Below are positions 1 to 64,000 of a DNA stretch of 64,000 bases, piece by piece. The stretch's first letter is position 1, and each line of letters opens with the position of its first letter. The stretch lies in contig JAFZPH010000001.1 of the NCBI GenBank assembly GCA_017550405.1, positions 1 to 64,000 on the forward strand, read 5' to 3'. Source of the DNA: Bacteroidales bacterium (GTDB taxonomy: Bacteria > Bacteroidota > Bacteroidia > Bacteroidales > P3). The translations under genes were made by a program, and so were the position numbers. A model generated the notes under the pieces. That model saw nothing but the letters and a program-made list of their open reading frames with translations. It did not search any database and was not told the DNA's origin.

Positions 1-162
1 ATCCTCGCCTGGTATGACTTCCCGATAACCAACGGCAAACTCGAAGGCATCAACAATAAAATCAAAACCATGAAACGCCAAGCCTATGGCTACAGAGACA
101 TGCCTTTCTTTAAACTCAAACTCCTCTCCCTACACGACTCCGCCTATCCATTTAGCGGATGA
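1..162 (+). mobile_element. ISL3-type transposase, C-terminal end (5' part lies outside the window)
   Basis: The first 162 bases read without interruption into a stop and encode 53 residues. They contain NGKLEGINNKIKTMKRQAYG followed by YRDM and FFKLKLLSLH, which matches the end of ISL3-family DDE transposases. In that family the Glu of the EGxN motif belongs to the catalytic triad. The frame ends ...YPFSG-TGA. The element's right end probably lies just past the stop, near 165, because little sequence separates it from the next gene. The left end is outside the window, so target duplication and full inverted repeats cannot be tested. A full-length, active copy cannot be claimed. Confidence 0.8.
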
Positions 163-1190
163 ACCTTTTTTATTTCGTTTATCTTTTTGCTAAAAAGTTT
201 GCATTGGTTTAATAATGACTTTGTATAAGAAACAAGTCCATCTAATTCATTAAAACAATGTTTAATTTCCTCTCCGCTCAATTTCCCCGCATCTAACATA
301 TTGTTTATTTGGTCTATTCTATGTTCTTTTTCAGCAAACGAGTCAATTATTTCCTTGAGTTTTATTATTTCTGATGAACATGCCTCTAAAGAGTTTTTCC
401 CCATTCGATTTACTAATAGTTTAAAGTAGATGTTTTCTCGAGTCTCTCCTTTATACAAATAATCATCAATTATGATATCAATTTCTTTAACCGTTTTATT
501 TCCTGTGTTAATTTTTATAAACAAATACAAAATTACAATAATCGCAGTGACACATATTCCTATTTCCATATTTGGACTGAAGAAAGAAGATTCAACATGC
601 CTAAATGATTTAACAGTTGTTTCTCCAAGAATACCCGCAACTATTGTATTAAAAATGATTGTCCAGGTCCTTGATGGGGAAATCTGTTCCTTATAATAAG
701 AAGGGACCAATTTGTTTTTATTTATAAAAATTGTTATTAGTGCTATTGCATACAATGTGGAAATACTTGCCCATAAAATACCAAACCAAATAAATTTATT
801 GAAAAACAACAATAATGCGATTGTGGTAATCGAACAGCCTAATGTAAAGATAATATAACAAGATGGAGCAACGTCTTTTAATGTTTTCAGTTTCGCGTAG
901 TCAATGCCTCGTTCTCTACCAAAAATCCCAAGAAAAGGGTGAATATAAAGCACAATTGACAGAAATCCACTAAAAAAGAATATGATATCTGTGTATGATA
1001 TAATGTCAGAATTTGATTTGAGTATCGCATATAGTGCACAAATAATAGTTATTAGCGCACCTGCTAACGCCCAGTTATTCCAACCATGATATGCCACTAA
1101 ATCATTTTCCCTATCACGTTCTGAATAGAGAAACGATAAAAATTCTGCATCGGATAATTTGTTAATTTCTATTTTCCCGTTTTCTCTCAT
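144..1190 (-). CDS. Multi-pass membrane protein of unknown function, 348 aa
   Basis: I do not recognise this family. The N-terminal ~45 residues are hydrophilic. About six hydrophobic segments follow (roughly residues 43-60, 67-88, 112-130, 133-155, 180-192 and 212-228). The last ~115 residues are charged and helical, probably cytosolic. It begins 6 bases after the stop of the ORF6N gene, so the two are probably co-transcribed. It is clearly more A+T-rich than the housekeeping genes, which suggests transfer. Its stop codon (TAG at 144-146) lies inside the transposase frame on the other strand, so its last residues (around HPLNG) are probably supplied by the insertion sequence end and the native C terminus may be missing. 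Confidence 0.65.
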   Translation of the reverse strand: MRENGKIEINKLSDAEFLSFLYSERDRENDLVAYHGWNNWALAGALITIICALYAILKSNSDIISYTDIIFFFSGFLSIVLYIHPFLGIFGRERGIDYAKLKTLKDVAPSCYIIFTLGCSITTIALLLFFNKFIWFGILWASISTLYAIALITIFINKNKLVPSYYKEQISPSRTWTIIFNTIVAGILGETTVKSFRHVESSFFSPNMEIGICVTAIIVILYLFIKINTGNKTVKEIDIIIDDYLYKGETRENIYFKLLVNRMGKNSLEACSSEIIKLKEIIDSFAEKEHRIDQINNMLDAGKLSGEEIKHCFNELDGLVSYTKSLLNQCKLFSKKINEIKKVHPLNG

Positions 1191-1196
1191 TTATTT

Positions 1197-1967
1197 CTAA
1201 TCTTTCTTATTTCCGTCACTGCTATCCTCTTTTTGCTGTTTATACCCTATCCGTTTTCGTGGGGTTGATGATTTCTCACACAGTTGGTCGAGGGCATCGT
1301 TGATGGCCTCTATTTGAAGTGCTATCTCGTTGTTGGTCTCGTCTTGCATGCGGTTGATGTCGTTCTGGTCGTGCAGGATTTCTTCCACATAGTTGTTAAG
1401 CTGGTCTACTTTGTGCGACAGTTGCTCTACCTTCAGGTTCACCCCTTGCCATGCACTCACTGCATGGCGTATCGCCACAAACGCCCGCATAATGTTGATG
1501 TTGACTTGAATTGCCGTCTCCGACCGCAGTACCGAACTCAACATTGCAATGCCCAATTCGGTAAAAGCATAAGGAAGATACTTGCTATGCTGGCCACGCC
1601 CATTTGAAATCACAGTTTGTGATTTCAAATCATATTTGACATCGTTTAAGGTCACAATTTGTGACCTCAAACTAGTCTCAATAACGTCAATCTCTTCAGT
1701 ATCAGCACCAGTAGTACTCTGCTTTAAGGTCACAATTTGTGACCTTAAAAACGCCCATTCACTTTTGTTCAACTTAAACATAAAGTCTTCAGGGAAACGC
1801 TCAATATTACGTTTGACCGCTTGGTTCAAGACTTTTGTTTCCACCCCATACAACTCCGCCAGGTCGCGGTCGAGCATCACACGCAAGCCCCGCACTTCGT
1901 AGATACGGTGCTTGATAACCTCCACCTCGGAAGTCCCAATAGTTGTTATTTCATTCTCACTCATCAT
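1197..1967 (-). CDS. ORF6N-domain DNA-binding protein
   Basis: The N-terminal part matches the ORF6N domain of phage antirepressor-like proteins: IYEVRGLRVMLDRDLAELYG, then VLNQAVKRNIERFPEDFMF, then PYAFTELGIAMLSSVL and the NINIMRAFVAIR segment. Between them, at residues ~70-125, an insertion repeats the motif LRSQIVTL two or three times; the underlying DNA is strongly palindromic. The C-terminal third (about 175-230) is a predicted coiled coil followed by a charged tail. Such proteins are common in Bacteroidota accessory regions and are assumed to bind DNA, but their targets are unknown. The membrane gene follows 6 bases downstream. ATG codons at 1967 and 1964 are equally good starts. Confidence 0.85.
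   Translation of the reverse strand: MMSENEITTIGTSEVEVIKHRIYEVRGLRVMLDRDLAELYGVETKVLNQAVKRNIERFPEDFMFKLNKSEWAFLRSQIVTLKQSTTGADTEEIDVIETSLRSQIVTLNDVKYDLKSQTVISNGRGQHSKYLPYAFTELGIAMLSSVLRSETAIQVNINIMRAFVAIRHAVSAWQGVNLKVEQLSHKVDQLNNYVEEILHDQNDINRMQDETNNEIALQIEAINDALDQLCEKSSTPRKRIGYKQQKEDSSDGNKKD
1602..1749. repeat. Three palindromic coding repeats inside the ORF6N gene
   Basis: Three near-identical inverted repeats lie at 1602-1630, 1645-1671 and 1723-1749. The third is perfect: 13-base arms TTTAAGGTCACAA and TTGTGACCTTAAA around one base. The second has one mismatch. The first has 13-base arms ATTTGAAATCACA and TGTGATTTCAAAT around three bases. On the minus strand they encode the repeated LRSQIVTL / LKSQTVIS peptides. 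Confidence 0.85.
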
Positions 1968-2033
1968 CGGCGTTGTGTATAATTCTTTAATAGAGTCAAC
2001 GATACATCGCGTATAATACCATACGTGAATTTA

Positions 2034-2041
2034 CAAAAATA
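2034..2041 (-). promoter_or_regulatory. Probable -7 box for the ORF6N-membrane protein pair
   Basis: Read on the minus strand the site is TATTTTTG, matching the Bacteroidota -7 consensus TAnnTTTG. It lies about 65 bases before the ORF6N start in a short A+T-rich gap. Confidence 0.5.
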
Positions 2042-2091
2042 CGAAAATAATCTGGAGTGAAGAAAAAAAAACAGCAAAATTAACGCTGACT

Positions 2092-2769
2092 CTACTTCAC
2101 TGCCACGCTTATCGCCTTCAGCACCAGCTCCTCCATGATGAAATAGGTGTCGGGGTTGGGGTGGCAACCGTCGTCGCTCAGTTGCTTCAAAAAGCCGTTC
2201 TGCTTGTCGGCAAGGGCAGGGTGGTAATCGACATACACGATGCCGTTGGCATCGGCGTAGGCTCTCAGTTTCTTGTTGATATCGACGATGGTCTGAGCTG
2301 CATTCTTTATCTCAGGATTCCACCGGAAAGCGGCACAGGGCGGGATGGAACTGATGATAGGCACAATGCCGTTAGCCCGGGCCAGAAGACACATCGCCAC
2401 GACGTTGTCAACCACTTTGCCGGGGTCCACCCAATAGGTGTTGTGTGCCACATCATTAGTGCCAGCCATGATGACTACTGCTTTGGGGTGAAGGTTGATA
2501 ACGTCAGCAGTAAAGCGCATCAGCATCTGTGCCGAAGTCTGTCCGCCAATGCCCCTGCCGCAATAGTTGTGATTGCTGAAAAAAACGGGATGGTAGTAGG
2601 CCCAATTATCGGTTATGGAGTTCCCCATAAACACCACTTCAGGGTATGTTCCGCTCTTGACAATACGCTCATTGTCGGCTCTGTAGCGGTTAAAGCCAAC
2701 CCAATCGTCTTGTGAAAATACAGAGAATGTCATGATAAGAAATGCAATGATAAATGTTGTTCTTTTCAT
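2092..2769 (-). CDS. Secreted SGNH/GDSL-family hydrolase
   Basis: The family's blocks are in order. Block I is FMGNSITDNW with the nucleophile Ser (GNS in place of GDS). Block II is the Gly in GRGIGGQT. Block III is AGTNDV. Block V is DGCHPN with the Asp-His pair. Such enzymes are esterases or acetylhydrolases, often acting on carbohydrate or lipid esters. The start at 2769 gives a classic signal peptide, MKRTTFIIAFLIMTFSVFSQ, and a 225-residue protein, the usual size; a longer upstream frame lacks a signal. It starts 31 bases after the 829-aa gene and is probably co-transcribed. The substrate cannot be read from the sequence. Confidence 0.88.
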   Translation of the reverse strand: MKRTTFIIAFLIMTFSVFSQDDWVGFNRYRADNERIVKSGTYPEVVFMGNSITDNWAYYHPVFFSNHNYCGRGIGGQTSAQMLMRFTADVINLHPKAVVIMAGTNDVAHNTYWVDPGKVVDNVVAMCLLARANGIVPIISSIPPCAAFRWNPEIKNAAQTIVDINKKLRAYADANGIVYVDYHPALADKQNGFLKQLSDDGCHPNPDTYFIMEELVLKAISVAVK

Positions 2770-2800
2770 ACTGTGGTATTTTGCAATAATTGTCACTATT

Positions 2801-5290
2801 TCAGAGCCCCCTTGTCCTGCGGGGCGCAGAGGAGATGACGGCGTCTCGAGGACGGGTATTGGAAACACGCTTGCTTGCAGGCTTGCCCGTTGAGGCGGTG
2901 ACAGATGACTTGCTTTTGCCTGCCGATTTCACAGCCGGCTTGCTCGTTGACTTCCCTGTGGGTTTCCCAGCGTTGCTAGGTGCCGATGCCACAGGATTTT
3001 CTTCTGTAGCAACAGGTTGTGTGGGGCTATCATAGTCAGTCGGAGTGTAGTTACCTCTATTTCGTTTGTAGTTAGTCATCGAGTTCACGCGACTGATGCG
3101 CGACGAGAGATTGTGGCCACCGGTGGTCAGCAGGTCGGCGTAGGTGATAATGAGCGACGAAGTCTTCATGTATCGTCCGGCATTGCCTTTCAAATTGGCA
3201 ACATACCAATTCTTCACATCCTTCAAATCCATCTCGTCTTTGAAGATGTTGCTCCCGTCTGGTCGCGACAACAGATCGAGGTTGTTCTTGCCCACCCCGC
3301 GCATCAACTGGTTCACCTTCCGTCCGCGCAGCATGGTATTGTAGCTCTCGCGGTCGCGTATCTTCACCCCTCGGGGGTAGGAGAGGTATCGCGCCAGCTG
3401 CTTGAACTGCTCTTCGGTAAGTCCACCCAGCATATTCTTCACATCTTGCAGGTTCCTGCTTATGCCCGCCTTGGTGTCGCGGCTCACATTCCGATAGATA
3501 GCATCGATATTCTCCTCAGTATACGACATATTATATTTCTGCTCATTCTCACGCAACTGCTTGTCGACATGCTCTTTCTGATAGTTCTTGAAACTGCGCT
3601 GCGACAGGCTGTCGGCCAACAGTCCAATCTCTTCGGTGCTCAGCTTTCGGATTTTGTCAAGCAACTCGGTCGTAGGTTTGTACAGCAGGAAAGGCTTGTT
3701 CTTAGGGAACGAGGGGTATGTATTACCCGAATAGCTGATGTTGTTGTCGATAAACAGCTGGTACAATGCAGTATATTGCACTACTCGCGCCAAGTCGGTG
3801 TTGCCGAGGGTGGCGAAATAGTGGTAGGCCTGGCTCTCGTAGCGGTAGCCTATCGACTGGCTACGCTCCTGCGAATTGAAGTAGCTCACCGGCAGCGAAC
3901 CCGTGCGTCCCAAGGTGTAGATGGTGTATTTGAATGTGTTATTGCGAGAATGTGTTAATGTGCGAGTGCTGGAACTATCGTTTTTCTCGCAATCAATCGC
4001 GTACATCGCTCCAGCGGTGTTCCAGTTATAGACCAACTCATTCAACCCCAACTTCTTGAACAGCGGCTTGTCGAAGGGATAGTAGCCTGGCTCGGGATAG
4101 CGGTAATAGCCCTCCTGAATAGTACCGCGTTCCGACCAGTCTTTCAGCAGCACATCGGTGATAGTCATCAAGTCGCCAAACTCGGTGTTCTCCAGCTCCT
4201 TACTCAGGTAGGTTGGACACCAGTCGCGCCCATCATTCATCTTGCCGGCCATCAGGTCGTTGATGTCCAAGCTTTGCGACAACTCCTTCTCGGTGGTTGA
4301 AGCCAGCAGCAGGATGGTTTCAATCTGTAGCGGGGGCAGCTCGTTAAGTGGCGACTGCCTCTCACGGCCGATGATGACCAGCGTGCTACTATCGGCCAAA
4401 GCACCCAGAATCAGGTCGGCATCCAGTGTGAACTGCCGTATGGGAGTACGGGCATCTTGCCCGTCATTAGGAGTACGGGCAAGATGCCCGTCAACAGCAA
4501 CACGGGCAAGGTGCCCGTACTCCTGCTGACGGGCAGGGTGCCCGTACTCCAAAAGATCAGCATTCTTAGCAAGCGCCCAAGCCACAAAGCCTGGCTGCTG
4601 GCTAAAGAAAACACCCCGTGCTTTCGTAGCAAAAATGTCACTAATGGTCAGCACAGTGTTTGTGTCATCAAGATGGATGAAGCCCTCTCCCTCCTCCATA
4701 AACCAAGTGTTAAACTCTTCCAATGTAATCTGGTAGTCGATATTCTCCTTGGCAAAATAACGGCGTTTTTCTTCGGCAGGAAACTTCATCACCGTAGGCT
4801 TGTATTCACTGAAAAAGAGTTCCCTATTCAGTCGACGTATCAGCCTATCGCAATTCTCCTGAGTGGCGTTGCCGAGCAGGATGAGCATGTCGGTCGTGTA
4901 GCCGTCATAGCCTATGGGATGCCTGCGCTGCGCAGCCTTGTGCGTGAATTGGGAAAAGATAGATGCGATGGAGTCCGTCTCGAAGTGGGGAGGGATGTCG
5001 CTAAGCAGAATCATGCGGCTGCTGTCCGAGAACGAGGCCATCCCGATAGTCTGGTAATGGAAGCGGTACTTCTTGCGGAAGTCCTTGTAAATGGAATCCG
5101 CCATCCCTGCCGCCTCGCACCTGTCAATGTCCACGTTCTGGTTAGGGATATACTCATATTCAAACAGCCGAGCACTCTCCCGCTTCACACTCTCCCCCAC
5201 CTCTGTCCGTAACAAAAGCAACACAACCGCCACCACGACTGCCACGATGGCGACCAACCATACGACTGTTTTATGGGGTTTATAGGTCAT
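2801..5290 (-). CDS. Large membrane-anchored protein of unknown function, 829 aa
   Basis: I do not recognise the family. Residues ~9-27 form one N-terminal transmembrane helix after a short basic start (MTYKPHKT). The rest should face the periplasm. The last ~90 residues are rich in Lys, Ser, Pro and Ala (repeats of the type SAGKP and TGKPASK) and look disordered and basic. Residues ~247-283 carry four tandem inserts reading EYGHLAR, DGHLAR, DGQDARTP and similar, each encoded by a small palindrome (separate entry). They interrupt an otherwise ordered region, and a worn copy (GRTGSLPV) may sit near residue 465. The SGNH hydrolase lies downstream in the same orientation. A -7 box at 5447-5456 gives a leader of about 150 bases. 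Confidence 0.75.
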   Translation of the reverse strand: MTYKPHKTVVWLVAIVAVVVAVVLLLLRTEVGESVKRESARLFEYEYIPNQNVDIDRCEAAGMADSIYKDFRKKYRFHYQTIGMASFSDSSRMILLSDIPPHFETDSIASIFSQFTHKAAQRRHPIGYDGYTTDMLILLGNATQENCDRLIRRLNRELFFSEYKPTVMKFPAEEKRRYFAKENIDYQITLEEFNTWFMEEGEGFIHLDDTNTVLTISDIFATKARGVFFSQQPGFVAWALAKNADLLEYGHPARQQEYGHLARVAVDGHLARTPNDGQDARTPIRQFTLDADLILGALADSSTLVIIGRERQSPLNELPPLQIETILLLASTTEKELSQSLDINDLMAGKMNDGRDWCPTYLSKELENTEFGDLMTITDVLLKDWSERGTIQEGYYRYPEPGYYPFDKPLFKKLGLNELVYNWNTAGAMYAIDCEKNDSSSTRTLTHSRNNTFKYTIYTLGRTGSLPVSYFNSQERSQSIGYRYESQAYHYFATLGNTDLARVVQYTALYQLFIDNNISYSGNTYPSFPKNKPFLLYKPTTELLDKIRKLSTEEIGLLADSLSQRSFKNYQKEHVDKQLRENEQKYNMSYTEENIDAIYRNVSRDTKAGISRNLQDVKNMLGGLTEEQFKQLARYLSYPRGVKIRDRESYNTMLRGRKVNQLMRGVGKNNLDLLSRPDGSNIFKDEMDLKDVKNWYVANLKGNAGRYMKTSSLIITYADLLTTGGHNLSSRISRVNSMTNYKRNRGNYTPTDYDSPTQPVATEENPVASAPSNAGKPTGKSTSKPAVKSAGKSKSSVTASTGKPASKRVSNTRPRDAVISSAPRRTRGL
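4443..4550. repeat. Four tandem palindromic elements inserted in a reading frame
   Basis: Four units, at about 4443-4469, 4470-4500, 4501-4523 and 4524-4550, share the core ACGGGCA-NNN-TGCCCGT (7-base arms, 3-base loop: TCT, AGA, AGG, GGG). Each has one flank GGAGT; in the first two it lies on the left and in the last two, inverted, on the right. All keep the 829-aa frame open. They resemble mobile palindromic elements tolerated inside genes, such as the Rickettsia palindromic elements. Confidence 0.85.
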
Positions 5291-5446
5291 TACTGCGGGG
5301 TCTATTTGTTTTCATTGTCGCATCCCAATGGGTGCGTACCTTCTTGTCTTGAAATATCTGAACTTTTTCCATCTGTTCTCGAGAGCTTAGCTGCTATTAC
5401 TTTAAAAATCATATCGCTGCACTGCGTCTCATCATCAGTCCAACTT

Positions 5447-5456
5447 TACAAAGATA
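5447..5456 (-). promoter_or_regulatory. -7 box for the 829-aa gene and SGNH hydrolase
   Basis: The minus strand reads TATCTTTGTA here, close to the common TATCTTTGCA form. It lies about 155 bases before the 829-aa start codon and downstream of the DUF1294 gene, so it most likely begins a separate transcript. Confidence 0.55.
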
Positions 5457-5480
5457 CAAAACTTCGATGAATTGGCAATA

Positions 5481-5759
5481 CTAATGACGTATAATCATAT
5501 TCAAACAGAACAGCAACGCAGCCACCTGTAGCACAAACAGCGCAGGCACGCCGTAGCGGAACTTCTTCTTCTGGGTCTTGTGGCGGAAAAGCTGCATTGC
5601 CAGCCATGCACCCACGCTGCCACCCAATGCCGCCAACCCCATCAGCGTGGCCTCCGGCACCCGCCAACGTCCACGCCGTGCTTTCCATTTGTCCACCCCG
5701 TAGACAATGAACGTCAGCACATTCACCGCCAAAAGATAATATATCAGCATCATTCTCAT
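5481..5759 (-). CDS. DUF1294 family small membrane protein
   Basis: A 92-residue protein with the family pattern: a first helix (LIYYLLAVNVLTFIVYG), the conserved DKWKARRGRWRVPEATL segment, a second hydrophobic stretch AALGGSVGAWLAMQLFRHKT, then KKKFRYGVPALFVLQVAALL. The VDKxxA and RxPE(A/x)xL residues and the RHKTxKxxF motif are diagnostic. It has three to four membrane segments. The biochemical role of the family is unknown. It runs divergently from the small membrane gene that begins about 20 bases away or more. Confidence 0.88.
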   Translation of the reverse strand: MRMMLIYYLLAVNVLTFIVYGVDKWKARRGRWRVPEATLMGLAALGGSVGAWLAMQLFRHKTQKKKFRYGVPALFVLQVAALLFCLNMIIRH

Positions 5760-5780
5760 AACGCCACAGCCGTCATATTA

Positions 5781-6164
5781 TTGTACCCTCTCAATGCAAT
5801 AATAAATAATATAACGTTCAAAAGCTACAACTTCTGGGGACGTTTCTTCCATAGCACCATCGCCACAGCCATTGTGATGGGGCTGCTGATGGTCGCCGTC
5901 TTTTCCACCAACCGCCTCATCCCCGCCGGCGACCCCGTCGTGGGGCAAGGCGTAGTCACCCGACATATTGAGAAAAAAGACGCTCACAGCTACTATATCG
6001 ACGTCACCTCCCCCGTCAAAGGCACCATCTACTTCCGTATGGAGCACGACGGGTCGCTCCGCATCGGCGACACCGTCAGCCTCACCCTCCGTCGCGGCCT
6101 CTTTGGTATGCTACACACCAAATCCGTACACCGCCGAGCATTGGAGTCACCATCCACATTGTAA
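5781..6164 (+). CDS. Small membrane-anchored protein of unknown function
   Basis: One transmembrane helix (STIATAIVMGLLMVAVF) precedes a compact extracytoplasmic part: residues such as VVGQGVVTRHIEKKD, then YYIDV, then IRIGDTVSLTLRRG-type text ending in RRGLFGMLHTK. Similar short domains end many Bacteroidota membrane proteins of unknown function. The start is uncertain. The first in-frame ATG (5877) falls inside the helix; the only useful upstream codon is TTG at 5781, used here. It may be the remains of a longer protein. A strong hairpin follows the stop. Confidence 0.5.
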   Translation: MYPLNAIINNITFKSYNFWGRFFHSTIATAIVMGLLMVAVFSTNRLIPAGDPVVGQGVVTRHIEKKDAHSYYIDVTSPVKGTIYFRMEHDGSLRIGDTVSLTLRRGLFGMLHTKSVHRRALESPSTL

Positions 6165-6169
6165 AAGCA

Positions 6170-6200
6170 CCGGGGCGGCCACTGTTTGTGACCGCCCCGG
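6170..6200. terminator. Bidirectional hairpin terminator
   Basis: CCGGGGCGG at 6170-6178 pairs with CCGCCCCGG at 6192-6200 around a short loop, with further partial pairing on both sides. It lies between two convergent genes, the small membrane protein (+) and hpf (-). It lacks a long T run, so termination is likely but not certain. Confidence 0.6.
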
Positions 6201-6224
6201 CACTGGGTTAATACTGATGTGTTT

Positions 6225-6518
6225 TTACTTGTAGCGTTCCTTGTATTTGTCGATTTGACCCTTCATCGAGTCCACGCAATCTGCCACAGCCTCCTCGAAG
6301 GTATCGGCTTGTTTGCTGTTGAAGAGGGTTTGGCCGGGGAGATTGAGTGAGAGCTCGGCAATCTTGTTATTGTCGCTCTCGGGTTTGTCGACTTTGAGGG
6401 TTACTTCGCATTTCACTGCGTTGTCGATAAGGCGGTCCAGTTTGGCCACTTTTTCATTCACGAATTTTTCCAACTTGGGGTCTGCCTTGAATTTTACGGC
6501 ATTGATTGTTGTGTTCAT
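6225..6518 (-). CDS. hpf: Ribosome hibernation-promoting factor (HPF/YfiA, short form)
   Basis: At 97 residues this is the short HPF/YfiA type with one S30AE fold. The start, MNTTINAVKFKADPKLEKFV, is followed by KLDRL, the central VTLKVD strand and the C-terminal DTFEEAVADCVDSMKGQIDKYK helix, all in family order. The protein binds the 30S decoding region and inactivates ribosomes in starved cells. The long-form dimerisation domain is absent. It begins 10 bases after the xerC-like gene, so the two share a transcript. This pairing is common in Bacteroidota. Confidence 0.92.
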   Translation of the reverse strand: MNTTINAVKFKADPKLEKFVNEKVAKLDRLIDNAVKCEVTLKVDKPESDNNKIAELSLNLPGQTLFNSKQADTFEEAVADCVDSMKGQIDKYKERYK

Positions 6519-6528
6519 AGTGATCTCC

Positions 6529-7452
6529 TTACTTTTTATGTGCCCTTGGATGGGCGTGTTTATAGGTTTCTTTCAAATATTCTCTCGATACATGGGTGTA
6601 TATCTCGGTCGAAGCCAGCGAACTGTGCCCTAGCAACTCCTTGATAGCGCTAATGTCCGCTCCCTCGTTCAGCATGTGTGTTGCAAACGTGTGGCGGAAC
6701 ACATGCGGGCTTGTCCTGTCGGCGTTGGAGACGGGATGCATATACCGCTCGACAATGGCGTAAATGGCATCGCCTGTAACCGCCTTGCCCTTGCTGGTAA
6801 TCAGCAGCTTGTCCGGTATCTCCCTATCGGGTTGCAGGGCATGTATCTGCGTCATCATCTCCTCCCGTAACGTCAAATAACGTGATATATTGTTTGCCAG
6901 CTCTAATTCGATAGGAACCACCCTGTCCTTGTTGCCCTTGCCCCTCACCTTGATGTAACGTGTCTGCAGGTCGATGCTGCCGGGCGTCAGCGAGGCCAGC
7001 TCCGAGCGGCGCAGCCCTGTCTCATACAGCATCCGCAGCACCAAACGCTCCGTCTCGCCATCGAACGTGTCGGGGAACTGGTCGGAATAGATTGTCTCCG
7101 CCTCCTTCTCACGGAAAAAGACAGGAAGCCTCTTGGGACGTTTGGGCGGTGTGATTTTAGCCATGATATCGCGTTCAAACCCTTCGTACATGCGCAGGTA
7201 TTTAAACCAAGCCCTCAAGGCAGCCATCTTCTTCACCATCGTGCCGGGACGTTGGCCCTTCAAGGTCTGTTCCAACTGCCAATCACGCACCATGGCCGCT
7301 GTAATCCCCTCCACTTCATCAATGCCATGAACCTGCAGATAACTGGCGAAACTATTGGTCACACCCACATAGTATTTCGTCGTGCCCGCGGCCATTCTGC
7401 GCTCGTTCGAGACATAGTTGGCAAAGTGTTCTATGGCTTCTGTTACTTTCAC
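6529..7452 (-). CDS. xerC: Tyrosine recombinase, XerC/XerD type
   Basis: The N-terminal SAM-like core-binding domain spans residues ~1-95 and the catalytic domain ~105-300. The active residues are visible: Arg in ETGLRRSEL, Lys in VRGKGNKDR, the HxxR box HVFRHTFATH, His in LLGHSSLAST and the nucleophile Tyr in EIYTH. Size (307 aa) and single-gene context fit chromosomal Xer recombinases that resolve chromosome dimers, rather than an integrase. The chosen start is GTG at 7452. The -7 box TATCTTTGCA ends only three bases before it, so the message would be leaderless. A TTG at 7470 would lie upstream of the expected transcription start. Assignment to XerC rather than XerD rests on context. Confidence 0.9.
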   Translation of the reverse strand: MKVTEAIEHFANYVSNERRMAAGTTKYYVGVTNSFASYLQVHGIDEVEGITAAMVRDWQLEQTLKGQRPGTMVKKMAALRAWFKYLRMYEGFERDIMAKITPPKRPKRLPVFFREKEAETIYSDQFPDTFDGETERLVLRMLYETGLRRSELASLTPGSIDLQTRYIKVRGKGNKDRVVPIELELANNISRYLTLREEMMTQIHALQPDREIPDKLLITSKGKAVTGDAIYAIVERYMHPVSNADRTSPHVFRHTFATHMLNEGADISAIKELLGHSSLASTEIYTHVSREYLKETYKHAHPRAHKK

Positions 7453-7455
7453 GAT

Positions 7456-7465
7456 TGCAAAGATA
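7456..7465 (-). promoter_or_regulatory. -7 box abutting the xerC start codon
   Basis: The minus strand reads TATCTTTGCA, then ATC, then GTG (start codon). With the usual Bacteroidota spacing, transcription would begin at or within a base or two of the start codon. Confidence 0.7.
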
Positions 7466-7770
7466 CGCAAAAAAAACGTATCAAATGTTAAAACCTCAAA
7501 ATTTTTTTTCCTATCACCTTACGCAGCACACCACAATCACCACATACTAAACAGCAAACACCTTGCTGAACAACATTCAATGCGAACGCACCATCCTCCC
7601 GTTCCGTCCCGCGACAGGCCGGCAATCCTGCCCTGTGCATGCCCGATACCACTGCCCAAAGGGTGGTCTCAATCTCTTTTTTATAGTTTTTTGCTACAAA
7701 CACCTACCGTATCAACATTATTTCGTATCTTTGCACGTTAAATTTTTACATCTTAAAGAAATCTAATTAT
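7466..7770. other. Intergenic region between divergent xerC and rseP
   Basis: About 300 bases without a convincing gene. It holds the upstream elements of the xerC promoter on one side and the rseP promoter on the other. The small open frames here have no family features. I see no RNA gene or strong hairpin. Confidence 0.6.
7726..7733 (+). promoter_or_regulatory. -7 box for rseP and the LptF/G-type gene
   Basis: TATCTTTG, followed by CA, lies 37 bases before the rseP start. A T-rich stretch with TTTTTTG lies at the -33 position. The leader would be about 30 bases. Confidence 0.7.
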
Positions 7771-9174
7771 ATGAAAGCCATTATATTCCTCGTCAGTCTG
7801 ACGCTGCTCGTAGTCACCCACGAGCTGGGGCATCTGCTCTTCGCCAAACTGTTCCACACCCGTGTTCGCCGGTTCTACGTCTTTTTCAACTGGAAATTCT
7901 CCATCTTCAAAGCCAAGAAATTCAATGGCAAATGGCACTTCCTGTTCTTCAATTCCAAGACTCCCGACTCGTGGGAAGAAGCCAACCTGCGTCCCGAAGA
8001 CCAGAACAACACCCTTTGGGGCTTGGGCTGGATACCACTGGGAGGCTACTGCGACATCGCCGGCATGGTGGACGAGACCAAGAGTGCCGACGATTTGGAG
8101 AAAGAACCACAACCCTGGGAATACCGCACCAAGCCCGGCTGGCAACGCCTCTGCATCATCTCGGGCGGTGTGTTGGTCAACTTCGTCTCCGCACTGTTAA
8201 TCTACGGCGCCATCTTCTCCCACTGGGGGAAAGACGAACTGCCCCTGCGCAATGCCACCCTGGGCTACGAATACCATCAGGTGCTCCTTGACCAAGGCTT
8301 CCAGAACGGCGACATCATCTACGCCATCGACGGCGAAGAACAATTCGACTTCACCGAAGCAACCAAGAAACTGATACTCGACAAGCCCCGCACAGCCACC
8401 CTCCTGCGCGGCGACAGCCTGGTGACCATCACCCTCAGCCCCGACCTCCTCTCCACTATCGTGAACGAGAATCCCAAACACCTCATGACTCCCTGCATCC
8501 CATTTGTGGTCAAGGACTTCTCAGCCGGCTCATTGGGCAAACGCTGCGGCATCCAGATAGGCGACAGCCTGGTAAGCGTCAACGGCATACCGACCCCCTC
8601 TGCCACAACATTGACTAAAACACTCTCCTCCTTCGCCGGCGACAGCATCGTACTAGGCTACTACCGCGACAGCCGCTACTACGAGCGCCATATCCTCCTG
8701 GGCAGCGATGGCAAACTAGGCATCTATGCCGTCAGCGACATGTCGCAGTTCTTCAACGTCAAACATATCGACTACACGCTCCTCCAGGCCATCCCTGCAG
8801 GCATCAGCTACGGATGGGAGACCCTCACCACCTACGTCTCCTCACTCAAAATCCTCTTCACCAAAGACGGTACCAAAAACCTTGGCGGCTTCATCACCAT
8901 CGCCACCCTCTTCCCCGACCACTGGGACTGGCTGGCCTTCTGGAACCTCACCGCACTCCTGGCAGTGGTCCTCGCCTTCATGAACATCATCCCCATCCCC
9001 GGCCTTGACGGCGGCCACATCGTCATCACCCTTTGGGAGATGATTACCCGCAAACCCGTCAATGAAAAAGCCCTCAACGTCATCCAGAACATCGGCATGT
9101 TCATTCTCATATTGCTGCTGGTCATCGCCAACGGCAACGACCTCATCAAAGTCTTCAACCAACTGATGCACTAA
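7771..9174 (+). CDS. rseP: Site-2 intramembrane zinc protease RseP
   Basis: The first membrane helix carries the zinc-binding HELGH at residues 17-21. The C-terminal helix carries the third ligand in NIIPIPGLDGGH (~405-416). Between them lie PDZ-like regions, with VKDFSAGSLGKRCGIQIGD at ~248-266 a clear PDZ start. At 467 aa it is the usual size for Bacteroidota RseP. These enzymes cut anti-sigma factors and leftover signal peptides in the inner membrane. The LptF/G-type gene starts 23 bases downstream, probably in the same operon. Confidence 0.93.
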   Translation: MKAIIFLVSLTLLVVTHELGHLLFAKLFHTRVRRFYVFFNWKFSIFKAKKFNGKWHFLFFNSKTPDSWEEANLRPEDQNNTLWGLGWIPLGGYCDIAGMVDETKSADDLEKEPQPWEYRTKPGWQRLCIISGGVLVNFVSALLIYGAIFSHWGKDELPLRNATLGYEYHQVLLDQGFQNGDIIYAIDGEEQFDFTEATKKLILDKPRTATLLRGDSLVTITLSPDLLSTIVNENPKHLMTPCIPFVVKDFSAGSLGKRCGIQIGDSLVSVNGIPTPSATTLTKTLSSFAGDSIVLGYYRDSRYYERHILLGSDGKLGIYAVSDMSQFFNVKHIDYTLLQAIPAGISYGWETLTTYVSSLKILFTKDGTKNLGGFITIATLFPDHWDWLAFWNLTALLAVVLAFMNIIPIPGLDGGHIVITLWEMITRKPVNEKALNVIQNIGMFILILLLVIANGNDLIKVFNQLMH

Positions 9175-9197
9175 TCCACCGCACGGACACCTCGCAC

Positions 9198-10625
9198 ATG
9201 AAGAAAGTAGACAAACTCATCCTCAAGTCCTTCCTCGGACCCCTCCTGCTCACCTTCGCCATCGCGGTGTTCGTGCTCCTCATGCAATTTGTCTGGAAAT
9301 ACATCGACGACCTCGTGGGCAAAGGCCTCGACGTAGGTGTCATTGCCGAACTCCTCCTCTACGCCTCCGCCACCTTCGTGCCCATGGCTCTCCCCATCGC
9401 CGTCCTCTTTGCCTCCATCATGACCATGGGCAACTTCGGCGAGAAATACGAACTTGTGGCCATGAAAGCCGGTGGCATCTCCGTGCGCCGCATCATGTTC
9501 CCCATGGCACTCGTCGCACTGCTCATGACCGGTGTGGCATTCTACTTCGCCAACAATGTCCTGCCCGTGGCCATGTACAAATACCGCAACACCCTCTACG
9601 ACATACAGCGCAAGAAACCCGCCGTCAGCATCCGTCCCAGCGAATATTACGACGACATCGACGGATACGTCATCCGCATCAACCGCAAAGACCCCGACGG
9701 GCGCACCATGCACGACATCATCATCTACGACCACACCCAGGGCATCGACCGCACCAACATCATCGTTGCCGACCGCGGCTACATGCAAACCACACCCGAC
9801 GACAACTACCTCCTCTTCACCCTCTTCGAAGGCTACTCCTACTCCGAATCCACCGACGGCGAGAACGCCCAGTCGCGCCCCCTCACCAGCATCGGTTTCG
9901 ACAAGCAGATACTCACCTTCGACATCTCCTCCTTTGCCTACAAGAAATCCTCCGAAGACCTCTTCAGCGGCCACTACCAAATGCTCAACGTAGCCCAACT
10001 CGACTCCACGGTAGTCATGCTCACCGACGGACTCAACGACCGTTACGCCGAATTCCAGCGCAGTCTCCTGCAGAAGATGCGTGCATACAGCTATTTCCAG
10101 ATACACTACGGCGACAGCAGCTCCTACCTCGACGTGAAACAGGCCCTTGCCGACACCAACGCCTTCCAGCGCAAGAAAGTCGTGTCGCAAGCCCGCATAC
10201 AGGCCTTCAACGAACAGAACGATGTGCAGACCTACAACTCCATCATCGATTCCGACCGCGAATACATCAACCGCCACTGGATTGAGCTTATGCGCAAATT
10301 CACCCTCTCCGTTGCCTGCCTCCTGCTGTTCCTCATCGGCGCCCCGTTCGGCTCCATTGTCCGCAAAGGCGGACTGGGCATGCCGTTGGTGGCCTCCGTC
10401 ATCTTCTTCGTGCTATACTATGTCATCGGCATGATTAGCGAGAAGTCTGTCCGCGAGAGCGCTGTAGGTCCCGTCGGCATGTGGGTGTCCACATTCGTAT
10501 TCATCCCCATCGGCGCCCTGCTCACCTGGCAGGCCACCACCGACTCAAGCCTATTCGACCTTGCCACCTGGAAACGCTGGCTCCGCATCAAAAACCGCCA
10601 TAGGCACAAACCCGACAGCCAGTAA
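9198..10625 (+). CDS. LptF/LptG family permease (YjgP/YjgQ)
   Basis: A 475-aa protein with the family layout. Three N-terminal helices (LLLTFAIAVFVLLMQFVWKY, then FVPMALPIAVLFASIMTMG, then ALVALLMTGVAFYFANN) are followed by a long periplasmic beta-jellyroll (~130-375) and three C-terminal helices (~380-450). The conserved Gly-Glu-Lys-Tyr-Glu patch (NFGEKYELVAMKAGGIS) is the coupling-helix region. It is a transmembrane part of the ABC machine that extracts lipopolysaccharide from the inner membrane. F and G forms cannot be separated here, and the partner subunit is not in the window. Confidence 0.9.
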   Translation: MKKVDKLILKSFLGPLLLTFAIAVFVLLMQFVWKYIDDLVGKGLDVGVIAELLLYASATFVPMALPIAVLFASIMTMGNFGEKYELVAMKAGGISVRRIMFPMALVALLMTGVAFYFANNVLPVAMYKYRNTLYDIQRKKPAVSIRPSEYYDDIDGYVIRINRKDPDGRTMHDIIIYDHTQGIDRTNIIVADRGYMQTTPDDNYLLFTLFEGYSYSESTDGENAQSRPLTSIGFDKQILTFDISSFAYKKSSEDLFSGHYQMLNVAQLDSTVVMLTDGLNDRYAEFQRSLLQKMRAYSYFQIHYGDSSSYLDVKQALADTNAFQRKKVVSQARIQAFNEQNDVQTYNSIIDSDREYINRHWIELMRKFTLSVACLLLFLIGAPFGSIVRKGGLGMPLVASVIFFVLYYVIGMISEKSVRESAVGPVGMWVSTFVFIPIGALLTWQATTDSSLFDLATWKRWLRIKNRHRHKPDSQ

Positions 10626-10650
10626 CCCATCCCCCCGCAACATAGTTGCG

Positions 10651-10750
10651 CCCTTCAATCCAGCATCCTTCTACTATCGTTATCCGATCGTTATCTTTCA
10701 TGGTGAAGGATAACGATCGGATAAGTATACTGTATCGATACAAGATTGAA
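10651..10750. repeat. MITE-like hairpin element, copy 1
   Basis: The element begins CCCTTCAATC and ends GATTGAACG, so 7 terminal bases pair (TTCAATC with GATTGAA). Inside is a long hairpin with 21-base arms at 10680-10700 and 10704-10724, one mismatch and a TGG loop. The arm contains CGTTATCCGATCGTTATC, which recurs in the element at 41931-42037. It lies between two convergent genes and could also act as their terminator. Confidence 0.65.
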
Positions 10751-10766
10751 CGACGTTAGTGGTTCG

Positions 10767-11783
10767 TCACTCGCACCCACACTGCACCACGTCGTAGACC
10801 GGGCACTGCAGTGCCTCGGACAGTTGGCGGCAGGCCTCGGCGGAATTGAGGGTATAGCCTTGCGGCGAAGTGGGGTTGAGACACACGGCTATGAGGCGCG
10901 AACGCTGCAGCACCTGCAGGGTGCCACCCCGCCGCGTGAAATCGGCATAGGCGTCGGGGGTGATGAACAGCTTGGTGAAATCGCGGACTATGAGGACGAT
11001 GTCCTTGATGTTGGGGAGCGCGGAGAGGAACTTGAGCAGACGATTGCTGACGGCTCCCGAAACGAAGAGCGTGTTGCCGCGGGCGAAGAGCTCCTTGCTG
11101 TCGGGGCCGAGAAGGAAGACGGACTGGATGCCGAGGTCGTGGACATTGTTGTCGCCGTCCACTATCCAAAGCCCGCTGTCGACGGAGGAGAGTTTGTCAC
11201 GGAGCGTGTCGGACACTTCGGGGAGGTTGATGAGCCGGTATACAAAGCGGGTGCGGGAGATAAGCTGCTGGAGATTGGGCGAGACGGCTGCACCGGTGGC
11301 CAGAATCATGGCCTCGGTGACTGTAGGCGAGGCCAGGCTGAGGCGCGACAGCGCCCCGTCGACAATGGACAGCTGCACGCCGCCCTGCCGGAACTGGGCT
11401 ATCTGCTGCCGGAGGACACCGGTGGTGGCGGCCCCCGAGAGGAGGATACGTCCGGGGCAGAGCACCTGCGCTGTCACCAGCTGGCCGAGGGCTGTGCGCC
11501 GCTCGTCGACGGCAAGGATGCGCGAGACAAGCCGACGCTGCAGGTAGTGTTTGTGGGAGGTGATGAACTGCATGCCCTCGTAGAGGGTGATTTCGGGCTT
11601 GGCGGTGGCGTAGACGGAGTCTACCTGCTCGCCGTCGACACCGATGGAGGTGACGGCGGTGGAGATTCCAAGCTGGTGCAGCCGGCCCAGAAGATAGTTA
11701 AGACATACGGTCTTGCCAGTGTTTTTTTCCAGGCCTACAATGGACAGGCTCCGATAGTTGCGTAAGTTCTCTACGAATGGCAT
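10767..11783 (-). CDS. P-loop NTPase resembling KamB, lysine 5,6-aminomutase reactivase subunit
   Basis: A Walker A motif, GLEKNTGKT, lies at residues ~17-25, followed by an AVTSIGVDGE strand and the phrase SIVDGAL at ~143-149, giving the look of a small Mrp/CobQ-like P-loop protein. I judge it closest to KamB, which with the MutS-like KamC revives the B12 enzyme lysine 5,6-aminomutase in lysine fermenters. This is from memory of the family pattern. The divergent phosphate butyryltransferase gene fits, because lysine fermentation yields butyrate. kamC, kamD and kamE are not in the window, so only 'P-loop NTPase' is firm. The start follows a -7 box almost directly. Confidence 0.5.
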   Translation of the reverse strand: MPFVENLRNYRSLSIVGLEKNTGKTVCLNYLLGRLHQLGISTAVTSIGVDGEQVDSVYATAKPEITLYEGMQFITSHKHYLQRRLVSRILAVDERRTALGQLVTAQVLCPGRILLSGAATTGVLRQQIAQFRQGGVQLSIVDGALSRLSLASPTVTEAMILATGAAVSPNLQQLISRTRFVYRLINLPEVSDTLRDKLSSVDSGLWIVDGDNNVHDLGIQSVFLLGPDSKELFARGNTLFVSGAVSNRLLKFLSALPNIKDIVLIVRDFTKLFITPDAYADFTRRGGTLQVLQRSRLIAVCLNPTSPQGYTLNSAEACRQLSEALQCPVYDVVQCGCE

Positions 11784-11789
11784 AGCGTG

Positions 11790-11799
11790 TGCAAAATTA
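11790..11799 (-). promoter_or_regulatory. -7 box for the KamB-like gene
   Basis: The minus strand reads TAATTTTGCA. Only six bases separate the CA from the ATG, so the leader would be very short or absent. Confidence 0.65.
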
Positions 11800-11830
11800 C
11801 GAAAAAAAGTCGTATATGAAAGTTTTTTTG

Positions 11831-11838
11831 TAACTTTG
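11831..11838 (+). promoter_or_regulatory. -7 box for phosphate butyryltransferase
   Basis: TAACTTTG followed by CA, with a TTTTTTTG stretch just upstream. The leader is about 50 A+T-rich bases and begins with a small hairpin (CGGTT / AACCG). Confidence 0.7.
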
Positions 11839-11895
11839 CAGACGGTTGGAAAAACCGAAACCCTATTGTTAAATTATTAATAAATTAATAGCAAG

Positions 11896-12804
11896 ATGAT
11901 TACAAAATTAGACGACCTTCTGGAACTGGTCAAGACTAAAGGAAAGAAAAGACTGGTGGCCGCTTACGCCAACGACGACCACACTGTTTGCGCCGTGAGT
12001 GCCGCCGTCGACAAAGGTATTGTGGACGCCACCCTGGTGGGCGACATCGAGACCATCAAGAAAATCTGTGCCGCCGAAGGTATCAATCCCGACAAATTCG
12101 AGTTGGTGCAAGAGCCCGACGAAAACAAGGCCGGTGTGAAAGCCGTAGGCCTGATTCGCGAAGGCAAGGGCGACATCCTGATGAAGGGACTGCTCTCGAC
12201 CGACAAGTATATGCGTGCCATCCTGAACAAGGAGACCGGTTTGATGCCCGGCAAGAAGAACGACATGCTGACCCACATGGCCGTGTTCGAGATTCCGCGC
12301 TACCACAAGCTGCTGGTGTGCAGCGACGTGGCTATTGTCCCCGCTCCCGACATGAAACAGAAACAGCAGATACTGAGCTATCTTATCAGCACTGCCAAGA
12401 ATCTCGAGATTGAGAAGCCGAAGGTGGCACTGATTGCCGCCACCGAACAGGTGTCGACGGGTATGCCCGCCTGCGTCGAGGCTGCCATCATCAGCAAGAT
12501 GGGCGACCGCGGCCAGATAAAGGGCGCTGTAATCGACGGCCCCCTTGCTCTGGATGTGGCCATTGACGCCGAGAGCGCCAAGACCAAGAAGGTGGGCGGC
12601 GAAGTGGCCGGCAATGCCGACTGCCTGCTGTTCCCCAACATCGAGAGCGGCAACGTGTTCTACAAGTGCTGCACCAAATTCGGCGGTGCCGAACTGGCTT
12701 GCATGGTGGTAGGCGCCAAGGTGCCCTGCATCCTCACCAGCCGCGGCGACAGCGCCAAGACAAAGCTGTACAGCATTGCCCTGGCTGCCCTCAACGCTAA
12801 ATAA
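11896..12804 (+). CDS. ptb: Phosphate butyryltransferase
   Basis: A 302-aa member of the phosphate acetyl/butyryltransferase family. Typical segments are EGINPDKFELV, GLIREGKGDILMKGLLSTD, VAIVPAPD and, near the C terminus, GGEVAGNADCLLFPNIESGN. The length suits Ptb rather than the ~330-aa Pta. It turns butyryl-CoA and phosphate into butyryl phosphate, which butyrate kinase uses to make ATP. No butyrate kinase gene follows; the next gene encodes a PAS protein. Codon use is high in C and G at third positions, as in a well-expressed gene. Confidence 0.88.
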   Translation: MITKLDDLLELVKTKGKKRLVAAYANDDHTVCAVSAAVDKGIVDATLVGDIETIKKICAAEGINPDKFELVQEPDENKAGVKAVGLIREGKGDILMKGLLSTDKYMRAILNKETGLMPGKKNDMLTHMAVFEIPRYHKLLVCSDVAIVPAPDMKQKQQILSYLISTAKNLEIEKPKVALIAATEQVSTGMPACVEAAIISKMGDRGQIKGAVIDGPLALDVAIDAESAKTKKVGGEVAGNADCLLFPNIESGNVFYKCCTKFGGAELACMVVGAKVPCILTSRGDSAKTKLYSIALAALNAK

Positions 12805-12818
12805 AACTCACTGACAGG

Positions 12819-12875
12819 TATTGGTTACAGACAACTACCCCCACCGACGTGTCGGCAAGTGGTCTGTAACCAATA
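12819..12875. terminator. Long nested hairpin after ptb, probable terminator
   Basis: TATTGGTTACAGAC (12819-12832) pairs perfectly with GTCTGTAACCAATA (12862-12875). Inside, CCGAC and GTCGG (12844-12855) form a second stem. TTTTA follows. It starts 14 bases after the ptb stop and could terminate or attenuate reading into the PAS gene. Confidence 0.55.
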
Positions 12876-12887
12876 TTTTAATGCATA

Positions 12888-13250
12888 ATGAAAAATCACA
12901 CAACTATGGATAGATATTTTGAAGGATTGAAAGGAATGGCCATCACGGTGTGCGACAAGGATGGCAACATTCTTGACATGAACCAGTGTTCGGCCGACGT
13001 GAACAGTCACGGCCAAAAAATTATTGGCAACAACCTTTTCAACTGCCACCCTCCCCATGCGGCCGCTATATTGAAAGACCTGCTGGAGAACGAGAAGTTG
13101 AACGCTTACACCATCGAAAAGAACGGCAAGAAGAAACTCATCTACCAGGTACCCTGGTACGACGGCGAGGCGTTCGGCGGACTGATAGAGTTCTCGCTGC
13201 CTATCCCCTTCGAGATGCCCCACTACGTGCGGCAGCCCAAGACAGAGTAG
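12888..13250 (+). CDS. Small single-domain PAS protein
   Basis: At 120 residues this is a lone PAS fold. It shows AITVCDKDGNILDMNQCSA (the PAS beta strands and turn), GNNLFNCHPPHA in the ligand pocket region, and a closing sheet NAYTIEKNGKKKLIYQVPW. No output domain is attached. Short PAS proteins of this kind are common in Bacteroidales and may bind a small ligand or cofactor. It follows ptb after a hairpin. ATG at 12906 (MDRYF) is an equally likely start. Confidence 0.72.
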   Translation: MKNHTTMDRYFEGLKGMAITVCDKDGNILDMNQCSADVNSHGQKIIGNNLFNCHPPHAAAILKDLLENEKLNAYTIEKNGKKKLIYQVPWYDGEAFGGLIEFSLPIPFEMPHYVRQPKTE

Positions 13251-13307
13251 CACAGCACGGAGCAAATACTATGGTTGATTATTGAAATATAGCATACCAA
13301 TTTATAC

Positions 13308-15875
13308 ATGACTAAGAGACTGATATTATGGATGTGCTGCATGGCCGGTATGGTTTGCACGGCTATGGCACAGGGAACAATTAGCGGACGGGTGTACGAC
13401 AGCAAAACGGGGCATCCCATTGAATACGCCACGGTGGCCATCTTGAAGGTAAATGACTCGTCGCTGGTGACAGGCACGGTGACCGAGGCCAACGGGTCGT
13501 TCAGTACCAAGGCCAACTACGGCACCTATCTGGTGAGAATATCGTTTATGGGATACCAGACCTATTTCCATCCCCACCACGTGACGCTGAGCGAGAAACA
13601 CAATGCAGTGAGCCTCGGAAAAATACAAATCGCACCCAGTGCGAGGATGATGGAAGAGGTGCAAGTAACTGCACAGCGGACCATGGTTGAGTACCAACTG
13701 GACAAAAGGGTGGTGAACGTCGACAAAAACCTGGTGACCAGCGGCGGTACGGCAACCGATGTGCTGGAAAGTGTGCCGAGTGTGTCGGTGGACAACGATG
13801 GCAATGTGTCGTTGCGCGGATCGTCAAGCGTAAAAGTGCTTATCAACGGCCGGCCTTACGAGATGATGGGTAACGATTTGGAGACGCTGCTGGAGCAGAT
13901 ACCCGCCAGCTCTGTAGAGAGTGTGGAGGTTATCACTAATCCTTCGGCCAAGTACGACCCTGAAGGGATGTCGGGCATCATCAACATCAAGTTGAAAGAA
14001 AAGACCTCGGGAGCTCTTGGACTGAACGGCGTGGCGAACCTGAACTTTGGCGGCCCGCTGCCTTTTGTGGTTCCCGACAAGCTGCCCAAGCTCATCCCCA
14101 CCACCATGGGAAGTATCAGTCTCAACTATACCACAGAGAAATACAATATCTTCTTCACCCTTGACGGTGGTATGCGGAGCCGGGGAAGCCACGGCCACTC
14201 GATGATTGAGCGAATGAGGGACAGCGTGCCTTATTCGCACGACTCCATGGACGAATACGGCCTAAGAAGAAACTATATGGGCAGCATGAAGGTGGGCGGC
14301 GAGTACTACTTCAATGACAAGAACAGCCTGCTTTTCTCCTATCAGCTGCGCGGAGGCAAACGAATGAGGACAAGCGATATCTTCTCGAAAGATTTGATGT
14401 ACAACGGACTGATGGACTACCACCAGGTTGACACAAACAACAACAGGAATCTCAACCATGTGTTCAACCTCAGCTATGTAAAGAAGTTTGAGCAGAAAGA
14501 CCGCGAGCTGACAGCCGATGCCTCCTTCTCCATGCGGAATGTAAAAGGCAACGGATTCCAGGAACAGCGATACCTAGACACCCTGGCCATTCGGAACGGG
14601 ATGAATTGGAACCCCATGTGGGACAACTACTATCTGCGCGAGACAGAAACAGAAAACCATCATCAGGCCTTAAACATCAAGGTGAACTATGTACACCCCT
14701 TTGCCGAGAACTGGAAGTTGGAGACAGGCTATGAAGGCCGTCTTGACTGGCCCAACCAGAATGCCATCTACCATCGAACTGAATACGATGAGGTGACGCA
14801 CCAATTGGACAGATTCTACGATTCTGTGTCGTCGACACATTTCGACTACAACCAACAAACTCACGGTGTCTATGCCACAGTGGGCGGGAAGTTCACCGAC
14901 AAGCTGTCAGCCCAGGCAGGACTTCGTGTTGAATACTCCTACCTGTACGGCTATGACATGAACCACCCCAACACAACGCCGGTGCAAAAAAGCTATTGGG
15001 AACCTTATCCCACTCTGCACCTGTCGTACGAAATCAACGAGGCCAACAGCATGCAGTTAAGCTACAGCCGACGTGTACGCCGCCCCCACATGTGGGACCT
15101 GAACCCCTATCTCGACGTGCGGGAAGGGCAGCAGATGTCGTTCGGCAACCCGAATCTTGACCCGGAATTCACCAATGCCTTTGAGCTGTCGCACAACCTG
15201 AGCCTGGACAAATGGAACATTTACACATGCGCCTACTACCGACAGACCAACAACATGATGACCCGCTACGGCTTTGTATGGGATACGCTGTCGCGGAACC
15301 ACTACAGTCCCTGGATGCCCTACAACTCGCAATACGACGGCTACTGGGCAAGCACCTGGCAGAACCTCGACAAAGGCTATAACTACGGACTGGAGTTCAT
15401 CGTCGACTGGCAGGCCACGAAATGGTGGAAACTGAATCTCAGCGTGAACCTGTACCACAGTACCATCCAAGGTACAGCACTGCTGGACAACAAGAGCCAC
15501 TCGGCATGGCAGGCCAGCAGCAAGTTCACCTCCTTCATGACGCTCCCCAAAGACTGGACAATCCAGTTCTCGGGACAGTACTTTGCCCCATGGCTTGACC
15601 TCCAGACAACGATGTTCCCCTCCTACTGGTTCGATTTGGCAGTGAAGAAAGACGTGCTGCAGAAACGCGGAACCATCAACATAAGAGTGGGCGACGTATT
15701 CTCCACCGGCGGCTGGGGACACACGACGTATACCCGCCAGATGAGCCGCGAGGTGAACTCGCGCCGCATCTCCCCCACTATCACGGTTGGCTTCTCGTAC
15801 AAAATCAACAACGGCCTCAGACAGAAACCCCAAGTTGAGGAGGAAGAAGACAGCGGGTCGGAGAATGTCTATTAA
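13308..15875 (+). CDS. TonB-dependent receptor-like outer-membrane beta-barrel protein
   Basis: A signal peptide (cleaved near AMAQ, residue 22) leads into a carboxypeptidase-regulatory-like beta domain (GTISGRVYDSKTGHPIEYATV). A TonB plug follows (~115-235), with VLESVPSVSVDNDGNVSLRG, VKVLINGRP and EVITNPSAKYDPEGMSGIIN. The rest, to residue 855, is a beta-barrel of the 'outer membrane beta-barrel family' type, ending with VGFSYKI and an acidic tail. Substrate unknown; there is no SusD partner, so it is not a typical glycan importer. The next gene overlaps its end by 11 bases. Confidence 0.88.
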   Translation: MTKRLILWMCCMAGMVCTAMAQGTISGRVYDSKTGHPIEYATVAILKVNDSSLVTGTVTEANGSFSTKANYGTYLVRISFMGYQTYFHPHHVTLSEKHNAVSLGKIQIAPSARMMEEVQVTAQRTMVEYQLDKRVVNVDKNLVTSGGTATDVLESVPSVSVDNDGNVSLRGSSSVKVLINGRPYEMMGNDLETLLEQIPASSVESVEVITNPSAKYDPEGMSGIINIKLKEKTSGALGLNGVANLNFGGPLPFVVPDKLPKLIPTTMGSISLNYTTEKYNIFFTLDGGMRSRGSHGHSMIERMRDSVPYSHDSMDEYGLRRNYMGSMKVGGEYYFNDKNSLLFSYQLRGGKRMRTSDIFSKDLMYNGLMDYHQVDTNNNRNLNHVFNLSYVKKFEQKDRELTADASFSMRNVKGNGFQEQRYLDTLAIRNGMNWNPMWDNYYLRETETENHHQALNIKVNYVHPFAENWKLETGYEGRLDWPNQNAIYHRTEYDEVTHQLDRFYDSVSSTHFDYNQQTHGVYATVGGKFTDKLSAQAGLRVEYSYLYGYDMNHPNTTPVQKSYWEPYPTLHLSYEINEANSMQLSYSRRVRRPHMWDLNPYLDVREGQQMSFGNPNLDPEFTNAFELSHNLSLDKWNIYTCAYYRQTNNMMTRYGFVWDTLSRNHYSPWMPYNSQYDGYWASTWQNLDKGYNYGLEFIVDWQATKWWKLNLSVNLYHSTIQGTALLDNKSHSAWQASSKFTSFMTLPKDWTIQFSGQYFAPWLDLQTTMFPSYWFDLAVKKDVLQKRGTINIRVGDVFSTGGWGHTTYTRQMSREVNSRRISPTITVGFSYKINNGLRQKPQVEEEEDSGSENVY

Positions 15876-16293
15876 ACTGCGCGAAACCGATGGTCGCCGC
15901 GAGGTCTTTGACATGGTGCGCAACCGCTTTGTGGCATTGACACCCGAGGAATGGGTACGGCAGCACTTCATCCAATACCTGCACGAAGAACTGCTGTACC
16001 CCATTGAGCTGATGCAGGTGGAAGGTGCCATCACCCTGAACGGCATGACACGCCGGTGCGACATAGTGGTCTACGACAATGAGGTGAAACCCCTCATCAT
16101 TGTAGAATGCAAGAAAGAAACCGTCGCCCTGTCGCAAAAAGTGGTGGACCAAGCTTGTCGCTACAACCTCGTGCTGCAGGTGCCGTACCTGTGTCTCACC
16201 AATGGTGTCCAGCAGATTTGCTGCAAGGTCGATTTCGACAAAAAACAGCTGATAAGCATCCCCGAACTGCCAAAATATCATAAAAGATGTTAA
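15865..16293 (+). CDS. Restriction enzyme type I R-subunit N-terminal-like domain protein
   Basis: A 142-residue protein made almost entirely of the domain found at the N terminus of type I restriction R subunits. The PD-(D/E)xK nuclease core is visible as RRCDIVVYDNEVKPLIIVEC followed by Lys, so the Asp and the E-x-K pair are present. There is no helicase, methylase or specificity gene nearby. Stand-alone copies are frequent in Bacteroidota and have no proven function. It starts inside the end of the TonB-type gene, showing translational coupling. Confidence 0.82.
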   Translation: MSIKLRETDGRREVFDMVRNRFVALTPEEWVRQHFIQYLHEELLYPIELMQVEGAITLNGMTRRCDIVVYDNEVKPLIIVECKKETVALSQKVVDQACRYNLVLQVPYLCLTNGVQQICCKVDFDKKQLISIPELPKYHKRC

Positions 16294-16363
16294 ATCTTCA
16301 TGGGGAGGGGGTATCCAAATCGTGGGTAACGACTCTATATAGAAAGACACCTCAAAACTCAAT

Positions 16364-16861
16364 ATGCGAGAACGCGACAAACAGATGCTGGCCGACCATT
16401 ATCTGGACTTCTACCAGATGGCATACGCCATTCTGCACAACGAAACCGACGTTGAGGATGCTGTGCAAGACGCTTTGACCGACACCATGTCGCAGCCCTT
16501 TGTGAGAGACCCCTACGGCTACTGCTGCCGCGTCCTCCACAACAAATGCTACAAGATGCTGAAGAAAAATACCTACATACTGACCGACACACTGCCTGAC
16601 CTGCCCGATACACCAAGCAACATTGACGAGGAACGACTACACACACTATGGAGCTACAAAGAACGACTGCCCAAAAGGATAAAAGAGGTGTTCGACCTTT
16701 ACTACGAGAAAGGTTATACTCGAACCGAAATTGCCGAGATAACCAACACCCCGCTGCCCACACTAAAAAAACTCTTCAACAAAGGGCACAAAAGACTGAA
16801 GAAACAGATGATTGAACACGACAACAATAACAAGCACCAAAACAATATAGACAAGTTATGA
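16364..16861 (+). CDS. ECF-type RNA polymerase sigma factor
   Basis: At 165 residues this fits the ECF group. Region 2 is HYLDFYQMAYAILHNETDVEDAVQDAL; it ends with the Asp-rich DVEDAVQD core-binding pattern. Region 4 is LPKRIKEVFDLYYEKGYTRTEIAEI followed by TLKKLFNKGHKRLKK, a helix-turn-helix for the -35 element. Its stop overlaps the next start by four bases (ATGA), the usual sigma/anti-sigma arrangement. The target promoters are unknown. Confidence 0.88.
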   Translation: MRERDKQMLADHYLDFYQMAYAILHNETDVEDAVQDALTDTMSQPFVRDPYGYCCRVLHNKCYKMLKKNTYILTDTLPDLPDTPSNIDEERLHTLWSYKERLPKRIKEVFDLYYEKGYTRTEIAEITNTPLPTLKKLFNKGHKRLKKQMIEHDNNNKHQNNIDKL

Positions 16862-17406
16862 AACAGATAGAGACACTCCTGCAGCGCTACCGCGACGGCG
16901 AGATCACTCCGGAGGAACAAGCCGAACTCAACCGGCTCACCCACCGCGATGAAGTTCTCCATACCGCCGCCAGTCGTGCCGCAAAGATTCGCCGCCAACG
17001 GACGACAGCAGTTTCCACCGTGGCCTCGGTCGTGATTGTGGCAGCGGTGTTTCTCACAATCACCGCCAACAACAACACACCCTCAGCCGACACCCCATTG
17101 CTGGCTCAGAACAACATCGAGGTCAACGAGGCCCCGGTGCAGCCCCAAACTGCCCCCCTGGAAGCCCAGACCAAGTCGTCCGAGCCAACTGTTAGCACAG
17201 TGACCGAAAAGCCCGTCAGCGCCCCTAAAAAAGCCGCAGAAACTGTCATCGCAAACAACAACACACCACAGACAACACCTATCAACACCGTCTCGGAAGT
17301 CAAACACACCGAACCCAGTGCCTCGCTCGACCCCGTTGTGGCCTGCAACACCCAATGTTCACCCGACTCTGTCATCAACGACATCTGGAACTTCCTCAAA
17401 GCCTAA
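16858..17406 (+). CDS. Single-pass membrane protein, putative anti-sigma factor
   Basis: Residues 1-50 form a small soluble domain (MKQIETLLQRYRDGEITPEEQAELN), resembling the N-terminal zinc-less anti-sigma region seen in Bacteroidota. One membrane helix follows (~52-70, STVASVVIVAAVFLTI). The rest is a long Thr/Pro/Ala-rich periplasmic stretch. The 4-base overlap with the ECF gene supports an anti-sigma role. There is no recognised sensing domain, so the signal is unknown. Confidence 0.65.
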   Translation: MKQIETLLQRYRDGEITPEEQAELNRLTHRDEVLHTAASRAAKIRRQRTTAVSTVASVVIVAAVFLTITANNNTPSADTPLLAQNNIEVNEAPVQPQTAPLEAQTKSSEPTVSTVTEKPVSAPKKAAETVIANNNTPQTTPINTVSEVKHTEPSASLDPVVACNTQCSPDSVINDIWNFLKA

Positions 17407-17415
17407 AGCGCCATT

Positions 17416-17892
17416 ATGAAACGAAAGCTCATCCTATTCATCTGCTGCCTGGCGTACACGCTGACAACTCTGGCTCAGACCGATTTGTACAAACGCTACG
17501 CCTCGCGCACCGATATCAGGGTGGCCAGTGTCACCAACTTCACACTCGATACAGGCATCACCGCCGATGTCACCCTGCTTGAAGCCGTTGACGACCAAGG
17601 GTGGGAATGGCTATGCAAGGAGTTCAACCTCGCACCCCTCTCCCAACAGCAGCAACAGCAAATGGAAGAGGGCTGGGACGTAGCCCTCTTCACACAACGC
17701 AACCGCCAAGACCCCACAAAACCCGCTCCTGTGGTCAACGAACAGATTGACCACACGCAATCGTGCTACGTCGGTGTATCATACCTAACGCGAACACTCT
17801 ACGTCTTCTGCTGCAGCACCGACCGCCAGTCAGACGTAGTGGTAAACTATTTGATAGAAAAGATGCAGAGGTCGTTGAAAAACAAGGAATAG
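17416..17892 (+). CDS. Secreted protein of the ECF operon, unknown function
   Basis: A 158-residue protein with a clear signal peptide (MKRKLILFICCLAYTLTTLAQ). The mature part shows a Gln run (QQQQQQ at ~77-82) and no domain I recognise. It starts 9 bases after the putative anti-sigma gene. Short secreted proteins with a DUF4252-like look often close such sigma operons, but I cannot confirm that family here. It might be a target or sensor of the system. Confidence 0.6.
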   Translation: MKRKLILFICCLAYTLTTLAQTDLYKRYASRTDIRVASVTNFTLDTGITADVTLLEAVDDQGWEWLCKEFNLAPLSQQQQQQMEEGWDVALFTQRNRQDPTKPAPVVNEQIDHTQSCYVGVSYLTRTLYVFCCSTDRQSDVVVNYLIEKMQRSLKNKE

Positions 17893-17903
17893 CATTCTTT
17901 TGA

Positions 17904-18665
17904 CTAATCCACTTGCCTGCCTGCCAGATCAAGGAACACCAATTCCTTCAACTGGCAGGTATATTTTTCCCCAGGCGACCCTGTCAAATCAAGATGCCCG
18001 AAACGGTTCACGTCCACAATAGTGGCCTCTATTCGTTCGCCACGAAGCAAATACGGCCGCTTCTCACCCCTAAATAACAACTTAGACAGATACTCCTTGT
18101 CCAACTTCTCGACGCCCTCCGATCCGTCCTGCAGTTGACCATATCGGAAAGCTATACACTCCACCACATTCCTCAGAAGAGGCTCCAGAGCCTCCTCACG
18201 CCCCGTCACCTGCTTCAACGACACTGGATTCGGAATCCATTCAGGGAACTCAGTCTGGTTTACATTCAACCCTATCCCTACCACTGAAGAGGATAGGCTA
18301 CTGCCCGAAACACGGTTGGATATCAATATCCCACACACCTTCCTTCTCCCGATATAAATATCGTTCGGCCATTTGATGCTCACCGCCTGCCCATCCGGCA
18401 GCAATGAAAGCAAGCAATCAGCAACTCCCAGCGACACTGCCTTGGTCAGCATATACTGCTTTTCGAAAGGCAGGAAGCACGGTTTCAGCACCAAACTGAA
18501 AGTAAGGTTTTTGCCCGGAGCCGAATGCCACACATTGCCGCGTTGGCCGATACCGGCCGTCTGCTCCATAGCACAAACGACAGTAAACTCCCCGACCGTG
18601 GAAAGATCGAGGAGTTCGCAATACTTATTCGTCGATTCCAAAGAATCGAATAATCGTAAATCCAT
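17904..18665 (-). CDS. birA: Biotin--protein ligase (BirA catalytic form)
   Basis: At 253 residues it lacks the N-terminal DNA-binding domain, so it is the non-regulatory form. Diagnostic motifs are AGIGQRGNVWHS (the GRGRxG loop here as GQRG), SIKWPNDIYI, KVCGILISN and VVGIGLNVN. It attaches biotin to carboxylase carrier proteins through biotinyl-AMP. The gene ends the pyrH-frr-birA run on the minus strand, 33 bases after frr. Confidence 0.92.
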   Translation of the reverse strand: MDLRLFDSLESTNKYCELLDLSTVGEFTVVCAMEQTAGIGQRGNVWHSAPGKNLTFSLVLKPCFLPFEKQYMLTKAVSLGVADCLLSLLPDGQAVSIKWPNDIYIGRRKVCGILISNRVSGSSLSSSVVGIGLNVNQTEFPEWIPNPVSLKQVTGREEALEPLLRNVVECIAFRYGQLQDGSEGVEKLDKEYLSKLLFRGEKRPYLLRGERIEATIVDVNRFGHLDLTGSPGEKYTCQLKELVFLDLAGRQVD

Positions 18666-18698
18666 TGCCTACGATGAGTACAGGCTTAGCGTGACCGC

Positions 18699-19262
18699 CT
18701 ACACAGTCATTATCTCTTTTTCTTTGGCGGCAAATATCTTGTCGCACTCGCCAATGAACTTGTCGGTGATATCCTGTATTTCCTTTTCCACCTGCTTCAC
18801 TTCATCCTCCGGCACTGATTTGTCCTTCAGTTTCTTCACCTTGTCCATCACATTGCGGCGGGCGTTGCGGATGTTCACCTTGCTATTTTCCACCTCTACT
18901 TTGGCGGCCTTCGACAGCTCCTTGCGGCGCTCTTCCGTCAACGGTGGGATAATGATACGCAGAATGTCGCCCTCATGACGGGGAGTGAATCCCAGATTGG
19001 CATCGAGAATGGCCTTATTGATGGCACCCACAATGTTTTTCTCCCATGGCTGGATGATGATGGTACGGGGGTCGGGGGTGTTAATGTTGGCCGCCTGGCT
19101 AATCTCGGTGGGTGTGCCGTAGTAATCAATCTTCACACCATCGAGCATGCCGGGGTTGGCCTTTCCTGCACGGATTTTCTCAAGTTCCTTCTCAAGAAAA
19201 TGGATGGCGGACTGCATGCTGTTTTTTGCCTCGTCGATACAGGCTTTCGATAAGTCGTTCAT
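18699..19262 (-). CDS. frr: Ribosome recycling factor
   Basis: A 187-residue protein of normal length. The start helix (AIHFLEKELEKIRAGKANPG), the NINTPDPRTIIIQPWEKN segment, PLTEERRKELSK and the C-terminal DKFIGECDKIFAAKEKEIM helix are all typical. With EF-G it splits post-termination ribosomes. It lies 46 bases downstream of pyrH, a very conserved pairing. Confidence 0.97.
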   Translation of the reverse strand: MNDLSKACIDEAKNSMQSAIHFLEKELEKIRAGKANPGMLDGVKIDYYGTPTEISQAANINTPDPRTIIIQPWEKNIVGAINKAILDANLGFTPRHEGDILRIIIPPLTEERRKELSKAAKVEVENSKVNIRNARRNVMDKVKKLKDKSVPEDEVKQVEKEIQDITDKFIGECDKIFAAKEKEIMTV

Positions 19263-19308
19263 ACTATGTATTTTTTATTGTTACTATTATTCAACAGATA
19301 AGTTGGTG

Positions 19309-20019
19309 TCAACCCTTGGTCACCTCGGTGCCTATAGGTTCGCCCGTCACAACCTTGAGCAAATTGCCCGGCTTGTTCATGTCGAAAACATAAATTGGCA
19401 AATTATTCTCCTCGCACAATGCAAAGGCAGTGAGGTCCATAATTTTCAGTTTCTTGCCCAACGCCTCTTGGAATGTAAGAGTCGGATACTTTGTCGCGGT
19501 GGGGTCTTTCTCGGGATCGGCGGTGTAGACACCATCCACGCGCGTACCTTTCAGTATCACATCGGCCTTTATCTCTATGGCACGGAGCGTCGAAGCCGTA
19601 TCGGTAGTGAAGAATGGGTTGCCTGTGCCACCACCTATAACAACCACACGTCCCTCCTGCATGGCCTCGATAGCCCTGCGGCGAGACATCTCTTTGCAAA
19701 TCGGCTCAATAGCCAGTCCGCCCAACAGCTCGGTCTTCATACCCTGTTTCTCCAATTCGGCCTGCAGTGCCATGCTGTTAATCAGCGTGGCCAGCATACC
19801 CATGTAGTCCCCTTGTACGCGGTCCATCCCTTTGGATGCCCCGCTGAGACCGCGGAAGATATTCCCTCCGCCAATCACAATAGCCACCTCGACACCCTTG
19901 TCGACCACTTGTTTAATATCGTTGGCATACTGTTCCAACATTGCGGGCGAGATACCATAACTCTGGTCTCCCATGAGCGATTCACCGCTCAATTTTAAAA
20001 GGACACGATTGTATTTCAT
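19309..20019 (-). CDS. pyrH: UMP kinase
   Basis: A 236-aa amino-acid-kinase fold protein with the start [15 protein letters not shown] (catalytic Lys), the GGGNIFRG nucleotide loop, [14 protein letters not shown] and the end [13 protein letters not shown]. It phosphorylates UMP to UDP with ATP and is regulated by GTP and UTP in bacteria. It heads the pyrH-frr-birA run. No clear -7 box is visible in the 250 bases upstream. Confidence 0.97.
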
Positions 20020-20271
20020 CTGTTTCTATATGTATTAAATATCTATTATATAACAAAATGCAACGACAATGCCGTTCCGAAAGAAAATACTAAAGTAGTA
20101 AAAAAAGTGGAAACAGCAAAATTTTTTTCACCTATACTGCCACAATCGGCATCCTTAGCACCCTCCATTTCAATCCTCCACCCATGTTGCGCAATTTGTA
20201 ATATACCCAATCCTTGTCATTACCACGGAGGTGGACAAAGTGAGGAAGGGAGCGTGAAGATAACAATACTA

Positions 20272-20976
20272 TCAAGCAAATGCAACGGCCAACGACGCAA
20301 CACTGATGCGCAGGCCGGGAATATTGCGCAAAGCGGCGTAGCAACTTTCAGTGGTGGCTCCGGTGGTGATGATGTCGTCGACAAGTAGCAGATGCTTGTT
20401 TTCGAACCGTTCAGGATGACGCACAGCGAACACGTCGGCCATGTTGTCCATTCGGTCCATACGGTTCTTGTGGGTCTGACTATCGGTATAGCGTTTTCGT
20501 ATCAGGTTGTTGACAACTACGGGCTTGTTCAGCACGGAGGAAATGGCACGGCAAAGCAGCTCGCTCTGGTTGTAACCGCGTTTGAGTTTGCGTAGAGGAT
20601 GGAGGGGCACGGGGACTATGCAGTCGACCTCATCGAAACGGCCTGAGTCGAGGAGCTCTTCGCCCAACAGCCTGCCAAATTGTTTGGCCAAACGCAGATT
20701 GTCGGCATATTTGATTTGGTGTACCACAGTCTGGGCTACATTGCCACGCCGAAAAAGGAGAAGGGCAGCCGCAGACTGGCAGGGTACGCGCCCAGCAAGG
20801 CGCTGTTCGACATCGTTGTCAGGCACTGCAGCGAGACGTGCCCAAGGCATGCGGGACATACATGAAGTGCAAAGGTCGCGTTCGTCGCCAACAAGAACAT
20901 CTCCACAATGACAGCACATGGATGGGAAAATGATGTGAAGGAGCTCACTGAACGGGCCAGAAAGGTGTCTAGACAT
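20272..20976 (-). CDS. ComF-family phosphoribosyltransferase-like protein
   Basis: The start at 20976 (MSRHLSG) gives 234 residues. An N-terminal zinc-ribbon-like section (CCHCGD, later CTSC) is followed by the ComF pattern IKYADNLRLAKQFGRLLG, PVPLHPLRKLKRGYNQSELL and the PRPP-binding loop LLLVDDIITTGAT. ComF proteins help take up or process single-stranded DNA in competent bacteria; the role in Bacteroidota is untested. It lies five bases after queA, so the two are co-transcribed. Confidence 0.9.
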   Translation of the reverse strand: MSRHLSGPFSELLHIIFPSMCCHCGDVLVGDERDLCTSCMSRMPWARLAAVPDNDVEQRLAGRVPCQSAAALLLFRRGNVAQTVVHQIKYADNLRLAKQFGRLLGEELLDSGRFDEVDCIVPVPLHPLRKLKRGYNQSELLCRAISSVLNKPVVVNNLIRKRYTDSQTHKNRMDRMDNMADVFAVRHPERFENKHLLLVDDIITTGATTESCYAALRNIPGLRISVASLAVAFA

Positions 20977-20981
20977 GGGGG

Positions 20982-22196
20982 TCAGGGCAGGAAGAGACAA
21001 CTGTCGCCATAGCTGAGGAAGCGGAACTGGTGGTCGAGTGCATAGCGGTAGCATTCCTTCCACGCATCACCGACGAGAGCGGATACAAGCAGCAAGAGCG
21101 TACTTTTGGGCTGGTGAAAATTCGTTATCAAACCACTGATAACATGATATCTATAGCCTGGGGCAATCATCAACTGAGTGTCGCCTTCAAGCTGCTCGAT
21201 TCCATGGTCATCCATCCAATGAAGTACATTACGATAAGCTTGTTCGGTGCTGACATTCAGCGACTCTAGCTCGTATGGATCCCATTGCATGACATGCATG
21301 GCATCCAACTTGGAGTTGGAATTCAGCTTCACACCAAACCAATATACTGATTCTATGGTTCTTACCGTAGTGGTTCCAACTGGGATAATGGTATGGCCGA
21401 GATGGTTAAGGATGCACTCAATGTTGGAGCGGGATATCTCAATTTTCTCAACGTGCATCTCGTGTTCACCTATCGTAGGGGTGTTGACAGGTTTGAATGT
21501 TCCAGCACCAACATGAAGCGTGATAAAGTCGGTGGCGATGCCTTTGAGGCGGAGTGCCTCGAAGACTTCAGGCGAGAAATGAAGCCCTGCGGTCGGTGCA
21601 GCGACTGAACCTTGATGCAGGGCATAGACTGTTTGGTAGCGTTCGTTGTCGCTGCTTACAGCCTCACGGTGCAGATATGGTGGCAGTGGGATGACACCGG
21701 CTTGATCGATGAGTTCAGCAAAACTAAGATCTCCGTCCCAGTCGAAATCTACTATCCATGCATTGCCGACAGCTTGACGGCGGGTGGCGGTAAGAGTAAC
21801 GGTCTGCCCATGGATATCGAGTTGACGGGACAGGGAGCCCTCCTTCCACTTCTTGTTATTGCCGATGAAGCAGGTCCAAGTGCAGTGTCCCCGTTGTTCG
21901 AATGACAGAGCGACGGGCATCTGAAAGGGTTCGAGACAGAAGACTTCGATAGTCGAACCAGTAGGCTTGCGGAAGAAAAGACGCGCATGGATAACCTTGG
22001 TATTGTTGAATATCAACAGAGTATCGGGAGGAAGGAGGTCGGGGACATGGTCGAAACGGCTCTCCAAGATACTGCCACCTCGGTAGACAAGTAGTTTGGA
22101 CTGGTCGCGGCGTTCGAGCGGGAACTTGGCGATACGGTCGTCGGGCAAGGGATAGTCGAAATCGGCTATGGCAATGGATTGAGGATTATTGTTCAT
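20982..22196 (-). CDS. queA: tRNA preQ1 ribosyltransferase-isomerase QueA
   Basis: With the start at 22196 (MNNNPQSIA) the protein has 404 residues. Typical parts are DFDYPLPDDRIAKFPLERRDQSKLL (split here at a family hallmark), LIFNNTKVIHAR, YQTVYA, AAPTAGLHFS, ITLHVGAGTF and ITNFHQPKSTLL. It moves the ribosyl group of S-adenosylmethionine onto preQ1 in tRNA to make epoxyqueuosine. Its start overlaps the end of pssA by 11 bases. A longer N terminus is open but shows no family features. Confidence 0.95.
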   Translation of the reverse strand: MNNNPQSIAIADFDYPLPDDRIAKFPLERRDQSKLLVYRGGSILESRFDHVPDLLPPDTLLIFNNTKVIHARLFFRKPTGSTIEVFCLEPFQMPVALSFEQRGHCTWTCFIGNNKKWKEGSLSRQLDIHGQTVTLTATRRQAVGNAWIVDFDWDGDLSFAELIDQAGVIPLPPYLHREAVSSDNERYQTVYALHQGSVAAPTAGLHFSPEVFEALRLKGIATDFITLHVGAGTFKPVNTPTIGEHEMHVEKIEISRSNIECILNHLGHTIIPVGTTTVRTIESVYWFGVKLNSNSKLDAMHVMQWDPYELESLNVSTEQAYRNVLHWMDDHGIEQLEGDTQLMIAPGYRYHVISGLITNFHQPKSTLLLLVSALVGDAWKECYRYALDHQFRFLSYGDSCLFLP

Positions 22197-22920
22197 CTGT
22201 TTGGTGCTTGCGTTGGGTAAGGAGTGAGAGAAGGATGTACCACAGGATGAGGAGCGAAATAACATACCACTGGCGGGTGAGGGCGATGATGATGACACAG
22301 CCGAACAGGAAGATGTATTGGACGCGATTGGTTTTCCAGGAGAGGTCTTTGAAGTTGAATTTGAGCGAGAACATGGGGAGTTCGCTGACCATTAGGATGT
22401 CGGTGATAAGAGAAAGGACGATGAGTGCAACATAGAAATAATTTTCGAGCAGAGGAGATGGAGGGTAAGTCGAGTTGTTGGAAAGTAAAGCTAGTCCCAC
22501 CCAAATGAGTGCGTTGGAGGGTGCAGGAAGTCCGAGGAAGCTGTGGCTTTGGCGAGTGTCGAGATTGAACTTTGCAAGACGATAAGCGGCAAAGGCTGGC
22601 ATAAGAAATGCCGCAAGGCTGAGGACATACAGCCAAGTGGGATCCACGGGGATAGTCTTGAACAGGATGAGTGCGGGAGCTACACCAGAAGTGACCACGT
22701 CGGCCAGCGAGTCGAGTTCTTTGCCTATGGGCGATGCCACACCGAGAAGGCGGGCTGCAAGACCGTCGAAGAAATCAAGGAAGATGCCGGCAATGATGTA
22801 GACTGCAGCTTGCCAAAGGAGCCCTTGTGAGGCCATGTAGCAGGCCACCACTCCACAGGTGAGGTTGCCAAGGGTGATGAGGTTGGGGATTTGCCGTTTC
22901 AGGGATGTGAAGATATTCAT
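22186..22920 (-). CDS. pssA: CDP-diacylglycerol--serine O-phosphatidyltransferase
   Basis: A multi-pass membrane enzyme of 244 residues (start MNIFTSLKRQIPN at 22920). The CDP-alcohol phosphotransferase signature D-G-x2-A-R-x8-G-x3-D-x3-D is complete: DGLAARLL, then GKELDSLADVV. LITLGNLTCGVVACYMA is the usual first helix. It makes phosphatidylserine, the precursor of phosphatidylethanolamine. pssA-queA-comF form a tight operon. Confidence 0.95.
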   Translation of the reverse strand: MNIFTSLKRQIPNLITLGNLTCGVVACYMASQGLLWQAAVYIIAGIFLDFFDGLAARLLGVASPIGKELDSLADVVTSGVAPALILFKTIPVDPTWLYVLSLAAFLMPAFAAYRLAKFNLDTRQSHSFLGLPAPSNALIWVGLALLSNNSTYPPSPLLENYFYVALIVLSLITDILMVSELPMFSLKFNFKDLSWKTNRVQYIFLFGCVIIIALTRQWYVISLLILWYILLSLLTQRKHQTDEQ

Positions 22921-22999
22921 AGGTGAGATTTTAAAAAAGAATGTAGGAATAAAACGAGTTATTCCTACATCTATCATGAATCATTATTACGTCCAAAAA

Positions 23000-24829
23000 T
23001 CAGTAGAGTTTAATTACCAGTTTGAAGTCGGGGTCGTTCCAGTAGGCTTTGAATTCGGTGTCGACAGCGGCTTTGCGTTTGTAGTCATACTCCTGGTCAA
23101 CGGAGCCTTGGAGGTTCTTGAGACAGTTTTCGCGGTCGCCAAGGCGGGCATAGGCCACTGCACGGAGATAATAGACTTCAGCGGACTGGTCAAGGCAGCA
23201 GTTGAGGGTACGGATGCAGTTTTCAGTTTCGTCGTTCATCAGCTGGGCAAAGGCCAGATTGTAGTTGCACGATGTGCCTTTGAGAAGTTTCTGTGCTTCC
23301 TCGTAGTTGCCGCGCTTGAGATTGAGGAGGGGGATGTTGGCCTCGGCATCGGAGCTGCCCTGACGCTGGGCTTCCTCGAAATAGTATTTGGCCAGAGTGT
23401 AGTCTTTCTGTGCAAGGCAAAGGAGACCTGTGTTGTTAAGTACGTCGGGGTTGTGAGGGTTGAGGTCGCGGGCTACCTTGAGGAATCGCTCGGCTTCACC
23501 GAAGTCGCCAAGGTAGAAAGCAATAGCACCGGCATTGTTCCAAGCGCCCCATTCGGCACTGTGGTTCTCGGTGGCCCACTTGTAATATTTCAGTTTGGTG
23601 TCGAAATTATAATTGATATAGGCAGCGTACATGAGTTCGTCGAAAGAGAGTTTGGAGGGATTGAGAGTGGCCTGTTTTGCCAGTTCAACATCAGTGAGAC
23701 GAGCCTCGGAGTAGTAGAGGGCAATCTGCGCGCGGCGCAGGCTGGGGAATATTTCACGCTCGAGCTGGGGATAGGTCTCGGCATAGTTACGTATCATCTG
23801 CTCGCGCTTGACAAGGTTCTGCTGGGTTTCAACTACGTTGACGATGGCGTGACGGTCTTGGATACCGCTCTCTTCAACCATGACGACAAAGTGTACCCAG
23901 TCCTCACCAGCGGCACGGGTGGTGATGACCATCTTTTTAAGCTGGTTGTGCTTGTAATACTCAAGGTCTTGGGGTTTGACCTTCGCACGGCGGGCCATGG
24001 TGGTAAGGACATCGTCGAGCACACGACGCAACTCGGCGGTGGCTACGTCGGCACGATTCTTGGAGACACCCACATTTGCGGTTTCCTCACCTTCGGGGGA
24101 AGCCCAGCCAGTGATGGTAATCTGCTTAGGCAGACCGTTTTCAAGCATAACACGCTTGAGATCGTTGACAGTGTACTGGGCATTGAAACGCACATTCATC
24201 TCACATCCCCAATCCAAAATAGAGGTACCGTTGGGGAAATAGATGTCGGCTGTTTCGACAACACCTTGTTTTTTGTTGTAGTTGAGCGGAGCTATGGAGA
24301 TGTTGCCACGGATGTCGATCCATTCGGAGGTGATGTTAACGCCATCGGAGATAAGCACCGTGGGGAAAACGACACCCCTGTGCTGCTGCACAATCTGGTC
24401 GGCAAAGAGTGCCTCGTCGTCGACGGAGGACGTTTTGTAGCCGACGGGAGCGAGGGTGACCTTACCTGTCTCCATGCCCGGTTTATAATCGAGGGCATCG
24501 TTATAGGTGAAACGGCCGCCAGTGGTGTAGTTGATAGTGGTGCCGGGGCCAGAAACGGACTCGCCTTTCACCGTGATGGGGTCAAGGGGCGTTGAACCAC
24601 CTTCCCATGTAAACACGGGCTGAATGAATAATGCGACGCCCTTGTCAAAGTACTTGGCAGGGACCGATGCGGTAAAATTAACCACCACCTTGTCGTCACG
24701 AACCTCTACGGGGTCGGGATTGGCCTGATAACGAATTTTTTTGCTATTAGACTTCATTTTGGACAATCCGCTGCATCCCGTCAGCAGGACAACAGTGGCC
24801 ATGAGGAGCGTTAATAGTGATTTTCTCAT
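23000..24829 (-). CDS. TPR lipoprotein with an OmpA-like central domain
   Basis: A lipoprotein signal with LLTGC (Cys19) suggests anchoring to the outer membrane. The middle (~195-330) resembles an OmpA C-terminal peptidoglycan-binding fold: ADIYFPNGTSILDW, ITITGWASPEGEE and VSKNRADVATAEL. The C-terminal half (~400-585) carries tetratricopeptide repeats such as WNNAGAIAFYLGDFGEAERF and LNNTGLLCLAQKDYTLAKYY. This layout suggests a peptidoglycan-linked scaffold, like several Bacteroidota envelope proteins. It is not clearly PorE or PorW. Its own -7 box lies ~90 bases upstream. Confidence 0.8.
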   Translation of the reverse strand: MRKSLLTLLMATVVLLTGCSGLSKMKSNSKKIRYQANPDPVEVRDDKVVVNFTASVPAKYFDKGVALFIQPVFTWEGGSTPLDPITVKGESVSGPGTTINYTTGGRFTYNDALDYKPGMETGKVTLAPVGYKTSSVDDEALFADQIVQQHRGVVFPTVLISDGVNITSEWIDIRGNISIAPLNYNKKQGVVETADIYFPNGTSILDWGCEMNVRFNAQYTVNDLKRVMLENGLPKQITITGWASPEGEETANVGVSKNRADVATAELRRVLDDVLTTMARRAKVKPQDLEYYKHNQLKKMVITTRAAGEDWVHFVVMVEESGIQDRHAIVNVVETQQNLVKREQMIRNYAETYPQLEREIFPSLRRAQIALYYSEARLTDVELAKQATLNPSKLSFDELMYAAYINYNFDTKLKYYKWATENHSAEWGAWNNAGAIAFYLGDFGEAERFLKVARDLNPHNPDVLNNTGLLCLAQKDYTLAKYYFEEAQRQGSSDAEANIPLLNLKRGNYEEAQKLLKGTSCNYNLAFAQLMNDETENCIRTLNCCLDQSAEVYYLRAVAYARLGDRENCLKNLQGSVDQEYDYKRKAAVDTEFKAYWNDPDFKLVIKLY

Positions 24830-24917
24830 TGGTATATATATATTTTATATTTCGTAACAATATGTGCATTACTCCTTTAGGAACATCGAAGCCTAAAAGG
24901 AATCATGTTCATCAATC

Positions 24918-24927
24918 TGCAAAGATA
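24918..24927 (-). promoter_or_regulatory. -7 box for the TPR lipoprotein gene
   Basis: The minus strand reads TATCTTTGCA, a perfect common form, about 88 bases before the start codon and downstream of the AddB-like gene's stop. Confidence 0.7.
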
Positions 24928-24957
24928 CAAATATTTTTTGATTGGGCGATTATTTTT

Positions 24958-27762
24958 TCACAGTTTGCAAATTTCAGAAAAGGGACAATACTGACACAGC
25001 CTACAGCCAGGATTGGGAAGGAAGGGGACTGAGGGATCGAGGAGTTCGGAAACAATCTGCTTCAGCATTTCTTCGAAGTTCGCAAGATGGCCTGGCGTAA
25101 TTACGTCGGATCCCTCCCACGAGGCAGTAAGCAGCTGAGAATGGAGATGCCGCAGAGGAAAAATCCCCGACACATGAGGTTGACCGCCTTGACAGGTGTG
25201 GTAGTAAAGCCATTCGTAGGTCATTAGCTGAAACCATTTGTCGGAGACTTTGGACCAGTCCGGCTCGGCATCGGCAACATGGAGTTCGCGTTCCTCGACT
25301 TTGCCAGATTTATAATCTATCACTCTCACCACACCGCCGGTCAAGTCAATGCGGTCGGCGATACCTGCAATGGCGACAACAGATGTGGATTCTCCTACCC
25401 TCACTGGGATTTCATGCCTCAACGGTTGCTCCAAACCCAAAATCTCTATGTTGCCAACTGAACGGAGGTATTCTATCTCCGACTTGAGGAACCCTGTCAC
25501 CTGCATACGCGCCACGGACTTAAGGAAGTGGTTCCTGCCAGAATGAATGCGCCCGTGATGGAACTGGCTGGAGAGTGCCTGGTCAATAATCGAGTCTATC
25601 TCATTCAAAGCCTGCTGAAGGGTTTCTACCTTTATGTGACGGTCTGTGTCAAGAGAATAAATATGTTCCAATACTGCATGAATGCAACTGCCCACCTCGT
25701 TTTGTTCAAGGTCTGCATTCACTTGCTCCATCTCCTCGACCTGTAGGATGTTCTCATAATAGAACTTCAACGGACATACCCTGTACTTATTCAGCAACGA
25801 GGGTGAAAGACCACGCTGTGTCAGTACCTTAATCCGTTCGAGTACAGCATTACTTTTTTCGGCATGCAGAGATCCTGATTCGGAAGGTGATGCATTGGAG
25901 GCCGCGACGGCACTTTCGCTAAAGGTAATATTGGCAGGATATCTGGGCGCAAGTTCCCTCTTCACCTGCTGGATAAAGCGGCTGGGTTCCCCCTTGCCCA
26001 TCATGTCCGACTCAGTACTATAAAGGATATGAATATTCTCCGCCCGCTGTAGCAGACGGTAGAAGTTATATGCATAGACAGCATCTTTCTCATGGAAAGT
26101 TGGCAAGCCAAAGGCGACCTTCAGATTATATGGAATCAATGAGTTGAAATCTCTTGCCGCAGGCAAAGTCCCTTCGTTTGCCGAAAGGATGACAAGATTT
26201 TTGAAGTCAAGGTTTCGCGTTTCGAGCACGCCCAAAAGCTGGAGGCCACCTAGGGGTTGACCATAGAAAGCGATTGAGCGCTTACGGGCAATACGAATGT
26301 AGACTTTTTGTAGCACACCCAAGGTCTCTATAAATTGGTACCGCTCCTGTATTTGCAGGAGCTGATCAACGACCTCCGAGACAACAGCGATGGCTTCTTT
26401 TTCTTTCAGATTTGAAGTCACAAACTCAGATGAATATAGCATTTGCATCAACTGCTGAAGATGCGACAGGAAGGCACTTGGCGTAGGGGTGGCTGTTTCA
26501 AAAAGGAAGGCGACAGGCTTCAATTCGACCTGAATGCCCCGGAATAGTTCGGACAATGTAGAAAAGTCGGCATAGACAACATGCTCTTCATACAAAAGAC
26601 GGTTGAGTTTCGAATGCAACCCGCATAGTCCAAGAAGTTTAACCATAAGACCGTCGGAAAGGACCTCTAGAATATCTTGGTGGTAGAACAAATCTCCACG
26701 ATGACGGATATAAAGGGAGAAGAGTTTCAAGACAAGCGCGTGGACACCAGTGTCAGTTACAGGAAGGCCCATTGTGACATTCACGGTTCTCACTTCGTCG
26801 GGGAGGGCGTTCAGCATGGGCAAGAGGAGGGTTTCGTCTCCCAAAACGATGGCTGTGTCATCAAGACCTGCCCCTTGAGTGCTGCGTGCTATCTTTTGGA
26901 GAATACTGCCAGCATATTTACATTGCAAGACATTCTCTGGACAGCTGACTATGTCAATGAACTTGTTGCCCGACGAGAAGTGATTACCAAATCCCCCTAA
27001 GCCTGGGAAATTGACCCTGTGCTTACGCAAGAAGTAGCCAGCTTCCTGCCGTTCATCTTCAACATAATATGGGTCCCCATCGGTACAAAGAGTCCCAATT
27101 CCAGCCGCCACACATTTCCGGATAATCATCTCCTCGCTGGTTGAGAGTGCATTGAAACCAACGAAATAAAAGAAATGGTTTCCGAACCGAGGGAGTATCT
27201 CTTCTAGATGCTCTGCTACATACCGATATGCCATGCCGGTATAAGCCATATGTCGAGACAACAAGCAATCCCGAAGTGATGAGTATAGTCGGTACAACGA
27301 CTTATAGAAATGAAGGTAGCGTTTCTGAAAAGCAGACAATTGCCCCGTCTCGATATTCCACTCGCCTATCGCTTTCAAATCATGAAGATTAGAGAACAGT
27401 CCTGAAGCATCCACACAATACAAATCCACCTCCGAGAAATCGGCAAGCATCATATCACCAAGCGACATAAATTCTTCAAAACTACGGTATCCAACATCCT
27501 CATCGCACTGTTGGCAATAAATATCATACAACTCGAATAGGAGCAGCTCTTTTGGCACAATTTCCATCTCCGCCCATTCGTTTATCAGTGTGTCCATGCC
27601 AACAATTCGGGGCAGAAAGAATGGACTTGTCTGTTCATTCACAAGCCTGTGGCGCATAAATATACCAGATCTCCGGTTGTTGAAAACCACAGTGACCTTG
27701 TCCAAATTGTCAGGATGCTCGGAACGTATCCTATCGGCTATTTCTGCGAGAAATGGAACCAT
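24958..27762 (-). CDS. AddB-like PD-(D/E)xK exonuclease/helicase subunit
   Basis: 934 residues from MVPFLAEIADRI at 27762. The N-terminal ~650 residues are a diverged, probably inactive UvrD-like helicase region. A C-terminal RecB-type nuclease follows, with EVGSCIHAVLEHIY, ADRIDLTGGVVRVIDYKSGK (catalytic Asp and Lys) and a closing CRLCQYCPFSEIC. Together with Cys in YRVCPLKFYYENI this could bind an iron-sulfur cluster, as in AddB. AddAB processes double-strand breaks for repair. The AddA partner is not in the window. The start lies inside the end of the upstream nucleotidyltransferase gene (25-base overlap). Confidence 0.85.
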   Translation of the reverse strand: MVPFLAEIADRIRSEHPDNLDKVTVVFNNRRSGIFMRHRLVNEQTSPFFLPRIVGMDTLINEWAEMEIVPKELLLFELYDIYCQQCDEDVGYRSFEEFMSLGDMMLADFSEVDLYCVDASGLFSNLHDLKAIGEWNIETGQLSAFQKRYLHFYKSLYRLYSSLRDCLLSRHMAYTGMAYRYVAEHLEEILPRFGNHFFYFVGFNALSTSEEMIIRKCVAAGIGTLCTDGDPYYVEDERQEAGYFLRKHRVNFPGLGGFGNHFSSGNKFIDIVSCPENVLQCKYAGSILQKIARSTQGAGLDDTAIVLGDETLLLPMLNALPDEVRTVNVTMGLPVTDTGVHALVLKLFSLYIRHRGDLFYHQDILEVLSDGLMVKLLGLCGLHSKLNRLLYEEHVVYADFSTLSELFRGIQVELKPVAFLFETATPTPSAFLSHLQQLMQMLYSSEFVTSNLKEKEAIAVVSEVVDQLLQIQERYQFIETLGVLQKVYIRIARKRSIAFYGQPLGGLQLLGVLETRNLDFKNLVILSANEGTLPAARDFNSLIPYNLKVAFGLPTFHEKDAVYAYNFYRLLQRAENIHILYSTESDMMGKGEPSRFIQQVKRELAPRYPANITFSESAVAASNASPSESGSLHAEKSNAVLERIKVLTQRGLSPSLLNKYRVCPLKFYYENILQVEEMEQVNADLEQNEVGSCIHAVLEHIYSLDTDRHIKVETLQQALNEIDSIIDQALSSQFHHGRIHSGRNHFLKSVARMQVTGFLKSEIEYLRSVGNIEILGLEQPLRHEIPVRVGESTSVVAIAGIADRIDLTGGVVRVIDYKSGKVEERELHVADAEPDWSKVSDKWFQLMTYEWLYYHTCQGGQPHVSGIFPLRHLHSQLLTASWEGSDVITPGHLANFEEMLKQIVSELLDPSVPFLPNPGCRLCQYCPFSEICKL

Positions 27763-28469
27763 GACTGTGCTCTGATTAATGACTGAGGTGTCCCAACGTC
27801 CATCCAATCTGAAGGACTGTGAAGGAAATAACTGATTCTATGCTCTTTGGCAATATCAAGATAAGCGGGAACAATAGGATATGGATTTTCACACTGTGGA
27901 AGCATATCCAGAACACCAGGGTCAAGTAATGCGACTCCACTGAACGCAAGTGCCTTATACCCTTCAACTGGTTCATCCACCCACTTGGTCTCCCCCGTCG
28001 ACCGGTTCATCCACCCAGTAAGCAATCCATTGTCGGAGAACAAAAGATAACGCGAGGTGTCTCTTACCGCTACCGCAAGCGTGACAAAATTTCCATTCTG
28101 CTGATGCGACACAACCAAGTCACGAAAGTTGATGCGCGACAATATGTCCACGTTGTGTATAAGGATGGGTTCGTCTCTTTTAAACAAAGGTGCAGCCTTC
28201 TTCAAACCGCCACCAGTATCAAGCAGTTTATCTTTCTCACTGGATACTAACACCTCCACGCCCCAATTATTGCTCTGCAGATAGCCGACTACCATGTCTG
28301 CAAAATGATGTACATTGACGACTATCCTTGTCACCCCTTGCCGAACCAGATTGTCTATAGCAATCTTTAGCAAAGGTACACCTCCAACTTCAACTAGAGC
28401 TTTGGGACGTTGTTCGGTAAGGGGCAAGAGACGGGTTCCCAACCCTGCCGCGGGAATAAATGCTTGCAT
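27738..28469 (-). CDS. Sugar-1-phosphate nucleotidyltransferase (MurU/GMP-like)
   Basis: A 243-residue NTP-transferase. The nucleotide-binding start is FIPAAGLGTRLLPLTEQRPK ALVEVGG (split here), followed by GGGLKKA and the metal-binding IHNVDIL. It ends with DWMDVGTP. The short length without an acyltransferase tail suits enzymes that activate mannose-1-phosphate or N-acetylmuramate-1-phosphate. Which sugar it uses cannot be read here. It heads an operon with the AddB-like gene and has its own -7 box. Confidence 0.82.
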   Translation of the reverse strand: MQAFIPAAGLGTRLLPLTEQRPKALVEVGGVPLLKIAIDNLVRQGVTRIVVNVHHFADMVVGYLQSNNWGVEVLVSSEKDKLLDTGGGLKKAAPLFKRDEPILIHNVDILSRINFRDLVVSHQQNGNFVTLAVAVRDTSRYLLFSDNGLLTGWMNRSTGETKWVDEPVEGYKALAFSGVALLDPGVLDMLPQCENPYPIVPAYLDIAKEHRISYFLHSPSDWMDVGTPQSLIRAQSWFHFSQK

Positions 28470-28488
28470 ATTACTTCAAAGTTTGAAT

Positions 28489-28498
28489 TGCAAAGATA
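28489..28498 (-). promoter_or_regulatory. -7 box for the nucleotidyltransferase-AddB operon
   Basis: The minus strand reads TATCTTTGCA about 20 bases before the start codon. Confidence 0.7.
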
Positions 28499-28813
28499 CA
28501 ACTATTTTTTGTTTCCTTGAAAAAAAGCCACAGCTCTGAACAGTTTTGTTTTGCCATAGCGCCTGGTCTATATTACGATTGAGTAGCCCTCAAGAACACA
28601 ATCCACTCAAACCTTCGTCTCACCAAGTTCAATCATTCTTAACAAATACATCATTGTTGAGTCTGTATTAATCGAAAACACTTCGGTCGGGAAATGGTTC
28701 TAGCCTTTCCGGCCACGTCATCATCTTCTTTTGATAGATAATTTTGTCTTGCCCCATTCCCTGTTTTTAATCACTTTTTTTTAAAAAAAAGTAGTTAGAC
28801 ACAAAAAAAAACG

Positions 28814-28821
28814 TATCTTTG
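28814..28821 (+). promoter_or_regulatory. -7 box for the polysaccharide/surface protein cluster
   Basis: TATCTTTG followed by CA, 83 bases before the first gene of the cluster. It is the only clear promoter before the nine closely spaced genes up to 41807. Confidence 0.7.
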
Positions 28822-28903
28822 CAAAACAAGTGAGAAATCTGTTTTGCAAAAACAGGTTTTTAAAATATTGATATTGAGAAGAAAGAAATAAATAGTACAT
28901 TAT

Positions 28904-29719
28904 ATGAAAATAATAAAATTATTATTAGGAGCAGTATTGTTCTCATGGTTATTCGTCTCCTGCGGCCCGTCAGCTGAGATAGCCTATATCCATGATGCAA
29001 AACGCGATTCAGCTTTTGCCTTGAAAGGCCAGTTTTCGGGAGGTATTCAGGCAAATGACCTTTTGGGCATCTATGTCGAAAGCGAAACTCCCGAGTCAAC
29101 AATCCAGTTCAACCAAGAGACAAACAAGATTATCATCTCACAAGGACATGTGATGAATCCTGGTAGTTCTGGCGTCTCCGGCTATCTTGTAAACCATGAC
29201 GGCGACATCATTTTCCCATTCTTGGGGAAACTCCATGTAGTCGGGCTGACTCACAACGAATTGGCTGCACTCATCGAGAGCAAACTTATCAGCGAGGGGC
29301 ATATAACAGATCCCATTGTCACTGTTAAACTGATGAATTTCAAAGTTTGTGTGTTAGGGGATGTAGTTCGTCCAGGACAATTAGTCGTTTCGGGTGAACG
29401 CTTGACAATCTTCGAGGCACTGAGTATGGTGGGGGATCTCACCATTTACGGACAGCGCCATAACGTAACCATTATCCGTGAAGAAAACGGTCTTCGCACC
29501 ATTGGCGAGATTGACCTCTCTTCACAAACAGTCTTCGATTCCCCCTATTACTATCTGCACCAGAACGATGTAATCTACGTTGAGCCCAATATGCGCAAGA
29601 AAAGAAATGCCGACAGAGATCCTATGATTATGACATACATCTCTAGTGGAATATCCATCCTATCTGTCCTTACATCAGCATTCTACTATTACATCCTTTC
29701 ACAACGTTATCTGAAATAA
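28904..29719 (+). CDS. Polysaccharide export outer-membrane lipoprotein (Wza family)
   Basis: 271 residues. A lipobox (LFVSCGPS, Cys20) is followed by the poly_export domain (GIQANDLLGIYVESE, then GYLVNHDGDIIFPFLGKLHVVGLT) and a SLBB domain (VCVLGDVVRPGQLVVSGERLTI split at this point, then EALSMVGDLT). A hydrophobic segment (~245-262) precedes the C terminus, which suits a short Bacteroidota Wza. It forms the export channel for capsule or exopolysaccharide and works with the kinase encoded 49 bases downstream. Confidence 0.92.
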   Translation: MKIIKLLLGAVLFSWLFVSCGPSAEIAYIHDAKRDSAFALKGQFSGGIQANDLLGIYVESETPESTIQFNQETNKIIISQGHVMNPGSSGVSGYLVNHDGDIIFPFLGKLHVVGLTHNELAALIESKLISEGHITDPIVTVKLMNFKVCVLGDVVRPGQLVVSGERLTIFEALSMVGDLTIYGQRHNVTIIREENGLRTIGEIDLSSQTVFDSPYYYLHQNDVIYVEPNMRKKRNADRDPMIMTYISSGISILSVLTSAFYYYILSQRYLK

Positions 29720-29768
29720 ACCGATTGCCTATTACATTATCATGTAACAAAATCAAAATACAATAATC

Positions 29769-32243
29769 ATGGAGAATCTGCAGCAAACACAAATTGCACC
29801 TAATCCACAAACGAACAGCCAACAGGATTCGGAAAGCACTATCTCTATAAGAGATATAGTATTTATTGCAATTAACAACTGGTACTGGTTTGCCTTATCG
29901 ATATTCATCTGTTTGGTAATTGCCGGTGTCATCTTCAAAACCAAGCCTAAAGAATTTGAATATAGGTCAACCATCATGTTGCGCGAACAGGCAGAAAAGA
30001 GGAATGGTTATAGAAATATGGATGCCATCCTCAGCAATGCTGGCGAGGACTTCGGTTCACATTCTTTAGATAACGAAATATATATCATAAAGTCTTCCCC
30101 ATTAGCACAGAATGTTGTCACTCGTTTGAATCTGAACAACATGTGTGACAGGAAAGGACTCTTTACCAAGATTTCGTATTATAAAGACCGTCCGCTTGAA
30201 ATGAAGGCTTACACTCATAATACCGACCTCACCGAAGCAAGTATATTGGTGGAAGTGACACCTATTGACATGAGCCGGTATAATTATGTTATTAAAAGTG
30301 TAACTGGGGGAGCTGCTAAGAAGAAGGGAACCGCATATTATACCGATCCTGTATCTGCAAATAAGTATGTATCCTTTTCTATCGACAAAACACTATATTT
30401 CTCCAATAAGGACTACAAAGTAACCTATGTTTTGGAGATATGTCCGGCACGATCCATGGCATATAAATTGGTACGTCATTTATCAGTAAGTAAAATTAAT
30501 AAGAATGCCTCCATTTTGGCTTTGGTTTATAGTGACAACAACGAACAAAGGGCTAGAGAGGTCACTAATACCTGGGTCGATATATACAATGAAGACGGTA
30601 TCAATGACAAGACTTTAATCGCTGAAAAAACAGAGCAGTTTGTTTCCGAGCGTATTTCACTGATTTCTGGCGAACTTCAAGATGTCGATTCACAGGTTGA
30701 ACAGCTAAAAAAGAGTTCACGTCTTGCCGACCTGTCGAGTGCTTCCGGTATGTTACAACAAACTGGTACTCGTTATTCCGACGAAGTCATGGATTTGGAG
30801 ACAGAGTTGAATCTTATCAACTCCATCAAGTCTTACATGACAGACCCTGCCAATCGTGAGGAACTTCTCCCCGGCAATGTGGGCATTGCAAATGCTGGTG
30901 TACAGAGCATGATTAGCCAGTACAACTCGCAATTGCTTCAGTATAAAAAAATGATGAAAACTGCCGGTCCAAATAATCCACAGGTTAAGGAGACTATGCG
31001 ACTGATGGAGTCGAACAGAAATGCTATCTTGGCTGCCATCGACAACTTAATCAACACTGTAAACATTAAACTCCGCAGTGCACGTACCCAAGAGTCCCGC
31101 GTTCAAGGTCAGATTTACGCTATGCCGACCCAAACCAAGGCTGTCGAAGAGGTTTCACGTCAACAGAAAATTAAGGAGGAACTTTTCCTCTACCTGTTAA
31201 GCAAACGTGAGGAGAATGCCATGAATCTTGCCATCACAGTGGCCAACGCAAAGGTTGTTGAACCTGCCGTTCGTTCCAACTTAGGACCCCACCTGTCGAT
31301 GCATATCCTTGTGGGTCTGATTTGCGGTGTTGCAATTCCCGCCCTGGTCATGTTCTTCATCAGCTTCTTCAATATCAAATTGAGATCCAAGATGGATATT
31401 GAGAAAGCCATGACCATTCCAATCCTTGGCGAGATACCGCAGAAACCCGAAGGCCGTGCCAACGACGAAATTATTGTTACCGCCAATGGTACAGACGTTG
31501 TAACGGAAGCATTCCGAATACTACACTCAAATATCCCATTCTTCTTGAAGGATAACCAGAAAGTCATTCAGACCGTATCCACAATACCTGGTGAAGGTAA
31601 ATCGTTTGTTGCTTTGAACCTGGCGCTGTCTCTGGCTTATCTCGGCAAAAAGACTATCCTTGTTGACTGCGACCTCCGTAAACGCAGCCTTTCCAAGACA
31701 ATTGACCGTCACAACCGCATTGGCTTAATACATTATATGCTGGGTAAAGAGGATGATTTTACAAAGATTATCATGCATAGTGAAACCTCACCCTGCCTTG
31801 ACTATATTGTATGTGAAAAGACTCCGCCCAATGCCACTCAGCTGCTTCTCGACAACAAGATGGAGAACCTCGTAGCCTACTTGAGAAACAATTATGACTA
31901 CATCATCCTTGACTCCACTCCTGCACAGATTGTTGCCGACGCATCCATCATCAACCATTGCGCAGATCTCACCACATATATTATGCGTGTCGGCTACCTG
32001 AACAAGAGTTCGTTCCCGTTCATCCAGGAACTGAATGACAAGAACAAATTCAAGAACATGGCCATCATCATGACCGACGTTCCCATTATCAAGCGTCGTT
32101 ATGGCGGCTATGGTTATGGCTACGGCTATGGTTACGGCTACGGCTATGGTTACGGCTATGGCTATGGTTACGGCTATGGCTATGGTTACGGCTACGGCTA
32201 TGGCGAAGGTGAGAGTGGCGACAAAAAGAAAAAGGACTCTTAA
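29769..32243 (+). CDS. Wzc-type polysaccharide tyrosine autokinase
   Basis: 824 residues. A Wzz-like chain-length domain has membrane helices at ~38-58 and ~512-535, with a coiled coil between (~290-490). A cytoplasmic BY-kinase domain follows: Walker A IPGEGKS (~606-612), Walker A' ILVDCDLRKRS (~630-640) and Walker B IILDSTP (~711-717). The C terminus is sixteen Gly-Tyr pairs before GEGESGDKKKKDS. In this family the C-terminal tyrosine cluster is autophosphorylated and controls assembly and export. Here it is a simple repeat that could change length by slippage. Confidence 0.93.
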   Translation: MENLQQTQIAPNPQTNSQQDSESTISIRDIVFIAINNWYWFALSIFICLVIAGVIFKTKPKEFEYRSTIMLREQAEKRNGYRNMDAILSNAGEDFGSHSLDNEIYIIKSSPLAQNVVTRLNLNNMCDRKGLFTKISYYKDRPLEMKAYTHNTDLTEASILVEVTPIDMSRYNYVIKSVTGGAAKKKGTAYYTDPVSANKYVSFSIDKTLYFSNKDYKVTYVLEICPARSMAYKLVRHLSVSKINKNASILALVYSDNNEQRAREVTNTWVDIYNEDGINDKTLIAEKTEQFVSERISLISGELQDVDSQVEQLKKSSRLADLSSASGMLQQTGTRYSDEVMDLETELNLINSIKSYMTDPANREELLPGNVGIANAGVQSMISQYNSQLLQYKKMMKTAGPNNPQVKETMRLMESNRNAILAAIDNLINTVNIKLRSARTQESRVQGQIYAMPTQTKAVEEVSRQQKIKEELFLYLLSKREENAMNLAITVANAKVVEPAVRSNLGPHLSMHILVGLICGVAIPALVMFFISFFNIKLRSKMDIEKAMTIPILGEIPQKPEGRANDEIIVTANGTDVVTEAFRILHSNIPFFLKDNQKVIQTVSTIPGEGKSFVALNLALSLAYLGKKTILVDCDLRKRSLSKTIDRHNRIGLIHYMLGKEDDFTKIIMHSETSPCLDYIVCEKTPPNATQLLLDNKMENLVAYLRNNYDYIILDSTPAQIVADASIINHCADLTTYIMRVGYLNKSSFPFIQELNDKNKFKNMAIIMTDVPIIKRRYGGYGYGYGYGYGYGYGYGYGYGYGYGYGYGYGYGEGESGDKKKKDS
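32106..32201 (+). repeat. Gly-Tyr coding tandem repeat (hexamer/12-mer)
   Basis: 96 bases made of GGC/GGT and TAT/TAC codons in strict alternation, mostly as the 12-mer GGCTATGGTTAC. It encodes sixteen Gly-Tyr pairs at the end of the Wzc-type kinase. Loss or gain of any six-base unit keeps the frame. Confidence 0.92.
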
Positions 32244-32275
32244 CCAAAGATGTTTCATATAAATAACGAGATTAT

Positions 32276-33151
32276 ATGAAGGGAATAGTTTTAGCAGGCG
32301 GGTCTGGTACCCGCCTGTATCCCATTACTAAGGGAGTAAGCAAACAGCTTCTCCCCATCTACGACAAACCGATGGTCTACTACCCCATCTCTGCTCTTAT
32401 GCTTGCCGGAATCCGTGATATCCTAATCATTTCCACTCCATACGACCTGCCTGGTTTTCAAAGGCTTTTAGGTGACGGCTCGGATTATGGCGTACATTTC
32501 AGCTATGCCGAGCAACCCTCCCCCGATGGATTAGCACAGGCATTTCTGATTGGCGAAGAGTTCATCGGCAACGACTCTGTTTGTCTGGTACTGGGCGATA
32601 ATATCTTTCAAGGCAACGGTTTTGGCAAACTACTGCGCGACGCTGTGGCTGCCGCCGAACAGGACAATAAAGCCACGGTATTCGGATACTGGGTAGCCGA
32701 CCCGGAACGATACGGAGTTGCAGAATTTGACAGCAACGGCAATGTCCTTTCCATCGAGGAGAAACCTAAACAGCCAAAATCCAATTATGCTGTGGTAGGA
32801 CTCTATTTTTACCCTAACAAGGTTGTGTCCGTAGCAAAGGGCATCAAACCATCTGCCAGAGGAGAATTAGAGATAACCTCTGTCAACCAGCAGTTCCTGA
32901 ATGACGGGCAACTCAAAGTACAATTACTCGGTCGCGGATTTGCATGGCTTGATACCGGTACACACGATTCCTTGGCCGAAGCCTCCACCTTTATCGAAGT
33001 GATAGAAAAACGTCAGGGTCTGAAAGTGGCTTGTCTCGAAAGCATCGCTTATGAGAAAGGATGGATTACAGCCGACGATCTTCGCCGAATAGCTATGCCC
33101 ATGAGCAAGAACCAATACGGGCAATACCTACTGAACCTCATAAAAGAGTGA
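32276..33151 (+). CDS. rfbA: Glucose-1-phosphate thymidylyltransferase
   Basis: 291 residues, full length. The signature [18 protein letters not shown] is followed by [29 protein letters not shown] and [12 protein letters not shown]. It joins dTTP and glucose-1-phosphate to give dTDP-glucose, the first step to dTDP-rhamnose. It follows the kinase gene by 32 bases and precedes rfbC by 12. The dehydratase gene rfbB is absent from the window. Confidence 0.97.
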
Positions 33152-33163
33152 CCTCATTCAATA

Positions 33164-33718
33164 ATGGAAATCATCAGAACAAATATTGACGGTGTTTTTA
33201 TCATCCAACCACGTGTTTTCGGCGACGCGAGGGGATATTTCTTCGAGAGTTTCAATGCTCGCGACTTTGCCGAACAAACGGGTCTGAATATCCGTTTTGT
33301 CCAAGACAACGAATCGTTGTCACATTATGGTGTCCTTCGTGGCTTACATTTTCAGTGCCCCCCCTACGCACAAAGCAAATTGGTACGTGTAGTAAAAGGG
33401 AAGGTACGCGATGTAGCCGTTGATATCCGAAAAGGTTCTCCTACTTACGGCCAACATGTTTCCGTAGAGCTGTCGCAAGAAAATCATCTCCAGTTCTTCA
33501 TGGGGAAGGGCTTCGCTCATGGATTCTCCGTTCTCAGTGAAGAGGCCATCTTCCAATACAAGTGTGACGAATTCTACACTCCACAGAGTGAGGGTGCTAT
33601 CGCATGGGATGACCCTGATCTTAATATCGATTGGGGCATACCCACTGAGAAGATACTTCTGTCCGAAAAGGACAAACACCATCCTTTCTTGAAAGATTAT
33701 ATAACTCCATTTGTCTGA
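33164..33718 (+). CDS. rfbC: dTDP-4-dehydrorhamnose 3,5-epimerase
   Basis: 184 residues with the RmlC cupin: VFGDARGYFFESFNARDF, FVQDNESLSHYGVLRGLHFQ (catalytic His in RGLHFQ), KGKVRDVAVDIRKGSPTYGQ and GFAHGFSVLSE. It epimerises the 4-keto sugar at C3 and C5. It sits between rfbA and rfbD. Confidence 0.96.
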   Translation: MEIIRTNIDGVFIIQPRVFGDARGYFFESFNARDFAEQTGLNIRFVQDNESLSHYGVLRGLHFQCPPYAQSKLVRVVKGKVRDVAVDIRKGSPTYGQHVSVELSQENHLQFFMGKGFAHGFSVLSEEAIFQYKCDEFYTPQSEGAIAWDDPDLNIDWGIPTEKILLSEKDKHHPFLKDYITPFV

Positions 33719-33728
33719 AAGCAATATC

Positions 33729-34610
33729 GTGAACATTCTTGTAACAGGTTCAAACGGGCAGTTAGGAAGCCATATACGTCGTTGTAGCAAACAATCTCGC
33801 CACAACTACTTTTATACTGATGTCGACGAGTTAGATATTACCCGATATGCTGACGTACACCAGTTTGTTCAAGACCACCGGATAGACTGCATCATCAATT
33901 GTGCCGCCTATGTCAACGTGGACCAAGCCGAGACCGATGAGGAAACAGCCGACATTCTGAACCATGCCGCCGTAGAAAACATGGCATCCATCATGACAAA
34001 AAATGGAGGTCTGCTAATCCATATATCAACCGATTACGTCTTTGGCGGAAACAAGAATAACACTCCATGCAACGAAGATGAACCTGCTAACCCTACGGGA
34101 GCATACGGCCGCACAAAATTGGCGGGAGAACAGAGCATCATCGCGTCAAAATGCAGGCACATCATCATCCGAACTTCATGGCTATACAGTGAAGTCGGGA
34201 AGAATTTCTGCAAAACAATGCTCAACCTCACTTCCTCCAAACCAAGCATCAACGTAGTGTTCGATCAAGTCGGAACACCCACCTATGCCGGTGATTTGGC
34301 CGAAGCCATCTGTACCATCGTCGAAAAAGGGTTGGACAAAGGCAATGAAGGGCTATACCACTATAGCAACGAAGGCGTATGCAGTTGGTACGACTTTGCC
34401 AAAGAGATTGCACGGCAAGCCCATCATACCAACTGCGATATTCGTCCGTGCCATAGCAGTGAATTCCCCAGTCCGGTGAAGCGCCCAAGTTATTCCGTTC
34501 TGGATAAGTCCAAATTCAAACAGACATTCAACCTGATAGTACCCTACTGGACTGACAGTCTATCAGTCTGCCTGTCAAGGTTAGGGACTCTTGAAACAGA
34601 TAATAAATAG
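33729..34610 (+). CDS. rfbD: dTDP-4-dehydrorhamnose reductase
   Basis: The chosen start is GTG at 33729, which gives the standard RmlD beginning NILVTGSNGQLGSHIR (Rossmann GxxGxxG). A TTG at 33711 would overlap rfbC. Other marks are INCAAYVNVDQAETD, ISTDYVFGG and the catalytic YGRTKLAGE (Tyr-x3-Lys). It reduces the 4-keto group to give dTDP-L-rhamnose. Confidence 0.95.
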   Translation: MNILVTGSNGQLGSHIRRCSKQSRHNYFYTDVDELDITRYADVHQFVQDHRIDCIINCAAYVNVDQAETDEETADILNHAAVENMASIMTKNGGLLIHISTDYVFGGNKNNTPCNEDEPANPTGAYGRTKLAGEQSIIASKCRHIIIRTSWLYSEVGKNFCKTMLNLTSSKPSINVVFDQVGTPTYAGDLAEAICTIVEKGLDKGNEGLYHYSNEGVCSWYDFAKEIARQAHHTNCDIRPCHSSEFPSPVKRPSYSVLDKSKFKQTFNLIVPYWTDSLSVCLSRLGTLETDNK

Positions 34611-34646
34611 TATTCCAATCAGAACCTAACAATAGCACAAACAATA

Positions 34647-35210
34647 ATGAGCGAGGCATTTATACACGAAAGTAGTTACGTCGATGACGACGTTATCATA
34701 GGCGAAGATACCAAGGTGTGGCATTTCTGCCATATCCAGAAAGGTGCACGTATCGGCACACACTGTTCAATGGGTCAGAACGTCAACATCGGCAACAATG
34801 TCCATATCGGCAATGGAGTACGCATACAGAACAACGTATCTGTCTACGAAGGTGTAACCATCGAGGATAATGTCTTCTGCGGACCAAGCTGCGTCTTCAC
34901 CAACGTTACAACACCTCGCGCCCACTTCCCTGTGCATGGCATCTACGACAAAACAACCGTCAAAGAGGGGGCGTCGCTCGGTGCCAACTGCACGATTGTC
35001 TGTGGCCACGATGTCGGTCGCAGTGCGCTGATTGCTGCCGGGGCAGTAGTCACACACGACGTACCCGACTATGCCCTTATGGCCGGCGTCCCTGCTCGAC
35101 GTATCGGCTGGGTTTGCGAATGTGGTCAACGTCTACCCAACTCACTCCAATGCTCCTGCGGAAGAAAATACCGTCTGGAATCTGAGAACCACCTTGTGAA
35201 AGAAAACTAA
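34647..35210 (+). CDS. wbpD: WbpD/WlbB-like sugar N-acetyltransferase
   Basis: 187 residues of left-handed beta-helix (hexapeptide repeats, ~5-145): [50 protein letters not shown] and [17 protein letters not shown]. It ends with [21 protein letters not shown] and a four-Cys tail. This closely follows WbpD/WlbB, which acetylate the 3-amino group of UDP-2-acetamido-3-amino-glucuronic acid. The product enters di-acetamido-uronic sugars of surface polysaccharides. Other Wbp enzymes are not here. Confidence 0.82.
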
Positions 35211-35230
35211 TCATTTATCCACTCCCACAG

Positions 35231-36049
35231 ATGAAAACTACACATTACATATTGTTTCTTATATGCTTGGTAGCTACGTTGAACTGCGAAGCCAAGCGAG
35301 AGCCTGCCTGGATGAGAGAGTTGCCAAAACCTGGCAACGACACCTACATCTACGTCAGGGAATCGGGCGAAGGTACCACCATCGAGATTGCTTTGGCCCA
35401 AGCCATGGTACGCGTGTTCCAAAGCACTGCCAACCGTTTAGGACAGCCATTCGATGCCCGAAAAGTGAACAACGACCTCATCAACGGTGTCGACTACAAG
35501 ACAATCTCCAAGCAACAGTCCATCCCCGTCAACCGGGTAGGAGTATACTCCACCCAACTAGCCAGTGGCAAGTGGTGGGTATACGTCCTCTGCCAGGTGG
35601 CAGCCATGAGCAATGTCGAACCCGTATGGGAACGTCTGGGACTCACCTCAACCTCCGAGACATTGGTATCCCTCGCCAAGTCCACCGTCCTTCCCGGTTG
35701 GGGGCAGATAAGCAAAGGCTATACCAGTGAAGGTCTCCTCACCATGGGAGGCGAAGTCTTGCTTGTTGGCGGAGGCATTCTCAGCTACCGTGTAGCTCAA
35801 AACCAGCTCGACATCATGCGGACACCCAACGTGTCGGTTTCCGACTTTGCCACTGCAAGCAAGCAATACCAAACCATGCAGACACTGTCGTATGTTGCCT
35901 GGGGTATGGCCGGAGCACTATACATCTTCAATATTATCAGGGCAGTCTCTGCTCATCCCAAGTCATCCTACGACATCACCCTTGCCCCCTCTGCCATTGC
36001 CACCCCCTACTCTATTTCTCCCACCATTGGTTTAACCTATAGATTTTAA
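35231..36049 (+). CDS. Secreted/membrane protein with a DUF5683-like C-terminal part
   Basis: 272 residues. A signal peptide (~1-21) leads into a domain (~25-130) that looks like the LPP20/lipoprotein-type fold (WMRELPKPGNDTYIYVRESG, ALAQAMVRVF). The second half starts LAKSTVLPGWGQISKGYTSE, the phrase that opens DUF5683-type proteins, and has two or three hydrophobic segments. The function is unknown. It begins 20 bases after the wbpD-like gene and 4 bases before the next. Confidence 0.6.
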   Translation: MKTTHYILFLICLVATLNCEAKREPAWMRELPKPGNDTYIYVRESGEGTTIEIALAQAMVRVFQSTANRLGQPFDARKVNNDLINGVDYKTISKQQSIPVNRVGVYSTQLASGKWWVYVLCQVAAMSNVEPVWERLGLTSTSETLVSLAKSTVLPGWGQISKGYTSEGLLTMGGEVLLVGGGILSYRVAQNQLDIMRTPNVSVSDFATASKQYQTMQTLSYVAWGMAGALYIFNIIRAVSAHPKSSYDITLAPSAIATPYSISPTIGLTYRF

Positions 36050-36053
36050 CGTC

Positions 36054-37304
36054 ATGCGCAACAAAGTCACACTCATTCTCCTCATAGCAGCGCTCTCCTC
36101 CCTGGTATTCCAGTCGTGTATCAAGGACCTCGAGAAGGAGGGTATCTATGTCACCACGCGTTGCCATGGTTATATCCAGGACATGGCAACTCACCAACCC
36201 ATACAGGGCATCAAAATTGTCACCACCGACGGCTCATCCATCGACAACACCGTCTACTCCGAATACGATGGCTCGTTCTCTGTCAGCATCAGTATTGATC
36301 AACTGAAGAAAGGATACTACATCTCCGTCCAACCCGACTCCCTATACGAAAGCCAGATAATTCCGCTCGACAACATGACCCTTGGCGTGGAGCAATACGA
36401 CCTTGGTATCATCAATATCAAAGGCCCCTCTACACCAGTGCTTATCACTGACGAAGCCGATGAGATTACCGCCACTTCCGCCCATTGCCAGGCCACCGTC
36501 GTCTCCAACGGCAATTCAGCAATAATAGAATGCGGTTTTGTATACGACATCTATCAATACCCCACTACCGAGAACCACAAGGTCACCTCAAACCTCAACA
36601 ACGGCCGGTTCGACGCTGTCCTACCGCTTATCCCTAACACAACCTACTATGTCCGTTCCTATGCTCGTAACAATATAGGCATCGGCTATGGCGAGCAAAT
36701 CACTATCACCACCCTCAACGGTCTGGCGACCCTCGACAGCACCACTGTCTCTCAGATTACTGCCACTACCGCCATGTGTACCAGTACACTCATTGCCGAC
36801 GGAGGATCCCCTGTTTCTGAATGCGGTTTATGTTGGAGTACTACACCCAACCCCACGATTGAGAATCTGCATTATGGACAACCCAACCAAACCAGCACTA
36901 TCCAATACCGCATTACCAATCTCCAGCCCAACACCAGATACTATATCCGCGCTTATGCTCGCAATGCTGCCGGTATAGCCTACGGCCCTGCCACCTATGT
37001 CGTCACTCTCAACGGTCTCCCCACAGTTACCACCACCAACGCCACCGACATCACCGACCACTCTGCCGTGGCTGGAGGGAACGTCGCCATGGGCGACTTC
37101 CCGATACTGAAGCGAGGGGTCTGCTACAGCACAACTCCCATGCCCACCGTCTCGTCCAATCACACTTCCGATGGTTCTGGCTCGGGCACTTTCACCAGCC
37201 AGCTCTCCAATCTCACGCCAGGCACCACCTACTACTACCGCGCTTATGCCACCAACGTAGTCGGCACATCCTATGGCGAACAATTCGTGTTTGTCACCCA
37301 TTAA
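36054..37304 (+). CDS. Surface lipoprotein with three fibronectin-III-like repeats
   Basis: 416 residues. The lipobox is VFQSCIKD (Cys22). After a beta domain similar to a carboxypeptidase-regulatory fold (~35-120), three ~90-residue repeats follow, each with a phrase like ECGLCWSTTPNPT or KRGVCYSTTPMPT and closing with NTRYYIRAYARNAAGIAYG. These are the fibronectin-III-like repeats common in Bacteroidota surface proteins. The ligand is unknown. Confidence 0.75.
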   Translation: MRNKVTLILLIAALSSLVFQSCIKDLEKEGIYVTTRCHGYIQDMATHQPIQGIKIVTTDGSSIDNTVYSEYDGSFSVSISIDQLKKGYYISVQPDSLYESQIIPLDNMTLGVEQYDLGIINIKGPSTPVLITDEADEITATSAHCQATVVSNGNSAIIECGFVYDIYQYPTTENHKVTSNLNNGRFDAVLPLIPNTTYYVRSYARNNIGIGYGEQITITTLNGLATLDSTTVSQITATTAMCTSTLIADGGSPVSECGLCWSTTPNPTIENLHYGQPNQTSTIQYRITNLQPNTRYYIRAYARNAAGIAYGPATYVVTLNGLPTVTTTNATDITDHSAVAGGNVAMGDFPILKRGVCYSTTPMPTVSSNHTSDGSGSGTFTSQLSNLTPGTTYYYRAYATNVVGTSYGEQFVFVTH

Positions 37305-37334
37305 TACCATCCACACCTTCAATATCAACCCATC

Positions 37335-40300
37335 ATGAAAAAGCAATCCTTCTTCCGAATCATCATATTGCTGGCCCTGTCAGCCTATTGCCCCACGGCA
37401 CTGGCTTACGACTTCTCGGCGCTTGCAAGCTCAGGCCAGACACTTTACTATAACACTCTCTCCGACTCCACTGTCGCGGTGACCTACCCTCATTTCTCCA
37501 ACAACAACTACTACTCTGGTTATACCAAACCCACCGGCAACCTCACTATCCCCGAATACGTCACCCACGGTTCCACAAACTACCACGTCATTTCCATCGG
37601 TAGCAACGCATTCCATTCCTGCACCGGCCTCACCGCCGTCTCCATCCCCTCTTCCGTCACCACCATCAGCGACGGGGCTTTCCATCATTGCAGTTCACTT
37701 ACCACCGTCTCCGTGCCCAATAATGTCATCAACTTAGGTGTCGGAGCCTTCCAAGGATGCAGCAGCCTTGTCACCGCCCAGCTCGGCACTTCTCTCAGCA
37801 TCATCGGCAACGTTGCCTTCGAAGGCTGCACCTCCCTCCGCTCCATCTCCATCCCCAACAACGTTACCATCATCGGCAACTGGGCTTTCAGCAATTGCTC
37901 TGCTCTCGACACCCTGGCCATCGGCACCTCTGTCTCCCAAATTTCCTACAACGTCTTTTCCGGCTGCAACAGCGTACACTACCTCCTGTACAACCCCATC
38001 AATGCAATATGCAGCTACATGACCAGCAGTGGCCACCAATCTTCCCTCCCCACCGCCGCTCTCCACACTCTTGTCATCGGCGACAGTGTGCAGGCCATTC
38101 ACTCCTATTCTTTCTATAATGCACAGAACCTCGACTCTATCTACATAGGAACCAACCTTACCACCATCGACACCCACGCTTTCTCCGGATGTAGCAACGT
38201 CAGCTATCTCTTCTACAATGCCCGGAACTGCACCGATAATGCGTTCTGCTCACCCACCGGCACCACACCCTCCTATGCTTTCCAACCCTTCTCCCAACTC
38301 AACACACTAATCCTCGGCGACAGCGTCCTCCACATCCCCGCCTATGCATTCTACGGCATGTCCTCCCTTGGCAGTCTCACACTCCCTCTGTCGCTCCAGA
38401 CTATCGGTCATCACAGCTTCAGCAACTGCAGTGCCGTCACAAGTCAATTGGTGCTACCTTCCACGCTCATTTCCATTGGCGAACAGGCCTTCAGCGGATG
38501 CTCACATATCAGTTCTGCACTGCAATTCCCGTCAAGCCTGCAAACCATCGGCACTGCTGCCTTCCGCGATTGTGACAGCATCATCTTCCTCAACACCGGC
38601 TATTCCCCTGCCCCCATTCCCGCACAAGCATTCTACGGATGCGACCGTCTCTTCCAAATCACCTTGGGCAATACAACAACATCCATCGGCGACTCGGCTT
38701 TTAGCAACTGCATACGCCTCACCACAGCTCTCCTTGGCGACAGCCTGCAAACCATCGGAGCCAAAGCCTTCAGCAACTGCATTCGCCTTGTCAATCCCCA
38801 GCTGCCCGAAATCATCTCCACCATTGGACAAGAGGCATTCTATGGCTGCTCACTTGTCGGAGGACAGCTGACCTTTCCCCCCTCCGTCATCTCCATCGGC
38901 AATAACGCTTATTCCAATATATCTCCCATCTCCGTCATCACTATGAGGGGCTTCACACCGCCCACAATCTATGCCAACACCTTTGGCTCAGCCACCTCCG
39001 CCACACAGGTCAACGTACCCTGTGGTTCACTGCTCTCCTACTACCTCTCCAACTACTGGGACAACTTCACCAATCTCACCGAAACCACCCCCTACCAACT
39101 CACTGTAAACGTCAACAACTCCGCCATGGGCAGTGCTTCCGTAACCCAACAGCCCACATGCACCAACACCGAGGCCATCATACAAGCCACCGCAAACACC
39201 GACTATCATTTTCTGCACTGGAACGACGGCAACACTTCTAACCCACGAACCCTCGTGGTCACATCCGACACTGCCTTTACCGCTATCTTTGTCTCCGACA
39301 ACTCCTACATCACCGTCACTTGCAACGACTCTACGCGCGGCACCGTGTCAGGCTCCGGACTCTATAGCTATAACTCCATCGTTGTCATCTCCGCCACTCC
39401 TTTCAGCGACTACCACTTCCAGTGCTGGAGCGACGGCAACACACAGAATCCCCGCTACCTCAATGCCACACAAGACTCTGTCTTCACCGCCATCTTCCTC
39501 TCCAACTATTCGACCATTACTCTCCTCAACAACAATCCCGACATGGGTACCGTATCCGGCGGCGGCAACTACTACTACCAAAGCCAAGCCATCCTCACTG
39601 CCACACCCTTTGTCGGTCACCACTTCACACTTTGGAACGATGGTGTAACCGCCAACCCCCGCACTGTGGTTGTATCGCAAGACTCCACCTTCACCGCCAA
39701 CTTTGCCGTGAACATCTACACCCTCACCGCCACCAGCAGCAACAACACCATGGGCTACGTCACCGGTGGTGGCAACTATAGCTACCTCACCCCTGTCGAA
39801 CTCAGTGCCACCGCCTACTACGGCTACCATTTCGTACAATGGAACGACGGTGTCACCACCAATCCCCGCACTATACAGATTGTTTCCGACACTGCCCTCA
39901 CTGCAACCTTTGTCCCCAACACCTACACCGTCGAAGTCACCTCCGCCGATACCACCATGGGCAACGCCTATGGCTCCGGCACCTACAACTATGGCAACAC
40001 CGCCAATCTCTCCGCCTCAGCCCTCCCAGGCTATCATTTTGTGCAGTGGAGCGACGGCAACACCGACAATCCCCGTGCTCTCACTGTCATCGGCAATATC
40101 AGTTTGACCGCCCAATTCGCCATCAACACATACACCCTCACGGTGCTCAGCAACAACACCACCATGGGCTCTGCCATCGGCTCGGGCACCTACACCCACA
40201 ACTCCACCGTCACCATCTCAGCCGAAGCCAACTACGGCTACCACTTCGTACAATGGAACGACGGCGACACCACCAATCCACGTCTCATCACCATGACACA

Positions 40301-41807
40301 CAACGCCACCTATACAGCCCTTTTCACCGCCGACACCTTCACCATCACTGTCATCAGCTCCAACGGCGCCTATGGTTCGGTAAGCGGTAGCGGTACCTAC
40401 AACTACAACACCCCCGCACTCATCTCCGCCACGCCCTTCTATGGCTACCACTTCGTACAATGGAACGATGGCAACACCGACAACCCCAGAACCATCACCG
40501 TCACCGAGAACACCGGCTACACAGCCTATTTCGCCTCCAACATATACTCCGTCTCCGCCCTCTCATCCTCGCCCGCATCAGGCACCGTCACCGGTGGAGG
40601 CAATTACAACTACCAAGAGATTGTCACCCTTACTGCTATTCCTGCCGACCACAATCACTTCAGCCACTGGAACGACGGCAACACCGATAACCCCCGCACT
40701 TTTACCGTCACTTCCGATACCCTCTTCACCGCTCACTTCTACATCGACTCGTTCCTTCTCTCAGCCACAGCCAACATCGACCGCCGGGGCATTGTCACCG
40801 GTTCCGGTACCAAAGCCTACGGCGCTTCGGCTGTACTCACAGCTATCCCCAACCACGGCTTCTATTTCTCTTCATGGAACGACAGCGTCACTCAGAATCC
40901 CCGCACCATACTCGTCACCTCCGACACTGCCTTTACCGCAACCTTCCTGCCCAACATCTATGCACTCAACGTCGACTGCAACGACTCCCTCATGGGTTCC
41001 GTCACAGGCTCCGGTCTCTACTATTACGAAAGCGAGGCGACACTCACCGCCACCCCTGCCAACCACCATTACTTTGTGAGCTGGAGCGACGGTAACACTC
41101 AGAACCCCCGCATCCTGACCGTCACACGCGACAGCAACATCACCGCCCAGTTCCACCCCGAACCCCGCTACACTATCACTGTCAACAGCAATGACAACAC
41201 CCGCGGTACCGTCTCCGGCTCCGGCACCTACTACGGTGGCCAAGAGATTACCATCCAGGCCACACCCGCCAGCTACAATACCTTCAAGTACTGGAGCGAC
41301 GGCAATACCGACAATCCCCGTACTGTCCGTGTGCTTGCCAACGCCACCTACACCGCAGTCTTCGGGTCGCAAATGTTCACCGTCACCGTCACACCCAACA
41401 ACCTCGACATGGGTGCCGCTTATGGCAGCGGTGAATATGCCTATGGAGAGGAAGCGACACTGGTGGCACGACCCTTCCCGGGCTATGCATTCCGCAACTG
41501 GAGCGACGGCAACACCAATCCCGAACGCACCATCGTTGTACGCTACGACATCTCATACCAGGCGTTCTTCTACAACGCCCTCGGCATCGACGACACCCCG
41601 GCGGACAGCATCAACGTGGTCACCAAGGGTCATGACATCATCGTCGAGGGGGCAATGGGCAAGACAGTCTGCCTGTACGACATCATGGGTCGCCGCCTAG
41701 CTGTCTCCAACAATGCCTCGGCCTCCCACCACCTGCAGGCTCCAGCCGCCGGCATCTACATGCTGCACATCGAGGGCACCAAAGCCCGTAAGATAGTCAT
41801 CCGCTAA
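37335..41807 (+). CDS. Giant T9SS-secreted protein: BspA-type LRRs and twelve InlB-type B repeats
   Basis: 1490 residues. A signal peptide (~1-24) precedes about fifteen BspA-type leucine-rich repeats (LRR_5; e.g. VISIGSNAFHSCTGLTAVSI) to ~560. Then come twelve repeats of about 69 residues (~585-1417), each built as TMGSVSGSGTYNY, HFVQWNDGNTDNPRT and TFTATF, like InlB B-repeats. The C-terminal ~75 residues (ICLYDIMGRR-type text with HHLQAPAAGIYMLHIEG) are a type A T9SS sorting domain. A secreted adhesin or host-contact protein is likely by family. It is last in the polysaccharide cluster, 30 bases after the lipoprotein gene. Confidence 0.88.
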   Translation: MKKQSFFRIIILLALSAYCPTALAYDFSALASSGQTLYYNTLSDSTVAVTYPHFSNNNYYSGYTKPTGNLTIPEYVTHGSTNYHVISIGSNAFHSCTGLTAVSIPSSVTTISDGAFHHCSSLTTVSVPNNVINLGVGAFQGCSSLVTAQLGTSLSIIGNVAFEGCTSLRSISIPNNVTIIGNWAFSNCSALDTLAIGTSVSQISYNVFSGCNSVHYLLYNPINAICSYMTSSGHQSSLPTAALHTLVIGDSVQAIHSYSFYNAQNLDSIYIGTNLTTIDTHAFSGCSNVSYLFYNARNCTDNAFCSPTGTTPSYAFQPFSQLNTLILGDSVLHIPAYAFYGMSSLGSLTLPLSLQTIGHHSFSNCSAVTSQLVLPSTLISIGEQAFSGCSHISSALQFPSSLQTIGTAAFRDCDSIIFLNTGYSPAPIPAQAFYGCDRLFQITLGNTTTSIGDSAFSNCIRLTTALLGDSLQTIGAKAFSNCIRLVNPQLPEIISTIGQEAFYGCSLVGGQLTFPPSVISIGNNAYSNISPISVITMRGFTPPTIYANTFGSATSATQVNVPCGSLLSYYLSNYWDNFTNLTETTPYQLTVNVNNSAMGSASVTQQPTCTNTEAIIQATANTDYHFLHWNDGNTSNPRTLVVTSDTAFTAIFVSDNSYITVTCNDSTRGTVSGSGLYSYNSIVVISATPFSDYHFQCWSDGNTQNPRYLNATQDSVFTAIFLSNYSTITLLNNNPDMGTVSGGGNYYYQSQAILTATPFVGHHFTLWNDGVTANPRTVVVSQDSTFTANFAVNIYTLTATSSNNTMGYVTGGGNYSYLTPVELSATAYYGYHFVQWNDGVTTNPRTIQIVSDTALTATFVPNTYTVEVTSADTTMGNAYGSGTYNYGNTANLSASALPGYHFVQWSDGNTDNPRALTVIGNISLTAQFAINTYTLTVLSNNTTMGSAIGSGTYTHNSTVTISAEANYGYHFVQWNDGDTTNPRLITMTHNATYTALFTADTFTITVISSNGAYGSVSGSGTYNYNTPALISATPFYGYHFVQWNDGNTDNPRTITVTENTGYTAYFASNIYSVSALSSSPASGTVTGGGNYNYQEIVTLTAIPADHNHFSHWNDGNTDNPRTFTVTSDTLFTAHFYIDSFLLSATANIDRRGIVTGSGTKAYGASAVLTAIPNHGFYFSSWNDSVTQNPRTILVTSDTAFTATFLPNIYALNVDCNDSLMGSVTGSGLYYYESEATLTATPANHHYFVSWSDGNTQNPRILTVTRDSNITAQFHPEPRYTITVNSNDNTRGTVSGSGTYYGGQEITIQATPASYNTFKYWSDGNTDNPRTVRVLANATYTAVFGSQMFTVTVTPNNLDMGAAYGSGEYAYGEEATLVARPFPGYAFRNWSDGNTNPERTIVVRYDISYQAFFYNALGIDDTPADSINVVTKGHDIIVEGAMGKTVCLYDIMGRRLAVSNNASASHHLQAPAAGIYMLHIEGTKARKIVIR

Positions 41808-41930
41808 TACTTCACCCCGGCCGGACAGCAAACACTCTCTCCGGCTGGAGGTGCACCGCATCGCCTCCTCCTCCCCCGGCTGGCAAAAGGCATACTTGCT
41901 CACCAATGAAGGGCACCAGAGACGGACTGA

Positions 41931-42037
41931 CTCCCTTCAATCAAGCATCGTTATCCGATCGTTGTCCGATCGTTATCTTACATGCAAAGGAAAACTGAGC
42001 CACGGACAACCCTTAATCGAACGGATATTGAAGGGAG
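41931..42037. repeat. MITE-like element, copy 2
   Basis: 107 bases bounded by a perfect 11-base inverted repeat, CTCCCTTCAAT and ATTGAAGGGAG. Next to the left end are CAAGCATCGTTATCCGATCG and GTTGTCCGATCGTTATC, shared with the element at 10651-10750. The internal hairpin is weaker here. Size and ends suit a non-autonomous mobile element. Confidence 0.65.
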
Positions 42038-42091
42038 CCACGACGGCAATGGTGAAATAACAGGACATCGCAGTATGTCGGAATAAATGTG

Positions 42092-42099
42092 TATCTTTG
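42092..42099 (+). promoter_or_regulatory. -7 box for the patatin-like gene
   Basis: TATCTTTG followed by CA, 36 bases before the start codon at 42128. Confidence 0.7.
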
Positions 42100-42127
42100 C
42101 ATCTTGAAACTAACGATTGATACAGAC

Positions 42128-43030
42128 ATGAAACATACATTGCTTCTGATTGTTGCTTTACTGGCAGGACTGACTGCACAGGCACAAGACACGGCATCAA
42201 ACTACCCCCTCGCGACTAAAGTGTTGAATGGTGAGGGTGTGCAGCTGGGTGTGGCTTTGTGCGGAGGGTCGGCCTTTGGCTATGCCCATCTGGGTTTTCT
42301 TCAAGCTTTGGACGAGGCGGGAATCCGGGTGGACCGCCTCAGCGGCACCTCGATGGGTGCTATCGTGGGGATGTTCTATGCTGCCGGCTATTCGCCACGC
42401 GAGATTGTGAGTATCATCAAAAAGGAGCGCATGGTGAAGAAGACAAATATCTTCCGCCTAAATTTCAAGAACGACGGCGGATTGGCGGACTATGGACGCA
42501 TGAGGGGGATGATGGCAAAGTATATCCCTTACAACAGTTTCGATTCGCTGATGATACCTTTCCATTGCTGCGTGGCCGACATGAACCACCTGCGGCCGGT
42601 GTATGTGTCGACGGGGGGCAACCTGCGCGAGTTCGTAAGCGCGTCGGCATCAGTACCTCGGGTGTTTGCCCCTGTGATGATTGACAGCGTGTATTATGTC
42701 GACGGCTACATCTTCAACAACCTGCCTGTCGAACCCCTTATTGAGGCGGGATGCAACGTGACCATCGGCCTTTACATACAGCGCGACACGATAATGGAGC
42801 GCATTGACGACCCGATCATCATCGCTTCGCGGGCATTTGCCGTCAACTCCAACCTTTGCACACTGGACCACGTCCCGTTGTGTACGTATGGCATTGCCAT
42901 CAAAATAGGTAACCTCGGCAAGCTGGAATTCGACAAGATTGACGAGTTTTTTGAATACGGCTACAAGGCCGGCAAGGAGTTTTTAGAAGGATTGGAGAAG
43001 AATGAGGTAGCGAGAGATGTTAAAGATTAG
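42128..43030 (+). CDS. Secreted patatin-like phospholipase
   Basis: 300 residues from ATG 42128 (MKHTLLLIVALLAGLTAQAQ signal). The patatin elements are complete: the oxyanion loop CGGSAFGYAHLGFLQAL, the nucleophile GTSMGA and the Asp-Gly of the dyad in VDGYIFNN. These enzymes cleave acyl chains from phospholipids. It lacks the C-terminal barrel of larger PlpD types. An earlier in-frame ATG at 42089 precedes the -7 box. A hairpin terminator follows. Confidence 0.9.
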   Translation: MKHTLLLIVALLAGLTAQAQDTASNYPLATKVLNGEGVQLGVALCGGSAFGYAHLGFLQALDEAGIRVDRLSGTSMGAIVGMFYAAGYSPREIVSIIKKERMVKKTNIFRLNFKNDGGLADYGRMRGMMAKYIPYNSFDSLMIPFHCCVADMNHLRPVYVSTGGNLREFVSASASVPRVFAPVMIDSVYYVDGYIFNNLPVEPLIEAGCNVTIGLYIQRDTIMERIDDPIIIASRAFAVNSNLCTLDHVPLCTYGIAIKIGNLGKLEFDKIDEFFEYGYKAGKEFLEGLEKNEVARDVKD

Positions 43031-43043
43031 ATAGATGGATAGG

Positions 43044-43067
43044 CATGGCAAAAAAATATTTGCCATG
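43044..43067 (+). terminator. Hairpin terminator after the patatin gene
   Basis: CATGGCAAA and TTTGCCATG form perfect 9-base arms around an A/T loop, 14 bases after the stop. An A+T-rich stretch and the next promoter follow. Confidence 0.6.
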
Positions 43068-43081
43068 TCGGAAAATATTTG

Positions 43082-43089
43082 TATTTTTG
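43082..43089 (+). promoter_or_regulatory. -7 box in front of the cobalamin riboswitch
   Basis: TATTTTTG followed by CA, directly before the aptamer, as expected for a riboswitch at the very start of a transcript. Confidence 0.7.
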
Positions 43090-43279
43090 CAATCGATTTG
43101 GTCGCCGAAGGGGACTACCCCCGAGGCGTGAAAAGGGAATCAGGTGAAAATCCTGAACAGTCCCGCTGCTGTGAGCTCATCAGAACCGCAGCCCCCAACA
43201 AAAAGCCACTGTGCGACGCCATAGTCGCATGGGAAGGCTGGGCGGCGGAGAGCGAGTCAGAAGACCTGCCAAGTCGTTG
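43090..43279 (+). promoter_or_regulatory. Cobalamin (B12) riboswitch
   Basis: The conserved core is plain: AAAAGGGAATCAGGTG, AAATCCTGAACAGTCCCGC, TGCTGTGAG, a distal arm, and the closing AGTCAGAAGACCTGCC (B12 box). The outer helix pairs CAATCGATTTGG (43090-43101) with CCAAGTCGTTG (43269-43279). Binding of adenosyl- or other cobalamins normally shuts off the downstream gene. A separate hairpin at 43371-43396 just before the next start codon may be the expression platform. Confidence 0.93.
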
Positions 43280-43370
43280 ATTTAAAGCTTTCGAGGAAAG
43301 AGCTGAAAATTGATAGCACGGCGTGTGCGTGTACGCTGTTTATCCCTTTTCACTTGTTTCATGTAGAAAG

Positions 43371-43396
43371 CTATTTTGTAGAGAACAACAAAATAG
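43371..43396 (+). promoter_or_regulatory. Hairpin just upstream of the B12-regulated start codon
   Basis: CTATTTTGT (43371-43379) pairs perfectly with ACAAAATAG (43388-43396), five bases before the ATG at 43401. It could hide the ribosome landing site when the riboswitch is bound. This role is inferred. Confidence 0.5.
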
Positions 43397-43400
43397 TTAT

Positions 43401-46400
43401 ATGATGATAAAAAAAATTACTACATTTGCAATGGGTCTGCTTCTCACGGCAGGCCTGTGGGCTCAGTCGGGCAACAACGAGATGTTCGGTCATGCTGCCA
43501 AAGGCGGAGCCAAATCCATCACTTTTTCTGCTTCTGACATCGAGTTCTGGACGGGTACCGGGACAAACCAAGCCATTTACGTCCTTGCATGGGACGACGA
43601 CCCATACAACAACGACACCGCCTTGGCTTGGGGCGTACGATGGAACGGCACTGCCACGGCAACGACTCTGCTGGACACCATTGTGGCATACGACTCGCGC
43701 TTCAGCTACACGCTGAGTGGATCCCTGATGACGGATATGTCGTTCAATGACGGCACAATAAATCCTGGCTCGAGCATGAATGGCTGGTGTTATTACCACA
43801 ACGGCAGCTGGGGAATGTACGCATGGCCAAACCAGCCCATGAGCAATGGCGACATGATTGAGATGAGCAGCAGCTGCATGTTTACCATGACATCTGCTAC
43901 AGCTGTCAGCAACCCTTACAACACTGACCCCGTGGACGCTACTATCGACACCAGCGACATTGTGTTTTGGGTGGGCACAGGCAGCAACCGTGCCGTGCTG
44001 ATTGTTAACTGGGGCGACCCCGACACGGCTTTTGCCTGGGGCTACCGCTTCAATGGCACCGTGACGGCCCAGACTATGATTGACAGCATTGCCGCCGCCG
44101 ACCCAAGGTTCTGGACTGTAGGCTCACCTTCGCTTAACGGGGACATCCACTACATCCTTTCAAATGGCGATACACTAGGTCTCGTCGACGGGTCTTCCAC
44201 TTCGCTGGGCTACAACTTCTGGTGGACTAATGTCAACGGTGTGAGTGCCGGCAGCGGCACAGCCACTTCGTTGCACGATGGATATGTGTTCAAATATGGC
44301 GACCTGAGCGTCGGAACAGGCTGGGACCCGCTGGGTACTTATTTCATGGAATATGCTTGGGAGAAAACTCCTACTCCTGCACCCCTGCCCTCCAACGACC
44401 CCGAAACTCCCGAGGATGCCACTATCGACACGAGCGACATTGTCTACTGGGTGGGCAGTGGCTCGAACAAACTGACGTTTGTGGTGAACTGGGCCGACAC
44501 CGCACTGGCTTGGGGCTACCGCTTCTCGGAGGACAGCGTGACACTGAGCACGGTGATGAACAACATCGCCATGGCCGACCCCCGCTTCAGCTACAGCGGC
44601 GAGGGGATGATAAGCGACATCAACTATGTGGAGAATGGCGACACGCTGGGAATCACTCCCGGCAACTGGTGGAACCATCTGCTGAATGGTGTCACCTCTG
44701 CTGGTATGTTCCAGTGGATGCATGACGGCGACCTTAGCCGCTGGTTCGACCCCGCCGCCGGTGTGGTGGTGGACAGCATCTACCACGAGGACTGGGGCGG
44801 CTGGTGGGAGTACATCTATGCTTTCCCGCAGACCATCACCCCCGTCAGCGAACCCACGCCTGCTGACGCCACTATCAGTGCCGAAGACATTGTGTACTGG
44901 GTAGGCGAAGGTGACAACGAATTGCTGTTTGTAGTAAACTGGGCCGACACGGCTTTGGCTTGGGGTTACCGCTTCAACAACGACAGTGTGATGCTGAGCA
45001 CAGTAATGGACGCTATTGCCCATGCCGACCCCCGCTTCAGCTACAGCGGTGAGGGAATGGTAAGCGACATCAACTATGTGGAGAATGGCGACACACTGGG
45101 TATCACTCCCGGCAACTGGTGGAGCCACCTGCTGAACGGTGTCACCTCGGCAGGTATGATACAGTGGATGCATGACGGTGACTTGAGCCGTTGGTTCGAC
45201 CCCGCAGCCGGCGTGGTGGTGGACAGCGTCTACCACGACGACTGGGGCGGATGGTGGGAGTACATCTATGCCTTCCCGCAGAGCATCACCCCCGTTAGCC
45301 TCCCTGCACCTACCGACGCAAGCATTAGCGCTAGCGAAATTGAATACTGGATTGGCGAGGGCGACAACGAGGTCATCTTCGTCGTCAACTGGGTCGACAC
45401 TGCTCTGGCCTGGGGATACCGCTTTGCCGACGACAGTGTGACACTGGCTACCATGATGGACGACATTGTCGCAGCCGACAGCCGCTTCAGCTACAGCGGC
45501 GAGGGTATGGTGAGCGACATCAACTATGTGGAGGATGGCGATACCCTCGGCATCACTCCCGGCAACTGGTGGGAACACTCCATCAACGGCATCTCCTCCA
45601 TGGGCATGAGCCAATGGTTCCATGATGGCGACATGAGCCGTTGGGCCGACCCCGCAGCCGGAATCGCAGTGGACAGCTTCTACTATGAAGGCTGGGGTTG
45701 GATTTACACTTACGTCTATCCTCAACACATCTACCCCGTGAGCAATCCTGAACCTGAGGAGGGTCCCTTCTGCGGTATTGTAGGCACTGAAGGCTGCACT
45801 GCAGTAGCTTTGGACGATACCCGCATCAAAGGCTGGGCCACAGGCTGCACCGTGGTGCGCGGTTCGAGCAACTTGAGCGACCCCAACGCCGCCGATGTCT
45901 CCTACGGTGATGAGTCGGCCGGTGTAGGCCCTGCCTCGACAAGCACCCTCGAGGCCGTCAGCTTGGGCGACGGTGGTATGGCCACCCTCACCTTCGGCAC
46001 TCCCATTGCCAATGGCGACGGTTTCGACTTTGCCGTGTTTGAGAACTCATTCGACGACTATTTCTTAGAACTGGCCGTGGTAGAGGTGAGTTCGGACGGC
46101 GAGCATTTTGTCCGCTTCCCCGCCACATCGCTCACACAGACCCGCACCCAGATTGGCGGCACAGGCCGCGTGGATGCCACCTTCATCAACAATCTGGCTG
46201 GTAAATATCGCGTGGGTTACGGCACTCCGTTCGATCTGGAAGAGCTCCGCGACAGCACCAACATCGACATCAACAATATTACCCACGTACGCATTATCGA
46301 TGTAGTGGGCAGCATAGACCCCCAATACGGCACCTATGACGCTTTCGGCCACATCATCAACGACCCCTTCCCCACACCCTCCTACAGTGCCGGTTTCGAC

Positions 46401-46682
46401 CTGGAAGGTGTGTGCGTCATGAACCAGAAACTGGGCATTGACAACCTCGAGGCCACTGCGGTTAGCCTCTACCCCAACCCCGCACGTGACCTGGTCAGCA
46501 TCACGCTGAAGGCTGAAACCGCTGGCGTTGTCACCCTCTACGACATGACAGGCCGCCAAGTGCTGACAATTCCTGTACAGGCTGGTGCCTCCACTGTCAG
46601 CATCAACACCTCGTCCATGCCTGACGGAGTCTACATGGTGCGTTTGGGGACCAGCGTGGAAAAGCTGGTGGTCCGACACTAA
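43401..46682 (+). CDS. B12-riboswitch-controlled T9SS-secreted repeat protein, 1093 aa
   Basis: From ATG 43401 (a second ATG follows directly) a signal peptide ends near LLLTAGLWAQ. Five units of ~150 residues follow, starting near 45, 182, 342, 491 and 641, each opening like DIVYWVGEGDNELLFVVNW and continuing ALAWGYRF, MADPRFSYSG-type text and ISDINYVENGDTLGITPGN; the last three are very alike. Residues ~790-1010 match a surface domain often found near B12 uptake genes (GWATGCTVVRG, AVSLGDGGMATLTFG, FAVFENSFDD, IIDVVGSIDPQYGTYDAFG). A type A T9SS sorting domain (SLYPNPARD ... LYDMTGRQV) ends it. A surface cobalamin-binding or capture role is inferred. No btuB is adjacent. Confidence 0.85.
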   Translation: MMIKKITTFAMGLLLTAGLWAQSGNNEMFGHAAKGGAKSITFSASDIEFWTGTGTNQAIYVLAWDDDPYNNDTALAWGVRWNGTATATTLLDTIVAYDSRFSYTLSGSLMTDMSFNDGTINPGSSMNGWCYYHNGSWGMYAWPNQPMSNGDMIEMSSSCMFTMTSATAVSNPYNTDPVDATIDTSDIVFWVGTGSNRAVLIVNWGDPDTAFAWGYRFNGTVTAQTMIDSIAAADPRFWTVGSPSLNGDIHYILSNGDTLGLVDGSSTSLGYNFWWTNVNGVSAGSGTATSLHDGYVFKYGDLSVGTGWDPLGTYFMEYAWEKTPTPAPLPSNDPETPEDATIDTSDIVYWVGSGSNKLTFVVNWADTALAWGYRFSEDSVTLSTVMNNIAMADPRFSYSGEGMISDINYVENGDTLGITPGNWWNHLLNGVTSAGMFQWMHDGDLSRWFDPAAGVVVDSIYHEDWGGWWEYIYAFPQTITPVSEPTPADATISAEDIVYWVGEGDNELLFVVNWADTALAWGYRFNNDSVMLSTVMDAIAHADPRFSYSGEGMVSDINYVENGDTLGITPGNWWSHLLNGVTSAGMIQWMHDGDLSRWFDPAAGVVVDSVYHDDWGGWWEYIYAFPQSITPVSLPAPTDASISASEIEYWIGEGDNEVIFVVNWVDTALAWGYRFADDSVTLATMMDDIVAADSRFSYSGEGMVSDINYVEDGDTLGITPGNWWEHSINGISSMGMSQWFHDGDMSRWADPAAGIAVDSFYYEGWGWIYTYVYPQHIYPVSNPEPEEGPFCGIVGTEGCTAVALDDTRIKGWATGCTVVRGSSNLSDPNAADVSYGDESAGVGPASTSTLEAVSLGDGGMATLTFGTPIANGDGFDFAVFENSFDDYFLELAVVEVSSDGEHFVRFPATSLTQTRTQIGGTGRVDATFINNLAGKYRVGYGTPFDLEELRDSTNIDINNITHVRIIDVVGSIDPQYGTYDAFGHIINDPFPTPSYSAGFDLEGVCVMNQKLGIDNLEATAVSLYPNPARDLVSITLKAETAGVVTLYDMTGRQVLTIPVQAGASTVSINTSSMPDGVYMVRLGTSVEKLVVRH

Positions 46683-46719
46683 AGAAAGAGAAAGTCTCAT
46701 TATCAACCATTAATGCCGA

Positions 46720-46745
46720 GCGGTCGCTCGTGAGAGCGACCGCTT
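46720..46745 (+). terminator. Strong hairpin terminator before nrdD
   Basis: AGCGGTCGCTC and GAGCGACCGCT form perfect 11-base arms around GTGA, followed by TATTTA. It lies 38 bases after the B12-regulated gene and 46 before nrdD. Confidence 0.75.
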
Positions 46746-46791
46746 ATTTACTGAAAGACAAACGTAAGCAGCACAACAACAGATACATCTT

Positions 46792-48882
46792 ATGGAAACA
46801 GTTCCCTTTAGCATCACCAAGCGCGACGGTCAGCAGGTACGCTTCTCGTTGGACAAGATTATGAATGCCATCATCAAGGCATTCCAGTCGGTGGATGAGC
46901 CGGTGGACTTATCCACCCTCAACAAGATTATCACCCACCTGGACATCCACGACGGCATCACCGTTGAGGATATCCAGAACCAGGTGGAGGTTGCCCTGAT
47001 GAAGGAAGGCCACTACGGCGTGGCCAAGTCGTTCATGCTCTACCGCCAGAAGCACACCGAAGACCGTGAGACGATGGAGAAACTGAACTTTCTGGTTGAC
47101 TACTGCAAGGCCGAGAACGCCGCAACAGGCAGCAAGTACGATGCCAATGCCAATGTGGAGCACAAGAACATCGCCACGCTAATTGGCGAGCTTCCCAAGG
47201 CCAGCTTCATCCGCCTCAACCGCCGTCTGCTCACCGACCGCATCAAGAAGATGTATGGCAAGGAACTGGCCATGCAGTATCTGGACTTGCTTACTCACCA
47301 TTTTATCTATAAAAACGACGAGACATCGCTGGCCAACTATTGCGCCAGCATCACCATGTATCCTTGGCTTATCGGGGGTACGGCATCCATCGGCGGCAAC
47401 TCCAAGGCTCCGACCAACTTGAAGAGTTTCTGCGGAGGCTTTGTCAATATGGTGTTCATGGTCTCCAGCATGCTGAGCGGCGCCTGCGCCACCCCCGAGT
47501 TCCTGATGTATCTGAACTATTTCCTCGGGCTGGAATACGGCCGGGAGTACTGGAAGGAACCCGACAGGGTTGTTGACCTTTCTGTCAAACAGCGCACCAT
47601 CGACAAGATGATTACCGACTGCTTTGAGCAGATAGTATACACATTGAACCAGCCTACAGGTGCCCGCAACTACCAAGCGGTGTTCTGGAACATCTCCTAC
47701 TACGACCGCTACTATTTCAACAGCCTTTTCGGCGACTTTGTTTTCCCCGATGGAAGCAAACCCGACTGGGACGGTCTGTCGTGGCTGCAGAAACGGTTCA
47801 TGAAATGGTTCAACAAAGAGCGTACCAAGTCCCTGCTCACCTTCCCCGTGGAGACGATGGCGCTCTTGACTGAAAACGGTGAGTGCCGCGACAGCGAATG
47901 GGCCGACTTTACGGCCGAGATGTATTCCGAAGGGCATTCGTTCTTCACCTATCTGAGCGACAATGCCGACTCGCTCTCCTCCTGCTGCCGTCTGCGCAAC
48001 GAGATTACCGACAACGAGTTCAGCTATACTCTCGGCGCCGGTGGTGTGTCGACGGGCTCCAAGAGCGTGTTGACGGTCAACCTGAACCGCTGCATCCAGT
48101 ATGCCGTCAACAACAACATCCCCTACATCAAATACCTCTCCGACATCGTCGACCTCTGCCACAAGGTGCAGATTGCCTATAACGAGAATCTCAAGGAGCT
48201 GCAAAGCCACGGCATGCTGCCCCTCTTCGACGCAGGCTATATCAATATCAACCGTCAGTACCTCACCATCGGAGTCAACGGACTGGTGGAGGGTGCCGAG
48301 TTTCTTGGCATCCCCATCAACGACAACGACCAATATCGCGACTATGTGCAGTCGGTGCTCGGCGTGGTGGAGAAGTACAACAAGCAGTACCGCACCGACG
48401 AACTGATGTTCAACTGCGAGATGATTCCCGCCGAGAACGTGGGCGTGAAACATTCCAAGTGGGACAAGGAGGACGGCTATTTCGTGCCGCGCGACTGCTA
48501 CAACAGCTACTTCTACATCGTAGAGGACGACTCCCTCACTATCCTCGACAAGTTCCGCCTGCACGGAGCCCCCTATATCCAACACCTCACCGGCGGCAGT
48601 GCCCTCCACCTCAATCTGGACGAACACCTCTCCAAGGAGCAGTATCGCCAGCTTCTGCGTGTAGCTGCAACCGAGGGGTGCAATTATTTCACCTTCAATG
48701 TACCCAACACCATCTGCAACGACTGTGGCCATATCGACAAACGCTACTTGAAAGAGTGCCCTGTATGCCACAGCAAGAACGTGGACTACATGACCCGCAT
48801 CATCGGCTACCTGAAACGCATCAGCAACTTCTCGCAGGGACGCCAGGAGGAGGCTCACCGCCGCTATTACCACAATGCTTAA
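46792..48882 (+). CDS. nrdD: Anaerobic ribonucleoside-triphosphate reductase (class III)
   Basis: 696 residues. An N-terminal ATP-cone (VPFSITKRDGQQVRFSLDKI, ~1-95) precedes the ten-stranded barrel. Near the C terminus are the zinc site CNDCGHIDKRYLKECPVC and the glycyl radical motif RIIGYL (Gly672), ending EEAHRRYYHNA. It makes deoxynucleotides without oxygen or B12, with formate as usual reductant. No clear -7 box precedes it. nrdG overlaps its end by 8 bases. Confidence 0.95.
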   Translation: METVPFSITKRDGQQVRFSLDKIMNAIIKAFQSVDEPVDLSTLNKIITHLDIHDGITVEDIQNQVEVALMKEGHYGVAKSFMLYRQKHTEDRETMEKLNFLVDYCKAENAATGSKYDANANVEHKNIATLIGELPKASFIRLNRRLLTDRIKKMYGKELAMQYLDLLTHHFIYKNDETSLANYCASITMYPWLIGGTASIGGNSKAPTNLKSFCGGFVNMVFMVSSMLSGACATPEFLMYLNYFLGLEYGREYWKEPDRVVDLSVKQRTIDKMITDCFEQIVYTLNQPTGARNYQAVFWNISYYDRYYFNSLFGDFVFPDGSKPDWDGLSWLQKRFMKWFNKERTKSLLTFPVETMALLTENGECRDSEWADFTAEMYSEGHSFFTYLSDNADSLSSCCRLRNEITDNEFSYTLGAGGVSTGSKSVLTVNLNRCIQYAVNNNIPYIKYLSDIVDLCHKVQIAYNENLKELQSHGMLPLFDAGYININRQYLTIGVNGLVEGAEFLGIPINDNDQYRDYVQSVLGVVEKYNKQYRTDELMFNCEMIPAENVGVKHSKWDKEDGYFVPRDCYNSYFYIVEDDSLTILDKFRLHGAPYIQHLTGGSALHLNLDEHLSKEQYRQLLRVAATEGCNYFTFNVPNTICNDCGHIDKRYLKECPVCHSKNVDYMTRIIGYLKRISNFSQGRQEEAHRRYYHNA

Positions 48883-49348
48883 GTATATCGATACTGACAT
48901 CGTCTTCCAGGAGGTGCCCGACGAGACCTCGCTGGCCATCAACATCACAGGGTGCCCCTGTCGATGTCCGGGATGCCACAGCCCCTATCTTTGGGCTGAT
49001 ACAGGCCGACCACTCAACGACGAGGCCATAGACAGCATGATGGCCGAGCATGGAAAGGGTATCACCTGTATCTGTTTTATGGGCGGCGACGCTGCACCCC
49101 ACGAGGTGGCAACCCTTGCCGCCTACATCCATCAGCGTTATCCACGCCACAAAGTGGCCTGGTACAGTGGCCGGCAGTACATCCCCCATTACATAGACAA
49201 GCAGCAGTTTGACTACATCAAGATAGGTCCCTATATCGCCCACCTCGGTCCCCTGCAATCGTCTCACTGCAACCAGCACATGCTAAAACGCCAACCCGAC
49301 GGCACCTTCATGGACATCACATCCCATTTCCAGAGGAAAGATGCCTAA
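48875..49348 (+). CDS. nrdG: Anaerobic ribonucleotide reductase activating protein
   Basis: 157 residues, radical SAM type. The cluster motif C-x3-C-x2-C lies at Cys27, Cys31 and Cys34 (GCPCRCPGCHSP). CFMGGDAAPHEV matches the GGxP-like SAM-binding strand (here GGDA). It installs the glycyl radical on NrdD. Translation is coupled to nrdD by the overlap. Confidence 0.94.
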   Translation: MLKYIDTDIVFQEVPDETSLAINITGCPCRCPGCHSPYLWADTGRPLNDEAIDSMMAEHGKGITCICFMGGDAAPHEVATLAAYIHQRYPRHKVAWYSGRQYIPHYIDKQQFDYIKIGPYIAHLGPLQSSHCNQHMLKRQPDGTFMDITSHFQRKDA

Positions 49349-49545
49349 GAGGACAACTGTCATGAAGGACATGATTTTGCAATACCTTAGCCGAAAATGA
49401 ACCAATATTGATACTGCCATCAGCCTGTGTCAAAGTTAAAGTCTGTTAAATCCTCATTGTAGGTTTCCTTTATTCACTGTGTTACTTACCAAAAAGTGCC
49501 TTGCTAACTCCAGGGTACCTTCTTGTGAGGTCGTGGGAAAGTATG

Positions 49546-49553
49546 TAATTTTG
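49546..49553 (+). promoter_or_regulatory. -7 box for the cupin gene
   Basis: TAATTTTG followed by CA, 39 bases before the start codon. Confidence 0.7.
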
Positions 49554-49584
49554 CACCGTCAAAACAAATCAAACAACGGTTATT

Positions 49585-50040
49585 ATGAAACAGATTGAGA
49601 CAATCAGCACTGGCAAGAATTATGCCGCAGTAAATATTGGGAAAATGAACGAGATTATCGAGCACGAGCTTCCAATGGGACCCGATGTCACCATCAAGGG
49701 TAAGGTGTTCGCAGGACAGGCTGTCGGTGCCACCGGCAGCGAATTGTCGTTCCAGACCTTAATCCCCGGTCAGGACAGTGGTTTCCTCCATACCCACAAA
49801 ACCCACGAGGAACTCTACATCATTTTGAAAGGTGAAGGACACTATCAGGTGGACGGTGAAGTATTTCCCGTCAGCGAGGGTGCCATTATCCGTGTGTCGC
49901 CCGAAGGAAAGCGTGCGCTGAAGAACACCGGCAGCGAAAACCTTACAATGCTCTGCATCCAGTACAAGGCCAACTCCTTCACTGAGGCCGACAGCCCGAT
50001 GACCGACGGCGAAATCCTGCAGGAAAAGGTTACTTGGTAA
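49585..50040 (+). CDS. Small cupin-domain protein
   Basis: 151 residues forming one cupin barrel. The metal-binding motif 1 is DSGFLHTHKTHEELYIILKG; motif 2 is GAIIRVSPEGKRALKNTG, in which the last His is replaced. Small cupins of this type bind metals or ligands and have no fixed function. It is followed by a 15-base inverted repeat and then the HxlR regulator gene, which has its own promoter. Confidence 0.85.
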   Translation: MKQIETISTGKNYAAVNIGKMNEIIEHELPMGPDVTIKGKVFAGQAVGATGSELSFQTLIPGQDSGFLHTHKTHEELYIILKGEGHYQVDGEVFPVSEGAIIRVSPEGKRALKNTGSENLTMLCIQYKANSFTEADSPMTDGEILQEKVTW

Positions 50041-50055
50041 GCGGTGGAAAGTGAG

Positions 50056-50113
50056 AATTGAAAAGTGAAAACTGAAAACCGGGCGACTCCCTTTCATATT
50101 TCACTTTTCAATT
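50056..50113. repeat. 15-base inverted repeat after the cupin gene
   Basis: AATTGAAAAGTGAAA (50056-50070) pairs with TTTCACTTTTCAATT (50099-50113) across 28 bases. Similar 'TTTTCACTTTTCAATTTTC' strings recur between genes in many Bacteroidales genomes by my recollection. It may act as a terminator. Confidence 0.6.
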
Positions 50114-50128
50114 TTCATTTTTTATTTG

Positions 50129-50136
50129 TATCTTTG
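50129..50136 (+). promoter_or_regulatory. -7 box for the HxlR-macrodomain-SirTM operon
   Basis: TATCTTTG followed by CA, 19 bases before the HxlR start, giving a short leader. Confidence 0.75.
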
Positions 50137-50154
50137 CACATTCAAAACATCGAT

Positions 50155-50529
50155 ATGAACAAAGACTTCATCAAAGACCCCTTCTTCCCGGAGTGCCCCA
50201 TCCGCAATGTGCTGGCACGCATCGGCGGCAAATGGACACTGGCCGTAATCTATACGTTGGGCGGCAGCGAGACCCCGTTACGATTCAAGGACATTGAGCG
50301 AGCCAACCCCGACTGCTCCCAAAAGATGCTCACACAGACCCTCCGCGGACTGGAGGCCGACGGACTCATCTGCCGTACTGTCTATCCCGAAATGCCACCA
50401 CGCGTGGAGTACGCCCTCACCGAGCGCGGACGCTCGTTCCTCCCCGTCATGCGCCAATTGCTCGACTGGGCATACCACAACCTACACGACATCATCAGCG
50501 ACCGCGAGAAATACCATGAACAGAATTGA
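50155..50529 (+). CDS. HxlR-family winged-helix regulator
   Basis: 124 residues from ATG 50155; longer upstream starts would precede the promoter box. The family signature is CPIRNVLARIGGKWTLAVIY, with the first Cys typical for redox- or electrophile-sensing members. RFKDIERANPDCSQKMLTQTLRGLEADGL is the DNA-reading helix region (long string shortened to its ends in the family sense: RFKDIE ... LTQTLR). The wing is PPRVEYALTERG. The next gene overlaps its end by 14 bases, so it probably controls the macrodomain-sirtuin pair. Confidence 0.88.
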   Translation: MNKDFIKDPFFPECPIRNVLARIGGKWTLAVIYTLGGSETPLRFKDIERANPDCSQKMLTQTLRGLEADGLICRTVYPEMPPRVEYALTERGRSFLPVMRQLLDWAYHNLHDIISDREKYHEQN

Positions 50530-51253
50530 GAATATCGACTTCTGCATCCGCTATCTGATGAAGCAGAACAACGTCGAGGCAGAGATTCCAAGCACCCTGG
50601 CCGAGAAGCAACGGTTGTTACGGGCATTAAGCAACATCTGGGAGCCGCAACCGCTGAGCGACGAATTTCTTGCCGCTCAGGATGCAGAATTGCAAGCACA
50701 ACTGACCGACAAGGGCGTGGTGGAAAATGTAGGAGACCTATGGCAGGGGGACATCACACGACTCCAAGTCGATGCCATTGTCAACGCTGCCAACAGTCAA
50801 GGACTCGGCTGTTGGCACCCGTTGCACGCCTGTATCGACAACGCCATCCATTCGGCTGCTGGACTTCAACTAAGGCAACAATGCAATGATATCCTACAAG
50901 GCGGCATGATTGCTACCGGCGAAGCCATCATTACACCTGGCTACAACCTGCCATGCAACTATGTCATTCACACCGTGGGACCTATTATCCCCGACGGCAT
51001 CCCTACCTCCCTGCAAGAGGAGCAACTGGCGGCATGCTATCGCGCTTGTTTGCGCCTTGCCGAAATGAACGGCTGCCAGTCGATAGCCTTCTGCTGCATC
51101 TCCACCGGCGAGTTCCGCTTCCCCAATAAGCGTGCCGCCGAGATTGCAATCAACACAGTAAAACAATCACACAATAACACAATCAAGGTTGTGTTTAACG
51201 TCTTCAAAGACATCGACTATGACATCTACAGCAAGTTACTCGGAAAGAATTAG
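50516..51253 (+). CDS. Zinc-type macrodomain protein-ADP-ribose hydrolase
   Basis: 245 residues from ATG 50516. Residues ~1-70 are an alpha-helical lead. The macrodomain has VDAIVNAANSQGLG (~85-98) and the Cys/His-rich GCWHPLHACIDNAIH (98-112). This CxxxxHxC patch is the mark of the zinc-containing macrodomains encoded beside SirTM sirtuins. GGMIATGEAIITPGYNLPC and VIHTVGPI close the ADP-ribose pocket. In Staphylococcus and Streptococcus such enzymes remove ADP-ribose from the lipoate carrier GcvH-L. The sirtuin gene starts 35 bases before its stop. Confidence 0.9.
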   Translation: MNRIENIDFCIRYLMKQNNVEAEIPSTLAEKQRLLRALSNIWEPQPLSDEFLAAQDAELQAQLTDKGVVENVGDLWQGDITRLQVDAIVNAANSQGLGCWHPLHACIDNAIHSAAGLQLRQQCNDILQGGMIATGEAIITPGYNLPCNYVIHTVGPIIPDGIPTSLQEEQLAACYRACLRLAEMNGCQSIAFCCISTGEFRFPNKRAAEIAINTVKQSHNNTIKVVFNVFKDIDYDIYSKLLGKN

Positions 51254-52055
51254 CTCCCTTCGCCAAGCCGTTCAGGAGGCCGACCACATCATTATCGGTG
51301 CGGGCAGCGGTCTCACTACTGCCGCAGGCATCGACTATGCTGGCGACGACTTCCGTCGCGAGTTCGCCCCATGGATAGAGCGTTACGGGTTCACCGACCT
51401 CTACACTTCATCGTTCCACCCTTTTGAGACTCCTGAAGAATACTGGGCCTACTGGGCAAAGCACATCTGGTTCAGCCGCTACCGCACGGGCGCTACTGAA
51501 TTGTACAAGATGCTCCTCCATCGGTTTCCCGAAGCGTTCATTGTGACCACCAATGTCGATGCCCAATTCGAGCTGGCGGGATTCCCTACAGAGAGGATTT
51601 TCGCCACACAAGGCGACTACCGCTGGCTCCAGCCTGCTTCAGGGTCGCCCAAAACGCTTGTCGACAACCGCGAATGGGTCTTCAGCGTGCTGCCACATAT
51701 CCATGACTGCCGCATCCCCACTGAGATGATTCCATCCATGCCCGATGGGAGTCCTGCCTCATTGAACTTGCGTGTTGACGACACCTTCGTCGAGGATTTC
51801 TATTGGCACCAACAGGCACGCCGCTACACCGACTTCGTGCAGCGAGCCTCGCAGAACAACCTGCTGTTGTTGGAGTTTGGCATTGGCTACAACACCCCCG
51901 GCATCATCCGTCTCCCCTTCGAGCAGATGGCACAGCGGTTTCCCCATACCACCCTCGTCCGATTCAACCGCGACAACCCCGAACCCTACATCGAAGATAT
52001 GCCCCGTTTTACCGCCTTCACCGAAGACATCGCCACTGTCATCAACCAGATGTAG
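51219..52055 (+). CDS. Class M sirtuin-like protein ADP-ribosyltransferase (SirTM)
   Basis: 278 residues from ATG 51219, inside the macrodomain gene. NAD-binding GAGSGLTTAAG is at 27-37, TTNVDAQF at 110-117 and TQGDY at 130-134. The catalytic His of deacetylase sirtuins is replaced by Gln131, 19 residues after Asn112. This is the same spacing as Asn118/Gln137 of Streptococcus pyogenes SirTM. The zinc ribbon Cys residues of classic sirtuins are absent. SirTM enzymes transfer ADP-ribose onto a lipoylated carrier protein during oxidative stress. Here no GcvH-like or lipoate ligase gene is adjacent, so the target is open. Confidence 0.88.
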   Translation: MTSTASYSERISSLRQAVQEADHIIIGAGSGLTTAAGIDYAGDDFRREFAPWIERYGFTDLYTSSFHPFETPEEYWAYWAKHIWFSRYRTGATELYKMLLHRFPEAFIVTTNVDAQFELAGFPTERIFATQGDYRWLQPASGSPKTLVDNREWVFSVLPHIHDCRIPTEMIPSMPDGSPASLNLRVDDTFVEDFYWHQQARRYTDFVQRASQNNLLLLEFGIGYNTPGIIRLPFEQMAQRFPHTTLVRFNRDNPEPYIEDMPRFTAFTEDIATVINQM

Positions 52056-52250
52056 GCAGACAGACATTTTTTTCACACTTGTATTACACGGAGAAAAGCC
52101 CCAACCCAAGGCACTTTAAACCCAAATTGTTCGTTTGATATAATACAAATGCCATATTGCTCACAGATACAATTCTTCACAATACTTATTCTTTAATAAC
52201 CTATTTGGGATAAAACAACCAACTCGACTGAACTCTGGAGGGGATATCAA

Positions 52251-52290
52251 AAGGCCCGAGGCTGCGAGAAATCTCACAGCCTCGGGCTTT
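52251..52290. terminator. Bidirectional hairpin terminator
   Basis: A 19-base stem with two mismatches and an AA loop; the core GCCCGAGGCTG pairs with CAGCCTCGGGC. T-rich ends occur on both strands (CTTTG and CCTTTTG). It separates the convergent sirtuin and coiled-coil genes. Confidence 0.8.
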
Positions 52291-52308
52291 GCATGATAAT
52301 GATAGCGT

Positions 52309-52620
52309 TCATCGCTTGTCCTGCACGCCGTACTTGATCCACTCGTACTGCGGGTAGCGTGATTTGACAGCCGTGCGCATGCTGAGCATCTGTGCCTTGA
52401 GGTCGGCAATCAACTCCAGATTCTCGTGCGCTTTGAGAGTTGCCTGCCGACGCAGTTTATCCACCTCGGCATCCTTTTGTCGCAAATCTTTTGCCGCCTC
52501 TTCCAAGCGATTGATAGCATCGGTGGTGATGCCTATTTCCTGCACCTCTTTGAGATGTTTACGCAGACCGACAACGAGCACATCTGCCTTTTCAATTTCG
52601 TTTAAATTTGTTACTGACAT
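52309..52620 (-). CDS. Small coiled-coil protein of unknown function
   Basis: 103 residues, mostly one helix with heptad pattern (~20-90: LRKHLKEVQEI, INRLEEAAKDLRQKDAEV, DKLRRQATLKAHENLEL). It ends in a basic, aromatic tail (SRYPQYEWIKYGVQDKR). No domain is recognised. It stands alone on the minus strand with its own terminator. Confidence 0.7.
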   Translation of the reverse strand: MSVTNLNEIEKADVLVVGLRKHLKEVQEIGITTDAINRLEEAAKDLRQKDAEVDKLRRQATLKAHENLELIADLKAQMLSMRTAVKSRYPQYEWIKYGVQDKR

Positions 52621-52927
52621 AATACTGTGTTTTATAGAGATTATTTTTTGTGTTTTTTGTCATTTCGCTTATTTGTATTTTTTGGAGAAACAAACCTGAA
52701 AACTAATAGTTTATGCTTCTTATAATAATATTCAGCGAACTCATGCAAAAGTAACATTTTTTTCTGATTAGAAAAAAATAATTTCGTATTTTTGTACAGG
52801 AAAAACAGGATGTGTACATATCGTCAAACCCTTGTTTTTCCGCTTGGTAGAGCGGACAACTCCACATGGTTTTATTAACAAAAAACTAGAAGACATGAAA
52901 CAAAACATGCGGGGATTCTATTCCACA
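52621..52927. other. Intergenic region between divergent genes
   Basis: About 300 A+T-rich bases. It holds a -7 box for the esterase gene at 52787-52794. Nothing else is clear. A start for the esterase at 52895 (MKQNMRG) would shorten it. Confidence 0.55.
52787..52794 (+). promoter_or_regulatory. -7 box for the esterase lipoprotein gene
   Basis: TATTTTTG, 141 bases before the chosen start; the following bases are TA rather than CA. Confidence 0.5.
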
Positions 52928-53887
52928 ATGAAGAAATCAATGATTTGGGCAATATGCCTGTTGAGCCTTACCGCCTGCGCTCAAAGAAACGGTGGCGAGG
53001 ATAAACCAAACGACAAAGGTCCACGCTTCGGAGGCGGAGGCATGATGATGAACTCTAAAGAGGATGATTCTACATTTGTTGCCCTAAAGAACGAGACTTT
53101 GGGGAAGTTCCGGCAGTTCACTTTCGAGGATGCTGCAACAGGCAAGACCATGCAATACAATCTTTTTATCCCAGAGGGGTATGATGGGACGACAAGTTAT
53201 CCTCTGGTGCTTTTCATGGCCGATGCAAGCACCGTGGGGAAAGATGTGACCACCCCACTTACTCAGGGCTACGGGGCTCTTGAGTTTGCCTCCGACCGTG
53301 ACCAGCTGAAGCACCCGTCGTTTGTGTTGGTTCCGCAATATACCGGCTGGGCTGTGCAGGATGACTGGAGCACCTCCGACGAGGTGGAGATGACCATCCG
53401 TCTGTTGCAATATGTATGCAAAGAGTATAAGGTTGACCCCAAATGTCTTTACGCAACTGGCCAATCGATGGGTGGCATGATGTCATTCTATTTCAACATC
53501 GCTCATCCTGACCTATTCGCTGCTTCGCTGTTTGTCAGCTGTCAATGGGACACATCGAAGATGAAGGACTTCGGCAAGCGCAAGTTCTTCTACATAGTGG
53601 CTGGCGGTGACGAAAAGGCATCGGGAGGCATGAGAAAACTGGCCGAAGTGCTGAAAAAACAAAACGCCCATATCGACTCTGCCTCGTGGAGCGCCAAGTT
53701 GCCTCCAGCAGAGCAGGAACGTCTGGCAGAAGCCTTGATAGCCAAGGGAGGCAACATCAATTTCATTTGCTTCGAGAAAGGTTCGGTACTCCCTGAATCA
53801 GGACAAGGAATGGAACACATGGCCTCTTTCGACTTTGGATACAAGATTGCCGCTGTCCGCGACTGGCTGTTTGAGCAAAGCAGGTAA
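52928..53887 (+). CDS. Alpha/beta-hydrolase esterase lipoprotein (PHB-depolymerase-like)
   Basis: The start at 52928 gives a clean lipoprotein signal MKKSMIWAICLLSLTAC (Cys17); ATG 52895 adds 11 residues in front. The mature part opens YNLFIPEGYDGTTSYPLVLF, typical of esterases of the prolyl-oligopeptidase/PHB-depolymerase type. The nucleophile elbow is GQSMGG. VAGGDEK precedes the likely Asp region and the C-terminal GMEHMAS supplies the His. A short Gly-rich linker follows the Cys. The substrate is unknown. Confidence 0.82.
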   Translation: MKKSMIWAICLLSLTACAQRNGGEDKPNDKGPRFGGGGMMMNSKEDDSTFVALKNETLGKFRQFTFEDAATGKTMQYNLFIPEGYDGTTSYPLVLFMADASTVGKDVTTPLTQGYGALEFASDRDQLKHPSFVLVPQYTGWAVQDDWSTSDEVEMTIRLLQYVCKEYKVDPKCLYATGQSMGGMMSFYFNIAHPDLFAASLFVSCQWDTSKMKDFGKRKFFYIVAGGDEKASGGMRKLAEVLKKQNAHIDSASWSAKLPPAEQERLAEALIAKGGNINFICFEKGSVLPESGQGMEHMASFDFGYKIAAVRDWLFEQSR

Positions 53888-53968
53888 AGCGACATACCAA
53901 ATTTGATTGCTTGATTGTCTGATTGTTTGAATATTTTGACCGCGTCAGCCACTCATTCATTTACACAA

Positions 53969-54622
53969 TCAAGCATTCAAGCATTCACTCAAACGCCTTT
54001 TCATAATGGCAAACATGTCCTTGTAGTGTAGGCCTATCATCGCCATCAGACCGCGTTGCATCAGGGCGAAGCAGGCGATGAACACGAAGGGGCCGAAGGT
54101 GTAGTCGTACCATGAGCCGAGGTGGTTCACAACTATGTATGTGATGAGGCCAATGCCTGAGACCAGTTCAACCTCCGCGGTCACCATTCCCGGTGAATAA
54201 GGCTTGTCCAATTTGAGAAGTTTGATGCCTGCAATGTGGATGATTCCCTCGAATATGCAAAACGAGGCCATTGCAATGGCAAAAATCGGATAGACATCGC
54301 CAAAGAAGAACGGCACCAGCGTGATGGTGAAGATAAACACTGATGTTATCAAGCGGCTGCCCAACAGAGTCTCTCGCTCTATGTCCATCTGTAGCAGTTT
54401 GCCTGATATGAGGTCGAGGAATCCACCGGGGTATCGTCCTTCCTCCCACTCGTGCAGGATGCACAGGAATGAAATCCATACAGCGAACTGTTGGATAACC
54501 GTTAAGTGATCCATGAACATGGCGACCATTGTGATGAAAAGCATGGCGACTACCGTGTAAATTTCCAGCGCGTAGTGTTTCATGAATCTTGGCTTCTTCA
54601 CTATTGATGATTTATCTTCCAT
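53969..54622 (-). CDS. HXXEE-domain membrane protein
   Basis: 217 residues from ATG 54622. It is multi-pass (about six helices). The name-giving motif appears as LHEWEEGRYPGGF (~77-89), followed by IFEGIIHIAGIKL. The family of unknown function is widespread and the His/Glu pairs suggest metal binding in the membrane. An upstream in-frame start would include the promoter box at 54675-54684. Confidence 0.82.
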   Translation of the reverse strand: MEDKSSIVKKPRFMKHYALEIYTVVAMLFITMVAMFMDHLTVIQQFAVWISFLCILHEWEEGRYPGGFLDLISGKLLQMDIERETLLGSRLITSVFIFTITLVPFFFGDVYPIFAIAMASFCIFEGIIHIAGIKLLKLDKPYSPGMVTAEVELVSGIGLITYIVVNHLGSWYDYTFGPFVFIACFALMQRGLMAMIGLHYKDMFAIMKRRLSECLNA

Positions 54623-54674
54623 AACCACTTGATTTTTTGAAATTAATACTTGTATTGTTACTATCTTTTCTGAT

Positions 54675-54684
54675 TGCAAAAATA
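54675..54684 (-). promoter_or_regulatory. -7 box for the HXXEE gene
   Basis: The minus strand reads TATTTTTGCA, 53 bases before the start codon. Confidence 0.6.
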
Positions 54685-54759
54685 CCATCATTCCAGATAA
54701 TAGCAGTTACCCCAAAAAGGGAACTAATTATCAAATCCTACGAATCATATATTTTTTCG

Positions 54760-54767
54760 TATCTTTG
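54760..54767 (+). promoter_or_regulatory. -7 box for the AraC-acyltransferase operon
   Basis: TATCTTTG followed by CA, 18 bases before the regulator's start, giving a leader of about 12 bases. Confidence 0.7.
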
Positions 54768-54784
54768 CAGTCCATCACAGAGAG

Positions 54785-55633
54785 ATGAAACGACAGCTAA
54801 ATATAACAGACATAGCGCCTTTTGCCGTCAATAACGAGTGTATAGCCGTACGCGGGAACTTCGCTATTATCCGCAACGTTGCGAGCATCAAGGAGCAGAT
54901 GGTCAATGGCGGGATGGGCGACTTGCTGTATATACCTTTGGGACGCATACTCCTTGTGACTACAGGAACAGTCCGTCTGCGTTTGAACATGCAGTCCTGC
55001 CAAGTGGAGAAAGGAACAGCCCTCGTCATTCCCGAAAACTTCTACATGGAAGTGATTGAACTGTCCGCTGACTACAATGCGCAGATAGCCACTTTCGGTG
55101 GCATCCCCATACCATTCAAGCAATGGTCCTCCATACCAGTTAAAGGTGATGACTCCCGACGCATAGGCAGTTTTTTTGACCTTCTGTGGGAGGTGGCTAA
55201 CAGTCCAACCTGCCAACAGACGACGCTCAATAATCTCCTCTCTGCCCTGCTGTCCGACTTATACAGTCTTGATGTCAGTGGGGACGCTTCGCACGCTGCC
55301 GAAACCCCTACCGCCGCCGAACGATTGATGCAGCGCTTCTTCGACCTGCTGGCTGAGAGCGACGGAACTGTGCGCAGTGTGAAAGCCTTTGCCGATCGGC
55401 TCTGCGTGTCGCCCAACCACCTTTCAGCAGTCGTTAAACAACAAAGCGGCCAGACGGTGATGCAGTTGCTGAATGCCCACACGGTACTTCATGCCAAAAT
55501 ACTGCTGCGCCACAGCACCCTGCCCCTCGCCGACATCGCTGACCGACTGGGCTTTGAGAACCCTCCCGCCTTCAGCCGTTTCTTCAAGCGCGAAACGGGT
55601 GTCACCGCCGGCAGTGTCCGAAACATGAGTTAA
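54785..55633 (+). CDS. AraC-family transcription regulator
   Basis: 282 residues. The N-terminal half is a cupin-like sensor. The C-terminal ~100 residues carry two helix-turn-helix units: SVKAFADRLCVSPNHLSAVV and LADIADRLGFENPPAFSRFF, closing with KRETGVTAGSVR. The acyltransferase, hydrolase and membrane genes follow with gaps of 26, 2 and 2 bases, so it may regulate its own operon. Confidence 0.92.
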   Translation: MKRQLNITDIAPFAVNNECIAVRGNFAIIRNVASIKEQMVNGGMGDLLYIPLGRILLVTTGTVRLRLNMQSCQVEKGTALVIPENFYMEVIELSADYNAQIATFGGIPIPFKQWSSIPVKGDDSRRIGSFFDLLWEVANSPTCQQTTLNNLLSALLSDLYSLDVSGDASHAAETPTAAERLMQRFFDLLAESDGTVRSVKAFADRLCVSPNHLSAVVKQQSGQTVMQLLNAHTVLHAKILLRHSTLPLADIADRLGFENPPAFSRFFKRETGVTAGSVRNMS

Positions 55634-55659
55634 ACAATAAAAAACGTGAACAATACCAG

Positions 55660-56208
55660 ATGACCGAACAACCAACAGGAAAGACCTATGTCGGCAGCGA
55701 CGAACTGTATGCCGATGTGCAGCGTACCATGCGGCTCTGCGCCGAGATGAACAGCGGCTGGCACACTGAGGCCGAGGTGCGCGACTGCCTGCGTGAGATT
55801 ACCCGCAGCCAAGTGCCCGACACCGTGCGTGTTTTCACTCCGCTCAACATCAACTATGGCCCCGGCGTGCATTTCGGCGACGACTGCTTTCTTAACTTCG
55901 GCTGCACGCTCCTCGCCCTCGGTGGCATCACCATTGAGGACGGTGCTTTTATCGGTCCCCACTGTGTACTGGCCACCGAGTATCACCCCGAAGACCCTAC
56001 CACGCGCCACACTCTGCTCACCAAGCCCATCGTCATAGGCCGCAACGCCTGGCTCGGAGCCAACGTCACCGTATTGGCAGGTGTCACCATCGGCGAGAAC
56101 GCCATTGTGTCTGCTGGGGCTGTGGTCAGCAAAGATGTTCCCGCCAACACCATCGTCGGCGGTGTGCCAGCAAAAGAGATACGTGAAATCAGAATTGACA
56201 AGAAATAG
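55660..56208 (+). CDS. Hexapeptide-repeat O-acetyltransferase (maltose acetyltransferase-like)
   Basis: 182 residues. An N-terminal helical Mac-like region (YADVQRTMRLCAEMNSGW) precedes a left-handed beta-helix: PGVHFGDDCFLNFGCTLLAL, ALGGITIEDGAFIGPHC and GVTIGENAIVSAGAVV, ending NTIVGGVPAKEIREI. The usual catalytic His lies in the HCVLATEYHP area. These enzymes move acetyl from acetyl-CoA onto sugars such as maltose or galactosides. Confidence 0.88.
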   Translation: MTEQPTGKTYVGSDELYADVQRTMRLCAEMNSGWHTEAEVRDCLREITRSQVPDTVRVFTPLNINYGPGVHFGDDCFLNFGCTLLALGGITIEDGAFIGPHCVLATEYHPEDPTTRHTLLTKPIVIGRNAWLGANVTVLAGVTIGENAIVSAGAVVSKDVPANTIVGGVPAKEIREIRIDKK

Positions 56209-56210
56209 CC

Positions 56211-56969
56211 ATGACATTCAACACCTACGGAAATAGTAAGAATCCCAGTTTGCTGCTTATACCGGGACTGGGAGTGTCCTACGAGATATTCATACCGCTG
56301 ATAGAGCTGTTGAAGGACAAATACTACATTGTTGCAGTTGGTATTGACGGTTTTTTGTTGGGCAAAAAGTCGCAGTTTACATCCGTCGACGACCAGGCCG
56401 TGCAGCTTATCGGGTATATTCAAGAAAATATGAATGGTCATCTGGATGTTGCCTACGGTCTCTCACTGGGTGGGAAAATACTTTCCCGAATAATGGAGAG
56501 GAACGAGGTGCTGATTGACCACGCCATAATGGATGCTGCACCATTGCTGCCTTTGCCCAGATGGAGCGTCAATCCCTTGCGGTACTATCAGAGTTTAAAT
56601 GTTTGGACATGTTATCACTGGACAGGATTTTGGAAGTTGGTGTTCCACTCACACTATTTCGATGTGCTTTTGGATGAATGCAAAAAGGTGTGGCCTTCGG
56701 GCAAAGGAAAGGCTGTGCGTGACGGATACAAGGATGTCTACACTAACAAGTTGGTATCTATCCACGGCTTCGACATCCACTATTGGTATGGCACCAAAGA
56801 GGCTTTTGTCGCCAAACCCCAAGCAAAGCATTTGCTTAAACTGTATCCAGACACTCATGTTGAGGTCTTCCCAAGAATGAATCACGGACAATTGTTGATA
56901 GACCATCCGGAAGAGATAGCGGCCAGAATCTCACAGATGGTGGCAAATGGAGTTTTTAATATTTCTTAG
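56211..56969 (+). CDS. Alpha/beta-fold hydrolase
   Basis: 252 residues. The strand-elbow YGLSLGG (nucleophile Ser) lies at ~82-88, the PGLGVSY loop at ~18-24 is the oxyanion region, and RMNHGQL near the C terminus supplies the catalytic His. No signal peptide, so cytosolic. It starts two bases after the acyltransferase stop. The substrate is unknown. Confidence 0.82.
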   Translation: MTFNTYGNSKNPSLLLIPGLGVSYEIFIPLIELLKDKYYIVAVGIDGFLLGKKSQFTSVDDQAVQLIGYIQENMNGHLDVAYGLSLGGKILSRIMERNEVLIDHAIMDAAPLLPLPRWSVNPLRYYQSLNVWTCYHWTGFWKLVFHSHYFDVLLDECKKVWPSGKGKAVRDGYKDVYTNKLVSIHGFDIHYWYGTKEAFVAKPQAKHLLKLYPDTHVEVFPRMNHGQLLIDHPEEIAARISQMVANGVFNIS

Positions 56970-56971
56970 AA

Positions 56972-57454
56972 ATGACATTTCTGATAGAATCTATAATCGC
57001 TTGCTTTGTATTCACGCTTTTTGTGTTCTTGATGTCGAGGAACCCCATCAAGAGCATCTTCAACTATCCCCCTGCTATCATTGAGCGATGCGACCAACTG
57101 GGGCTGGTGAATGCGAGCAATCGTCCGGGTGGCGTGACGTTCTACGTAAAGAAGATTGTAGCGATGGTCGTCTTCGGAGTTCTTATGGGATTACTTGTGA
57201 GGTATGTCAACGGCTGCGTGACATTCTGGTGTGGAGCGTTGACGGGTTATGCCCTTTGGGTGGTGGTCAATTGGTTCGACGCGCTGATACTCGACTGTCT
57301 TTGGTTCTGTCACGACAAACACTTTGTTATTCCAGGCACAGAGGATATGACAAAAGATTACCACGACTACTGGTTTCATATCAAAGGCGCGCTCATCGGG
57401 ATGCTGCTTGGAATACCCGCGGCACTGACGGCAGGTTTAATCGTCGTCATATAA
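56972..57454 (+). CDS. Membrane protein of unknown function, 160 aa
   Basis: Four hydrophobic segments: ~1-18 (IESIIACFVFTLFVFL), ~58-75, ~80-105 (TFWCGALTGYALWVVVNWF) and ~140-158. The middle has DCLWFCHDKHFVIPGTEDM. I do not recognise the family. It is the last gene of the AraC-acyltransferase-hydrolase operon. Confidence 0.65.
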   Translation: MTFLIESIIACFVFTLFVFLMSRNPIKSIFNYPPAIIERCDQLGLVNASNRPGGVTFYVKKIVAMVVFGVLMGLLVRYVNGCVTFWCGALTGYALWVVVNWFDALILDCLWFCHDKHFVIPGTEDMTKDYHDYWFHIKGALIGMLLGIPAALTAGLIVVI

Positions 57455-57473
57455 ACGTAATAGTTCATGATGA

Positions 57474-57593
57474 TTAGTCTATGTAAACCTGGACGAGGTG
57501 AACTGCGGCGGCGTGTTTAACTTCGGCGACATCAGCGGACATCCCAAGCTGGCCGACTGCTACCTCCTCGGCCTCTCCGTCGGGAAGAAATGA
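57474..57593 (+). pseudogene. C-terminal remnant of a gene, perhaps flavodoxin-fold
   Basis: A 39-residue frame without a start, reading VNCGGVFNFGDISGHPKLAD and ending LGLSVGKK-TGA. The end resembles C termini of NADPH-dependent FMN reductase/flavodoxin-type proteins (GDI-x-GH-x2-L). The body of the gene is missing and a stop lies directly upstream. Weak identification. Confidence 0.35.
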
Positions 57594-57630
57594 GCGGGAT
57601 GTAATCCTGCATCGACACTCTAAACCATCA

Positions 57631-57660
57631 ACGGCTACCGTCCGCAAGGATGGCAGCCGT
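57631..57660 (+). terminator. Rho-independent terminator
   Basis: ACGGCTACCGTCC and GGATGGCAGCCGT pair with two wobble positions around GCAA, followed by CTTTCTTTATATTTTT. It probably once served the truncated gene and now ends the preceding operon. Confidence 0.75.
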
Positions 57661-57699
57661 CTTTCTTTATATTTTTCAACCTACAGTTGGATTTACCGC

Positions 57700-58689
57700 T
57701 CAGACCGTCAGTGTGGGGGTACACCATGCTTCCTTATTCTTTTTTGACGGTTTTGTTTTTTGTTTATTGATGACCTTAGCAATTACATTATAGTCATCTT
57801 TCGTTTCAAACATCAAATATATTGGCTTTGAAAATCCGTCAAAGGAAATTGTTGCCTGATGGCGTAGTATTGTATACATCTGAAAATTATCTTTAAATCG
57901 CCTATCAGGACCTCCATCTAATCGAGCGTGATACCAAGTCGTTTGAATAACATTGTAATCATATGTTCTTGTTAGTCCACTATTGTAAATAATATCACGT
58001 GAAATCTTGATTTTCTCGTAAGGGATTAAAACAAATCCTTTTCTATTTTCAACAAAAATAGCTTTTTCGAAAAATAACATCTGCCAGTTCCTTGTGCCGA
58101 TTGAAAGTGTAGGCGAATAGTTTATTTCCTTGTGCTTTTTCTCATTGTTCTTTTTACAAAGACATCCAAGAGAGAACGTGCTATTGTTATGCTGGGGAGT
58201 ATCATGAATAGCTACACGTCCATTTACAGAGTCTGGTTTAATTGAGGAGCCAACATTGAACGAAGTAAGATCAATCGGACTTATTAGACGATATCTTCTC
58301 TCCACAATGTATTTCAATAATTGTTTTTTACGCTTGTTACTTTTTCTGTGGATTACATCCAGTCCAAGCAAAAATATGTTCCATTTTATATTTTTGATGT
58401 CTTGTTTGATGAAAGCAACTTTTCTATAGCTAATATGGAGTTCATCATTTTTGTTCTCCAGTGCTTTTATCAATTCGGAAGGAACACTATTTCTGTGTGA
58501 AAAAGTTTCGACAGGTTCTTCCACAATTGATGATGAAGGAGTCGTTTCAATCTTTGATAAAGCAGATAAAATTGCAAATGGAGCAACCATTGCTCTTGCG
58601 GTTAAATTCAAGCCCCAATTGTAGTACCGTTTGTCTCCGACACCACTCCAATTGTGTGTTCTTCCTCTATTATTGCCGTTGTATCCCAT
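57700..58689 (-). CDS. A+T-rich gene of unknown function with a GGPDRRF motif
   Basis: 329 residues with no confident family. A short hydrophobic stretch (~32-46, RAMVAPFAILSALSK) lies near the N terminus. A charged, helical middle has many Lys (RKSNKRKKQLLKY). The C-terminal ~110 residues look like a PH-type beta fold (WQMLFFEKAIFVENRKGFVL) followed by TTWYHARLDGGPDRRFKDN. By memory, this W-x(n)-GGPDRRF-x-N pattern recurs at the ends of diverse bacterial proteins of unknown role. It lies 2 bases after the DUF2971 gene. Base composition differs sharply from the neighbours, a sign of transfer. Confidence 0.6.
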   Translation of the reverse strand: MGYNGNNRGRTHNWSGVGDKRYYNWGLNLTARAMVAPFAILSALSKIETTPSSSIVEEPVETFSHRNSVPSELIKALENKNDELHISYRKVAFIKQDIKNIKWNIFLLGLDVIHRKSNKRKKQLLKYIVERRYRLISPIDLTSFNVGSSIKPDSVNGRVAIHDTPQHNNSTFSLGCLCKKNNEKKHKEINYSPTLSIGTRNWQMLFFEKAIFVENRKGFVLIPYEKIKISRDIIYNSGLTRTYDYNVIQTTWYHARLDGGPDRRFKDNFQMYTILRHQATISFDGFSKPIYLMFETKDDYNVIAKVINKQKTKPSKKNKEAWCTPTLTV

Positions 58690-58691
58690 TT

Positions 58692-59552
58692 CTATCCTCT
58701 ATATGGAATGTTAGAATGTGTTACTTTACAATCAATAAATCCTTTTGCTTGTAGAAATTCATGCATTGCTTTTTCGGAAAGTTCGTGTTCTGCTACTGGT
58801 CCCAAACAAACTTCCTTTAGCATTGTTTGTGGAAAATACTCTTTTACGTATGGTACAACTAATCCTTTGGAATATCTATACTGAATATCTTTCCTCTCTA
58901 TATCGAAATTCTTACCACCGATTCCATAAATACGAACTTCTTTTTCGTAATCATAATTCTTATCCTTTCTCAATATTGCATACATTAATAGAAGAGGAAC
59001 TAAGATTTCCAAATAATCCTTGAAAGGTAGTCCATTAAACATACTGCCCTGAATGATGTGTCCAAAGGAATCTTCTATGTTTGTGTCATATTCACTTCCC
59101 GAATAGAAGCAAGGCTGCAATCTTCCAGCATATTGTGACAGTAACATATTCGTATCAAATGCAAGCATTACTCCCTTCCCCCCATCGCCATATGTGTTCC
59201 ACATTGTCAGGTTGTCTTCAGCCATAGATAAACTAATGATGTGGTCTGTTTCATGTGCTTGCCTTATACCGTCAATAAGGTAGTCTGGTGGATTCCATGA
59301 TTCTATTCGCCGTATTCCACATTGCAATTCTTCCTTGTCATTCATGTATGAATAGCGTGATGCCCATAGACATAGTTCTTTTTGGGAGGTTGGATTACTC
59401 TCCACTATTCCGTTCAAAAAGACATCCGTACTACAGTAGTAGTATAGATAATTCACATCGCGAAGTTTATCCCATTCATAATACGTTTTTCTCGCTGTCT
59501 GAATGAATAGTTCGTTGTTATGATTCTTAGTATTGCCTTTGTTCGTACTCAT
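58692..59552 (-). CDS. DUF2971 family protein
   Basis: 286 residues from ATG 59552. The family pattern is seen in YLYYYCSTDVFLNGI, LWASRYSYMNDKEELQCG, the central ISLSMAEDNLTMWNTYGDGGKGV and LVVPYVKEYFP with CLGP. DUF2971 proteins are found in accessory and defence-type regions; their activity is unknown. The pair with the next gene (2-base gap) is A+T-rich. An upstream open extension runs through non-coding structured DNA and is not used. Confidence 0.82.
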   Translation of the reverse strand: MSTNKGNTKNHNNELFIQTARKTYYEWDKLRDVNYLYYYCSTDVFLNGIVESNPTSQKELCLWASRYSYMNDKEELQCGIRRIESWNPPDYLIDGIRQAHETDHIISLSMAEDNLTMWNTYGDGGKGVMLAFDTNMLLSQYAGRLQPCFYSGSEYDTNIEDSFGHIIQGSMFNGLPFKDYLEILVPLLLMYAILRKDKNYDYEKEVRIYGIGGKNFDIERKDIQYRYSKGLVVPYVKEYFPQTMLKEVCLGPVAEHELSEKAMHEFLQAKGFIDCKVTHSNIPYRG

Positions 59553-59732
59553 ACTTGTCTCATTTCTGCATTTTCGCCGCACATACCTGCAATTTGCTGT
59601 TGCAGTGCTACAAAACGTGCGTGCATTTATGCGGAGGCTTCCGCAGGGGTGAAAATCGACCGCGCATATATGCGAGGAGCGTTGCACGGCTACAAAATGA
59701 CCGTGCATAAACTTATCGATCCCATTTCGGTT
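59553..59732. other. Structured non-coding DNA upstream of the DUF2971 gene
   Basis: About 180 bases rich in short inverted pieces: GCGGA-GGCT-TCCGC at about 59631-59644, CGCATATATGCG at about 59663-59674, and two related strings with CTACAAAA followed by CGTGCAT. No gene or clear promoter is visible. Confidence 0.45.
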
Positions 59733-59948
59733 TCAGGCCACAGGCACAAAATACTCGAAGCATAAATCCTCGTCAAGTGCTCGCCAACTGATGCCGTAGC
59801 GGTCGATCTCATAGTCCTGCAACGCCGCAGCCGAGGCCTGCCGCAACCGTGGATAGTCGGCGATACGCTCGCGCAACTCCTGCCCGCCGTCGGTCAATAT
59901 GTGTACATAGTCGCTATCAACCCAAACCTTGTTTACATTCATTGTCAT
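59733..59948 (-). CDS. DUF2442 domain protein
   Basis: 71 residues with the family outline: VWVDSDYVHILTDGGQE, then RERIADYPRLRQASAAALQ, and ISWRALDEDLCFEYF at the end. DUF2442 proteins are commonly paired with DUF4160 proteins in what look like toxin-antitoxin units. The partner gene lies 18 bases upstream. Confidence 0.85.
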   Translation of the reverse strand: MTMNVNKVWVDSDYVHILTDGGQELRERIADYPRLRQASAAALQDYEIDRYGISWRALDEDLCFEYFVPVA

Positions 59949-59966
59949 AGCAGTCCCTCCTTTTCT

Positions 59967-60215
59967 TTATTTGCCGAAAAACTTGTGCCACTGCTGTATG
60001 ATGATTTCTCGGTTCTCCTCGATGACCATCTCGGCCATCTTGAGTTCGTTGGCTTTGAGCCCGTCGTTTTCCACAAGGCTGATTTCGGGCAAGACGTCGA
60101 ATTTGGCCTTGCGAGCCGTTTTGCCCGTGCCTGCCACGACGTGTACGTGTATCGGCTCGTGGTCGTTGGAGTAGAACTGGAATCTCAGCCCAAAGAATAT
60201 GAACAGCAGCGGCAT
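59967..60215 (-). CDS. DUF4160 domain protein
   Basis: 82 residues: FIFFGLRFQFYSNDHEPIHV (split by family marks FYSNDH and PIHVHV), AKFDVLPEISLVENDGL and IIIQQWHKFFGK. The HxPxHxHV patch is diagnostic. Probably co-transcribed with DUF2442. Toxin or antitoxin roles for the family are predicted, not shown. Confidence 0.85.
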   Translation of the reverse strand: MPLLFIFFGLRFQFYSNDHEPIHVHVVAGTGKTARKAKFDVLPEISLVENDGLKANELKMAEMVIEENREIIIQQWHKFFGK

Positions 60216-60313
60216 AATCGTTTCTTTTGAAGTTAATTCTACTATTATAACGTTCAGTTCAGCTTTTTATTGCCCTCAGCCCTAACATATTCTTCTATAT
60301 TGAATTATTTTTG

Positions 60314-60321
60314 TATCTTTG
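60314..60321 (+). promoter_or_regulatory. -7 box before the AraC remnant and csaA-like gene
   Basis: TATCTTTG followed by CA. The first possible start is ATG 60344. The promoter may still serve the csaA-like gene 300 bases downstream. Confidence 0.6.
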
Positions 60322-60343
60322 CAAACCGATTTTGGATAATGAT

Positions 60344-60570
60344 ATGGCAACACAGAAAAGATTTCCAACGGCTTCTGTGTCGGGCGACTACCGAGCTTCG
60401 TCCCTTACACTCGACAGCGGCAGCATCATCGACCAGAACGCGCTTACCGTATGCTGAAAGACTCCTCAATGCCGGTCTCCGATGTAGCCTATACCCTTGG
60501 CTTCGAGAGCCCCACCCATTTCAGCCGCCTCTTCAAGCAGCGTTTCCAATGTTCCCCTTCGGCGGTGTGA
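60344..60570 (+). pseudogene. Decayed AraC-family regulator
   Basis: The frame from 60439 reads RAYRMLKDSSMPVSDVAYTL, then GFESPTHFSRLFKQRF, and ends CSPSAV-TGA at 60570. This is the second helix-turn-helix of an AraC protein. The sensor and first helix-turn-helix are missing. A 37-residue start piece (ATG 60344, MATQKRFPTASV...) is open in another frame and stops at 60457, so deletion plus frameshift is the simplest view. Confidence 0.6.
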
Positions 60571-60641
60571 ACAAATCCTTTTTTACTGCACACAATGAAA
60601 TGCGAGGAGTCTCGTTACCCATACAACAAACTAACACTACT

Positions 60642-60974
60642 ATGGAGATAACAATAGAAGACTTCGACAAAGTGGATGTGCGCATCGGCACCATCGTGGC
60701 GGTGGAAATTAACAAAAAGGCCCGCCACCCAGCCTACAAACTCACGGTAGATTTAGGTGAGGAACTCGGCACCAAGATCTCGTCAGCACAGATTACCGAC
60801 CTCTACACTCCCGAACAACTCATCGGGCGTCAGGCGGTGTTCTGCATGAACCTCAAACCGATGCACATTGGCTCGGTGAAGAGCGAAGTGCGCATCCTCG
60901 GCAGCGAAAGCACAGGCGGCGTGGTGCTGCTACAGCCTTCGATGCAGGTGAAAAACGGAGACAGAATATTCTGA
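60642..60974 (+). CDS. CsaA-like tRNA-binding (EMAP-II fold) protein
   Basis: 110 residues, one OB-fold: MEITIEDFDKVDVRIGTIV, KKARHPAYKLTVDLGEELG, SSAQITDLY and VLLQPSMQVKNGDRIF. This matches CsaA and the tRNA-binding domain of methionyl-tRNA synthetase. It may act as an export chaperone or bind tRNA. The upstream frame is open but encodes only the AraC remnant in other phases. Confidence 0.9.
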   Translation: MEITIEDFDKVDVRIGTIVAVEINKKARHPAYKLTVDLGEELGTKISSAQITDLYTPEQLIGRQAVFCMNLKPMHIGSVKSEVRILGSESTGGVVLLQPSMQVKNGDRIF

Positions 60975-61007
60975 CAACAGACGAAGCGAGGCCATTACGG
61001 CCTTTCA

Positions 61008-61760
61008 TTAGTTTTTAATCCAGGTGATGCGTTCCCAGATACAGCGTGGTATGAAGCTCCAGAAGAAGCAGCCCACTCGGTAGCGCCAGTCGAAGGTGTA
61101 GACCCGCTTTTTGCGGCTGAGGGCCTTCATAATATGGTCGGCAGCTTTCTCTTTCGTCATCAGCATGGGATAATGCTTGTCGGAATCCAGGATGTCGGTG
61201 GCAATAAAGCCGGGACGGATGTCGGTGAAGCATACGGGGATGTGCTCCATACGAGAGAGCTGCGTGAGGGTAGAAAGGTAGTGGCTCTGCATTCGCTTGG
61301 TGGCAGAATAGGCCGGGGCTGTTCCCAAGACTACGACTCCAGCAACGGAAGAGATGACAGCCACATGAGCCTTGTGCTTGGGAAAATAATAGTTGTGGCT
61401 GCGGACATAGTTGATGAAATGGTCAACCATGCGCACCATTCCTACGCAGTTGGTCTGCACGGTACGGAGTTCCTTGTCCAAATCAAGCTCATGGTTCTGA
61501 TAGCCTACACCAGAGGCATAGAAGAACAGGTCTGGTTCTCCAGTCTGTTCCAGAAGCGCATCCAGCGCAGCAACAGAGTCGTCGCGGGTGACATCCACTG
61601 TAGAGATGCAGACCTTGTCGGCTCCATACTCGTTGCGGAAGGTTTCCAGTGCCTCTGTGCGTCTTCCTGTGATACCTACTTTCCACCCTTTTTCTACAAG
61701 GCGGGTGGCGACTTCACGGCCTAAGCCAGAGGTGGCTCCTATGATGATTGCTTTCTTCAT
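61008..61760 (-). CDS. Short-chain dehydrogenase/reductase
   Basis: 250 residues. The nucleotide loop is GATSGLG (8-14), the structural FYASGVG replaces NAG, and the catalytic residues are Ser in ISSVAG and Tyr/Lys in YSATK. The C-terminal end (FIPRCIWERITW) is hydrophobic. The substrate is unknown. Its ATG overlaps the stop of the MBL hydrolase gene by a base pair pattern ATGA, so they are coupled. Confidence 0.9.
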   Translation of the reverse strand: MKKAIIIGATSGLGREVATRLVEKGWKVGITGRRTEALETFRNEYGADKVCISTVDVTRDDSVAALDALLEQTGEPDLFFYASGVGYQNHELDLDKELRTVQTNCVGMVRMVDHFINYVRSHNYYFPKHKAHVAVISSVAGVVVLGTAPAYSATKRMQSHYLSTLTQLSRMEHIPVCFTDIRPGFIATDILDSDKHYPMLMTKEKAADHIMKALSRKKRVYTFDWRYRVGCFFWSFIPRCIWERITWIKN

Positions 61761-62599
61761 AATTCAATTATATGCGGTTTGACGTCGGGGTCGTGGTTGG
61801 CAATGGACTCGATGCAGTCGGGCGACAGGCTCTGTTCGCGAATCCATTGTAGCGACTGTCGCTGAAGCCGCTTGTCCTGGCACACGCCTGAGGTAATCAT
61901 CTGCTCCCACGACTTGCGGGCATAGCCACCGTCGGAGTAGAGTAGGACAAAGCGGCCTTCTGCGTTCTTGACCTTGACGGCACACAGCCCTTGGCAGTGG
62001 CCGGGGATATTCACCATCACCACCGAGCCGTCGCCGAAGAGGTCGAAAGAATGTCCTACGGGGCCTTCACTGCCATTCCAGTCGAACAGCTCTATGTTCA
62101 CACCCTCCCACCAGCGTTTCTGGTAACGGATGCGCTCGGTAATACCCTTCGTGGTACCCTCCATCTCGGAACGTGACACCATGATGTGTTTCGCCTCTTT
62201 CACCAAGCGGAGGCCGTTGGCGTGGTCACAGTCGAGGTGAGAGAGAATGACGTAGTCAATATCTGAAGGCTTCAGCCCCATGACGGCAAGTTGCTCGTCG
62301 ATGGCCTGTCCTTTTGCGATGCGGCCTTGGTTCACCTTATATAGCTGCCAGCTGCCAAGCGATTTGATTTGAGCTTTGCGGTCGTATACACCGTCAGGGC
62401 TCATCTCGCGGTGCCAGCCAGTATCCACCAGTATGCGCCCTTTGGGGTGCTCGATGAGATAAACAGAAACAGGCAGCCACAGCCATCGGCTCTTGGGAGT
62501 AGTGATACCCGAAGCCTTGAAGAGGCTGCAATGGTCTCCTCCGAAAGGAAGATAGGGTGAGACACGCACTTCGCCAGTATGCAATATGTTGATTTTCAT
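61757..62599 (-). CDS. MBL-fold hydrolase (N-acyl homoserine lactonase-like)
   Basis: 280 residues from ATG 62599 (MKINILHTGEV). The metal motif HxHxDH appears as SHLDCDHANG, preceded by ILVDTGWH and followed by VNIPGHCQGLCAV and LYSDGGYA (bridging Asp). This is the lactonase-like branch of the family; actual substrates vary. It heads an operon with the SDR gene and is divergent from an AraC regulator. Confidence 0.87.
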   Translation of the reverse strand: MKINILHTGEVRVSPYLPFGGDHCSLFKASGITTPKSRWLWLPVSVYLIEHPKGRILVDTGWHREMSPDGVYDRKAQIKSLGSWQLYKVNQGRIAKGQAIDEQLAVMGLKPSDIDYVILSHLDCDHANGLRLVKEAKHIMVSRSEMEGTTKGITERIRYQKRWWEGVNIELFDWNGSEGPVGHSFDLFGDGSVVMVNIPGHCQGLCAVKVKNAEGRFVLLYSDGGYARKSWEQMITSGVCQDKRLQRQSLQWIREQSLSPDCIESIANHDPDVKPHIIEL

Positions 62600-62633
62600 T
62601 ATCGCCTGGAAATTGATTTGTTGTTGAAAACGA

Positions 62634-62643
62634 TTGCAAAAAT
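62634..62643 (-). promoter_or_regulatory. -7 box for the MBL hydrolase-SDR operon
   Basis: The minus strand reads TATTTTTGCA, 34 bases before the start codon. Confidence 0.65.
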
Positions 62644-62740
62644 ACAATGAATTCCTGAAATAGCGGTGTTCTATTTTTCCCCGAATGTTGGAGATTTTAT
62701 GTTTGGCAACGATTATTATTGTCATTTGAGCACTTTTTAG

Positions 62741-62748
62741 TATTTTTG
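62741..62748 (+). promoter_or_regulatory. -7 box for the divergent AraC regulator
   Basis: TATTTTTG followed by CA, 23 bases before the start. About 97 bases separate it from the opposite -7 box, leaving room for shared operators. Confidence 0.65.
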
Positions 62749-62771
62749 CAGTTGTAAACTGCACTACGACT

Positions 62772-63698
62772 ATGCGACATTTGAATTTTGACGACCTCTG
62801 GGAGAACCACTTGTTCGACTACAAGGATGGCGACCTGCTGGTGATAGACGATATCATGAGACTGCGGCTCAGCGATTATCTACACACCACTTTGGCCTTC
62901 ATTATGGTGGCGTTCTGCCGGAAAGGAGATGTGAAGGTGGTGATTGATGAGCACGAATATCTACTTGTCGAGGGGTCACTCCTTGTCTATCTTCCCGGCC
63001 AAATGTTGGGCGAGATACGGCCTAGCCCTGATGCACAAGTGAAACTGATAGCCTTCGCCCAACGGGCTATCGATCGATCGCTTTACCTCAACAAATATGT
63101 GTGGGAACGTCTTTCGTACGTCAAGAACCACCCGCTGTTCACTCTTGACGGGCGAGAGCGTCAGGTAGCCAGCCACTACTACGGCCTGATGATGCTGAAA
63201 ACACAGAAGGTGGGTGGGGATTTCCATCACGACGTGGTGCGGCTGCTCTTCCAGTCGCTGATACTGGAGATAATGATGTTGATAGACTGTAGGCAGGGTG
63301 AACAGACCGATGGTGAGAGCGCTATGGAAGGGAATGACTCCTCTGTCCACCAGTCAGCATTGGTCTATCGCCGCTTTATGGCTCTTTTAGCCGAGTCGGC
63401 AGGACGATTACGCAGCGTTTCGGCCTTTGCCGATAGACTGAATGTCACGCCCAAATACCTGTCCAAATGCGTGAAAGAGGAGTCTGGTCGCCCACCGCTA
63501 GACCATATTCATGAGATGACGGTCAACGCCATCCGACAGCAACTGCGCTACAGCAACAGAACCATAAAGGAAATCAGCACTGACCTTGACTTCCCCAACC
63601 TCTCCTTCTTTGGCAAGTTTGTCAAGGAGCACTTGTGTATGTCGCCCACCGAGTACCGCCATCAGAATCTAAAAGAAGGGGTATTAGCCCCTACATAG
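62772..63698 (+). CDS. AraC-family transcription regulator
   Basis: 308 residues. The N-terminal cupin-like sensor (~40-110) has GDVKVVIDEHEYLLVEGSLL. Helix-turn-helix units are SVSAFADRLNVTPKYLSKCV and IKEISTDLDFPNLSFFGKFV, closing HLCMSPTEYR. This end (FPNLSFFGKF) is the form usual in Bacteroidota. The divergent position suggests it controls the MBL-SDR operon. Confidence 0.92.
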   Translation: MRHLNFDDLWENHLFDYKDGDLLVIDDIMRLRLSDYLHTTLAFIMVAFCRKGDVKVVIDEHEYLLVEGSLLVYLPGQMLGEIRPSPDAQVKLIAFAQRAIDRSLYLNKYVWERLSYVKNHPLFTLDGRERQVASHYYGLMMLKTQKVGGDFHHDVVRLLFQSLILEIMMLIDCRQGEQTDGESAMEGNDSSVHQSALVYRRFMALLAESAGRLRSVSAFADRLNVTPKYLSKCVKEESGRPPLDHIHEMTVNAIRQQLRYSNRTIKEISTDLDFPNLSFFGKFVKEHLCMSPTEYRHQNLKEGVLAPT

Positions 63699-63803
63699 TA
63701 CTCCTGCTTTTGTATCTATAAACAAGGTTACATTTCGGTTGACACAATAATTATTGAGTTTCAGCGTTAAAAGAGTAATAAAGTCATTAAACACAAGATT
63801 CAT

Positions 63804-64000
63804 ATGATACGATTGAATTGTTTTTTCAAGGCCAATGACGGCGAACAGTACAAGACTGCGCTTGAGGCCGCCAAAGCCCTTACCGGTTATTCGCAGCATC
63901 ACGAAGGCTGCATTGCCTACGATGTGTTCCAGAGTGCCACCCGGCAGGATGTGTTCATGATTTGTGAGACGTGGACGGACGCCGCCTCGCTCGAGAAGCA
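63804..64000 (+). CDS. Antibiotic biosynthesis monooxygenase-like protein (cut by the window end)
   Basis: The first ~65 residues are present: MIRLNCFFKAND, then a helix, HEGCIAYDVFQSATRQDVFM and ICETWTDAASLEK. This is the dimeric ABM ferredoxin-like fold, with the H-x-G-C-x-x-Y-D and E-x-W elements. Such small proteins include quinol monooxygenases. It follows the AraC gene by ~105 bases. Confidence 0.82.
   Translation, partial: MIRLNCFFKANDGEQYKTALEAAKALTGYSQHHEGCIAYDVFQSATRQDVFMICETWTDAASLEK

Follow-up and report, generated by a model that had tools for sequence, protein, structure and literature searches.

Transposons are usually thought to disrupt the genes that they enter. Intragenic REPs have been described in many species, together with the RPEs of Rickettsia, and CGTC repeats, some RPEs among them, reportedly lack a dedicated transposase (PMC3733652). 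In this line, intragenic GTAG/CGTC REPs such as those in uvrA of Opitutus terrae occur as units and dimers in coding sequence, DNA-repair genes included (PMC3733652). On the side of the enzymes, the TnpAREP transposases of subclass 2.4 (RAYT group 4) combine HUH and YIxNNP motifs with flanking REPs, have the Bacteroidetes among their main phyla and are encoded by genes in which in-frame REP insertions have been reported; the survey of these subclasses dropped proteins of unexpected length, taking them for fusions or errors of annotation (PMC6006769).

The locus analysed here lies in a window of 64,000 nucleotides (the whole stretch of DNA under study), where four palindromes lie in frame within a protein-coding gene. 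Like RPEs, they belong to elements that sit in frame within unrelated genes and are apparently tolerated, but they occur in another host group (a Bacteroidales-type genome) and form a family with a dedicated transposase; the likeness is one of behaviour. The original prediction had compared them with the Rickettsia elements, which holds for the in-frame palindromic insertion; the elements themselves are REPs tied to a TnpAREP, and membership of the RPEs is not claimed for them. The more surprising part is found outside the window, as the transposase is also nested in frame within a gene, and this arrangement is recurrent. The enzyme resembles subclass 2.4 / RAYT group 4 in its motifs, flanking REPs and phylum, and differs in being nested as a whole, and in frame, in a host gene to which it is unrelated, in mostly having no ATG of its own close by, and in a GGRRY tag instead of the canonical GT[AG]G of those REPs. 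In intragenic REPs of the Opitutus terrae type, by contrast, only short repeats were reported in genes, and no transposase. Another analogy is offered by inteins, which are likewise passenger proteins in frame within essential genes and genes of DNA metabolism and carry a domain of endonuclease type, although here there is no splicing domain and the passenger is apparently retained in the host protein. We found no report of an in-frame TnpAREP in essential genes in the open-licence literature, and whole transposases nested in frame within essential genes appear to be undescribed.

The palindrome array and its variation among relatives

The motif ACGGGCA-NNN-TGCCCGT matches the window at 4448-4464, 4475-4491, 4502-4518 and 4529-4545, with a spacing of exactly 27 nt, and the minus-strand frame stays open across the whole array (Table 1), as had been proposed. 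Shuffled sequences gave a mean of 0.24 palindrome matches with two mismatches allowed, none of the 100 shuffles reaching four, and no further copies of the palindrome were found in the window. The GGAGT tag bears out the suggested two units per orientation, and the resulting 49-nt arms (4443-4491 and 4502-4550) are 86% complementary; as a single strand, the array folds into one long hairpin (-50 kcal/mol, z -11.7). The four loops, initially stressed as different, are not unrelated sequences: AGG and GGG are CCT and CCC on the opposite strand, and when read in tag orientation the loops TCT, AGA, CCT and CCC fit the YCY rule of the family in three cases out of four, unit 2 (AGA) being the exception. 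The host had been called an envelope protein, a name for which the membrane segment is the sole basis, while no Pfam family matches it. Also in the window (1197-1967, minus strand) there is an ORF6N-like protein with internal LRSQIVTL repeats, as judged from its translation.

Table 1. Position and strand of the REP units, their host gene and the associated transposase (window coordinates unless a contig is given)
Feature	Coordinates	Strand	Description
REP array	4443..4550	.	In frame and REPIN-like; two direct and two inverted units over 108 nt (36 codons)
REP unit 1	4443..4464	+	GGAGT tag + ACGGGCA-TCT-TGCCCGT
REP unit 2	4470..4491	+	GGAGT tag + ACGGGCA-AGA-TGCCCGT; tag and loop in opposite senses
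REP unit 3, inverted	4502..4523	-	GGAGT + ACGGGCA-CCT-TGCCCGT on the - strand
REP unit 4, inverted	4529..4550	-	GGAGT + ACGGGCA-CCC-TGCCCGT on the - strand
Host gene	2801..5290	-	Encodes 829 aa with a membrane segment at the N-terminus; no Pfam family matches
TnpAREP/RAYT-type HUH transposase	G000:C60:81731-82288		Near subclass 2.4; outside the window

Orthologues of the 829-residue gene occur in eight congeners (74-89% identity), of which seven lack the array, providing the empty sites that had been sought, and one (G026) has two units. A further relative, the rumen Bacteroidetes MAG RUG13549 (G825), has six. This series of 6, 4, 2 and 0 units is always in frame and at the same insertion point, the outer units are common to the arrays, and the lengths change in steps of 27 nt. 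Because the 27-nt phase is fixed, the outer units are shared and the relatives show the 6/4/2 series, these data point to one inverted pair that was inserted and then grew or shrank locally in 27-nt steps, and the independent insertion or copying of four units, as first envisaged, finds no support. The early figure of some 36 added residues is right for the array itself, but the gene exceeds the empty site by a net 93 nt (31 residues) and not by 108 nt, because about 15 nt present in the insert-free relatives are missing here. In G825, moreover, a single REP unit lies in frame in the PrmA gene.

A REP family spread across the genome

Across its 62 contigs (3.08 Mb), the genome contains 30 exact copies of the core, clustered on eight contigs, and a broadened pattern with variable arm bases detected 47, against none for the reversed-pattern control. 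Other copies are therefore plentiful, and homologues of the host gene do not all share the same four units, which are the two observations that would have had to come out otherwise for the original prediction of a coding-tolerant repeat family to fall; palindromes across the genome and in-frame insertion into coding sequence both speak for it. The tagged element is present at about ten unrelated places, within as well as between genes. As a short palindrome in many genomic copies, flanking a RAYT gene on both sides (at G000:C60), it behaves as a REP family; it also has a one-sided 5′ tag, though GGRRY and not of the GT[AG]G type; REPs that lack GT[AG]G have precedents in TnpA subclass 2.6 and class 3 (PMC6006769). 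The consensus of 53 copies from this genome (G000) and its relative G026 comprises a 5′ GGRRY tag, ACGGGC[A/G], a YCY loop and [T/C]GCCCGT, where the tag opens with GG, usually continues with AG and closes with Y (mostly GGAGY), and lies one base away from the stem. In the same alignment only the left of the two flanks shows conservation, as for a single oriented element.

None of the consensus versions of the unit has a stop codon in any of the six frames, a property shared by about 62% of random arms at equal GC content; the sequence is permissive for coding, not uniquely designed for it. The reading frame differs from gene to gene, giving GHLARTP in the window gene and STGILPV both in the WYL gene described below and in L024, which encodes an RlmL-like methyltransferase. 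The spacing between copies is a multiple of three in 15 of 18 cases within genes versus 9 of 28 outside (p 9e-4), which, as tandem copies are not independent, supports frame selection as secondary evidence only.

Several further arrays were seen along the way. The gene of the RlmL-like rRNA methyltransferase carries a C-terminal array (L024:3094-3356, on G000:C47) of eight REP units plus degenerate ones, translated as STGASPV-type repeats. A small ORF just 3′ of the WYL-TnpA gene (L020:3347-4134, on G000:C60) ends in a REP, and beyond it seven further units, spaced 61-62 nt apart, make up an array outside coding sequence. Sister palindromes with other arms (ACAGGCT, ACAAGCC and ACGGGCT) were found at L023:2947-3003, L020:2160-2200 and L020:2799-2883; since they adjoin the main family and obey the same loop rule, a single TnpA may serve several arm types.

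A transposase nested in a WYL-domain gene

The genome has four Y1 transposases, and among them is the REP-associated one that had been anticipated: it alone combines TnpAREP motifs with flanking REPs. The other three (on C58, C43 and C37) were set aside as mobilisers, as their DHVH ... EHH motifs look IS200-like (subclass 1.2). In the REP-flanked enzyme, NHVH corresponds to the HUH motif NH[IFV]H and YILNNP to YIxNNP with its single catalytic Y. Its best PDB match is 4er8, a TnpAREP bound to a REP hairpin (profile 5e-7, predicted fold 9e-7), which comes first by sequence and by fold and places it closer to TnpAREP than to IS200 TnpA; with the NCBIfam REP transposase model NF047646 it reaches 74.3 bits, under the cut-off of 80. 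In the first row of alignment A1 (the L020 TnpA), W148 is followed by M and not by Q, and many embedded TnpAs share this M after the conserved W, where known TnpAREPs have Q or E; it may be linked to the unusual GGAG tag.

The tnpA lies in frame within an ORF of 532 residues, with no stop and without an ATG of its own upstream of the domain. Residues 1-173 and 412-532 of this ORF form a WYL-domain regulator with a WCX C-terminus, whose WYL profile is interrupted at position 50 of 70 by the insert, and in two other genomes (G034 and G039) the site is empty, the first of these parts running directly into the second. The same fusion occurs in G026 (590 aa) and in RUG13549 (a frame of 564 aa), and a RUG071 contig has its first part. 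The REPs follow this distribution: counted by set sequence patterns, the WYL-TnpA genomes G000, G026, G825 and G826 have 30, 10, 19 and 2 copies, respectively, whereas the 59 other genomes together yielded a single copy, roughly the number expected by chance.

When the three complete fusions are compared, TnpA shows a dN/dS of 0.075-0.13 and the two WYL parts show 0.04-0.08 and 0.06-0.14, respectively. For the REP-encoded linkers the ratio is higher, at about 0.9-1.3 on the left and 0.3-1.0 on the right. TnpA is as constrained as the host protein, and from this low dN/dS it is therefore maintained, for activity or for fold; the value could merely reflect the need to fold inside the host. Most of the REP-encoded linkers of TnpA are near neutral, and their copy number varies by whole codons. 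TnpA is modelled as a confident separate domain (pLDDT mostly >85); the whole-fusion models are poor elsewhere, with low host pLDDT for lack of alignment depth, and are used here for TnpA and not for domain placement.

Nested transposases in other hosts and their proposed origin

Among 393 genomes of the order, 26 have a similar TnpA, which in seven is embedded in a larger host ORF: the WYL gene, three Eco57I-type methylases, HsdR, a PLD-helicase and DapF (as a C-terminal fusion). Another congener has a HAD hydrolase with TnpA at its C-terminus. A profile search of named genomes, seeded partly with fusions so that fusion frequencies are biased upward, added an N6/N4 DNA methylase, many DUF1156 methylases, ValS, IspG, FabZ, MetH, an SNF2 helicase, HsdR, an acyl-CoA-synthetase-like enzyme and, in another member of the phylum, RecG. 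In total, related TnpAREPs were seen embedded in frame in about 15 host protein families and about ten phyla, according to record titles Bacteroidota, Chlorobiota, Verrucomicrobiota, Planctomycetota, Chloroflexota, Pseudomonadota, Myxococcota, Acidobacteriota, Armatimonadota and Tectimicrobiota. Many of these genomes are MAGs, and long high-GC ORFs around TnpA with no recognised host (L131, L140, L159, L185 and L194) were left out of the count. No IspG other than the TnpA-bearing one was found in four Verrucomicrobia genomes, nor any ValS other than the TnpA-bearing one in two Planctomycetes MAGs, where ValS was searched by its C-terminal arm. The best tree of 79 TnpAs requires 17 changes between the fused and unfused states, of which at least four, gains and losses taken together, are forced by well-supported branches. 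Of 32 embedded TnpAs, 8 have an ATG in the 40 codons that precede the TFRL motif, versus 27 of 33 stand-alone ones (p 5e-6).

Altogether, the four palindromes of the window are REPs most likely mobilised by the single TnpAREP/RAYT-type HUH transposase of the genome. The mobility of REPs and TnpA, as well as the expression of the fused proteins, we infer from the sequences. TnpA would bind the single-stranded hairpin together with its 5′ GGRRY tag, cut it and reinsert it, presumably for the most part when the strand is exposed in replication. Within genes, only in-frame inserts would survive, which should be easy because no frame of the unit contains a stop and its translation resembles a linker peptide, such as GHLARTP or STGILPV. 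Arrays might then lengthen or shorten by whole 27-nt units through recombination or slippage between palindromes. The tnpA gene would share this entry route, REP-flanked copies having landed in frame in host genes, to be translated, mostly with no start codon of their own nearby, as a domain of the host protein. Clean loss would then be hard, and a damaging mutation would cost the cell the host protein, so the nested tnpA could persist as a non-splicing, intein-like passenger. The broader proposal, to which we give an even chance, is that one branch of the HUH transposases has adopted a mobile life nested within proteins, with repeated in-frame entry of REP-flanked tnpA into restriction-modification and essential housekeeping genes, loss of its own start and synthesis as a host domain, by which it would gain expression and protection from loss without splicing.

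Other readings of these data can be considered. The regular 27-nt phase and the series of six, four and two units do show local expansion, and could go back to a chance palindrome that slipped or was duplicated in inverted orientation, with no transposase involved; such plain repeat growth is nevertheless very unlikely, given that the same tagged element stands at some ten unrelated places, is restricted to the WYL-TnpA genomes, where it flanks WYL-TnpA, and occurs as a single in-frame copy in PrmA of G825. More credit, though still little, is due to domestication, by which REP peptides and TnpA were recruited for a host function (a flexible linker, or a DNA-binding or regulatory add-on) and not for mobility. 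Purifying selection on TnpA within WYL agrees with it, as do the many hosts that act on DNA (restriction enzymes, methylases and helicases), but the left REP-encoded linker evolves at a nearly neutral rate with copy numbers that differ between species, REPs are scattered between genes too, and IspG, ValS, FabZ, DapF and MetH are also hosts, with no function in common.

That the fusions could be assembly errors or dead genes is scarcely credible, even if they come mostly from MAGs and the host frame of HsdR in L118 (G040:C103) is lost soon after the insert, a possible decaying example of nesting. The same junctions recur in independent genomes (three complete cases and a fragment for WYL, four for IspG, three for ValS and two for FabZ), selection is strong, no second IspG or ValS copy was found, and host scores lie far over the curated cut-offs (valS 937 vs 612, ispG 480 vs 280, DapF 211 vs 115). 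Least credence of all goes to a removal of the transposase by protein splicing or from the mRNA that would restore the host protein. The only IspG or ValS found does contain the insert, a kind of location that inteins and introns can also occupy, but Pfam scans of 22 TnpA-containing fusions revealed no Hint or intein domain, the ORFs continue without stops, and both junctions show REP-encoded linkers with a freedom of variation that splice sites do not have.

Under mobilisation by TnpAREP, the transposase and its REPs act as tolerated protein insertions, apparently even in the sole copy of essential enzymes, and would represent a second route, besides inteins, for selfish DNA to hide within proteins. 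The nested copies offer a natural catalogue of enzyme sites that accept large inserted domains and suggest a set of long 'fused' proteins thrown out by surveys. Moreover, it has long been asked how RPEs and other intragenic palindromes spread, and this is now testable in a system where the transposase is present.

Some minor observations concern individual hosts. In DUF1156 methylases (L132, L133, L156, L157, L158, L172, L173, L237 and L238) TnpA has entered repeatedly, apparently at about two preferred points; Candidatus Viridilinea mediisalina is one carrier of such a nested DUF1156 gene. The IspG and MetH TnpAs of Verrucomicrobia (L146, L165, L175, L192 and L193) form one well-supported group, which suggests either movement between essential genes or shared ancestry. 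Finally, the TnpA ORF of L101 (G156:C47) ends with three HPIREDADCSGSGPTAS peptide repeats, probably encoded by a REP.
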